From: Nitrosomonadales bacterium
Lineage (GTDB): Bacteria > Pseudomonadota > Gammaproteobacteria > Burkholderiales > Gallionellaceae
Assembly: GCA_016223025.1 (NCBI GenBank)
Contig: JACRPU010000039.1
Coordinates: forward strand, 1 to 36,206
DNA: 36,206 nucleotides
Reading direction: 5' to 3'
Part shown: positions 1 to 36,206 of the stretch, one piece after another
How the letters are laid out: each line of letters starts with the position of its first letter
Position numbering within the stretch: the first letter of the stretch is position 1
The notes under the pieces: generated by a model
What the model was told of the DNA's origin: nothing
Databases searched by the model: none
What the model saw: the letters and a program-made list of their open reading frames with translations, nothing else
Translations under genes and position numbers: made by a program

Positions 1-1243
1 GCATCACGAAATTCCCCGACTTCGGGTTGCAGGCGTCTCGCACGCGAAGTCCGATAAATCGGATGCGCAGCCACTGCCCGAAAAGCCCCGCCGTGATCAG
101 CGCCCCCTTGCGCCACGGCGCGATCTCCATCAACGGGAAGGATTCCCACAACTTCAGGGCGAGCAATTGCGTCAGGGCATACGCCGTGGAACGAATCTGC
201 ATCCACAACTCCAGCGCCGCTTTCGATTGCTGCCACAGGTTCGCCACACCCCACCACCGCTTCAGGTTGTGAAACAACGGCTCGATCCCCCAGCGCTCCG
301 CGTAGATTTCCACCACGGCTTTCGCGATCAGTTCCGTTTCGGTCGCCAGGATCAGGCGCGGGCGCGACCAGGTGTTGTCGTCCTGGCGCATCTCGCACCA
401 CACCGCCCGCACCGGCACCCCCTTCAGGAACCGCGCCACAGCGACGACCGAGCGCAGCCTGACCATCTGCATCTTGCCGTACAGCATCAGTTCCATCTCC
501 TGTGCCGGCAGTGTATCCAGCATGGCCGCATCGATCCTCAGCCCGTATTTGCGCTTCGGCCCCCGGCGCTTCGGTTCCGGCTCCGGCGGCAGATACAAAG
601 CGGTATCCCGCCGCACCTGCCCGATGATGCGCACCTTCTGGTCGAGCAAGGGCAGAATCAAACTCTTGCGCATGAACCATGCGTCGATCAGCAAGCGCGC
701 TTCCTTGACGTACACCCTGACCGAGCCGATCAACTGCCGCGCCACCCAGAGCTTGCCGCGCTGGCCGGATTCCTCGACCAGCCAGGAGCGGAGCGGCACC
801 GTCAGCGCCGACCCCATCCTGACACGCACGACCAGCGCCAGCGTGACCCAGCACTGGCTGTTCAGGAAGGTGGGCCGGTTGGCACGGCGAGCGTGGTCGT
901 GTTTGACGCTGATGCCCGGCCCCGTCTTCGCGCAACGCGGCACCAGCGTATCGTCGATGATCAGGTTCACCAGTTCGCCGGGGCACACCTTTTGCACCAA
1001 TTGCAGCAGACGGACGGACAGGTCGGCGACCGGTACATGCGCCCGCTCGATCAGCTTGTAATAGGTGGTCCAGTGCGCCTCGCGGCTGATGGCGCCGATG
1101 GCGCGGGTGACCCATCCTTCCGGGTTGAGCATGCAGCCGATCAGGAGTTCGACAAATGTCCGGCGGGAGCGTGGCGGAACGGCCAGCAGAAGAAAGGAAA
1201 TCCATTCCGAGAGCAGCAGGCAAGCTTGGGCGGCGAGCGACAT
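1..1243 (-). CDS. IS4-superfamily DDE transposase, 3' end cut by window edge
   Basis: Reading the minus strand from ATG at 1243 gives 414 uninterrupted codons running off the left edge. The protein starts MSLAAQACLLLSEW. It carries the three acidic residues of a DDE transposase: D97 in NLIIDDTLVPR, D187 in LLIDAWF, and E321 inside YAERWGIEPLFHNLK. That last segment fits the IS4-superfamily signature Y-(2)-R-(3)-E-(6)-K exactly (Y314, R317, E321, K328). The start follows an in-frame TGA about 30 bases upstream, so 1243 is the first usable ATG. The gene appears intact as far as it is visible and would cut and paste its own element. The IS ends were not located because the other end is outside the window. 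It lies co-directional with and about 200 bases past the cheA stop. IS4-superfamily membership is confident; the exact IS family is not. Confidence 0.85.
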   Translation of the reverse strand, partial: MSLAAQACLLLSEWISFLLLAVPPRSRRTFVELLIGCMLNPEGWVTRAIGAISREAHWTTYYKLIERAHVPVADLSVRLLQLVQKVCPGELVNLIIDDTLVPRCAKTGPGISVKHDHARRANRPTFLNSQCWVTLALVVRVRMGSALTVPLRSWLVEESGQRGKLWVARQLIGSVRVYVKEARLLIDAWFMRKSLILPLLDQKVRIIGQVRRDTALYLPPEPEPKRRGPKRKYGLRIDAAMLDTLPAQEMELMLYGKMQMVRLRSVVAVARFLKGVPVRAVWCEMRQDDNTWSRPRLILATETELIAKAVVEIYAERWGIEPLFHNLKRWWGVANLWQQSKAALELWMQIRSTAYALTQLLALKLWESFPLMEIAPWRKGALITAGLFGQWLRIRFIGLRVRDACNPKSGNFVM

Positions 1244-1275
1244 GATGAGGTATCCGGGATCGGAAACCCCTCATT

Positions 1276-1328
1276 GGTCGCCGCGTTGCCCGCTCTAAAA
1301 ACAACACCGAGCGGGCAACGCGGCGACC
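1276..1328. repeat. Perfect 20-bp inverted repeat before the transposase start
   Basis: Bases 1276-1295 (ggtcgccgcgttgcccgctc) pair perfectly with 1309-1328 around a 13-base A-rich loop. On the transposase-sense strand the stem ends about 33 bases before the ATG. It may be a subterminal repeat of the IS, or a hairpin that limits read-through expression from outside promoters, as known for some IS4-group elements. The role is inference; the pairing is seen. Confidence 0.85.
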
Positions 1329-1362
1329 CCGCAAATCTGATTTCATGTCAAGCTTTTTTTGC

Positions 1363-1377
1363 ATATTTTGAAAATAT
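1363..1377. repeat. AT-rich palindrome followed by T-run between cheA and IS
   Basis: The bases atattttgaaaatat form a perfect 7+1+7 palindrome followed on the plus strand by seven T. It sits in an AT-rich patch between the cheA stop and the IS. No plus-strand gene ends here, so a terminator role is doubtful. The patch may mark the IS boundary or its target. Confidence 0.4.
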
Positions 1378-1446
1378 TTTTTTCGTGCGGTCCGGATGCC
1401 TGCGGTTTCGGGTAAAGGCTGCGAGTGTCTAAACTTCAGGTAATTT

Positions 1447-3639
1447 CTACGAAGCCAGCAACTGCGTTTCCTGGTTCACCGCGCGCTGGATCAGCGCCGG
1501 CACGTCCAGGATCAAGGCCACCTCGCCGCTGCCGAGGATGGTCGAGCCGCTGATCCCTTTGAGGTTGCCGAACAGTTTGCCCAGCGGCTTGATCACGGCC
1601 TGGAATTCGCCCATCAGTTCGTCCACCACCAGCCCCGCCTTCTGCCCGGCGTATTGCACGACCACGATGTTTTCGCGCCGCCCCGCCTTGCCCCGTTCGC
1701 GGAAGCGGTCGCGCAGGCGGATGAACGGCAGCACCGTGCCGCGCAGGTTGATGTAATGGCTTTCGCGGATTTCCCGGCGTTCCGCCTCGCCAAGCTCGAT
1801 GCACTCCATCACCAGGTCGAGCGGCACCACGTAAGAGGCGCTGCCCACCCCCATCAGGAAGCCGTCAATAATCGCCAAAGTCAGCGGCAGGCGGATTTTC
1901 ACCGTCGTGCCGGCGCCTTCGCGGCTGGCGATTTCCACCGTGCCGCGCAAGGCCTCGATGTTGCGCCGCACCACGTCCATGCCGACACCGCGCCCGGACA
2001 AATTGGTGACCGCCTCGGCGGTGGAAAACCCCGCCTCGAAAATCAGGCCGTACACTTCCTGGTCGGAGAGCGTCTGGCTGGCCGTGATCAGCCCTTTTTC
2101 CAGCGCCTTGGCAAAAATCTTTTCGCGGTTCAGGCCGCCGCCGTCGTCGCCCACCTCCACCACGATGCTGCCGGATTCGTGATAGGCGTTGAGATGCACC
2201 GTGCCTTTCGCCGGCTTGCCGCGCTTCATGCGGGTTTCGGCCTTCTCGATGCCGTGATCCATGCTGTTGCGCACCAGATGCATCAGCGGGTCGCCGATTT
2301 TTTCCACCACCGACTTGTCCAGCTCGGTTTCCGCGCCGCTGATCGCCAGCCCGATGTCCTTGCCGAGCTCTTTGCTCACATCGCGCACCACGCGGTTGAA
2401 GCGGTTGAAGGTTTCGCCGATCTGCACCATGCGCAATTGCAGGGCGCTGTCGCGGATTTCCTCGACCAGCCGCGACAGCGTGGAAGTCGCTTCGTGCAGC
2501 GCCGGGTCGCGGTTGCGTTGCGCCAGCAGGCTGGTGGCGGCGCCGGCGATGACCATTTCCCCGACCAGGTTGATGAGTTGGTCGAGCTTGTCGGCCTGGA
2601 TGCGGATCAGTTTGCTTTCCTGAACCTTGTGTTCCCTGGCGAGCTTCTGTTTCCCGAGCGCCGCATCCACCAGCTCCGGCGGCACCACGCCCTGTTCCAC
2701 CAGGATGTCGCCGAGCATGGGCGCGGCTTCCTGGCCGCATCCGGCGCGCAGCGTCTCCTGCACGCGCAGCGCTTCGTCCAGTTCCTTCCGTGTCAGCGAG
2801 CCGCATTCGACCAGCAGTTCGCCGAGGCGGATCTTGTCCTCCGGCAAACCGGCGATAAACTGGATGTATTCCTCGATGCGGCTGTGCGGCGGCAGGATGC
2901 GCAGCGTACAGTCGTCGCGCACAAACTCGAACACCCCTTCGATCGCGGCTTTGTCCACGTTGTCGCCGCAGAAATCAATCTCGAACCCCAGATAGCAGCT
3001 TTCCGGATCCATTTCCGGGGAGGGTGGCATGGCATCGGGCAGGGTGATGACATGGGTGATTTCCCCCATGTTGCCGAGATAGCGGATGAAGGCCAGCGGG
3101 TCCATGCCGTTGCGCAGCACGTCCTGGCCGAAACGCAGCGAGATGTGCCAGTGGCCGCTTTCCACCGCGCCGCCCGGCTGCGGCAACACGGTTGCCTGAG
3201 GTCGGGAAGGCGCAGCCGCAGGAACCAGCGGACGCTCTTGCACGCCGGCCTGGTAGGCCTTGAGCTGGTTGAGCAGCATGATGCCGGTGGCTTCTGTCTC
3301 CTTGTCCGGCCGGGCGGCAGAGCCGGCGGCAACCTGCTCCACCAGCATCCCGATATGGTCGCGGCAGGACAACAGCAGGGCGATCAGTTCGCCGTTCACT
3401 GCCGCTTCGCCGGCGCGCACCCGATCCAGCACGTTTTCCACCACATGGGTGAATGCCACGATGCCATCCAGCCCGAACAGCCCGCCCGACCCCTTGATGG
3501 TGTGGGCGGCACGGAAGATGGCGTTGATCGCATCGGGATCATCCGGCGCGGATTCCAGGCCCAGCAGCGATTCCTCCATGGCTTCGAGCAGCTCGCGGCT
3601 CTCCATGAGGAAGGTTTGCAGTGCCTGATCGAGTTCCAT
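1447..3639 (-). CDS. cheA: Chemotaxis histidine kinase CheA with MshEN-like motifs
   Basis: The 730-residue protein phosphorylates CheY in response to receptor arrays at the membrane. Domains in order: HPt with H46 in AAHTIKG (1-105); a ferredoxin-like middle region (163-250); two 24-residue MshEN-like motifs at 271-294 and 308-331; dimerisation helices (about 342-400); a kinase domain with N box HLVRNSMDHGIE (454-465), DDGGGLN (498-504) and GRGVGMDVV (549-557); and a CheW-like C-terminus (about 590-725). ATG 3639 was chosen over the TTG at 3663 because the protein then begins MELDQALQTF, typical of CheA, and the HPt domain follows at once. It is the last visible gene of a minus-strand chemosensory cluster, after the STAS gene with a 99-base gap. 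CheA itself is certain; c-di-GMP binding is a hypothesis. Confidence 0.95.
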   Translation of the reverse strand: MELDQALQTFLMESRELLEAMEESLLGLESAPDDPDAINAIFRAAHTIKGSGGLFGLDGIVAFTHVVENVLDRVRAGEAAVNGELIALLLSCRDHIGMLVEQVAAGSAARPDKETEATGIMLLNQLKAYQAGVQERPLVPAAAPSRPQATVLPQPGGAVESGHWHISLRFGQDVLRNGMDPLAFIRYLGNMGEITHVITLPDAMPPSPEMDPESCYLGFEIDFCGDNVDKAAIEGVFEFVRDDCTLRILPPHSRIEEYIQFIAGLPEDKIRLGELLVECGSLTRKELDEALRVQETLRAGCGQEAAPMLGDILVEQGVVPPELVDAALGKQKLAREHKVQESKLIRIQADKLDQLINLVGEMVIAGAATSLLAQRNRDPALHEATSTLSRLVEEIRDSALQLRMVQIGETFNRFNRVVRDVSKELGKDIGLAISGAETELDKSVVEKIGDPLMHLVRNSMDHGIEKAETRMKRGKPAKGTVHLNAYHESGSIVVEVGDDGGGLNREKIFAKALEKGLITASQTLSDQEVYGLIFEAGFSTAEAVTNLSGRGVGMDVVRRNIEALRGTVEIASREGAGTTVKIRLPLTLAIIDGFLMGVGSASYVVPLDLVMECIELGEAERREIRESHYINLRGTVLPFIRLRDRFRERGKAGRRENIVVVQYAGQKAGLVVDELMGEFQAVIKPLGKLFGNLKGISGSTILGSGEVALILDVPALIQRAVNQETQLLAS

Positions 3640-3670
3640 TTGTTTTTCCCATAAGCCGCACAAACAGGGT

Positions 3671-3738
3671 CAAAAATTGAGAAGCCATCTTCTCGTAGCC
3701 CAACCTACGCACTGTCGAAGTGCAATTTTAGAAGTGCC
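3671..3738. repeat. Dispersed intergenic repeat between STAS gene and cheA
   Basis: This gap contains aaaattgagaagccatctt (copy of a motif seen again at 9780-9798 and, inverted, at 12096-12116), a small cgtag-cccaac-ctacg palindrome (3694-3709), and tttagaagtgccc (3727-3739), which recurs as ttcagaagtgccc at 10168-10180. Both last copies abut the stop of a minus-strand gene. These look like fragments of dispersed repeat families. They separate cheA from the gene before it. Confidence 0.6.
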
Positions 3739-4062
3739 CTAATGGCCGTGGCGCGGCATCATCACCGGGTCGCCAAAATAGTGGGCCATGTTGAACAAAT
3801 CCAGCACTTCCAGCGTTGCCGGGCTGTGCGCCACCAGGCGCAACCGCTTGCCGGCGTTGGCCGCCTCGCGCTTGGCCAGCAACAGCAACTGGAAGCCCGC
3901 AGTATCCATCTCGCTGACTTCGGACAGATTGATCTCCAGTTCCGTGCAGCGATCCAGGCAGGAAAGCAATTCCCCCTTCATTCCGGCGGCATGGTAAATC
4001 GTCATTTCGCCAGCCACGCGGGCCTGGCATACGCCATTGCCGGTTTCGATGCTGATCGTCAT
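3739..4062 (-). CDS. STAS-domain protein of chemosensory cluster
   Basis: This 107-residue protein is one STAS domain (anti-sigma-factor-antagonist or MlaB-like fold). The characteristic segment is SEVSEMDTAGFQLLLLAKRE, where the residue phosphorylated in SpoIIAA-type proteins would be the Thr of D-T-A-G. Such single-domain STAS proteins occur in some chemosensory clusters as switchable binding partners, but no partner kinase of the SpoIIAB type is visible here. It starts 12 bases after the cheY stop and precedes cheA, so the three are probably co-transcribed. The fold is clear; the role is not known. Confidence 0.85.
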   Translation of the reverse strand: MTISIETGNGVCQARVAGEMTIYHAAGMKGELLSCLDRCTELEINLSEVSEMDTAGFQLLLLAKREAANAGKRLRLVAHSPATLEVLDLFNMAHYFGDPVMMPRHGH

Positions 4063-4074
4063 GATGTCCCCCGA

Positions 4075-4443
4075 CTACGGCATCACCAGCTTCGATACCG
4101 CCGCCAGCATTTGCGCGGGCTGGAACGGCTTGACCACCCATGCCTTCGCGCCCGCTGCCTGGCCTTCCTGTTTTTTCCCTTCCTGCGACTCGGTGGTCAG
4201 CATGATGACGGGGGTGAACTTGTAGGCCGGCATCTGTTTGAGGTTCTTCACGAAGGTGATGCCGTCCATGTTGGGCATGTTCACGTCGCTGATGACGAGA
4301 TGCACCTTCTGCCCGTTCAGCTTGGCCAGCGCATCCTTGCCGTCGCACCCCTCGATCACGTCGTAGCCGGCGCCGCGCAGCGCGATGCCGACCACCTGCC
4401 GCAGCGAAGCGGAGTCATCCACGATCATGATGGTTTTGGCCAT
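4075..4443 (-). CDS. cheY: CheY-like single-domain response regulator
   Basis: This 122-residue receiver has no output domain. It shows the acidic pocket D9/D10, phospho-acceptor D53 in ISDVNMPNMDG, the switch Thr at T83/T84 in LTTES, and K105 before Pro in VVKPF. This is the CheY pattern, and it should accept phosphate from the CheA encoded two genes downstream. It lies 12 bases after the methyl-accepting gene and 12 bases before the STAS gene, a tight operon arrangement. Whether it acts on flagellar motors, pili or another target cannot be told from the window. Confidence 0.92.
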   Translation of the reverse strand: MAKTIMIVDDSASLRQVVGIALRGAGYDVIEGCDGKDALAKLNGQKVHLVISDVNMPNMDGITFVKNLKQMPAYKFTPVIMLTTESQEGKKQEGQAAGAKAWVVKPFQPAQMLAAVSKLVMP

Positions 4444-4455
4444 GCCGTTCTCCCG

Positions 4456-5706
4456 CTAGAAAAAGGTGATTTCCATCGCGCCGGGCGTGGCGGGCGATGC
4501 CGCGCCCGCCTTGTCATCGCGGTGGTTGCGCCGCTGCTCGGCGGTGGTGTAGCCCAGCGCCATTTCATCCAGCCAGGCGCCGGCGTCAATTTCCGGCGCG
4601 CTTCCGCCGCTGCGTTCGGCGGCATATTGCCGGAGGCGGGCGTGCAGCCCGTCGAGGTTGTCGCGCACGTGGGCCAGTATCTGGCTGACCCGATCCTGAA
4701 ACTGGAGGTACACCAGCATCTCGGAGATTTCTGCGCGGATACCCTCGCTCTCGCGCCGCAGCATCCCGGAAGATTCGCTCAACCTGCCGGCAACTTCCCG
4801 GAAATTGTCCAGCACCCGGTGGATGGTTTGCTCCGCCTCCGCCGCCTGGCGCGCATCTTCCTCGCCGAATTTTTCTGTGCCGGCGATGACCGCCGAGATC
4901 GCCTGGTTGATGACGCCGGCCTTCTCCGCCATTTTTCTGCCGGTGTCGCTGGACAGGTTGGACAGCTTGCGCACTTCGTCCGCCACCACCGCAAAGCCGC
5001 GCCCGGTCTCGCCGGCGCGCGCCGCCTCGATGGCCGCGTTGAGCGCCAGCAAATTGGTCTGCGAAGCAATCTCTTCCACATCCGCAGCCATCTTTTTCAG
5101 GTCGGCGGTATAAGCGATCAGTTTGCGCACGTCCTGCACCATCGCCGCGCGCTCGTGCCGCGCCGCGTCCATCGAGCGGTTGACGGCGACCAGATCGGCC
5201 TCGCTGCGCGACAGCACCGCCACCGCGCAGCCGTCTTCCGTTCCGTCCCCGCCGCCCGCCGCCCGCTGCGAAGCGGCTGCCGATGCCTGCAAGCGTTCGA
5301 CGATGGCGGCGAAGCGCGCCGCCACCCCGGTAACGCCTTCCTCGGTCTGGCTGCGCGCGGTTTCGATCTGTTTTGCCCAGATCGGCGCCGCCTTGTCGCA
5401 GACCTGCTCCAGGCCGGCGACGCCGCTTTGTTGCCGCAATGTTTGCCTGGCCTGCCCCAGCAAATCCTCTGCCTGCCGTGTCAGTTGCTCCAGCGCGGCG
5501 CGCTGCCGCACCGCGCTGGCCCAGGCGCATAACGTGGCAAACCCCGCCACCGCAAGAGCGAACTGCACTCCCGCGCCGCCCGGCCCGGAGCCCCCGAACA
5601 AGGACACCCCCAGCAGCGCGGCTACCCCGGCGCCGCCGCTTGCCAGCGGCGACATCCACAGCCAGGCGTCCGCGTTTGCCCGCATCGTCATTTCCCCTTG
5701 GCTCAT
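4456..5706 (-). CDS. Methyl-accepting chemotaxis protein without sensor domain
   Basis: The 416-residue protein begins with two hydrophobic segments (about 18-38 and 47-65) joined by only about ten residues, so there is no periplasmic ligand domain and no recognisable HAMP. The rest is a cytoplasmic coiled coil with the MCP tip [20 protein letters not shown] followed by [19 protein letters not shown]. Signals would have to come from the membrane, the cytoplasm or a partner protein. The C-terminal stretch [14 protein letters not shown] is common in receptors that work with dedicated CheA proteins. The start could instead be ATG 5685, which has the better Shine-Dalgarno (AAGGGG, 8 bases upstream); ATG 5706 is the longest form. 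It lies upstream of cheY with a 12-base gap. Confidence 0.9.
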
Positions 5707-5737
5707 ACCATTCCCCGTTCCGGAAACCCGGAAGTAT

Positions 5738-6151
5738 TCACTGATGAGTGATTGCCGGTTGCAGGGCGTCAGGTTTCCCGCCCGGTTGATCGCGCGATGC
5801 CAGTTGCTGTAATGCCGCCCCGACCAGCATGAACTGGAAGGATTTATCGAAAAAATAATCCGCCCCGGCCTGCTTGCAATAACTGGAACATGAATCGTTT
5901 GAGAAATTGGTCAACACGATGACTCGGGTCGCGGCGTGGTCTTTCTTGATGCTCGACAACACCTTCAACCCCGATCCGCGTTGCAGGTGGAGATCCAGAA
6001 TCACGACATCCGGCGACAGCGACTCCACGCCCGCTATCGCGCCCGCCTCATCCACCGCGAGGCCGGTGACCGCGACGCCGGGGATGCCGGACAGCATGGC
6101 TTGCAGCCTCGTGCGCACCGACTCGGAATCTTCCACGATAAACACGTTCAC
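5738..6151 (-). CDS. Stand-alone response regulator receiver
   Basis: A 137-residue receiver starts at GTG 6151, preceded by AAGGGGGC at good spacing; a much longer open frame extends to 6328 but its extra N-terminus is not receiver-like. It has E7/D8, phospho-acceptor D53 in [17 protein letters not shown], and K103 in YFFDKSFQF. There is no output domain. It lies 31 bases before the methyl-accepting gene, so it may be the first gene of the chemosensory unit. Its cognate kinase could be CheA or the PAS kinase upstream; the sequence does not decide. The segment [13 protein letters not shown] is cysteine-rich for a receiver. Confidence 0.85.
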
Positions 6152-6389
6152 AATGCCCCCTTGCAGCAGGTTTCCATCCGCGAAACCCTGGACGAATACT
6201 GCCCCCGTTACGCACCGGAGGCGCATCGGGTTTTTCCTGATTGACGTGTAAAGGGGGGGAGAATTTGCTGTCAGTGTTTGGCTGACAGGGGCCGGGGGAT
6301 TTGTTGCCGCCATGCGGCAATCTTTCAATAAAGGCGCGGCAAAGCCGCTCCGTCTTCTGTTTCCTGTTTCCTGACCCCCGGCTCCCGAA

Positions 6390-7019
6390 TCACACCAGCC
6401 GCTTCCCGACGGCGTACTGCATCAGCTCGGCGTTGTTGCGCAGGTTCATTTTTTCCAGGATGCGGGCGCGGTAGGTGCTGACGGTTTTTCCGCTCAGGCT
6501 CAGGGAATCGGCAATTTCCGTGACGGTTTTTGCTGCGGCCAGCAGCCGGAAAATCTGGTATTCGCGGTTCGACAGGGTCTCGTGCGGAAGCTTTCCTTCC
6601 GGTCTGCCGAGTTCGTTGGCAAGCATTTCGAGCACCGCCGGACTGAAGAATTTTTTTCCGCTCGCCGCTTCGCGCACCGCCTCCACCACGACCGGCGACG
6701 CGCACCCCTTGGTCAGATAACCGGCGGCTCCCGCCTTGATGAGGCGCACGGCATACTGGTCTTCCGTGTAATTGCTGAGAATCAGTACCGGCAATTTCGG
6801 TTTTTCCTCGTGAATCTGCTTGAGCACCTCGATCCCGTTCCGCCCCGGCATGGAAATGTCGAGCAGCACCACGTCGCAATCGTTGCGCCGAAGCCAATGC
6901 AGCGCGTCAATGCCGTTGTCCTGCTCCGCCACGACCTCCATCCCCTGGGTTTTCTCGAAGATCCGCCGCAAGCCGTGGCGCACCAGGTCGTGATCGTCAA
7001 CAATCAGGATGCGTATCAT
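6390..7019 (-). CDS. NarL/LuxR-family response regulator
   Basis: This 209-residue regulator has an N-terminal receiver (D8/D9, phospho-acceptor D54 in VVLLDISMPGRNG, K104 in GYLTKG) and a C-terminal LuxR-type helix-turn-helix (about 146-205: LSNREYQIFRLLAAAKTVTE through GKTVSTYRARILEKMNLRN). It is closest in style to NarL/UvrY-type activators. The start ATG overlaps the end of the upstream kinase gene by 23 bases, so the two are translationally coupled and form a two-component pair. Targets are not known. A 238-base gap follows before the stand-alone receiver gene. Confidence 0.93.
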   Translation of the reverse strand: MIRILIVDDHDLVRHGLRRIFEKTQGMEVVAEQDNGIDALHWLRRNDCDVVLLDISMPGRNGIEVLKQIHEEKPKLPVLILSNYTEDQYAVRLIKAGAAGYLTKGCASPVVVEAVREAASGKKFFSPAVLEMLANELGRPEGKLPHETLSNREYQIFRLLAAAKTVTEIADSLSLSGKTVSTYRARILEKMNLRNNAELMQYAVGKRLV

Positions 7020-9747
7020 GTTCTGCTTCTCCTTTCTGATGCACGCAACAAAGCAGCGGCAATATTACCGTCACGCTGAAGCCCCCTGCGGGCGGGCTGT
7101 AGAAATGGATCCTGCCGCCCAGTTGCTCGGCGCGCTCGCGCATGCCGAGCAGGCCGTAAGAAGTCGGGGCGATGGTGTGCCCTTCCGGCAGCCCGCGGCC
7201 ATTGTCGGCGATTGCCAGAACGATCTCCCCCTCCTCGCAGCGCAATTCGATTTCCACCCGCGATGCGCCGGAATGCCGCGCGACATTGGTGAGGGATTCC
7301 TGGAGAATGCGGAACAGGGCGATCGTCTGCGTCCTGTCCAGATCATCCTTGCAGCCGCCGGTGCAGAGGCTGGAAACGCAGCACTGGATGCCGGTGCGCT
7401 TCTGGAACTGCCCGGCCTGCCATTCCAGCGCCGCCTGCAGGCCGAGATCGTCGAGTATGGTCGGGCGCAGCTCGGTGATGACGCGCCGCATGACCCCCAC
7501 CGCATCATCGAGCAGATGCGACATCGCCCCGATGCGTTCGAGCAGCGGCGCCGCCTCCCGGTTCGCGGACAGCTCGTCCGCCAGCCAGTACACGTCCATT
7601 TTGAGCGCGGTCAGCGTGCCGCCCATGTTATCGTGGATTTCCCGCGCAACGCTGGCCTTTTCCTCTTCGCGCACGATCTGGAGGTGCGCGGACAGATCGT
7701 GCAACTGTTGCTCCACCAGTTTGCGCCCGCTGATGTCCTCGATCACCCCGATGGTGTATTTGGGAATCCCTTCGGCGTCGCGCAGCAGGGAAACGGTCAG
7801 GTTGGTCCATACCGGGCTCCCGTCCTTGCGCACGCAGCGTTTTTCAATGGAATAGGTGGAGATTTCACCCGCCAGCAGTTGCAGGTGGCGCCGCAGGTTC
7901 TTGTCCCGGTCGTCGGGGAAAATGATGTCCTGGAAATTCATCGGGATCAGCTCGTCGCGGTCGTAGCCGACGATTTCGCAGAACTTCCGGTTGACCTGCC
8001 GGAATTGTCCGTCCAGCGCGGCATGCACGATGCCGACCGCCGCCTGCTCCAGAGTGCCTCGGAAGCGTTCCTCGCTTTCCCGCAACCGGGCTTCTTCCAT
8101 CCGCTTGCGCACGGTGATGTCGCGCAGGAAGGCGGCAAATTGCCGCGTTTCATGCATGAAGGTAACGGAAACCTCGATGTCAATTTCATGCCCGTCCTTG
8201 TGGCGGTGGCGGGTCTCGAAGCGGTCGGAGCCGTGCGCGATGATCTTTTCGATATGCGCCTTGGTATCGCCGGGTTTCTCTTTGGCTTCCAGTTGGCTGA
8301 TATGCATCTGCGTCAGCTCTTCCACGGAATAGCCGGAGAAGCCTGCATAGGCCTGGTTGGCCGTCAGCAGGTTGCCCGCCTCGTCGGCTATCCAGAAACC
8401 ATCCATCGCGGTGTCAATCACCCCCTTGTGCAACTGCAGCGCCGCTTCCGTTTCCCGATGGGCGCGCTCCAGATCGCAGCCGCGCTCCTTCACCCGCTGT
8501 TCCAGTTCCGCGTTGGCCCGGCGGATATCCTCTTCCCGCTGCGACAGCCTGGCCAGCATGATGTCGAATGCGTTGGCGAGCCTGCCGATTTCGCCGATGC
8601 CGTTCTGCGGCAGCGCCACGTCGCGGCCGCCCGCCGCGATGGTGTCGGCGGCGGACGCGATCCGTTCGAGCGGGGCAAAGACCCGGCGCAGGACGAGCAG
8701 GCCGACCCCGCCGACCAGCAGCAGCACCAGGAACCCGGCGGTGATGCTGCCGGCCGGAACTGCGGCGATCTGCTGCGCCGCCACTGCGCCCGGCAAGTGG
8801 TACGCGAAGAGCAGGAAGCGCGCCGGATCATCCGGGTCAAAATGGACTCGTTCGGCGGCCAGATAGTGTTTTGGCTCTCTTGCCGCGACCGCCTGGAAAG
8901 GGAAATGTTCCGTCGCGCGCGGATCGAATATCGCCTTGAGAAAAGGAAAGTCAGAGGTGATGTCGCCTTTGCCGCCCGGCTCAAACTCGAAACGCCTCCG
9001 TTCATCCGGATGGAGCAGATATTGCCCGCTCGCGTTCGCCACATAAGCCAGAACGCCGGGCGGCAGGTCCAGTGCGACGGGTTCCAGCAATCCGATCGCG
9101 TCCATATTGATCACCACCATGCCGAAAATCTGTCCGGAAGGCGCAAAGACCGGCGTGGCCGCACGCAATGTCGGACGATATGGCCGCTCTATGGCGCCGC
9201 GTTCCTGGTTGAGATTGAATTCCGAGAGATGCACCTGACCGGCGCGCAGCCCCAGCGTGGCTTTGAAATAATCGCGGTCGGCCTTGGCTTGCAGCACGGC
9301 AGGCGGCGCCACCTCGATCTTTCCTCCGCGATTGTCCACCCGCACGATCTCGCGCCCGCCGTCTGCCACTCCGATGTAGCGCAAGCTGGCGTAATCCGGG
9401 TTCGCGGCCAGGAAGGACGAAAAAATCTGTAGCAGGCGCGCTTCCCATATCTCGCGGGTATCGCCGTCGCGGGCGCCATGCCCCCGATTCGGCACGGCGC
9501 GCATGATGCCGGAAACGGGGGGAGTTCCGGACAGGAACAGCACGTTCTGGCGCAGGTGGGTGATATCGCGGTTCAGCCGCAGCTTCTGGTACTGGAGTTC
9601 CCCTTCCAGGTTGACGCGCTGGCCGCGCAGGTACGCGTCGCGCAGGCGCGCGTCTTCGATGAACAATAACGTCGTGGCGCCCGCAGCCACAAAGGCTATG
9701 GCGATAAAGGCGATGCGCGTGGACAGGCGGAAGTCTGACAGTTTCAT
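6997..9747 (-). CDS. Membrane PAS/HAMP sensor histidine kinase (NarX/DegS type)
   Basis: The 916-residue kinase has a first membrane helix (about 11-30), a periplasmic dCache-like sensor region (31-325), a second helix (about 331-353), HAMP (354-405), a coiled coil, two PAS domains (about 440-550 and 560-680), a HisKA_3 segment with H705 in AREIHDNMGGTLTALKMDVY, and an HATPase domain with ADNGRGLPEG (847-856) and SYGLLGMRERAEQLGG. HisKA_3 kinases pair with NarL-type regulators, and the next gene is one, overlapping by 23 bases. ATG 9747 was chosen over 9825 because the protein then starts MKLSDFRLSTR directly before the helix; the extra 26 residues come from a repeat. The signal sensed is unknown. 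Confidence 0.92.
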   Translation of the reverse strand: MKLSDFRLSTRIAFIAIAFVAAGATTLLFIEDARLRDAYLRGQRVNLEGELQYQKLRLNRDITHLRQNVLFLSGTPPVSGIMRAVPNRGHGARDGDTREIWEARLLQIFSSFLAANPDYASLRYIGVADGGREIVRVDNRGGKIEVAPPAVLQAKADRDYFKATLGLRAGQVHLSEFNLNQERGAIERPYRPTLRAATPVFAPSGQIFGMVVINMDAIGLLEPVALDLPPGVLAYVANASGQYLLHPDERRRFEFEPGGKGDITSDFPFLKAIFDPRATEHFPFQAVAAREPKHYLAAERVHFDPDDPARFLLFAYHLPGAVAAQQIAAVPAGSITAGFLVLLLVGGVGLLVLRRVFAPLERIASAADTIAAGGRDVALPQNGIGEIGRLANAFDIMLARLSQREEDIRRANAELEQRVKERGCDLERAHRETEAALQLHKGVIDTAMDGFWIADEAGNLLTANQAYAGFSGYSVEELTQMHISQLEAKEKPGDTKAHIEKIIAHGSDRFETRHRHKDGHEIDIEVSVTFMHETRQFAAFLRDITVRKRMEEARLRESEERFRGTLEQAAVGIVHAALDGQFRQVNRKFCEIVGYDRDELIPMNFQDIIFPDDRDKNLRRHLQLLAGEISTYSIEKRCVRKDGSPVWTNLTVSLLRDAEGIPKYTIGVIEDISGRKLVEQQLHDLSAHLQIVREEEKASVAREIHDNMGGTLTALKMDVYWLADELSANREAAPLLERIGAMSHLLDDAVGVMRRVITELRPTILDDLGLQAALEWQAGQFQKRTGIQCCVSSLCTGGCKDDLDRTQTIALFRILQESLTNVARHSGASRVEIELRCEEGEIVLAIADNGRGLPEGHTIAPTSYGLLGMRERAEQLGGRIHFYSPPAGGFSVTVILPLLCCVHQKGEAEHDTHPDC

Positions 9748-9814
9748 AAAAGTGTTTCCAAGCCGGACGAGCCGGAACCAAAATTGGGAAGCCGTCTTTT
9801 CGTAGTTTTCTCGT

Positions 9815-10081
9815 AGGTTGGGCAAAGCGGAGCGTGCCCAACATTAGATACCGAAAAACTTTTTTCCGGGCACCCGAATGATCCTAAAAACCTCAATTCA
9901 AGCCACAGAGAACACAGAGGTCACAGAGAAATCAGCGGTACGACACGTTTTTATGGCACACCAAAAAGGTGAATCAATTTCTTGGTTCAACCGTTTGTTT
10001 TTACTCTGTGTTCTCTGTGGCTGACAGAGTTTTTAAGGATGATGCTTTCGCTTGTTGTGTACGCTCCGCTTTGCCCAACCT
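9815..10081. repeat. 267-bp nested inverted repeat
   Basis: The outer arms 9815-9835 and 10061-10081 are perfect 21-base reverse complements (aggttgggcaaagcggagcg and partner). Inside, 9901-9919 and 10004-10022 are perfect 19-base reverse complements built on ccacagagaacacagag. Between the two sets, atcctaaaaa near 9891 and tttttaaggat near 10030 also pair roughly. The layout resembles a MITE-like or palindromic repeat element without coding capacity. Confidence 0.85.
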
Positions 10082-10094
10082 TCAACAAGTTTGT

Positions 10095-10136
10095 GCGAAC
10101 GGCCACCGATTGTAAATCGGCAAGCTATCCGTTCGC
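10095..10136. repeat. Double hairpin downstream of mltA
   Basis: gcgaacgg (10095-10102) pairs with ccgttcgc (10129-10136), and inside it ccgat (10106-10110) pairs with atcgg (10116-10120). No T-run follows on either strand, so a Rho-independent terminator is unlikely. The inner arm resembles a tRNA-Tyr anticodon arm, but no other tRNA part is present. Confidence 0.6.
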
Positions 10137-10185
10137 GCCGAGACTCGAAGCATGGGCGGTTAATTTTCAGAAGTGCCCATCTATC

Positions 10186-11385
10186 TCAATAGGTCAGCGC
10201 CGGTTCCCCGCCTTTGGGAAACAGCACCCACATCCTCCCCTGCTGCTTCATTTTTCCCGCCTGTTCTGCGGCCGCCGCGCCAAAGCCCCAGAAGAAATCC
10301 GCGCGCACCGCGCCCTTGATGGCGCCGCCGGTATCCTGCGCCAGCATCAGGCGGTTGAGCGGCGCGCTGTCGTTGGGGTAGGTGGTGGCGAGAAATACCG
10401 GCGCGCCCAGCGGGATGGTGCGCGGGTCCACCGCCAGGCTGTATTCGCCGGTGAGCGGCACGCCCAGCGCGCCCAGCGGCGCGGCCAGGCCGCCGGGCAA
10501 TTCGCGGAAGAACACGTAGCTGGGGTTTTGCGCCAGCAGCGCGGCAAGCTTGGCCGGATGCCGTTCGGCCCATGCCTTGATGCCCTGCATGGAGGCTTCT
10601 TCCAGCTTGAGCTCGCCCGTTTCCACCAGTTTCCTGCCGACGGACACATATGGGTGGCCGTTCTGGTCGGCATAACCGACCTTTATCAGGCTTCCATCGG
10701 GCAACTCGATCCGTCCCGAGCCCTGGATTTGCAGGAAGAACAGTTCCACCGCGCTGTCAACCCAGAACAGTTCGCGCCCCCTGAGCGAATTATTCCCGCC
10801 ATCAATTTCGGCGCGGCTGTAATAGGGCACCACGCGCTTGCCTTGCAGGCGCCCGCGCAGGCGCAAATCCTTGAGCTGCGGATAGGCTTCGCCCAGATCA
10901 ATTTGCAGCAGGTCATCCGGCGCGGCATACAGCGGGTAGCGGAAGCGGGCGTTCCGGGCGCGGCTGCCGTAGAGCCTGGGCTCGTAATAGCCGGTGATCG
11001 TGCCCCGGTCGCTGCCGTCGGGGTTGAATACCTGATAGGGAGTAAACCATTCTTCGTAAAATGCGCGCAGCGAAGCGCTGTCACTCGCACCCGGTTGCCC
11101 GGCACCCAGGTTTTCGGCGCCGGCGCACGCCGCCTGCCAGTGCGGTTTGGCTTTCAGCACCCGGCAGCTTTGCAGGAGCGCCGGCCAGGACGGCGCAAGA
11201 TCGAGCGCCTGCCAGCCCGGCAGCATTTCCCATTTGCTCACCGCGAACACGGGAGCGGGCAGCGCCACGGCAGGCGGCATCACGGCAGGAGGCGGCGCGA
11301 TGGGCGGCTTGGGCGGCGCGGCGCAGGCGGCGAGCAACGCGCACCACATCCAGGCCAGCCATTTGTTATTTCTTTCCGGCGTCAC
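10186..11385 (-). CDS. mltA: Membrane-bound lytic murein transglycosylase A
   Basis: The 399-residue lipoprotein cleaves peptidoglycan glycan strands from the outer membrane, giving 1,6-anhydro-MurNAc ends. The N-terminus has a lipobox (LLAACAAP), then a proline-rich linker, the MltA domain with GTITGYYEPRL and FFLQIQGSGRIEL, and the 3D region with VDPRTIPLGAPVF and AQDTGGAIKGAVRADFFWG; D351 of this last motif matches the catalytic aspartate. It starts at GTG 11385 with GGAAGAAGC just upstream, and overlaps the stop of the methyltransferase gene by four bases (GTGA), so expression is coupled. Length and motifs fit a full enzyme. Together with amgK-murU nearby it points to active wall turnover and recycling. 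Confidence 0.95.
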   Translation of the reverse strand: MTPERNNKWLAWMWCALLAACAAPPKPPIAPPPAVMPPAVALPAPVFAVSKWEMLPGWQALDLAPSWPALLQSCRVLKAKPHWQAACAGAENLGAGQPGASDSASLRAFYEEWFTPYQVFNPDGSDRGTITGYYEPRLYGSRARNARFRYPLYAAPDDLLQIDLGEAYPQLKDLRLRGRLQGKRVVPYYSRAEIDGGNNSLRGRELFWVDSAVELFFLQIQGSGRIELPDGSLIKVGYADQNGHPYVSVGRKLVETGELKLEEASMQGIKAWAERHPAKLAALLAQNPSYVFFRELPGGLAAPLGALGVPLTGEYSLAVDPRTIPLGAPVFLATTYPNDSAPLNRLMLAQDTGGAIKGAVRADFFWGFGAAAAEQAGKMKQQGRMWVLFPKGGEPALTY

Positions 11386-11987
11386 GCTTCTTCCTTCTGC
11401 AACTCGATCAAACGGAACCAGCCGCGCGCCAGCGCGGGCTGATCCGACAGCACGCGCAATTCCGGCACGTTCTCCAGCACGTCTTCAAACACCACGTCCA
11501 GCCGGGTTGCCAGCCGCCCGGCCAGCGGGCTCAGGCAGCGCCGCAACCAGGCGCGTTGCCCGCGCCGCAGGAACTTGTCGAGCAGCAGGATGCGCCCGCC
11601 CGGTCTGAGCACCCGCGCCGATTCGGCCAGACATTGCTGCGGTTGCGGCACCACGGCGAGAATCAGGTGCAACACCACGAAGTCGAAACTGTGCGCGGCA
11701 AACGGCAAAGCCATGCTGTCGCCCAGCACCATCCGCATTTGCAGCCCGCGCATTCTGGGTTTTGCCCGCGCCAGCATCGCGCCGGTCAAGTCCAGCGCGG
11801 TGTACTCGTGGCACGGCGGCAAAAAGGGAAAATCCAGCCCGGTTCCCGCGCCGTCGAGCAAAACCCGCACAGCGCCCTGTTGCGGCAACTGCGCCAGGCT
11901 GCGCCGCCTGATACCGGCGGCAACGCCGCTGTCAATAACGGCATCATAAATCGGCGCGATGAAGCGGTAGCTGGTTTTTAGCGACAT
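11382..11987 (-). CDS. Class I SAM-dependent methyltransferase
   Basis: The 201-residue protein has motif I VRVLLDGAGTGLDFPFLP (about 41-58), ALDLTGAML, GDSMALPFAAHSFDFVVLHL and a post-III ARVLRPGGRILLLDKF, typical of UbiE-like Methyltransf_11 proteins. The substrate is not evident; the start MSLKTSYRFIAPIYD resembles enzymes of the quinone or lipid methyltransferase type. ATG 11987 was chosen because the in-frame extension upstream to 12215 runs through dispersed repeats. It overlaps mltA by four bases. In relatives ksgA often follows pdxA; this protein is not KsgA, as its motifs and length differ. Confidence 0.85.
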   Translation of the reverse strand: MSLKTSYRFIAPIYDAVIDSGVAAGIRRRSLAQLPQQGAVRVLLDGAGTGLDFPFLPPCHEYTALDLTGAMLARAKPRMRGLQMRMVLGDSMALPFAAHSFDFVVLHLILAVVPQPQQCLAESARVLRPGGRILLLDKFLRRGQRAWLRRCLSPLAGRLATRLDVVFEDVLENVPELRVLSDQPALARGWFRLIELQKEEA

Positions 11988-12095
11988 GCCATCAATGCGG
12001 TAACCGGTGTCGCCGGCCGGATATTTTTCCCGTGATACAACCCGCTCTCCGCGCAAGCCGCATCGAAGTAAAAAAACCGTTTGTGGCGAGATTGT

Positions 12096-12176
12096 CGAAG
12101 ACGGCTTCCCATTTTTAACGTGAAACTCGCGTAACGAGGGCCTCGCCCTCTCTCCCTCCAGAGAGTAGAGTGAGGG
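12096..12176. repeat. Dispersed repeats between pdxA and methyltransferase
   Basis: Bases 12096-12116 are an inverted copy of the aaaatgggaagccgtctt repeat seen at 9780 and 3671. Directly abutting, 12117-12176 hold a second family: aacgtgaaactcgcgtaacg, then gagggcctcgccctc and tctctccctccagagagtag, which form small hairpins, ending tgaggg. A close copy lies at 27474-27536 and a partial one at 35824-35849. The 291-base gap 11988-12278 otherwise shows no gene. Confidence 0.8.
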
Positions 12177-12278
12177 AAAACGAGGCCAAAGGCCGAAGTT
12201 TCGAGGAACGGCCAACGGTCAGGGCGCAGACGGTTCATCATTCGGGGTGGCCTGCGCCATGTGCGTCAGGTTCATGCT

Positions 12279-13274
12279 TCACGAAGCCATGCGCTCGCAT
12301 CGAGCCATATCCGCCGCCACCCGGATCGCTTCCAGCAGGCTGCCCGCGTCGGCATTGCCGGTTCCGGCCAGCTCCAGCGCCGTGCCGTGATCTACCGAGG
12401 TGCGGATGATGGGCAGGCCCAGCGTCACGTTCACGCCGTGGCCGAAGCTGGCGTGCTTGAGCACCGGCAGGCCCTGGTCGTGGTACATCGCCAGCACGCA
12501 GTCGCACTGCGCCAGGCGCTTCGGCGTGAACAGGGTGTCGGCGGGCAGCGGCGCACTGACGTCCAATCCTTGCGCGCGCAGGCTGTCCAGCAGCGGAACC
12601 ATGATGTCAATTTCCTCGCGCCCCAGGTAGCCGCCTTCGCCCGCATGAGGGTTCAGGCCCGCCACCAGGATGCGCGGGTGCGCAATTCCGAAGCGCCGCA
12701 TGAGGTCGCGCCGAATAATGCGCAGCACGCTTTCCAGCAATTCGGCGGAAATCGCGTCCGGCACTTCGCGCAGGGCAAGATGGGTGGTGGCCAGCGCCAC
12801 CCGCATCCCGCCGCCTGCCAGCATCATCACCACCTGCGAGGCGTGCGTCCGTCCGGCAAGGAATTCGGTATGCCCGGTGAACGGGATGCCCGCATCGTTG
12901 ATGATGCCCTTGTGAACCGGTGCGGTGACCATGCCGGCAAATTCGCCGGACAGGCAGCCTTGCGCAGCGCGGCCCAGCAGTTCGAGCACGTAAGGGCTGT
13001 TGGCGGGATTCAGTTTGCCGGGCCGCGCCGGTCGAGCCAGCGGCACATGCAGCACGCGCAGATGTCCGTGCGGCGGAGAAGCGGTTTGCTGCGGGATGTA
13101 ATCATGCAGCATCACGTCCAGGCCGAGCAGCGCGGCGCGCTGCCGCAGCAAGCCCCTGTCGGCAAGCACGACCAACGGTTGTTCCGGCGCTTGCTGCGCC
13201 AGTTGCAAACAGAGATCGGGGCCGATGCCGGCGGGCTCGCCGGAAGTGACCGCCAATACGGGTGCGATTCCCAT
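12279..13274 (-). CDS. pdxA: 4-hydroxythreonine-4-phosphate dehydrogenase
   Basis: The 331-residue enzyme oxidises 4-phosphohydroxy-L-threonine in the DXP-dependent pyridoxal phosphate pathway, in the cytoplasm. It opens with [15 protein letters not shown], and carries the three metal-ligand histidines H165 ([11 protein letters not shown]), H210 ([10 protein letters not shown]) and H265 ([12 protein letters not shown]), almost the same numbers as in E. coli Pdx[19 protein letters not shown] and [13 protein letters not shown] are also present. Length is normal. It follows surA by 24 bases on the same strand, the usual lptD-surA-pdxA order. Downstream the expected ksgA is absent. Confidence 0.97.
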
Positions 13275-13298
13275 GCGTGCGAAATAAAGCGCGCGCCG

Positions 13299-14642
13299 TT
13301 ACGGTTTGCCTGCCGCGCCGATGCGGTATTCGACGTAGGCGCGGTCGCGCAACTGGCGCAGCCAGTCCTGATAGGCTTCATCCGACTTGAAGCCGCGTAT
13401 CGCCATGCGCGCCTGCATCTTTTTCTGCTCGGCGCTCACGTCGGCGTTGCGGCGTTCCAGCACCTGGATCAGGTGCCAGCCGAAGCCGGAATGCACCGCG
13501 CTGCTTACCTGCCCGTCCCGCAGGGCGTTTATCGCCTCTTCGAATTCGGGTACGGTTTCGCCCGGCGAAATCCAGCCCAGATCGCCGCCGTGCATGGCGC
13601 TGCCGTCCTCCGAATAGCGTTTGGCCTGCTCGGCAAAATCGGCGCCCGCTTCCACGATGTTCTGCCTGATTTCCAGCAGGCGGCTTCTGGCATCGCTCTC
13701 CGGCATGATCTCGCTGGTCTTGATCAGAATGTGCCGGACACGGGTTTGCTTGAGCATCACCGGGACATCCTTGCTGCGCCGCTCGGCCAGCTTGAGGATA
13801 TGAAAGCCGTTGGGGCTGCGCAGCACCGGGCTGATCTCGCCGGGGCGCATTTTTTGCAGCGCATCCAGAAACAGGGCGGGAACGCGGTCGGCCGGGCGCC
13901 AGCCCATATTGCCGCCTTGCAGCGCATCCTTGGCATCGGAAGATCCGGCCGCCACCTGCGCGAATTCCGCGCCGCCCTGCAACTGGGATAACGCCTGTTC
14001 GATGCGCTGGCGGCTGGCCTGGATTTTCTCGGCGCCGGCCTGTTCCGGCACCAGCACCAGGATGTGCGACAGCCGGTATTCGTCGCCCTTGCCGGGCAAC
14101 CTGGACTGGGTGGCAAGATAATTGTCCACCTCGCTGTCGCCGACCACCAGCTTGCTGTCCACCTCGCGCTCGCGCAGGCGGGAGGCGACGATTTCGCCGC
14201 GGATTTCCTCGCGGAATTTTCCGAAGTCCACGCCCTCTTCTTCCAGCTTGGCGCGGAAATCTGCCAGCGAGGGAAAGTTGTTCTCCTGTGCGATGCGCTG
14301 CAGCGACTTGTCCAGTTGCGTGTCATCCACGCGCACCCCGGTTTCCCTGGCAAACTGCGATTGCAGCCTATCCACGATCATGCGTTCCAGAAGCTGTTTT
14401 TCCAGCACTTCCGGCGCGGGCAGCGGCGTGCCCTGTTTTTGCAACTGCCGCACTACCAGGTCGAGCCGGATATCCAGTTCGAGGCGGGTAATCACGTCGT
14501 CGTTTACCACCGCGATGATCCGGTCAATCGGCACGACCTGTTTTTGCGGGTCGGGTTTCTTTTGCCCGGCCGCGGCGCCGGCGCTTGCCGGGCAGGCCAG
14601 CAGCAGCAACAGGAACATCCACTGCGGTTTGGTTGGCAACAT
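13299..14642 (-). CDS. surA: Periplasmic chaperone and peptidyl-prolyl isomerase SurA
   Basis: A 447-residue periplasmic chaperone for outer-membrane proteins, including LptD. It has a signal peptide (WMFLLLLLACPASAGA), a SurA_N domain (IDRIIAVVNDDVITRLEL onward), then two parvulin-type PPIase domains: one around YRLSHILVLVP to GFHILKLAER and one around TRVRHILIKTS to GWHLIQVLERR. ATG 14642 was chosen because AAAGGT lies at good spacing upstream and the signal peptide follows directly; ATG 14669 in the same frame would add nine residues. It is 42 bases downstream of lptD, its main client's gene. Confidence 0.96.
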   Translation of the reverse strand: MLPTKPQWMFLLLLLACPASAGAAAGQKKPDPQKQVVPIDRIIAVVNDDVITRLELDIRLDLVVRQLQKQGTPLPAPEVLEKQLLERMIVDRLQSQFARETGVRVDDTQLDKSLQRIAQENNFPSLADFRAKLEEEGVDFGKFREEIRGEIVASRLREREVDSKLVVGDSEVDNYLATQSRLPGKGDEYRLSHILVLVPEQAGAEKIQASRQRIEQALSQLQGGAEFAQVAAGSSDAKDALQGGNMGWRPADRVPALFLDALQKMRPGEISPVLRSPNGFHILKLAERRSKDVPVMLKQTRVRHILIKTSEIMPESDARSRLLEIRQNIVEAGADFAEQAKRYSEDGSAMHGGDLGWISPGETVPEFEEAINALRDGQVSSAVHSGFGWHLIQVLERRNADVSAEQKKMQARMAIRGFKSDEAYQDWLRQLRDRAYVEYRIGAAGKP

Positions 14643-14684
14643 TGAGTGTACCTTTAAAGTTCTTTCCATCCTGTAATCAGCTAA

Positions 14685-16901
14685 TCAGCGCAAGCCCTGC
14701 GCCTGCCCGTCGCGGGAGGTTTCATTCAGTTTGGTATAGCCGGGAACGCTTTGGCGCAACAGTGACAGCGGGTCCGCGCCAACCATCACCAGATCGTTCA
14801 GTTCGAGCTGCACAAAGAAACCGGTGGAAACCTGCTGGGTTGCCGTGGCAAACCGTTGCGCCACCAGGCGTATCGTCCAGCATTTTTCATTATACTCAAG
14901 CCCGGTCAGCGACTCCAAAAGGCGGCTGTCCTGGATGGAGTAATTCCAGCGCGCCACCCCGTGCCAGCGCCCGGACAAAGGCCACTGCGCCGACAAGTCC
15001 ATCTGCCGGATGCTGTTGCGCGTGAAGCGGTAGCCCAGGTTGAGCACTTTGCCGCTCTCCGGGAGGTAGCGCGCCGACACGCCGAATTTCTCGCTGTGCG
15101 ACTGGTTGGGGTTGTACTGGAGGGAGCTGTCCAGCGACCACGCGGAGGTTATCCGACCGGAAGCGGCAAACAGAATGTCGGATTTGTTGGGGATGTCTCC
15201 CGCCGGGGCGACCAGGTTCACTTGCGGCGTCTTCGCGCTGAAGCGCTGGCCCACCGCCACCCGGAACCGTTCCGCACCGCTGCCTTGATCGAGCAGGCGC
15301 GAGGTGAGCGCCAGCGTCATCTGGTTGGCATCGCCGATGCGGTCGCTGCCGAAAAAACGGTTTTCGGTGAACATCTGGGCAAAACTGAAATCGGCCAGGG
15401 CCGCATCGAAATTCGGCAACTGGTTCTGGTCGCGATGCGGGATGCGCACGTAGTACGCACGCGGCTCCAGCGTCTGCACAAAATCCTGCCCGAGCAGCCG
15501 CCGGTCGCGCTCGAATATCACGCCGCTGTCCACGCTGAAAATCGGCACCGTGCGCGCCGCGTCGGGCAACCCCCCCGGATTGTTCGCGCCCAGCGCATAA
15601 CGGGTAACATGCAAGCCCAGCCTGGGGGTCACGTAGTACGCGGGATCGGCAATCAGAGGGTAGCTCGCGCCGGGGTGCAGCACCAGGCGCTGCCCATTGA
15701 TCGAAGTGGGGTGTCGGAAATCCACCAGCTCTCCGTTGAATGTCAGGTTCGCCCGCGCCAGCGCGCGCTGCGCACCGAGGCTGATTTGCGGCATGCGGCG
15801 GTACGGCACGGCCACCGGCGCCGCCGGATCCTGCAGGGTCTGGAAGCTTTGCGCCCGCGCCGCCGCATTCCACCAGCCGCCGCCGTAGGTCAGCACCCCC
15901 TCGCGCACCAGGTTGGTCTGCGAGGTGCTGCTCACCGCGTCCGCCAGATCGCGGAAATAGGCGTCATCGGAAACGCGGTTGAGGTTCAGCGAGCCGCCCA
16001 GCCCGTAACCCAGATTCTGCGAGTGCGTCAGCGCCATCCGCGTGCGCGTGCGGTTGGCGAGGCGGTCGCCCGGCAGCACGTCGTAATGCGCCTCGCCGGC
16101 ATAAGATGGCTCCAGGTAGCGGAACTCGTTGTTGAGCAGCAGGCCGCGCTTGAGCATGACGCGCGGCGCAAGCGTGGCATCGCGGTCGGGCGCGATGTTC
16201 CAGTAATAGGGCAGCGTCACCTCGTTGCCGCCCTGCACCGTGCTGCCGAACACCGGGCCGAGAAAACCCGATTTGCGCTGGCTGTTCAGCGCGAAATCCA
16301 TCCACGGCGTGTACAGGAACGGCACGCCCATGAATTCCACGCGCGTGTCGCGTGCCGTCCCGATCTGGCTGTTGCGGTCTATCTCCAGTTCGCGCGTCTT
16401 CAACAGCCAGTCGTCCCGCCCTTCCGGGCAGGTGGTATAGCTGACGTTGCGCAGGGTATAGTTCTGCCTGCCCGCCATGTGCAGGTTGTCCGCCGTGCCG
16501 CGCGCATGGTTGTCGCCCAGGTAAAATTCCGGTCGTTCCATGTCGCCGGTATTGCTGACCAGGTCAAGCTCCAGATGCGGGCCCCGCATGAGGTTGTTGT
16601 CCTGCTCTATGCGCACCGCGCCGTCGGCAAACACCTCTTTGCTGTCCCGCAAATACAGCATGCGGTCGGCGGAAATCGCCTGCCCGCGCTTGCGCAACTC
16701 GGCGTCGCCTGTGGCTTCAATGTTGCCGCCCTTGCCTTCGATCTGCCGCGCGGAGATGAAGATGGGCGTTTCATCCTGGCTATCCGATGATTTCGCGAAG
16801 GTGCGTTCCAGGTGCAGCTCCAGCGTGCCTTCACCGGCGTAGGGCGTTGCGGCAAGCGTGCAGAGCAGGGAAAAAGCGGCGGGATCAGGGCAAAAAGGCA
16901 T
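14685..16901 (-). CDS. lptD: LPS-assembly outer-membrane protein LptD
   Basis: The 738-residue beta-barrel inserts lipopolysaccharide into the outer leaflet together with LptE. An OstA/LptA-like N-terminal domain (about 45-170: IFISARQIEGKGGNIEATGD, then DRMLYLRDSKEVFADGAVRI) is followed by the LptD barrel (EFMGVPFLYTPWMDFAL, RKSGFLGP, to the C-terminus). Cysteines are at 4, 14, 158 and 674; after signal cleavage only C158 and C674 would remain, allowing one N- to C-terminal disulfide instead of the two in E. coli. The N-terminus MPFCPDPAAFSLLCTLAATP is a weak signal peptide without basic residues; no better in-frame start exists before an upstream stop. It heads lptD-surA-pdxA and is divergent from amgK with a 74-base gap. 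Confidence 0.94.
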   Translation of the reverse strand: MPFCPDPAAFSLLCTLAATPYAGEGTLELHLERTFAKSSDSQDETPIFISARQIEGKGGNIEATGDAELRKRGQAISADRMLYLRDSKEVFADGAVRIEQDNNLMRGPHLELDLVSNTGDMERPEFYLGDNHARGTADNLHMAGRQNYTLRNVSYTTCPEGRDDWLLKTRELEIDRNSQIGTARDTRVEFMGVPFLYTPWMDFALNSQRKSGFLGPVFGSTVQGGNEVTLPYYWNIAPDRDATLAPRVMLKRGLLLNNEFRYLEPSYAGEAHYDVLPGDRLANRTRTRMALTHSQNLGYGLGGSLNLNRVSDDAYFRDLADAVSSTSQTNLVREGVLTYGGGWWNAAARAQSFQTLQDPAAPVAVPYRRMPQISLGAQRALARANLTFNGELVDFRHPTSINGQRLVLHPGASYPLIADPAYYVTPRLGLHVTRYALGANNPGGLPDAARTVPIFSVDSGVIFERDRRLLGQDFVQTLEPRAYYVRIPHRDQNQLPNFDAALADFSFAQMFTENRFFGSDRIGDANQMTLALTSRLLDQGSGAERFRVAVGQRFSAKTPQVNLVAPAGDIPNKSDILFAASGRITSAWSLDSSLQYNPNQSHSEKFGVSARYLPESGKVLNLGYRFTRNSIRQMDLSAQWPLSGRWHGVARWNYSIQDSRLLESLTGLEYNEKCWTIRLVAQRFATATQQVSTGFFVQLELNDLVMVGADPLSLLRQSVPGYTKLNETSRDGQAQGLR

Positions 16902-16975
16902 GGTGCGGGGCGGGCCGGGGTAAGGTGCTAAAATCGCACATCTTCAGGATTAAAGCAAGGTTACAGAACCACTTC

Positions 16976-18112
16976 ATGCAACGCCTGCAACAACTCACCG
17001 AGTGGCTCCGCAAACAGTTTCCGGGCGCGGCGTTCGATCTCGCCCCCGCTTCCGCCGACGCCAGCTTTCGCCGCTATTTCCGCGCCACCTTTCCGGGGCG
17101 CACGCTGATTGTGATGGATGCTCCGCCGCAGCACGAGGACTGCCGCCCGTTCCTGCATGTTGCCCGATTGTTCGAGGATGCCGGAACGCATGTGCCGCAT
17201 GTCCACGCGCAAGACCTGGAGCAGGGTTTCCTGTTGCTGTCCGATCTGGGCGGCACCACCTACCTGCACGCGCTTGGCGGGCACGGCGATGCGCGCGCGC
17301 TATACGAGAGCGCCACGGATGCGCTGATACGCATCCAGCTCGCCAGCCGCGAAAACGAGCTTCCGCCTTACAGCGAGGCGTTGCTGCGGCGCGAATTGAG
17401 CCTGTTTCCGGACTGGTATGTCGCCAGGCACCTGAACCGCGTGCTGGATGAAAAACAAGGCGCCGCGCTGGAAACGGTATTCCGGCGCATTCTCGACAAC
17501 AACCTCGCGCAGCCGCGCGTGTATGTGCATCGGGATTACCACTCGCGCAATCTGATGGTCATCGAAAGCCCCCTCCCCAATCCTCTGGATGGAACAACCG
17601 GTGAAACTACCCCGCAAGCGGGAGAGGAGGCAAACGAGAAGCGGGGTAAGCAGGCAATCCGCGAAGCGGATGCTCGCAAAGGCGATTTTCTGATTTCGCC
17701 CGGCATCCTGGATTTTCAGGATGCGGTGTACGGCCCCATCACCTACGATCCCGTTTCGCTGTTCAAGGACGCCTACATCAAATGGGAGGAGGCGGAAACG
17801 ATGGACTGGCTGATCCGGTATTGGGAGAAGGCGCGCGCTGCCGGGCTGCCGGTGCATGGCGATTTTGGCGAGTTTTACCGGGATTACGAGTGGATGGGTG
17901 TGCAGCGCCATTTGAAGGTGCTGGGCATATTCGCGCGCCTGTACCACCGCGACGGCAAGGGCGGCTACCTGAAAGACCTGCCGCTGGTGATGGATTATCT
18001 GCGCCATGCCTGCGGGCGCTATGCCGACCTGAAGCCGCTGCTCAACCTGCTGGATGAGCTGGAGCCGCATGAACCGCAAGCGGGGACAAACATGGAAGAC
18101 GCACGCCCATGA
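16976..18112 (+). CDS. amgK: N-acetylmuramate/N-acetylglucosamine kinase AmgK with in-frame insertion
   Basis: The 378-residue kinase belongs to the aminoglycoside-phosphotransferase fold and phosphorylates MurNAc at C1 for salvage into UDP-MurNAc. It shows ADASFRRYFR, VHRDYHSRNLMVIE with catalytic D187, and PGILDFQDAVYGPITYD with metal-binding D246. Between the catalytic loop (ending E197) and P242, usually almost adjacent, lies a 44-residue hydrophilic insertion encoded by 17567-17698 that is built from short palindromes and looks like a repeat element. The frame stays open. ATG 16976 is the first start that fits the family. The stop overlaps the murU start (ATGA), so the pair is coupled. 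Activity with the insertion is unproven. Confidence 0.92.
   Translation: MQRLQQLTEWLRKQFPGAAFDLAPASADASFRRYFRATFPGRTLIVMDAPPQHEDCRPFLHVARLFEDAGTHVPHVHAQDLEQGFLLLSDLGGTTYLHALGGHGDARALYESATDALIRIQLASRENELPPYSEALLRRELSLFPDWYVARHLNRVLDEKQGAALETVFRRILDNNLAQPRVYVHRDYHSRNLMVIESPLPNPLDGTTGETTPQAGEEANEKRGKQAIREADARKGDFLISPGILDFQDAVYGPITYDPVSLFKDAYIKWEEAETMDWLIRYWEKARAAGLPVHGDFGEFYRDYEWMGVQRHLKVLGIFARLYHRDGKGGYLKDLPLVMDYLRHACGRYADLKPLLNLLDELEPHEPQAGTNMEDARP
17567..17698 (+). repeat. Palindromic repeat-like insertion inside amgK
   Basis: The 132 bases (44 codons) contain cccgc-aa-gcggg (17611-17622), atccgc-gaa-gcggat (17657-17671) and a wider pair taccccgc (17608-17615) with gcggggta (17641-17648). 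The start ccccctccccaatcctc and the segment ccccgcaagcgggagagg resemble intergenic palindromic repeats common in proteobacteria. Being a multiple of three it leaves the gene open. Confidence 0.7.
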
Positions 18113-18834
18113 TGGCCATGCTGCTGGCGGCCGGGCGCGGCGAGCGCATGCGCCCGCTCACCGACCATGTTCCGAAACCGTTGCTGTTGGCGGGCGGCAA
18201 GCCGCTGATCGTCTGGCATATCGAAAGGCTGGTGCGTGCCGGAATCACCGATCTGGTCATCAACCACGCCCACCTCGGCGCGCAAATCGAGAGCGCATTG
18301 GGCGATGGCAGCCGCTTTGGCGCACACATCCGCTATTCCCCGGAACATCCGTCCGCGCTGGAAACTGCCGGAGGCATCGCCCACGCCTTGCACCTGCTGG
18401 GGGATCAACCTTTTGCCGCCGTCAACGGCGATATTTGCTGCGGCTATGATTTCGCGCGATTGCCCGCCCATGCCGCCGCCCTTGCCGCAAGCGACGATGC
18501 CGCCCACCTGGTGCTGGCCAACAACCCCCCGCATCACCCGAACGGGGATTTTCTGCTGAACAACGGGCGCCTCCTTCCGGATGACTCCCGGCGGCAGGCG
18601 GCGATCTGCCCGAAATTGACTTTCAGCGGAATCGGCGTCTATCAGCCCGCGCTGTTTGCCTCCATCGCGCGCGGAAGTTCCGCGCCGCTCGCACCTTTGC
18701 TGCGCGCGCAGATTGCGCTGGGCAAGGTAAGCGGGGAGCATTATGCGGGGCGCTGGATGGATGTGGGAACGCCGCAGCGCCTGGAAGATCTCGACAAGCA
18801 ATTGCGCGCAACGCACAATGACAGTCATGGATAA
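18109..18834 (+). CDS. murU: N-acetylmuramate alpha-1-phosphate uridylyltransferase
   Basis: A 241-residue nucleotidyltransferase that turns MurNAc-1-phosphate into UDP-MurNAc, completing the salvage route that bypasses MurA/MurB and thereby fosfomycin-sensitive synthesis. The N-terminal motif MLLAAGRGERMRPLTDHVPK is the NTP-binding signature, with KPLIVWHIERLVRAG, AAVNGDICC (metal-binding D) and the end motif GRWMDVGTPQRLEDLD. It overlaps amgK by four bases. The adjacent lptD, surA and pdxA on the other strand reproduce the arrangement known from pseudomonads. Generic sugar-nucleotidyltransferase function is certain; MurU is inferred from context and similarity. Confidence 0.92.
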   Translation: MMAMLLAAGRGERMRPLTDHVPKPLLLAGGKPLIVWHIERLVRAGITDLVINHAHLGAQIESALGDGSRFGAHIRYSPEHPSALETAGGIAHALHLLGDQPFAAVNGDICCGYDFARLPAHAAALAASDDAAHLVLANNPPHHPNGDFLLNNGRLLPDDSRRQAAICPKLTFSGIGVYQPALFASIARGSSAPLAPLLRAQIALGKVSGEHYAGRWMDVGTPQRLEDLDKQLRATHNDSHG

Positions 18835-18869
18835 GCGAAGCGAGCCCAGCATCGGAAGGGGTTATTGCC

Positions 18870-20186
18870 ATGGCCGTTGATCCCGCCCCCTACGCCAAAC
18901 GCCGCGCCCACCTCATCAGCCTGATGCGGCGCGGCATCGCCGTCATCCCGACCGCGCCGGAAGTAATGCGCAACGGCGGCACGCGCTATCCCTACCGTTT
19001 TGACAGCCATTTCCATTACCTCACCGGCTTTGGCGAGCCGGAGGCCGTGCTGGTGCTGGTTGCGGGAGACGCCACGCAATCCATCCTGTTCTGCCGCGAG
19101 AAAAATGTGGGGCGCGAAGTGTGGGACGGGTTCCGCCACGGCCCCGATGCCGCTAGGGAAATTTTCGGTTTTGATGCCGCATTTCCTGTCGCGCAACTGG
19201 ATGAAAAACTCGTCGAACTGATGGGCAACCAGCCGGTGCTGTTCTGTCCGGTCGGACGCGATGCGGCGTGGGACGCGCGCCTGCTCGGCCTGCGCAATTG
19301 CGTGCGGGAAAAGGTGCGATCCGGCATCAGCGCGCCGGACGAAATCCGCGACGTGCGCACCGTGCTGGACGAGATGCGCCTCATCAAGGGCGGCGGCGAA
19401 CTCGCCATCATGCGCCGCGCCGCCACCATTTCCGCCGGCGCGCATATCCGCGCCATGCGCGCCGCGCGCCCCGGCAGAATGGAATACGAAATCGAAGCGG
19501 AGCTGCTGCACGAGTTTTATCGCTGCGGCGCGCAATCTCCCGCCTATCCGTGCATCGTCGCGGGCGGCGGCAACGGCTGCGTGCTGCATTATGCCGGCAA
19601 CAATGCAGCGCTCGAGGACGGCGACCTTTTATTGGTTGATGCGGGTTGCGAAGTGGAGGGCTATGCCGCCGACATCACGCGCACGTTTCCGGTAAACGGC
19701 AGATTCGGCGCCGCGCAGAAAGACGTCTACGAAATGGTGCTGGCCGCGCAGAACGCCGCCATTGCCGCCGCCCGCCCCGGCATGCGCTGGAACGATCCGC
19801 ACGATGCCGCGCTGCGCGTCATCGCGCGGGGCCTGATTGACCTCGGGCTGTGCGGCGGCAGCACGGACAGCGTGCTGGAAAGCGAAAGCTACAAGCGCTA
19901 TTACATGCACCGCACCGGCCATTGGCTCGGCATGGACGTGCATGATGTGGGCGCCTGCAAAATGGAAGGCGAGTGGCGCATCCTGCAGCCGGGCATGACC
20001 TTCACCGTCGAGCCGGGCTGCTACATCCGCGCTGCGGACGATGTGCCGCAAGCGTTGTGGAACATCGGCGTCCGCATCGAAGACGATGTGGCCATCACTG
20101 CGGAAGGCTGCGAAGTGCTGACCGAGGCCGCGCCGAAAACGGTGGCGGCGATTGAGGAATTGATGAGGTGGCCACCGGAATCTTGA
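18870..20186 (+). CDS. pepP: Xaa-Pro aminopeptidase P
   Basis: A 438-residue cytoplasmic M24 metallopeptidase that removes N-terminal residues preceding proline. An AMP_N domain (about 5-135, with FDSHFHYLTGF) precedes the pita-bread catalytic domain. All five metal ligands are present: D257 (LLLVDAGCE), D268 (ADITRTFP), H351 (HRTGHWLGMDVHD), E381 (TVEPGCYI) and E404 (GVRIEDDVAIT). The start is preceded by GGAAGGGG at good spacing. It follows murU by 35 bases and may share its transcript. The -35 box of the grxD promoter overlaps its stop codon. Length is normal for the family. Confidence 0.96.
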   Translation: MAVDPAPYAKRRAHLISLMRRGIAVIPTAPEVMRNGGTRYPYRFDSHFHYLTGFGEPEAVLVLVAGDATQSILFCREKNVGREVWDGFRHGPDAAREIFGFDAAFPVAQLDEKLVELMGNQPVLFCPVGRDAAWDARLLGLRNCVREKVRSGISAPDEIRDVRTVLDEMRLIKGGGELAIMRRAATISAGAHIRAMRAARPGRMEYEIEAELLHEFYRCGAQSPAYPCIVAGGGNGCVLHYAGNNAALEDGDLLLVDAGCEVEGYAADITRTFPVNGRFGAAQKDVYEMVLAAQNAAIAAARPGMRWNDPHDAALRVIARGLIDLGLCGGSTDSVLESESYKRYYMHRTGHWLGMDVHDVGACKMEGEWRILQPGMTFTVEPGCYIRAADDVPQALWNIGVRIEDDVAITAEGCEVLTEAAPKTVAAIEELMRWPPES

Positions 20187-20212
20187 CCCGGCATAACCTG
20201 ACCCGCTAGAAT
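20183..20212 (+). promoter_or_regulatory. Sigma-70-type promoter for grxD
   Basis: TTGACC at 20183-20188 and TAGAAT at 20207-20212 are separated by 18 bases, each one mismatch from consensus. The -35 box overlaps the pepP stop codon. The predicted start of transcription is near 20219, about 35 bases before the grxD ATG. Confidence 0.65.
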
Positions 20213-20253
20213 TCCCGATGTAATTACTCAACTAAATTCAGGAGCCACAAACT

Positions 20254-20562
20254 ATGGATGTGCAAGAAATCATCAGGCAACAGGTAACCGGTTACCCCGT
20301 GGTGCTATACATGAAAGGCTCGCCAAAATTCCCCCAGTGCGGGTTTTCCGCCAACGCGGCGCGCATCTTGAACGCGCTTGGCGTAACGGAATACTTCAGC
20401 GTGGATGTGTTGCAGAAACCTGAAATACGTCAAGGAATCAAGGACTACGCCAATTGGCCCACCATTCCGCAACTGTATATCCACGGCGAATTCATCGGCG
20501 GCTCGGACATCATGACGGAAATGTACCAAAGCGGCGAATTGCAGAAACTGCTGAAGGCATAG
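20254..20562 (+). CDS. grxD: Monothiol glutaredoxin Grx4/GrxD
   Basis: A 102-residue monothiol glutaredoxin with the CGFS active site (C29-G-F-S32) in MKGSPKFPQCGFS. It has the conserved K21 for glutathione, the TIPQLYIHGEFIGGSDI segment, and the normal length. Members of this class bind a [2Fe-2S] cluster with glutathione and deliver it to apo-proteins. The ribosome site AGGAG (20240-20244) lies nine bases before ATG. It has its own promoter, and the transcript passes a 12-bp tandem repeat before ending at the terminator at 20736-20764. Confidence 0.97.
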   Translation: MDVQEIIRQQVTGYPVVLYMKGSPKFPQCGFSANAARILNALGVTEYFSVDVLQKPEIRQGIKDYANWPTIPQLYIHGEFIGGSDIMTEMYQSGELQKLLKA

Positions 20563-20576
20563 ATCGGGAAAAAGGG

Positions 20577-20648
20577 GATATAGGCCGGTATATATGCCTG
20601 TATATATGCCTATATATAGGCCTGTATCTATGCCTGTATATAGGCCAT
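20577..20648. repeat. Six-copy 12-bp tandem repeat
   Basis: Six units of twelve bases follow each other: gatataggccgg, tatatatgcctg, tatatatgccta, tatataggcctg, tatctatgcctg, tatataggccat. The units differ mainly as tatg or tagg at the centre. The block is AT-rich within a GC-rich region and lies 15 bases past the grxD stop, within its 3' untranslated region. Confidence 0.9.
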
Positions 20649-20735
20649 TTGGCCTATATGCATTTGGCTGAGATAGTGCTAGAGTTTGCTGGGGCCGTGA
20701 AAAAGCCCCGGGTTTCTAATGAAACTCTCCTCTTT

Positions 20736-20764
20736 ACGGGCAGCCTTGCGGCTGCCCGTTTTTT
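20736..20764 (+). terminator. Rho-independent terminator of grxD
   Basis: acgggcagcc (20736-20745), loop ttgc, ggctgcccgt (20750-20759), then a run of six T to 20764. The ten-base GC-rich stem and T-run are a textbook terminator on the plus strand. On the minus strand the stem is not followed by a T-run, so it fits grxD better than argH, whose stop lies just 10 bases away. Confidence 0.9.
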
Positions 20765-20773
20765 CGGAAAAAT

Positions 20774-22162
20774 TCATCCCGCAAGATATTTGCGCGCGCG
20801 CGCGATGGCGGCTTCCACTTGTTGCGGCGCGGTGCCGCCAATGTGGTTGCGGCTGGCCAGCGAGCCTTCCGGCGTGAGCACACCGAAAATGTCGTCCGCG
20901 ATGCCGGCGGAGAATTGCCTGAGCTCGTCCAGCGCGAGATCGCTCAAATCGCAACCGCGCTGCTCGGCGTAACGCACCGCCAGCGCCACCGCTTCGTGCG
21001 CGTCGCGGAACGGCAGGCCCTTTTTAACCAGGTAATCGGCCAGGTCGGTGGCCGTGGCGTAACCCTGCAAGACCGCGCTTCGCATGGCTTCCGGTTTTAC
21101 GGTTACGCCGCCCATCATTTCGGCGCAGATGCGCAACGTCCCGGTCAGCGTGTCCACCGTGTCGAACAGCGGCTCCTTGTCTTCCTGGTTGTCCTTGTTG
21201 TAGGCCAGCGGCTGGCCTTTCATCAGCGTCAGCAGCGCCACCAGATTGCCGTTGATGCGCCCGGTCTTGCCGCGCACCAGCTCCGGCACGTCGGGGTTCT
21301 TTTTTTGCGGCATGATGGAAGAGCCGGTGCAGAATCGGTCGGCAATGGCGATGAAGCCGAAGCGCGGGTTCATCCACAAGATCAGCTCTTCCGACAGGCG
21401 CGATAAATGCGTCATGATCAGCGCCGCAGCGGCGGTGAACTCGATGGCAAAGTCGCGGTCGGACACGGCGTCCAGCGAGTTTTCGCATACGCCGTCAAAG
21501 CCCAGCAATTCTGCGGCATGCTCGCGGTTGATCGGATAGCTGGTGCCCGCCAACGCGGCGGCGCCCAGCGGCAGCCGGTTGACGCGGCGGCGCACATCGG
21601 CCAGGCGTTCCGCATCGCGCTTCAGCATCTCGAAATAGGCCATCAGGTGATGCGCGAAACTCACCGGCTGCGCCACCTGCAAATGGGTGAAACCCGGCAT
21701 GACGGTGTGCGTGTGGTGGGTGGCAAGGCCAACCAGCGCAGTTTGCAAAGACTTGATCAGGTCGCGCAGCTCGTCTATGGCGTGCCGCAAATACAGGCGC
21801 ACGTCGGTCGCCACCTGATCGTTGCGCGAACGTCCGGTGTGCAGGCGCTTGCCGGCGTCGCCTACCAGCGCCGTCAGGCGCTTCTCGATGTTGAGATGCA
21901 CGTCTTCCAGCTCGATCAGCCAGACGAAATCGCCGCTGAGGATCTCGTTTTCGATCTGCGCCATGCCGCGACGAATGTCGCTCAAATCCTGCGCGGACAG
22001 GATGCCGCAAGATGTCAGCATTTGCGCGTGGGCCAGCGAGCCCCGGATGTCGAACAGCGCCAGCCTCTGGTCAAAATCCACCGAAGCGGTATACCGCTGC
22101 ACCAATTCCGCCACTGGTTCGCCAAAACGGCCCGACCAGCCCAGTTTGTCTTGCATCGTCAT
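20774..22162 (-). CDS. argH: Argininosuccinate lyase
   Basis: The 462-residue enzyme splits argininosuccinate into arginine and fumarate, the last step of arginine synthesis. It has [20 protein letters not shown], the catalytic H160 in [12 protein letters not shown], and the fumarase/ASL signature [12 protein letters not shown] (280-291) with the mobile-loop serine S282. The start is ATG 22162 or 22156 ([13 protein letters not shown]); the upstream part of the open frame to 22426 lies over the divergent kinase gene and is not protein-like. It is divergent from the algZ-type gene with 46 bases between starts, a neighbourhood also known from Pseudomonas. Confidence 0.96.
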
Positions 22163-22208
22163 CGTCTCTTGTCCAGAATGTGCGGCAATATCCACGGCCC
22201 CATCAAGC

Positions 22209-23246
22209 GTGCAAAGTATAAAGCAAAACACCCACCCCGACGCGTTGCCCGATTTCCGCAGCCTGGGCGTCATGCTGCGCATCGTGCTGCCGGTAAACGG
22301 CATGGCGCTGCTGGCGATACTTGCACAGGCCGAGTCGTGGCAGGATATCGCGCAGCGCATGATCGAAATATCCGCCCACCTGCAACCGGTGCTGCTGTCC
22401 GGCATGCTGCTGCTGTTTGCCCTCAACCCCCTGCTGGAGCGGATGGCTTACCGGCAGGGTGCAGCGGCCGTGCTGCTGCTGGTTGTGGCGGTTACGCTGG
22501 CCATTTCCCTGCTGGGAGGGAGGCTGTATAACCCTCCGGGCGAATACGGCCATTTCCATTTATTGCGTTGCGCGTTGCTGGGTGCCGCCGCCGCCGTTCT
22601 GCTGCTGGCCTATTTCAGGTCGCGCGCGCACGCGCTTTCCCCGGCCTCGCACGAAGCGCGCCTGCTCGCCTTGCAGGCGCGCATCCGCCCGCACTTCCTG
22701 TTCAACAGCATCAATGCCGTGCTCGGTATCGTGCGCAACGACCCCCGGCGCGCCGAAACCGCGCTGGAAGACATGTCCGACCTGTTTCGCGCGGCGATGG
22801 CGCACAGCGGAGACCTGGTTCCCGTGCGGCATGAAGTGGCACTTGCGCGCCAGTACCTCGCGCTGGAACAATTGCGCCTGGGCGAGCGCCTCAAGGTGGA
22901 ATGGCGCACCGAAGACATGCCGGATGATGCGCTGGTTCCGCCGCTGGTGTTGCAGCCGCTGCTGGAAAATGCCGTTTATCACGGCATCGAGCCGCTCGCC
23001 GGAGGGGGCGCCGTCTATGTCAGGCTGTACCGCAGCGGCGACGAAATGCATATCGAAGTGCATAATCCGCAGCAGGAGCAGCCCGACCGTCACGAAGGCA
23101 ACAAGATGGCGCTTTCCAATATCCGCGAGCGGCTGGCCTTGCAGTTCGATGTCGAGGCCCGCTATGAGGTGGAAACCGGCAATAATTTCTACCGCGTGCA
23201 TATCATGCTGCCTTACGTCAAGGAGAACACCGATGAACATCGTTGA
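22209..23246 (+). CDS. algZ: LytS/AlgZ-type membrane histidine kinase
   Basis: The 345-residue kinase has an N-terminal part with about four membrane helices (22-40, 58-75, 85-103, 118-135), then a His_kinase (LytS) domain with H162 in [18 protein letters not shown] and an HATPase part with [17 protein letters not shown] (N254). This is the FimS/AlgZ group, which in Pseudomonas works with AlgR on twitching motility and alginate. GTG 22209 was chosen because it keeps the family-like [13 protein letters not shown] segment; ATG 22272 is the alternative. The stop overlaps the regulator gene by 14 bases. The neighbour argH supports the algZ name, but function in this organism is inferred. Confidence 0.88.
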
Positions 23247-23997
23247 GATGCCGATCTCCCTATTCATAGTGGATGACGAGCCGCCTGCGCGCAACCGCCT
23301 CAGGGATCTGCTCGCCGATTGCGCCGCGCAATTGCCGCTGGAAGTGGTCGGTGAAGCGGGCAACGGTCGGGAGGCGCTGGATAAATTGGCAGGGGTTCAT
23401 GCGGACGTGGTGTTGCTGGACATCCGCATGCCGCAAATGGACGGCATCGAGCTGGCGCAGCATCTCAACAAATTGCCCAGGCCCCCGGTAATCATCTTTA
23501 CCACGGCTTACGACAAATACGCCATCGCCGCTTTCGAGCAGCGCGCCATTGACTACCTGCTCAAGCCCATCCGCCTGGGGCGGCTGTTCGAGTCGCTCAA
23601 GCGCGCGCGCTCCGCCGTGCCGGTGCGCACCGAGGTGCTGCGCGAACTGCTTCCCGATCCGCGCAAGAATTTGTCCATCCACGAGCGCGGCAAGATACAC
23701 CTCATCCCGGTGGAAAAAGTGCTGTATCTGCGGGCCGAATTGAAATACATCACTGTCCGCACGCTGGAGCGCGAATACCTGATCGAGGAATCGCTGGCCG
23801 CGCTGGAGAAAGAATTCGCCTTGCGCTTCGTGCGCATCCACCGCAACTGCCTGGTGGCGAAAGAGGAAATCGAAGGTTTCGAAAAAGTGGTGGACGAGGA
23901 AGCCGGAGAAGCGCATTGGGCTGCCAAGCTCAAGGGGATAAACGAACTGCTGCCGATCAGCCGCAGGCAGCAGTCCATCGTGAAAGAGTTCGGATAA
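23233..23997 (+). CDS. algR: LytTR-family response regulator, AlgR type
   Basis: A 254-residue regulator with a receiver (D14/D15, phospho-acceptor D63 in VVLLDIRMPQMDGIEL, K111 in IDYLLKPIRL) and a C-terminal LytTR DNA-binding domain (about 147-250: SIHERGKIHLIPVEKVLYLR, then FVRIHRNCLVAKEEIEGFE). ATG 23233 has AAGGAG at good spacing and overlaps the kinase gene, so the pair is coupled. In pseudomonads hemC follows algR; here an M17 aminopeptidase gene follows instead. Targets such as pilus genes are possible by analogy only. Confidence 0.9.
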   Translation: MNIVEMPISLFIVDDEPPARNRLRDLLADCAAQLPLEVVGEAGNGREALDKLAGVHADVVLLDIRMPQMDGIELAQHLNKLPRPPVIIFTTAYDKYAIAAFEQRAIDYLLKPIRLGRLFESLKRARSAVPVRTEVLRELLPDPRKNLSIHERGKIHLIPVEKVLYLRAELKYITVRTLEREYLIEESLAALEKEFALRFVRIHRNCLVAKEEIEGFEKVVDEEAGEAHWAAKLKGINELLPISRRQQSIVKEFG

Positions 23998-24059
23998 CGA
24001 TCATGAGGCGGGCCACCTCGAACGATGAATCGTCTGCGCCGCGAACGAAGGAGATGCAA

Positions 24060-25511
24060 ATGCTGGCTCGGCTTGCCCTTTCCCGGAAGCCGCCGGAGAG
24101 CTTGCCGACCCGGTACCTGCTGGTGTTGTTGCCGAAAGGAAAAACCTTGCCCGGAGATATTCCCCATGCCGGTTTGCTCGACGCGGTGCTGGCGCGGCGC
24201 GGCATGAAAACGGACGAACTGGCAAAAACCCCGGTCAGCGGCACTGCCGCCAACGGCGCCCTGGTGGCGTGGGGAATGCTGGATTTCGCCGGGGACACCT
24301 TCACCTTGCAAACCCAGGTTCGCAAGGGGCTGCGGCGGCTGCTGGTAGAAAAACCGGGGAGCATTGCCATCGCGGTGCTGGGCGACGAGGCGCAACGCCG
24401 CCGCGCCGCAGAGCTGGCGGTGGTTGGGGCGTGGGTCAACGGCGCGCCACTGCCGGCACGCAAGAAGAAAGACGGGCACAAACCATTGCGGCATATCGAA
24501 TTGACCGGATTTGGCGGCAGGAAGATTTTTCCGGCGCTGAAGGCGCAGGCGGAAGGCAACCTGCTGTGCCGCTCGCTGACCATGCTGCCGCCGAACGAGC
24601 TGACCCCGGCTGCTTACCGTGCGCGCATAGCAGAACTCGCCCGGCAACACGGCTGGCAGCGCGAGGAATTTGATCTGAAAAAACTGCGCGGGATGGGCGC
24701 GGGCGCCTTTGTAGCCGTGGCGCAGGGCAGCGCGGACGAGGACGCCGCCATCGTGCGTTTGCGCTACCGGCACCCCGGTGCCAGGCAAACCGTGGCGCTG
24801 GTGGGCAAGGGCATCTGCTTTGATACCGGGGGGCACAACCTAAAGCCCGCGCGCCACATGCACAACATGCACGAAGACATGAACGGTTCCGCCGTCGTCC
24901 TGGGCATCCTGCTTGCCGCCACGCTGAACAAGATGCCGGTAAATCTGGATTGCTGGCTGGCGCTGGCGCAAAACCACATCAGCCCCAAGGCATACAAACA
25001 GGGCGACATCGTCACGGCGCTGAACGGCACCACCATAGAAATCATCCACACCGATGCCGAAGGGCGCATGGTATTGGCCGACACCCTCACGCTGGCGGCG
25101 CGCGCCAGGCCAGACTGGATGGTTGATTTCGCCACGCTCACCGGCAGCATGGCGGTCGCCCTGGGCGCGCGTTACAGCGGCGTGCTGGGCAACCGCGACG
25201 AACTGTTGCAGCGCGCGGTCAGCGTTGGCAGGCAATGCGGCGAGCGACTGTGCGCCTTCCCGCTGGACGAAGACTACGAAGCCGCGCTGGATTCCAAAGT
25301 GGCCGACATCAAGCAATGCACGATGGACGGCGAGGCCGACCACATCCTTGCCGCGCGCTTCCTCAAGCGCTTCGCGGACGATACGCCGTGGCTGCACGTT
25401 GACCTGTCATCCAGCCGCTGCGAGGGCGGGCTGGGCATTGCCGATTCCGAAGTCAACGGCTTTGGCGTGGCATGGGGGCTGGAGATGCTGAACGTGCATG
25501 GTTGCTATTGA
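24060..25511 (+). CDS. M17-family leucyl aminopeptidase
   Basis: A 483-residue zinc or manganese aminopeptidase. The C-terminal catalytic domain has all expected residues: K250 and D255 in VGKGICFDTGG, K262 in NLKPARH, D273 in HEDMNGSA, and D332, E334, R336 in HTDAEGRM. The N-terminal domain is diverged from PepA. ATG 24060 was chosen because AAGGAG lies six bases upstream; ATG 24003 in the same frame lacks a site. It lies 62 bases past the AlgR-type gene on the same strand. The family is certain, but PepA versus another M17 subgroup was not decided. Confidence 0.92.
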   Translation: MLARLALSRKPPESLPTRYLLVLLPKGKTLPGDIPHAGLLDAVLARRGMKTDELAKTPVSGTAANGALVAWGMLDFAGDTFTLQTQVRKGLRRLLVEKPGSIAIAVLGDEAQRRRAAELAVVGAWVNGAPLPARKKKDGHKPLRHIELTGFGGRKIFPALKAQAEGNLLCRSLTMLPPNELTPAAYRARIAELARQHGWQREEFDLKKLRGMGAGAFVAVAQGSADEDAAIVRLRYRHPGARQTVALVGKGICFDTGGHNLKPARHMHNMHEDMNGSAVVLGILLAATLNKMPVNLDCWLALAQNHISPKAYKQGDIVTALNGTTIEIIHTDAEGRMVLADTLTLAARARPDWMVDFATLTGSMAVALGARYSGVLGNRDELLQRAVSVGRQCGERLCAFPLDEDYEAALDSKVADIKQCTMDGEADHILAARFLKRFADDTPWLHVDLSSSRCEGGLGIADSEVNGFGVAWGLEMLNVHGCY

Positions 25512-25517
25512 TTCTGA

Positions 25518-26303
25518 ATGAAACACCTCACCTCGCGCGACAACCCCCTCTTCAAGGAACTGGCGAGACTTGCCGGTTCGGCGCGCCAGCGAAAAAAATC
25601 CGGGCAGACCCTGCTGGACGGCGCGCATCTGCTGGCGGCGTATCTGGGCGCGGGCGGCAAGCCGCTGCATGTGCTGGTGAATGCCGCAGCGGAACAGGAT
25701 GGCGGAATCGCGGCGCTGCTGAAAAAGTTGCCCGGCGTACCGCTGACACAACTGGACGGGAAATTATTTGCCGATCTGTCAGAGCTCAAGACGCCCGGTG
25801 GCATCCTCGCGCTTATCGCGCAACCTCAACCAGAAATCTTCGCCGCGCGCAGCCGCTTCGCACTGCTGCTGGAAGGCATTCAAGACCCGGGTAACCTCGG
25901 TTCCCTGCTGCGCTCCGCAGCGGCTGCCGGGTGCGATGCGGCATTCCTGTCCGCAGGTTGCGCCGATGCGTGGTCTCCCAAGGTGCTGCGCGCGGGAATG
26001 GGCGGCCATTTTGCGCTCAGCATCCACGAAGCGGCGGAATTGCCCGCCGTGACAGCCGCCTTCGAAGGCGCGGTGCTGGCCGCATCGCTGACCGCAGAAT
26101 CCAGCCTGTACGACTGCGATCTGCGCGGCAAACTGGCATTCGCGCTGGGCAACGAAGGCGCGGGCCTGTCCGGGCCGCTGCTTGCTGCGGCCAGCCGGTG
26201 CGTTGCCATCCCCATGCCGGGAAAAACCGAATCGCTGAACGTCGCGGCAGCGGGCGCGGTATGTCTGTTCGAGGCGCTGCGGCAACGCCAATCCATGCGT
26301 TAA
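25518..26303 (+). CDS. TrmH/SpoU-family RNA 2'-O-methyltransferase
   Basis: The 261-residue protein has an N-terminal substrate-binding part (SRDNPLFKELARLAGSARQR, LLDGAHLL) and a C-terminal SPOUT domain with the three motifs LLLEGIQDPGNLGSLLRSAA, FALGNEGAGLS and IPMPGKTESLNVAAAGAVCL, including the Asn-Glu of motif 2 and the Ser-Leu-Asn of motif 3. It should transfer a methyl group to a ribose 2'-OH of rRNA or tRNA; the exact nucleotide is not deducible. It starts six bases past the aminopeptidase stop, without a strong ribosome site, and is probably co-transcribed. Confidence 0.92.
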   Translation: MKHLTSRDNPLFKELARLAGSARQRKKSGQTLLDGAHLLAAYLGAGGKPLHVLVNAAAEQDGGIAALLKKLPGVPLTQLDGKLFADLSELKTPGGILALIAQPQPEIFAARSRFALLLEGIQDPGNLGSLLRSAAAAGCDAAFLSAGCADAWSPKVLRAGMGGHFALSIHEAAELPAVTAAFEGAVLAASLTAESSLYDCDLRGKLAFALGNEGAGLSGPLLAAASRCVAIPMPGKTESLNVAAAGAVCLFEALRQRQSMR

Positions 26304-26389
26304 CACCAGACGGGAGCCGCCCCCATAAACTGTGCGTCCACCGTACAAGTTCTGCTAATCTAACCGCATACCATAACGGAAAGCGCGCC

Positions 26390-27349
26390 GTGCTCAACGC
26401 CTTCACCCTCAGCAATGGCAGGCTCAGCCAGATTCACCTGGCAGAAGAGGCCGATCTCCTGCCGAGACATCCGATCTGGATTGACGCCGTCGCGCCCGGC
26501 GAAGAGGAGCGCGCATGGGTGGAACAGACCTTTCATCTCGCGCTGCCCAGGCCGGAGCACCTGCGCGACATCGAGGCCAGCGCCCGGTTCTATGAGGAAG
26601 AAGACGATCTGCATCTGCGCTCGGATTTTCTTCTGGGCACGGAAAGCAAGTCGCGCAGCGTGACCGTGGCTTTCGTGCTGCACGACGGCATCCTGTTCAG
26701 CGTGCATGAAGAAGATTTGCCGGTGTTCCACAGCCTGCGCATGCACACTCACGCGCAGGCCGGCGAAGTGGAAAACTGCAATGACGTGCTGATTGATCTG
26801 TATTCGATGGATGTGGAATATTCCGCCGATGCGCTGGAGGAGGTGTATGCCGACCTGGGGGAAGTCAGCCAGAAGGTGCTCCGCTCCGCGCTGAGCGACA
26901 AGGATGCCGCCGCCGTGCTGGCCAGCATCGCCAGCGCGGAACATCTCAACGGGCGCATCCGCCGCAACGTGATGGATACGCGCCGCGCCATCTCCTTCGT
27001 GATGCGCAGCAAACTGCTCCATCCGGCGCAACTGGAAGAAGCGCGCCAGATCATGCAGGACATAGACTCGCTGGACGGCCACACCGCCTTCCTGTTCGAC
27101 AAGATCAACTTCCTGATGAATGCCACCACCGGTTTCATCAACATCAACCAGAACAAGATCGTGCGCCTGTTTTCCGTGGCGTCGGTAACGCTGCTGCCGC
27201 CCATGCTGATCGCCTCCATCTACGGCATGAACTTCCGCCGCATGCCGGAGCTGGACTGGTGGCTGGGCTACCCGTTTGCGCTGTTGCTGATGGTGCTGTC
27301 GGTGTTGGCACCGTACTGGGTGTTCCACCGCAAAGGATGGCTGAAGTGA
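26390..27349 (+). CDS. corA: CorA-family magnesium/divalent metal transporter
   Basis: The 319-residue inner-membrane channel has a long cytoplasmic funnel domain, then two C-terminal helices with the CorA signature Y-G-M-N (278-281, ASIYGMNFRRMPELDW) between them and the basic end FHRKGWLK. GTG 26390 is used, with GGAAAG eight bases upstream; the frame is open further back but overlaps the methyltransferase gene and is not CorA-like. There is an 86-base gap from the preceding gene, so it may have its own promoter. Transport of Mg2+ with possible Co2+ or Ni2+ is known for the family. Confidence 0.94.
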   Translation: MLNAFTLSNGRLSQIHLAEEADLLPRHPIWIDAVAPGEEERAWVEQTFHLALPRPEHLRDIEASARFYEEEDDLHLRSDFLLGTESKSRSVTVAFVLHDGILFSVHEEDLPVFHSLRMHTHAQAGEVENCNDVLIDLYSMDVEYSADALEEVYADLGEVSQKVLRSALSDKDAAAVLASIASAEHLNGRIRRNVMDTRRAISFVMRSKLLHPAQLEEARQIMQDIDSLDGHTAFLFDKINFLMNATTGFININQNKIVRLFSVASVTLLPPMLIASIYGMNFRRMPELDWWLGYPFALLLMVLSVLAPYWVFHRKGWLK

Positions 27350-27826
27350 GGGCGTGAAACGGAAGCTTCGGTCTCCCAAACCCCACCGCACCACCCAACC
27401 CTGTCCCTGGCGCGAACATTCATAAACCTGCTTCGTGGTAAATAGTCGCCGGTTGATTGAAGGCGAAACATTTAGCGTGAATCTCGCGCAGCGAGGGCTT
27501 CGCCCTCTCTCCCTCCGGGAGAGAGTAGAGTGAGGGTACGGGCATGGCGAGTTTCATAATCAGGTGTGGCTACTCGCCATGACCGTCAGACTGTCAGCCA
27601 ACTGTCAACCGTGATGTGCCACGAAGGGTATTTGAAGTGCCGCGATGAACCGGAAGTGCCCGTATTGTCACGCCCGGTGTACAAGCTACCGTGTTTCAAC
27701 GGTTTGAGACTCATCTCCTCCACCTTGATTCGTTCCACGGCAAGGTCAGCAGAATGCCCTGAACACAAAAGGATTGAGACATCGAAAGGGCAGCGTGTGG
27801 GATCGAGAACAAAGCTTTCGCCCTGC
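27350..27826. other. Gene-free gap with repeats between corA and nucleotidyltransferase-like gene
   Basis: These 477 bases lie between convergent genes. They contain a dispersed repeat copy (27474-27536) and a perfect inverted repeat catggcgagt/actcgccatg (27543-27552 and 27572-27581, 19-base loop). The rest (27582-27826) has no recognisable gene on either strand; an 82-codon minus-strand open frame there has no family-like features. No clear terminator was seen. Confidence 0.7.
27474..27536. repeat. Dispersed repeat, full copy
   Basis: The copy reads tgaatctcgcgcagcgaggg then cttcgccctctctccctccg and gggagagagtagagtgaggg. It matches 12117-12176 closely and 35824-35849 in its first part. gagggc-tt-cgccctc and ctctccctccgggagagag can fold into hairpins. 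It sits between convergent genes. Confidence 0.85.
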
Positions 27827-28417
27827 TTACCCAAGCAACGCCTCTACCGCTGCCGCATCCGCGCGTGTTTCCGCCTTGCGGTCGCCGCTGTGGCGCGCGT
27901 TACCCGGCAGCACGGTAATATGTACCGGAACGCCGTTTCCGGTTTGCAGCGTGAAACTGGGCAAGGTTTGCTGTCTGCCCGCAAGGTGCGCGCGCCACTC
28001 TCCGCTTTCAAACGGCAAGTTGCGCTTGAGCAGAAACATCATGACCGACTTCTCATCGTCGGAATAAATAACCAGGTTAATATCGGACTGTTCGCCCGCT
28101 GTGCCGCCCAGCACCGATCCGGTCAGGTAGGGCTGGAACGGCTCCAGCAGGCGCATGGCATGGAGCGCCTGCGCCCGGAGCTGGCGCAGGATGCCGGGGT
28201 GGCTGTCGCCCTGGTACAGCGAGCGGAAACTGCGGAGCGCTTCTTCCACCTGCTGGTTGCTGGGCAGGTGGTGGGTATCGGTTGCCCCCATCTGCCTTGC
28301 GGCCTTGCGCTTGGCGAAAGCGTAATCCGTTATGCCGCCTTCAGCCATCAGCCGGGCGGCGTGATGCGCCAGATGTTCGCGCATGAGATCGCGCCGGTGG
28401 TTGCGTTCCTTGCCCAT
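27827..28417 (-). CDS. Nucleotidyltransferase-like protein of unknown function
   Basis: The 196-residue protein has a helical N-terminus (REHLAHHAARLMAEGGITDYAFAKRKAAR) and a segment TGSVLGGTAGEQSDINLVI (99-117) that resembles the G-S...D-x-D core of the nucleotidyltransferase fold, but the second aspartate position is Asn (D112-I-N114). A catalytic role is therefore uncertain. ATG 28417 is preceded by GAGGTG at good spacing. It starts 17 bases past the mrcA stop on the same strand and is probably co-transcribed with it. It resembles uncharacterised betaproteobacterial proteins; no function is claimed. Confidence 0.75.
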   Translation of the reverse strand: MGKERNHRRDLMREHLAHHAARLMAEGGITDYAFAKRKAARQMGATDTHHLPSNQQVEEALRSFRSLYQGDSHPGILRQLRAQALHAMRLLEPFQPYLTGSVLGGTAGEQSDINLVIYSDDEKSVMMFLLKRNLPFESGEWRAHLAGRQQTLPSFTLQTGNGVPVHITVLPGNARHSGDRKAETRADAAAVEALLG

Positions 28418-28434
28418 GATGGCACCTCGCACGG

Positions 28435-30735
28435 TCAGAACAATTGGTCTTTGACCTTTTCGCTTTGCAGTTGCCCGGCCGGAGCGGCAAGTTGTTCGGG
28501 CGGCAGATTTTCCTGGTAAAAATATTCCACCCGGTCTCCGCCGGCATCCCGCAAACCGCCGCTGTTGATGTGTGCGGCCACGATGTTGTCGGGCATGCTG
28601 TAAACCGCTTCCGGCACGTCTTTCAGCACGCTGCCCATATAGTCCATCCATATGGGTAACGCGGCGCCGCCGCCGGTTTCCTTTTCACCCAGGCTGCGGG
28701 GGGTGTCGAATCCGACCCAGGCAATTCCTGCTACGGTCGGCTGGAATCCGCAGAACCATGCATCCATGGAATCGCTGGTGGTGCCGGTCTTGCCGGCCAG
28801 ATCCTGGCGGCCCAGTTGCATGGCGCGGGAAGCGGTGCCATGGCGCACCACATCCTGCATCATGTTGACCATGATAAAGGCGTTGCGCACATCAATCACC
28901 TGCACGGCATTTTCTCCGGCTTCGATCGGCGCAGCCTGGTTCAGCACTTTCCCGTTGCCGTCTTCTATGCGCCGGATGAAGTAAGGGGCAACGCGGAACC
29001 CGCCGTTGGCGAAGACAGCATAGCCCGCCAGCATCTGCATCGGCGTGACCGAGCCGGCGCCGAGCGCCATGGTGAGATAAGGCGGGTGTTTGTCGGCTTC
29101 GAAGCCGAACTTGGTGAGGTAATCCTGAGCGTATTGCGGGGTAATGGCCTGCAATATGCGGATGGAGACCAGATTTTTGGACTTGGTGAGCGCCTGCCTC
29201 ATGCTCATGGGGCCATCGAATACCCCGTCGAAATTCTTTGGCTCCCAGGCCTCGCTGCCGGTTTCGGCGGCATCAAATGCCAAAGGCGCGTCATTGATGA
29301 CCGAGGCGGGCGTAAAGCCCTTTTCCAGCGCGGCGGAATAGATGAAGGGCTTGATGCTGGAACCGGGTTGCCGCCAGGCCTGCGCGACATGGTTGAACTG
29401 GTTGCGCCCGAAATCGAAACCGCCGACCAGCGCATAGATCGCACCATCGCGCGGGCTGGCGGAAACAAAAGCCGCTTCCACTTGCGGGAGCTGCGTGATC
29501 AGCCAGAGCCCCTTTTCGTCTTTTTGCACGCGGATCAGCGATCCGGCGCGTATGCGCTGGTTCAGCGCGACCTTGTCGCCCAGCGCACGCTGGGCGAATT
29601 TCAGCCGGTCGCCGCTTATTTCGGCAATCAGCCCCCCCTTGCAGTAGGCGCGGACGGATTTCCGGGTGACTTCCTGCACTACCGCCGGGATCAGGTCGCC
29701 GCTGTCGGTAACATCCTGCAGCGCATCTTCCAGATATTCCTCGGAATTGTCCTTGCGCAGATCTATATATCCTTCGGGGCCGCGATAGCCGTGGCGCTGG
29801 TCGTACTCCAGCACGCCCTTGCGCAACGCCTTGTAAGCCGCCGCCTGATCCTGCTGGCGGATAGTGGTGTAAACCCGGATGCCCTGGCTGTAGGCGTCTT
29901 CCTGAAAACGCTCGTACACTGCCTGCCTGACCATTTCCGCCAGAAAATCGGCCTTGACCGGAAATTCCTGGCTGCCGCGCTTGACCGTCAGACGCTGCTG
30001 CTGCGCGGTCTCCCATTGCGCGCCGTCAAGGAAGCGCAGCTCGTTCATGCGCCGCAGCACGTACATCTGGCGCAGCTTGGCCCGTTTGGGGTTGACCACC
30101 GGATTATAGGCGGAAGGCGCCTTGGGCAAACCGGCCAGCATCGCCATTTCTGCTATGCCGAGCTGCCCCAGATCCTTGCCGAAATAAACCTGGGCGGCAG
30201 CGGCAAAACCGTAGGCGCGCTGTCCGAGATAAATCTGGTTGATATAGAGCTGGAGAATTTCATCTTTGCTCAAGTTGTGTTCGATCTTCAGGGCGAGCAA
30301 TGCCTCGTTGAATTTGCGCGTCAGGGTCTTTTCCTTGGTCAGGAAAAAATTGCGCGCCACCTGCATGGTGATGGTGCTGGCTCCCTGCCTGGCGCCGCCT
30401 GCGGTAAAATTGGAGTATGCGGCGCGCAACACTCCGGTATAGTCTATTCCGCCATGCTGGTAGAAACGGTCGTCTTCGGCGGCGAGAATGGCCTTTTTCA
30501 TCAGGTCGGGCACCTCGGCTATCTTGACCAGCGCGCGGCGTTCCTCGCCGAATTCGCCTAGCAGCACGCCTTCCGCGCTATATACGCGCAACGGAATTTT
30601 TGGCTTGTAATCGGTCAACACTTCCAGCGAAGGCAGCGAGGGGTAGGCCAGCATTGCCGCGAACGCAAGCAGCAGCAACGGAAGAAGTGCCAAGGCAAGA
30701 GCGGCGATCGAATAAAACCACCAGCGTTGGATCAT
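28435..30735 (-). CDS. mrcA: Penicillin-binding protein 1A, bifunctional
   Basis: The 766-residue inner-membrane enzyme polymerises and cross-links peptidoglycan. After one membrane helix (about 8-30) comes the glycosyltransferase domain with catalytic E87 in AAEDDRFYQHGG and RQGASTITMQVARNFFL, then an OB-type insert (about 320-420), then the transpeptidase with SxxK at S459-K462 (QPGSSIKPF), SKN at 519-521 and KTG at 649-651 (AGKTGTTSD). Length fits PBP1A. It is divergent from pilM, with a 141-base gap, a gene order conserved in Pseudomonas and many betaproteobacteria. A TATAAT box on the minus strand lies at 30768-30773. Confidence 0.96.
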   Translation of the reverse strand: MIQRWWFYSIAALALALLPLLLLAFAAMLAYPSLPSLEVLTDYKPKIPLRVYSAEGVLLGEFGEERRALVKIAEVPDLMKKAILAAEDDRFYQHGGIDYTGVLRAAYSNFTAGGARQGASTITMQVARNFFLTKEKTLTRKFNEALLALKIEHNLSKDEILQLYINQIYLGQRAYGFAAAAQVYFGKDLGQLGIAEMAMLAGLPKAPSAYNPVVNPKRAKLRQMYVLRRMNELRFLDGAQWETAQQQRLTVKRGSQEFPVKADFLAEMVRQAVYERFQEDAYSQGIRVYTTIRQQDQAAAYKALRKGVLEYDQRHGYRGPEGYIDLRKDNSEEYLEDALQDVTDSGDLIPAVVQEVTRKSVRAYCKGGLIAEISGDRLKFAQRALGDKVALNQRIRAGSLIRVQKDEKGLWLITQLPQVEAAFVSASPRDGAIYALVGGFDFGRNQFNHVAQAWRQPGSSIKPFIYSAALEKGFTPASVINDAPLAFDAAETGSEAWEPKNFDGVFDGPMSMRQALTKSKNLVSIRILQAITPQYAQDYLTKFGFEADKHPPYLTMALGAGSVTPMQMLAGYAVFANGGFRVAPYFIRRIEDGNGKVLNQAAPIEAGENAVQVIDVRNAFIMVNMMQDVVRHGTASRAMQLGRQDLAGKTGTTSDSMDAWFCGFQPTVAGIAWVGFDTPRSLGEKETGGGAALPIWMDYMGSVLKDVPEAVYSMPDNIVAAHINSGGLRDAGGDRVEYFYQENLPPEQLAAPAGQLQSEKVKDQLF

Positions 30736-30767
30736 GGCGTGCAGGAAGGCGCAGAAGTCGGTTCTGG

Positions 30768-30773
30768 ATTATA
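30768..30773 (-). promoter_or_regulatory. Possible -10 box for mrcA
   Basis: TATAAT on the minus strand, 33 bases before the mrcA ATG. No good -35 box sits at the right distance, so the call is tentative. Confidence 0.35.
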
Positions 30774-30811
30774 TCGGCTCCCGCCATGAAAAATAACCCC
30801 GAAGAAAAAAC

Positions 30812-30840
30812 TTTACATAAGCTATAGTTATTGCTAGGAT
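30812..30840 (+). promoter_or_regulatory. Sigma-70-type promoter for pilMNOPQ
   Basis: TTTACA (30812-30817) and TAGGAT (30835-30840) are 17 bases apart, in an AT-rich stretch. Transcription would start near 30847, about 30 bases before pilM. Boxes match consensus 5/6 and 4/6. Confidence 0.55.
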
Positions 30841-30876
30841 TTAAACCACTTTATACGGAAAAGCTCTAACCGGCCT

Positions 30877-31977
30877 ATGCTTAAAGGAAATTTTGATATC
30901 CCGCTGGATTTTCTGCAAACCGGAACGCCACCACTGATCGGGGTGGACATCAGCGCGTCCGCAGTCAAGCTGGTAGAGCTTAGCGAATTGCCGAAGAAAA
31001 ACGGCTATGTGGTCGAGCGGTATGCCATCGAGGAACTGCCCAAAGACGCGGTGATTGACGGCAACATCAATAATCTCGATGCGGTTTCGGAATGCCTGTC
31101 GCGCGCATTGAAACGCATGGGAACACGCATCAAGAACGTCAGCCTGGCGCTTCCTGCCGCGGCGGTGATTACCAAGAAAATTCTTCTCCCCAGCGGGTTG
31201 CGCGAGGAAGACCTGGAGTACCAGGTGGAGTCGGAAGCGAACCAGTACATCCCGTTTGCGATGGATGAGGTCAATCTGGATTTCCAGGTGATCGGCCCGG
31301 CGCCCGGTAACTCCGATGAAATCGAGGTATTGCTGGCGGCCTCGCGCAAGGCCAACGTGGAAGACCGCGTGGCTGCCGCCCAATCGGCGGGGCTGAAAGC
31401 GATCGTGGTGGACGTGGAGCCTTACGCCGCCGAAATCGCGTTTGACCAGATCCGCTCACAATTGCCGGGGGGCGCCGTAGACCAGTGCGTGGCGCTGGTG
31501 GATATCGGCGCGCAGGTAATGAACGTGAACGTGCTGCGCAACGGGCAATCGGTCTATGCCCGCGACCAGCAGATCGGCGGCGCCCAGTTGACCCAGCAAA
31601 TCCAGAATGCGTTCGGCCTGTCTACCGAAGAGGCGGAAGCGGGCAAGCGCAACGGCGGGTTGCCGGATAATTACGAGAGCGATGTCCTGGCGCCGTTCCG
31701 CGAAAACCTGGCGAGCGAGGTGGCGCGCGCCTTGCAGTTTTTCTTTACCTCGACGCAATTCAACGAAGTGAATTACATCGTCCTGTCCGGCGGTTGCGCG
31801 GCGCTGGCCGGCCTCGACGATGTGGTTGCGACGCGCACGCAGGTGAGCGCGCTGGTGGCCAACCCGTTCGCGCAGATGACCCTGTCCAACCGTATCAAGC
31901 CGCGCCAGTTGCAGGCCGACGCGCCGGCGTTGATGATCGCCTGCGGACTGGCGATGCGGAGGTTTGACCCATCATGA
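30877..31977 (+). CDS. pilM: Type IV pilus inner-membrane assembly protein PilM
   Basis: A 366-residue cytoplasmic actin-like ATPase-fold protein that binds the PilN N-terminus and helps form the alignment complex of the type IV pilus. It shows the phosphate-1 motif LIGVDISASAVKLVEL, the conserved ESEANQYIPFAMDEVNLDFQ segment, the phosphate-2 motif ALVDIGAQVMNVNVL, and the adenosine motif YIVLSGGCAALAGLDD. It heads pilMNOPQ. The stop overlaps pilN (ATGA), so translation is coupled. A promoter is proposed just upstream. Confidence 0.96.
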   Translation: MLKGNFDIPLDFLQTGTPPLIGVDISASAVKLVELSELPKKNGYVVERYAIEELPKDAVIDGNINNLDAVSECLSRALKRMGTRIKNVSLALPAAAVITKKILLPSGLREEDLEYQVESEANQYIPFAMDEVNLDFQVIGPAPGNSDEIEVLLAASRKANVEDRVAAAQSAGLKAIVVDVEPYAAEIAFDQIRSQLPGGAVDQCVALVDIGAQVMNVNVLRNGQSVYARDQQIGGAQLTQQIQNAFGLSTEEAEAGKRNGGLPDNYESDVLAPFRENLASEVARALQFFFTSTQFNEVNYIVLSGGCAALAGLDDVVATRTQVSALVANPFAQMTLSNRIKPRQLQADAPALMIACGLAMRRFDPS

Positions 31978-32564
31978 TGCGCATCAACTTATTGCCGCAC
32001 CGCGCGCAGAAGCGCAAGGCGCGCCAGGTCCAATTCGCCGCGTTCAGCGTGATTTCGCTGCTCCTCGGCGCGGTGGCGGTAGGTTTCGTGCATACCTACA
32101 TCAGCGCCGAAATTTCCTACCAGGAGCGCCGCAACCAGTATCTGAAACAGGAAATCGAAGTCCTGAACAAGCAGATCGCGGAAATAAACAAGTTGCGCGA
32201 GCAAACCGAGTCCCTGCTGTCGCGCAAGACGGTGGTCGAGAATCTGCAAACCACCCGCTCGGACGTGGTGCATCTGATGGATCAGATGTTGCGGATTTTG
32301 CCGGACGGGGTGTACCTGAAATCGCTCAAGCAAACCGGAAGCAAGATCAGCCTGGTCGGCTACGCCCAATCGAACGCGCGGGTTTCCACCCTGATGCGGG
32401 CGATTGATAACTCGCCGTGGCTGGAGCTGCCGGCGCTGGTCGAAATCCACGCGGCGACGGCAAACGGGGCGCGCGTGAGCGAATTCACCCTGAACTTCAG
32501 CCTGAAAAAGCAAGCGCCCGCAACCCCCGCTGCCACGGCCAAACCAGCCGCCACGAAAGGTTAG
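31974..32564 (+). CDS. pilN: Type IV pilus assembly protein PilN
   Basis: A 196-residue inner-membrane protein. The N-terminal M-R-I-N-L-L-P-H motif is the PilM-binding tail; one membrane helix follows (about 20-42), then a coiled coil (about 50-85) and a small periplasmic ferredoxin-like domain (VYLKSLKQTGSKISLVGYAQ). The C-terminus is a low-complexity Ala/Pro/Thr tail. It overlaps pilM by four bases; pilO follows after seven bases. PilN pairs with PilO. Confidence 0.95.
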   Translation: MMRINLLPHRAQKRKARQVQFAAFSVISLLLGAVAVGFVHTYISAEISYQERRNQYLKQEIEVLNKQIAEINKLREQTESLLSRKTVVENLQTTRSDVVHLMDQMLRILPDGVYLKSLKQTGSKISLVGYAQSNARVSTLMRAIDNSPWLELPALVEIHAATANGARVSEFTLNFSLKKQAPATPAATAKPAATKG

Positions 32565-32571
32565 GTGCCTC

Positions 32572-33210
32572 ATGAATTTGCTGGTAGAGCTGAAGAGCAT
32601 TGACCCCAAGAACCCGGGCGGTTGGCCGTGGCCGGTCAAGCTGGTTTCATGCGCGGCTGTTTTTCTGGGAGTAGTGCTGGTGGGCGCAGTTTTTGACTGG
32701 CAGGAACAGTGGGAAACTCTGGGCAAGGTCAAGCAGGAAGAGGAAAAACTGAAAGAAACATTTCTCGACAAAAAGAAGCAGGCCATCAATCTCGACATCA
32801 TCAAGAAGCAGCTTACCGAAACCCAGCAGTCATTCGGCGCATTGCTCAAGCAACTGCCGAACAAGTCGGAAATGGACGCGCTGCTGACGGATATTAACCA
32901 GGCAGGACTGGGGCGCGGCCTGCAGTTTGAACTGTTCCGCCCGGGCGCCGAGATGGTGACCGGCGTATTTGCCGAGCAGCCGATCACGATAAAGGTCACG
33001 GGCGCTTACGACGATCTCGGCAAGTTTGCCAGCGATATTTCCCAATTGCCGCGTATCGTGACGCTGAACAACATCACCGTCGGCCCGACAACCGCGCAAC
33101 TGTCCATGGATGCGACCGCAAAGACTTACCGGTATCTGGACGAAGAGGAACTCGCCGCCCAGAAAAAAGCCGCCAAGCCGGCCGCACCCAAGGCTGGAGC
33201 AAAGAAATGA
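32572..33210 (+). CDS. pilO: Type IV pilus assembly protein PilO
   Basis: A 212-residue inner-membrane protein with one helix (about 24-43), a long coiled coil (about 45-95, DWQEQWETLGKVKQEEEKLK), and a ferredoxin-like periplasmic domain (LPNKSEMDALLTDINQAGLG to TYRYL). The C-terminus is Ala/Lys-rich. It forms heterodimers with PilN and links to PilP. The stop overlaps the pilP start (ATGA). Confidence 0.95.
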   Translation: MNLLVELKSIDPKNPGGWPWPVKLVSCAAVFLGVVLVGAVFDWQEQWETLGKVKQEEEKLKETFLDKKKQAINLDIIKKQLTETQQSFGALLKQLPNKSEMDALLTDINQAGLGRGLQFELFRPGAEMVTGVFAEQPITIKVTGAYDDLGKFASDISQLPRIVTLNNITVGPTTAQLSMDATAKTYRYLDEEELAAQKKAAKPAAPKAGAKK

Positions 33211-33722
33211 CAAAATCGCCCTATCTGTTGCTGCTTGCTTCTGTTCTGCTGCTTGCCGGATGCGGGCGGGAGGAATTCCAGGATTTGCGGGATTTCGTCA
33301 AGAACTCGGGAGCCAACATGCGCGGCAAGGTGGCGCCGCCGCCAGAGATCAAGCCTTACGAACCATTCAATTACGACAACTCGGCGGGTTTGCCCGATCC
33401 GTTCAAACCGCGCAAGGATGCAAAGAAGGCAGAGCACCCCGGACTGAATCAGCCCGACATGGAACGGCGCCGCGAGGCGCTGGAGGAGTTTCCGCTGGAG
33501 AGCCTGAAAATGGTGGGCTTCCTGCATCAGGGCAAGGTTGGCCATGCCATCATCCGTTCGCCCGACAGCAAGCTGCACCGCATCAGGGCAGGCAACTACC
33601 TGGGCCAGAATTTCGGGCAGATCACGGAAATATCCGACACCGAAGTAACCATCAAGGAAACTATTCAGGATAGCGCCGGAGACTGGTCGGAACGCATGAG
33701 CAGCCTGCAACTAATAGAATGA
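33207..33722 (+). CDS. pilP: Type IV pilus lipoprotein PilP
   Basis: A 171-residue lipoprotein with signal and lipobox LLLAGC (lipidated C19). A disordered linker leads to the conserved beta domain (LESLKMVGFLHQGKVGHAII, HRIRAGNYLGQNFGQITEIS), which contacts the secretin PilQ. It starts inside the pilO stop and ends 13 bases before pilQ. Confidence 0.95.
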   Translation: MTKSPYLLLLASVLLLAGCGREEFQDLRDFVKNSGANMRGKVAPPPEIKPYEPFNYDNSAGLPDPFKPRKDAKKAEHPGLNQPDMERRREALEEFPLESLKMVGFLHQGKVGHAIIRSPDSKLHRIRAGNYLGQNFGQITEISDTEVTIKETIQDSAGDWSERMSSLQLIE

Positions 33723-33735
33723 TCGGGAGCAAATT

Positions 33736-35826
33736 ATGAGACAGTTCAATAGCACGTTCAATCACATCATTCGGTTCGCTGCCGCCCTGTTTACAGTTTG
33801 CTCGCTGACCGCCCACGCGCAAAGCGGTGCCGATGCGCAAAACAGCATACAAACCCTCGGCATCAGCAGCGCCCAGGGTGGCAAGCTGGTTCTCAAGGTG
33901 GGGCTGAAGAGCGCGCTTGCCGGCCCGCCCGCCGGGTTTACCATCAACACTCCGCCGCGCATCGCATTCGACTTCCCCGGTACGGCGAACGGGCTGGGCA
34001 AGACGATACAGGAATTCGGTGAAGGCGATCTGCGCAGCGCCAATATCGTGCAGGCCGGGAACCGCACGCGCCTGGTAATCAACCTGAGCCAGATGATGAC
34101 CTACGACACCAGAGTTGACGGCAGCACCCTGCTGATCACCCTGCAAGGCAAGACTGCAGATGATGCGGCGACGAGCCCGGCATCCCGTTTTGCCGAAGCC
34201 AGGCCGGCCGCGCAGAAACACAGCCTGCGCGATGTGGATTTTCACCGTGGCAAAAATGGCGAAGGGCGCATTCAGGTTGACCTGTCCGACAGCAATATGG
34301 GCATAGACATCAAGCGGCAAGGCAAGAGCCTGGTCGTGGATTTCATGAAGACCAGCCTGCCGCGCAACCTGCAGCGCAAGCTTGACGTAACGGATTTCGG
34401 CACGCCGGTGGAAGGCATAGACACCTTCGTGCAAGGCGACGATGTGCGCATGATCATCGAGCCCAAGGGCTTGTGGGAGCAGGCCGCATACCAGACTGAC
34501 AACAAGTTCATCGTGGAAATCAAGTCGCTGGCAGACGATCCGAACAAACCGGTAAAGGGCGGCCCTTTAGGCTATTCCGGCGAAAAGCTGACGCTGAATT
34601 TCCAGAGCATTTCGGTTCGCGAAGCGCTGTACGTGATCGGCGACTTCATCAACAGCAACAATATCCCCATGAACATGATCATCAGCGAATCGGTGGCGGG
34701 CAACCTCACCTTGCGCCTCAAGGACGTGCCATGGGATCAGGCGCTGGATATCATCCTGGAAAGCAAGGATCTGGACAGGCGGATAAATGGCAACGTGATG
34801 CAGATCGCCAAGCGCGACGAGCTGGCAGCCAAGGAAAAAATCAACCTGGCGGCCCAGAACGAGATAGCCGACATGGAAGTATTGCGCACCGAGAGTTTTC
34901 AGCTCAGTTACCAGAAAGGCGATGCGGTCGCCGCCATGCTGACCAACGAAAAGCAGCGCATCCTGTCCAAACGCGGCAGCGCGGTCGTGGATACGCGCAC
35001 CAATACCCTGTTCATCAAGGACACCCCGACCGGACTGGAGGAAGCGCGCAAGCTCATCAAGCAGATAGATGTGCCCGTGCGCCAGGTAATGATCGAGGCG
35101 AGGTTCGTTGAAGCCACCGATAACTTCAACCAGACCCTGGGCGGAAAACTGGGGTTTACCCAGCCGGCGATTGCGGCGGGCAGCGGATCAACCATGATGA
35201 ACGTGGGCGGAGTCGCCACGCAAGGCAAGCTGGATGTCAACGTGAACCTGCCCACTTCCGCCTATACCGCCGGAACGGGCGGCCTGCTGGTTTCGCTGTT
35301 CAACAGCTCGGCCACGAAAATCCTGACGTTGGAGCTGACCGCATCCGAACTGGACGGAGTGACCAAGTCCATCGCCAGCCCGCGCGTGGTGACGGCGGAC
35401 TCGACCGAGGCCAACATCGAGCAGGGTGTCGAAATACCGTATTCAACGGTCAGTTCCTCCGGCACCAGCGTCCAGTTCAAAAAGGCGAACCTGAGCCTAA
35501 AGGTGACGCCGAAAATCACTCCGGACAACAACGTGGATATGAAACTTGGCGTGAATCAGGATACCGTGGGAACTTCGTATGGCGGTGTGCCGAGCGTCAA
35601 CACCAATCAGGTAACCACGCAAGTGCTGGTCGAAAATGGCGGCACGGTGGTGATTGGTGGCGTTTACAAGCAATCCGAAACCAAGTCCACAACCAAAATC
35701 CCGCTGCTGGGGGACGTGCCGGTGATCGGGTGGTTGTTCAAGAACGAAAACCGGACCGACAACAAGACGGAATTGCTGATCTTCATTACTCCGAAAATCC
35801 TGAAAGAAACCTTGAGCCTGCGTTAA
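33736..35826 (+). CDS. pilQ: Type IV pilus secretin PilQ
   Basis: A 696-residue outer-membrane secretin through which the pilus passes. It has a signal peptide (AALFTVCSLTAHAQS), two AMIN domains (about 35-130 and 155-260, peptidoglycan binding), an STN/N0 domain (LNFQSISVREALYVIGDFIN), an N1 domain, and the secretin core ending in VLVENGGTVVIGGVYKQ and TKIPLLGDVPVIGWLFKN, with the end ELLIFITPKIL. A GGGAGC site precedes the ATG. The TAA stop is the first three bases of a dispersed repeat copy. aroK-aroB, the usual next genes, do not follow; repeats and a transposase start do. Confidence 0.96.
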   Translation: MRQFNSTFNHIIRFAAALFTVCSLTAHAQSGADAQNSIQTLGISSAQGGKLVLKVGLKSALAGPPAGFTINTPPRIAFDFPGTANGLGKTIQEFGEGDLRSANIVQAGNRTRLVINLSQMMTYDTRVDGSTLLITLQGKTADDAATSPASRFAEARPAAQKHSLRDVDFHRGKNGEGRIQVDLSDSNMGIDIKRQGKSLVVDFMKTSLPRNLQRKLDVTDFGTPVEGIDTFVQGDDVRMIIEPKGLWEQAAYQTDNKFIVEIKSLADDPNKPVKGGPLGYSGEKLTLNFQSISVREALYVIGDFINSNNIPMNMIISESVAGNLTLRLKDVPWDQALDIILESKDLDRRINGNVMQIAKRDELAAKEKINLAAQNEIADMEVLRTESFQLSYQKGDAVAAMLTNEKQRILSKRGSAVVDTRTNTLFIKDTPTGLEEARKLIKQIDVPVRQVMIEARFVEATDNFNQTLGGKLGFTQPAIAAGSGSTMMNVGGVATQGKLDVNVNLPTSAYTAGTGGLLVSLFNSSATKILTLELTASELDGVTKSIASPRVVTADSTEANIEQGVEIPYSTVSSSGTSVQFKKANLSLKVTPKITPDNNVDMKLGVNQDTVGTSYGGVPSVNTNQVTTQVLVENGGTVVIGGVYKQSETKSTTKIPLLGDVPVIGWLFKNENRTDNKTELLIFITPKILKETLSLR

Positions 35827-35849
35827 CGTGAATCTCGCGCAGCGAGGGC
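35824..35849. repeat. Partial dispersed repeat copy containing the pilQ stop
   Basis: This matches the first part of the repeats at 12117 and 27474 (tgaatctcgcgcagcgaggg), then diverges into another sequence. It begins exactly at the TAA that ends pilQ, so the stop codon is supplied by, or lies in, the repeat. Confidence 0.8.
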
Positions 35850-35873
35850 ATACCGTACCCCTCTCTTTTTGGG

Positions 35874-36067
35874 ATAACCAGCGACTTGGCTGCGGTTTCT
35901 TGCAGCCTAGTCGAGTGGCTAGTTGTTACACCCAGAGGGAGAACGGGGGTGGCGGTCATGACACGGCGTGGCGAAGCCTCCGGGGCGGGAATGACCGCCT
36001 CACACCCGCTCCCGCAAGCGGCTGGCTCCGCCATAACCAGCGACTTGGCGAGCGTTGTTGGCTCGCC
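35874..36067. repeat. Pair of hairpin elements sharing a 17-base head
   Basis: ataaccagcgacttggc occurs at 35874-35890 and again at 36033-36049. Each copy runs into a stem: ggctgc-8-gcagcc (35888-35907) and ggcgagc-7-gctcgcc (36047-36067), each followed by tag. Head and overall shape are kept while the stem sequence changes, with both arms changed together. Confidence 0.8.
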
Positions 36068-36085
36068 TAGCAGCCTGTCTGGCTT

Positions 36086-36106
36086 CTACGATAAAAAAAA
36101 TCGTAG
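36086..36106. repeat. Hairpin with A7 loop, possible IS end
   Basis: ctacgat (36086-36092), seven A, then atcgtag (36100-36106). It lies about 70 bases before the partial transposase start and may mark the element's end; the matching far end is outside the window. Confidence 0.5.
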
Positions 36107-36136
36107 GAAAACCAATCGATTACATTTGCGGTGCGG

Positions 36137-36142
36137 TATAAT
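36137..36142 (+). promoter_or_regulatory. -10 box before the last partial gene
   Basis: A perfect TATAAT lies 35 bases before ATG 36177. No good -35 box sits 16-18 bases upstream. Confidence 0.4.
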
Positions 36143-36176
36143 TGCGCTTGTTAATCAATAAGTTGAGCAACATTTT

Positions 36177-36206
36177 ATGAGCCGCTTCAAGCCGATCAAA
36201 CGTGAC
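36177..36206 (+). CDS. First ten codons of a gene, probably a transposase
   Basis: ATG 36177 opens MSRFKPIKRD and then the window ends. This start resembles that of some IS1182/IS5-group transposases (M-S-R-F-x-P-I-x-R-D/N). A TATAAT box and a hairpin upstream fit an IS end. The call rests on ten residues and on the missing aroK, so it is tentative. Confidence 0.4.
   Translation, partial: MSRFKPIKRD

Follow-up and report, generated by a model that had tools for sequence, protein, structure and literature searches.

The window, a 36,206-nucleotide stretch of DNA from a Nitrosomonadales bacterium, carries on its minus strand a reading frame that begins with an ATG at position 3639 and ends with a stop at position 1447. 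Its 730-residue product is a CheA-type histidine kinase (1447..3639, assigned from the translation, Pfam and a structure model), in which Hpt, H-kinase_dim, HATPase_c and CheW all score above the Pfam cut-off, corresponding to P1 (residues 6–103), P3 (residues 343–401), P4 (residues 450–587) and P5/CheW (residues 593–719), respectively. The Pfam model for P2 finds no match in the protein; instead, the structure models predict a P2-like domain with a ferredoxin-like fold at about residues 160–250 (window 2890..3162). Between the P2-like domain and P3 lies an insert (residues 271–331) that we assign to MshEN_N, the N-terminal, ligand-binding half of MshEN, from its sequence and predicted structure. 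The sequence-only reading had placed this insert ahead of the dimerisation helices, and the domain boundaries agree. Profile matches, predicted fold and residue conservation strongly support the conclusion that the insert is a complete MshEN_N, without MshEN_C, at the P2–P3 hinge of CheA.

The neighbouring genes are those of a chemosensory cluster. Directly upstream of cheA, and also on the minus strand, are genes for a STAS-domain protein of the anti-sigma-factor-antagonist type (3739..4062; Pfam STAS_2, 9.3e-16, and STAS, 7.8e-12), a CheY-type receiver (4075..4443; Response_reg, 7.4e-27) and a 416-residue methyl-accepting-chemotaxis-type protein (4456..5706; MCPsignal, 2e-25). A LuxR-type response regulator (6390–7019) and a PAS/HAMP sensor histidine kinase (6997–9825), both on the minus strand, are upstream of the che genes by position, with no operon link implied. 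On the other side of cheA, the contig closes with a DDE transposase. The rest of the che cluster probably lies on another contig of this genome, 6 kb long, which encodes a CheR (identified by profile) together with open reading frames assigned by eye to CheW, CheD and CheB.

The same arrangement recurs among relatives of this CheA. Out of 80 loci, 33 have both flanks available for a tblastn count, the other 47 being shorter than 18,000 bases and left out. In all 33, a STAS gene lies just before cheA on the same strand, its match ending 9–539 bases from CheA and at most 300 bases away in 31; matches to CheY (33 loci), CheW (32), CheB (30), CheR (29) and CheD (27) are present as well. Two separate receptor genes are found in 30 loci, a number that falls short of 33 because both receptor queries match one place in three loci. 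The typical order is MCP-CheY-STAS-CheA-MCP-CheW-CheR-CheD-CheB, with some variation, and the window has the same genes upstream of cheA. Contig 27 of the window genome contains two further CheA-type matches, and a third, weaker match that falls short of the cut-off lies in a 1507-residue frame; the window CheA therefore represents an additional system. It is assigned to an accessory chemosensory system conserved among its relatives, and the adjacent STAS gene favours a non-flagellar output.

The insert contains two tandem 24-residue motifs. Motif I occupies residues 271–294 (window 2758..2829, minus strand) with contact residues R271, L272, G273, L287, L291 and Q294, and motif II occupies residues 308–331 (window 2647..2718, minus strand) with contact positions M308, L309, G310, V324, L328 and Q331, the contact roles being those described for MshEN in PMC5013675. 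Both motifs are located by the translation, the NCBIfam model NF053729 and the alignment. Between them is a 13-residue spacer (residues 295–307, window 2719..2757, minus strand). The sequence-only reading had proposed tandem MshE-type motifs at exactly these residues, with a 13-residue linker and with Met in place of the first Arg of motif II; each of these details is reproduced by the translation, and the NF053729 score places the motifs beyond chance. Its statement that both motifs fit the pattern holds overall, except that it missed the deviation at position 17 of motif II. Relative to the consensus RLGxx(LVI)(LVI)xxG(LVI)(LVI)xxxxLxxxLxxQ, motif I keeps all contact positions and deviates only at position 11, where Ser replaces the expected hydrophobic residue, while motif II has two substitutions, Met for Arg at position 1 and Val for Leu at position 17, with a Leu at position 16 instead. 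The set of Gly3, hydrophobic residues at positions 2, 17 and 21, and Gln24 is present in both motifs.

Profile searches identify the insert as MshEN-like. A 92-residue fragment of the window CheA matches NF053729 ('cyclic di-GMP-binding, MshE-related') in two stretches with 44.2 bits (E 1.2e-11; cut-off 38), and the full-length protein scores slightly below the cut-off, with 36.9 bits (E 2.2e-9). All 19 aligned CheA relatives match the model at E ≤ 1e-3. In a single-sequence phmmer search of PDB sequences, the window fragment alone gives 14 matches, of which PilF is the best (E 5.6e-10), matches 2–12 are PilF, PilB or MshE (E 0.0045 to 0.23) and matches 13 and 14 are mannitol-PTS chains. A profile built from the linkers of the 19 CheAs (alignment A1) gives 18 matches among sequences of solved structures; the best 14 are PilF, PilB and MshE (E 3.6e-17 to 0.3), and the remaining four have E values of 1.1 to 1.9. 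Applied the other way round, this profile recovers the MshE-type ATPase of the window genome, with the match on its motif region (E 1.9e-6), as well as many other open reading frames of ATPase size across the class. Two further Pfam candidates, FumaraseC_C (E 0.007) and DUF4388, do not reach the cut-off for the window fragment and were judged off-target, the fold and profile searches indicating a different identity. Among the 19 relatives, DUF4388 matched 6, with a best E of 6.6e-4.

The sequence-only reading had taken a missing match to the Pfam MshEN profile as a sign against the assignment. PF05157 indeed gives no match in the window CheA up to E 10 and is absent from the Pfam matches of the 19 family members scanned, and the reason is technical. 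In the MshE-type ATPase of this genome, PF05157 matches C8:14352-14615, right after the motifs, which are visible in the protein sequence and lie in the region matched by the CheA profile immediately before it (C8:14181-14351), indicating that PF05157 models the C-terminal subdomain. The model is thus silent on this CheA because it covers only MshEN_C, which CheA lacks. The relaxed 24-residue regular expression that Wang et al. (2016) used as a survey pattern, which is not a domain definition, also has no match in the window CheA, because of Ser11 in motif I and Met1 in motif II. Of the 127 family CheAs, 78 contain at least one match, 12 of them two, and 49 contain none.

Structure prediction points the same way. 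We used two models, one from AlphaFold of residues 244–346 (model 1, pLDDT 69) and one from AlphaFold2 of residues 160–405 (model 2, mean pLDDT 90.2, 83 sequences in the alignment; alignment A2, of 85 candidates, is used without L055 and L133). Both predict a four-helix bundle, formed in model 2 by helices at residues 272–279, 284–301, 309–315 and 321–343. The last of these, alpha4 (window 2611..2679, minus strand), leaves the MshEN bundle, and a five-residue gap separates it from the first helix of P3 (residues 349–375). For model 1, the top seven VIA-align matches are MshE and PilF GSPII-B structures with bound c-di-GMP (Z 6.9–8.2), the best five having Z values of 8.1–8.2, a range in which, below about 13, a match of helical bundles may reflect a common arrangement. 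These five superpose with an RMSD of 1.4–1.9 Å over 57–59 residues; the sequence-only reading had named comparison with the MshE–c-di-GMP structure as a check. The first unrelated match has Z 4.9, and the non-binding PilF GSPII-A has Z 3.2. Model 2 matches four PilF GSPII-B entries with Z 8.6–8.9, an RMSD of 1.4–1.5 Å and 42–46% identity over 57 residues; the match ranked first falls on the P2-like domain and comes from an unrelated ribosomal chain (Z 9.1, RMSD 5.3), and MshE is not among the 50 matches listed for this model. Foldseek alone, run on the 246-residue model, returned nothing at E ≤ 0.001, only ferredoxin-like and ribosomal chains, so that the fold match rests on the VIA-align results for both models. 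The predicted fold carries weight chiefly through its agreement with the sequence searches.

The domain combination is spread over a family of CheAs. In a set of 60 close genomes that includes the window's own, residues 160–345 find a match in 22. The 23 matching places comprise 19 CheAs that carry both motifs, three that lack them (L024, L025 and L027) and one open reading frame resembling pilus ATPases. A CheA-sized match with E under 1e-20 is present in 28 of 370 genomes of the class, again counting the window's own, and 13 of 397 genomes match phylum-wide at E ≤ 1e-12. A scan of named records with the P2-like and MshEN region found 271 relatives, and both motifs are present in all 80 of those kept. 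The relatives include Gallionella, Thauera, Azoarcus, Dechloromonas, Rhizobacter, Aquabacterium, Zobellella and Rheinheimera, as well as records labelled Nitrospira, Deferribacteres and Deltaproteobacteria, labels that we take as given and many of which belong to metagenome bins.

In a quick version of the tree, in which L148, L150 and L152 form long branches, the three CheAs with lost or degenerate motifs are nested inside the motif-bearing group, and MshEN_N thus appears dispensable in some lineages. In one further relative, L057, the P1–P2–MshEN half is fused to a kinase core that groups with L149, the window genome's other CheA (SH-aLRT 93 in the same tree). Because this protein joins P1–P2–MshEN to the core type of another CheA, it suggests that the sensor half can move as a unit.

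For the conservation analysis, 132 loci were collected and 131 CheAs aligned after removal of L026, an open reading frame that resembles pilus ATPases, by resemblance only. Both motifs are kept in 127 of the 131, a count that cannot give the fraction of CheAs with the motifs, because the loci were chosen by similarity to motif-containing queries; the named and unnamed collections also overlap (for example, L006 and L070). Omission of L024, L025, L027 and L056 left 127 CheAs for scoring, and an 85% filter that removes 24 near-identical rows left 103. In motif I, Gly3, Leu6 and Gln24 are each present in 103/103, Leu21 in 102/103 and Leu17 in 100/103. In motif II, Gln24 is present in 103/103 and Gly3 in 102/103, position 17 is Val in 93/103 and Ile, Leu or Met in the others, and position 21 is Leu, Val or Ile in 88/103 and Ala in 15/103. 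The contact positions are intact in 126/127 CheAs for motif I and, with Ala allowed at position 21, in 124/127 for motif II.

Consistent with these counts, the contact positions (2, 3, 17, 21 and 24, leaving out position 1, which is a contact in MshE) have a mean entropy of 0.22 versus 1.63 for non-contact positions in motif I, and of 0.71 versus 1.69 in motif II, across the 103 CheAs. The spacer is hypervariable in sequence (entropy 3.34 in the same set) and in length, ranging from 5 to 24 residues in the 127 CheAs and being exactly 5 in four of them. This is the pattern expected for a retained ligand site and not for a spacer. Position 1 itself is variable, with an entropy of 1.53 in motif I, where Arg is present in 93/127, and of 2.51 in motif II, where Pro (53), Gln (22), Arg (16), Lys (12) and Leu (12) are found and Arg is absent in 111 of the 127. 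Ser occurs at position 1 in 0/127 in either motif. Gly10 of motif II is kept in 48/127 and absent in 79/127.

Published binding data bear on how much position 1 matters. In PilF (PMC11731258), GSPII-B has Leu at position 1 of motif II and binds c-di-GMP with a KD of 6 nM; placing Arg there raises the KD to 23 nM, and Leu at the equivalent position of motif I gives a KD of 2 nM. GSPII-C, whose motif II starts with Pro, has an affinity of about 0.5 µM, and these data overall show tolerance of Lys in motif I and of Leu or Pro in motif II. The position can matter, however, because in a GSPII-A construct with the last-position Gln of both motifs restored, Ser for Arg1 in motif II abolished binding (PMC12002112). 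No published binding measurement with Met or Gln at this position was found. The suspicion of the sequence-only reading that Met1 may weaken binding is thus not supported by the PilF precedent; since PilF binds tightly with Leu at that position, Met1 is probably harmless.

Taken together, we favour, with a probability of about 0.68, the reading that MshEN_N is a c-di-GMP receptor at the CheA hinge that tunes kinase output in a conserved accessory chemosensory system, the binding itself being argued by analogy. Because this CheA carries a domain that binds c-di-GMP in pilus motors, c-di-GMP probably acts directly on the kinase. Isolated MshEN_N binds c-di-GMP at 0.35 µM (PMC5013675), and, judging from the homologues, each CheA subunit would bind one c-di-GMP across motifs I and II with an affinity in the nanomolar to low-micromolar range. 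The ligand may then stiffen or re-orient the four-helix bundle. With only five residues between the end of alpha4 and the P3 helix, a change in the bundle could alter the geometry between arm and core, shifting the P1/P2 arm against the dimerisation and ATP-binding core via alpha4 and P3. Such a shift would tune phosphorylation of the neighbouring CheY and, through CheY, the STAS-dependent output. Our tentative guess at the sign, held at clearly less than even odds, is that bound c-di-GMP restrains P1 and autophosphorylation falls. In PilF GSPII-B, the ligand unwinds a helical turn and re-orients subdomains (PMC11731258), which may be a reasonable model for CheA, although that response involves the C-terminal subdomain that CheA lacks. 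The window genome contains 19 GGDEF matches, suggesting that it can make c-di-GMP. An open reading frame with a GGDEF/GGEEF motif is found in only 6 of the 33 flanking regions, and the messenger pool is therefore probably global.

Several observations speak against a receptor. Motif II is the weaker of the two, with Arg1 absent in 111/127, Gly10 kept in only 48/127 and Ala21 in 15/103; in addition, the spacer has 13 residues and not 5, and both the regular expression and PF05157 miss the insert. The missing Arg1 and Gly10 of motif II would fit a genuine MshEN_N fold that has lost c-di-GMP binding and serves as a rigid spacer or as a docking module for CheY, the STAS protein or a neighbouring array unit, an alternative that we regard as unlikely while giving it real weight. 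Loss of binding with retention of the fold has precedents in XpsE (PMC5013675) and PilF GSPII-A (PMC12002112); XpsE likewise lacks Arg1 of motif II, and three CheAs of the family do without the motifs altogether. XpsE, however, also carries changes at Gly3 of both motifs, at Leu21 of motif I and at positions 17, 21 and Gln24 of motif II (PMC5013675), and the counterparts of these are mostly kept in the CheAs: Gly3 and Gln24 in at least 102/103 in both motifs, Leu21 of motif I in 102/103, a hydrophobic residue at position 17 of motif II in 103/103, and Leu, Val or Ile at its position 21 in 88/103 (Ala in 15/103). Furthermore, a mere spacer would not require an invariant Gln24 at helix ends, and the Ser1 that abolished binding in one construct (PMC12002112) is found in none of the 127 CheAs.

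It is considerably less probable still that the domain binds another nucleotide or dinucleotide, such as cGAMP. MshEN of Vibrio cholerae does bind cGAMP weakly (KD 0.33 mM; PMC5013675), and the side-chain changes in motif II could shift specificity. On the other hand, MshEN recognises guanine through the main-chain amides of Gly3 and the residue after it, and MshE did not bind c-di-AMP, GTP and others (PMC5013675); Gly3 is conserved in both CheA motifs, and the 19 GGDEF matches point to c-di-GMP. Chance resemblance of amphipathic helices in a CheA linker, which could account for the 2016 expression missing both window motifs and for the silence of Pfam, is refuted by the NF053729 score (E 1.2e-11), the MshEN-type identity of the best 14 of 18 profile matches in solved structures, the 1.4 Å superposition and the conservation of the contacts in 127 CheAs.

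The closest known systems place the putative receptor in context. MshE MshEN_N of Vibrio cholerae (PDB 5htl) likewise has two tandem 24-residue motifs in a four-helix bundle, superposes on model 1 with 1.9 Å over 59 residues, and shares Gly3, a hydrophobic residue at position 17, Leu21 and Gln24 with the window CheA. Unlike MshE, the window CheA has a spacer of 13 instead of 5 residues, Met1 and Val17 in motif II, and no MshEN_C subdomain or ATPase, and its domain sits between the P2-like domain and P3 of a histidine kinase. In PilF of Thermus thermophilus (GSPII-C and GSPII-B; PDB 6f8l, 8pdk), GSPII-C is the top-scoring stretch of the best sequence match to the CheA profile (E 3.6e-17 for the whole chain); its motif II has Pro1, the commonest residue there in the CheA relatives, and Val17 as read from a printed alignment. 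GSPII-B, which gives the best MshEN-type matches to model 2, also has a residue other than Arg at position 1. PilF differs in being part of a type IV pilus ATPase, and the GSPII-C spacer, read from the alignment, has 7 residues. NfrB, a glycosyltransferase-MshEN protein of E. coli, similarly carries MshEN outside ATPases and passes c-di-GMP to an enzyme, although a different one (PMC8669469); its NCBIfam model matches 11 of the 19 CheA relatives.

The pairing of MshEN with CheA is itself already known. A single clause in the Results of Wang et al. (2016, PMC5013675) associates MshEN with CheA, the same two domains in one protein. Relatives of the window CheA may well be in their list, because the expression given in their Methods, which misses the window protein, matches 78 of the 127. 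No functional study of an MshEN-bearing CheA was found among the titles and abstract openings of the open-licence literature. Described here are the architecture, the family, the conservation of the contacts and the gene context. The family is large, with 271 relatives in one scan, yet PF05157 is unseen in the 19 members scanned and the published pattern is blind to 49 of 127.

We lean, at slightly better than even odds, towards a broader reading in which a widespread family of accessory CheAs, spanning Betaproteobacteria, Gammaproteobacteria and records labelled Nitrospira, Deferribacteres and Deltaproteobacteria, would carry an in-built c-di-GMP receptor at the P2–P3 hinge that gates CheY/STAS output allosterically and with no adaptor. 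In the literature searched, the other links between c-di-GMP and chemotaxis use an adaptor, MapZ with CheR1 (PMC12564702), or a receptor, Cbp1. A kinase that binds c-di-GMP directly would, if this is true, join the second-messenger and chemosensory networks at the core enzyme. The gene cluster may be compared with the F7 stage-1 clusters (PMC7184735), which similarly contain CheY, CheA, CheW, CheR, CheD, CheB, receptors and an anti-sigma factor antagonist, but in the order antagonist-cheY-cheA-two cheW, whereas the typical order here is cheY-STAS-cheA-MCP-cheW.

The Pfam model PF05157, which is named MshEN, covers the MshEN_C subdomain, as observed on locus L001, and the absence of a Pfam match therefore does not imply the absence of c-di-GMP motifs. 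Within the wider family of the window CheA, the motifs are lost, degenerate or reduced to a half in the CheAs of loci L024, L025, L027 and L056. One relative genome, G056, carries two copies, among which the motifs of L021 are intact and those of L027 are degenerate.

The CheA of locus L057 is apparently the product of a domain swap. Specifically, its N-terminal half, comprising P1, the P2-like domain and MshEN, is similar to the window CheA family, while its P3–P5 core clusters with a different CheA type in a quick tree.

At the contig end, a gene for a DDE transposase (positions 2–1243 of the window, minus strand; DDE_5, DDE_Tnp_1) is located directly downstream of cheA. The CheW-CheR-CheD-CheB part missing from the window cluster appears to reside on a different contig of this genome (L157), in which CheR was called by profile, and CheW, CheD and CheB were called by eye. 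In 4 of the 33 two-flank loci, the CheR gene is immediately preceded by a gene for a 247-aa protein (L058, 12204–12944; L059, 9911–10651), putatively similar to the diiron proteins that bind oxygen and are encoded in chemotaxis operons.

Contig 27 of the window genome (positions 8166–13925) encodes two more dimerisation domains of the CheA type, between which lies a GGDEF match, an arrangement that may represent a c-di-GMP-making chemosensory system.
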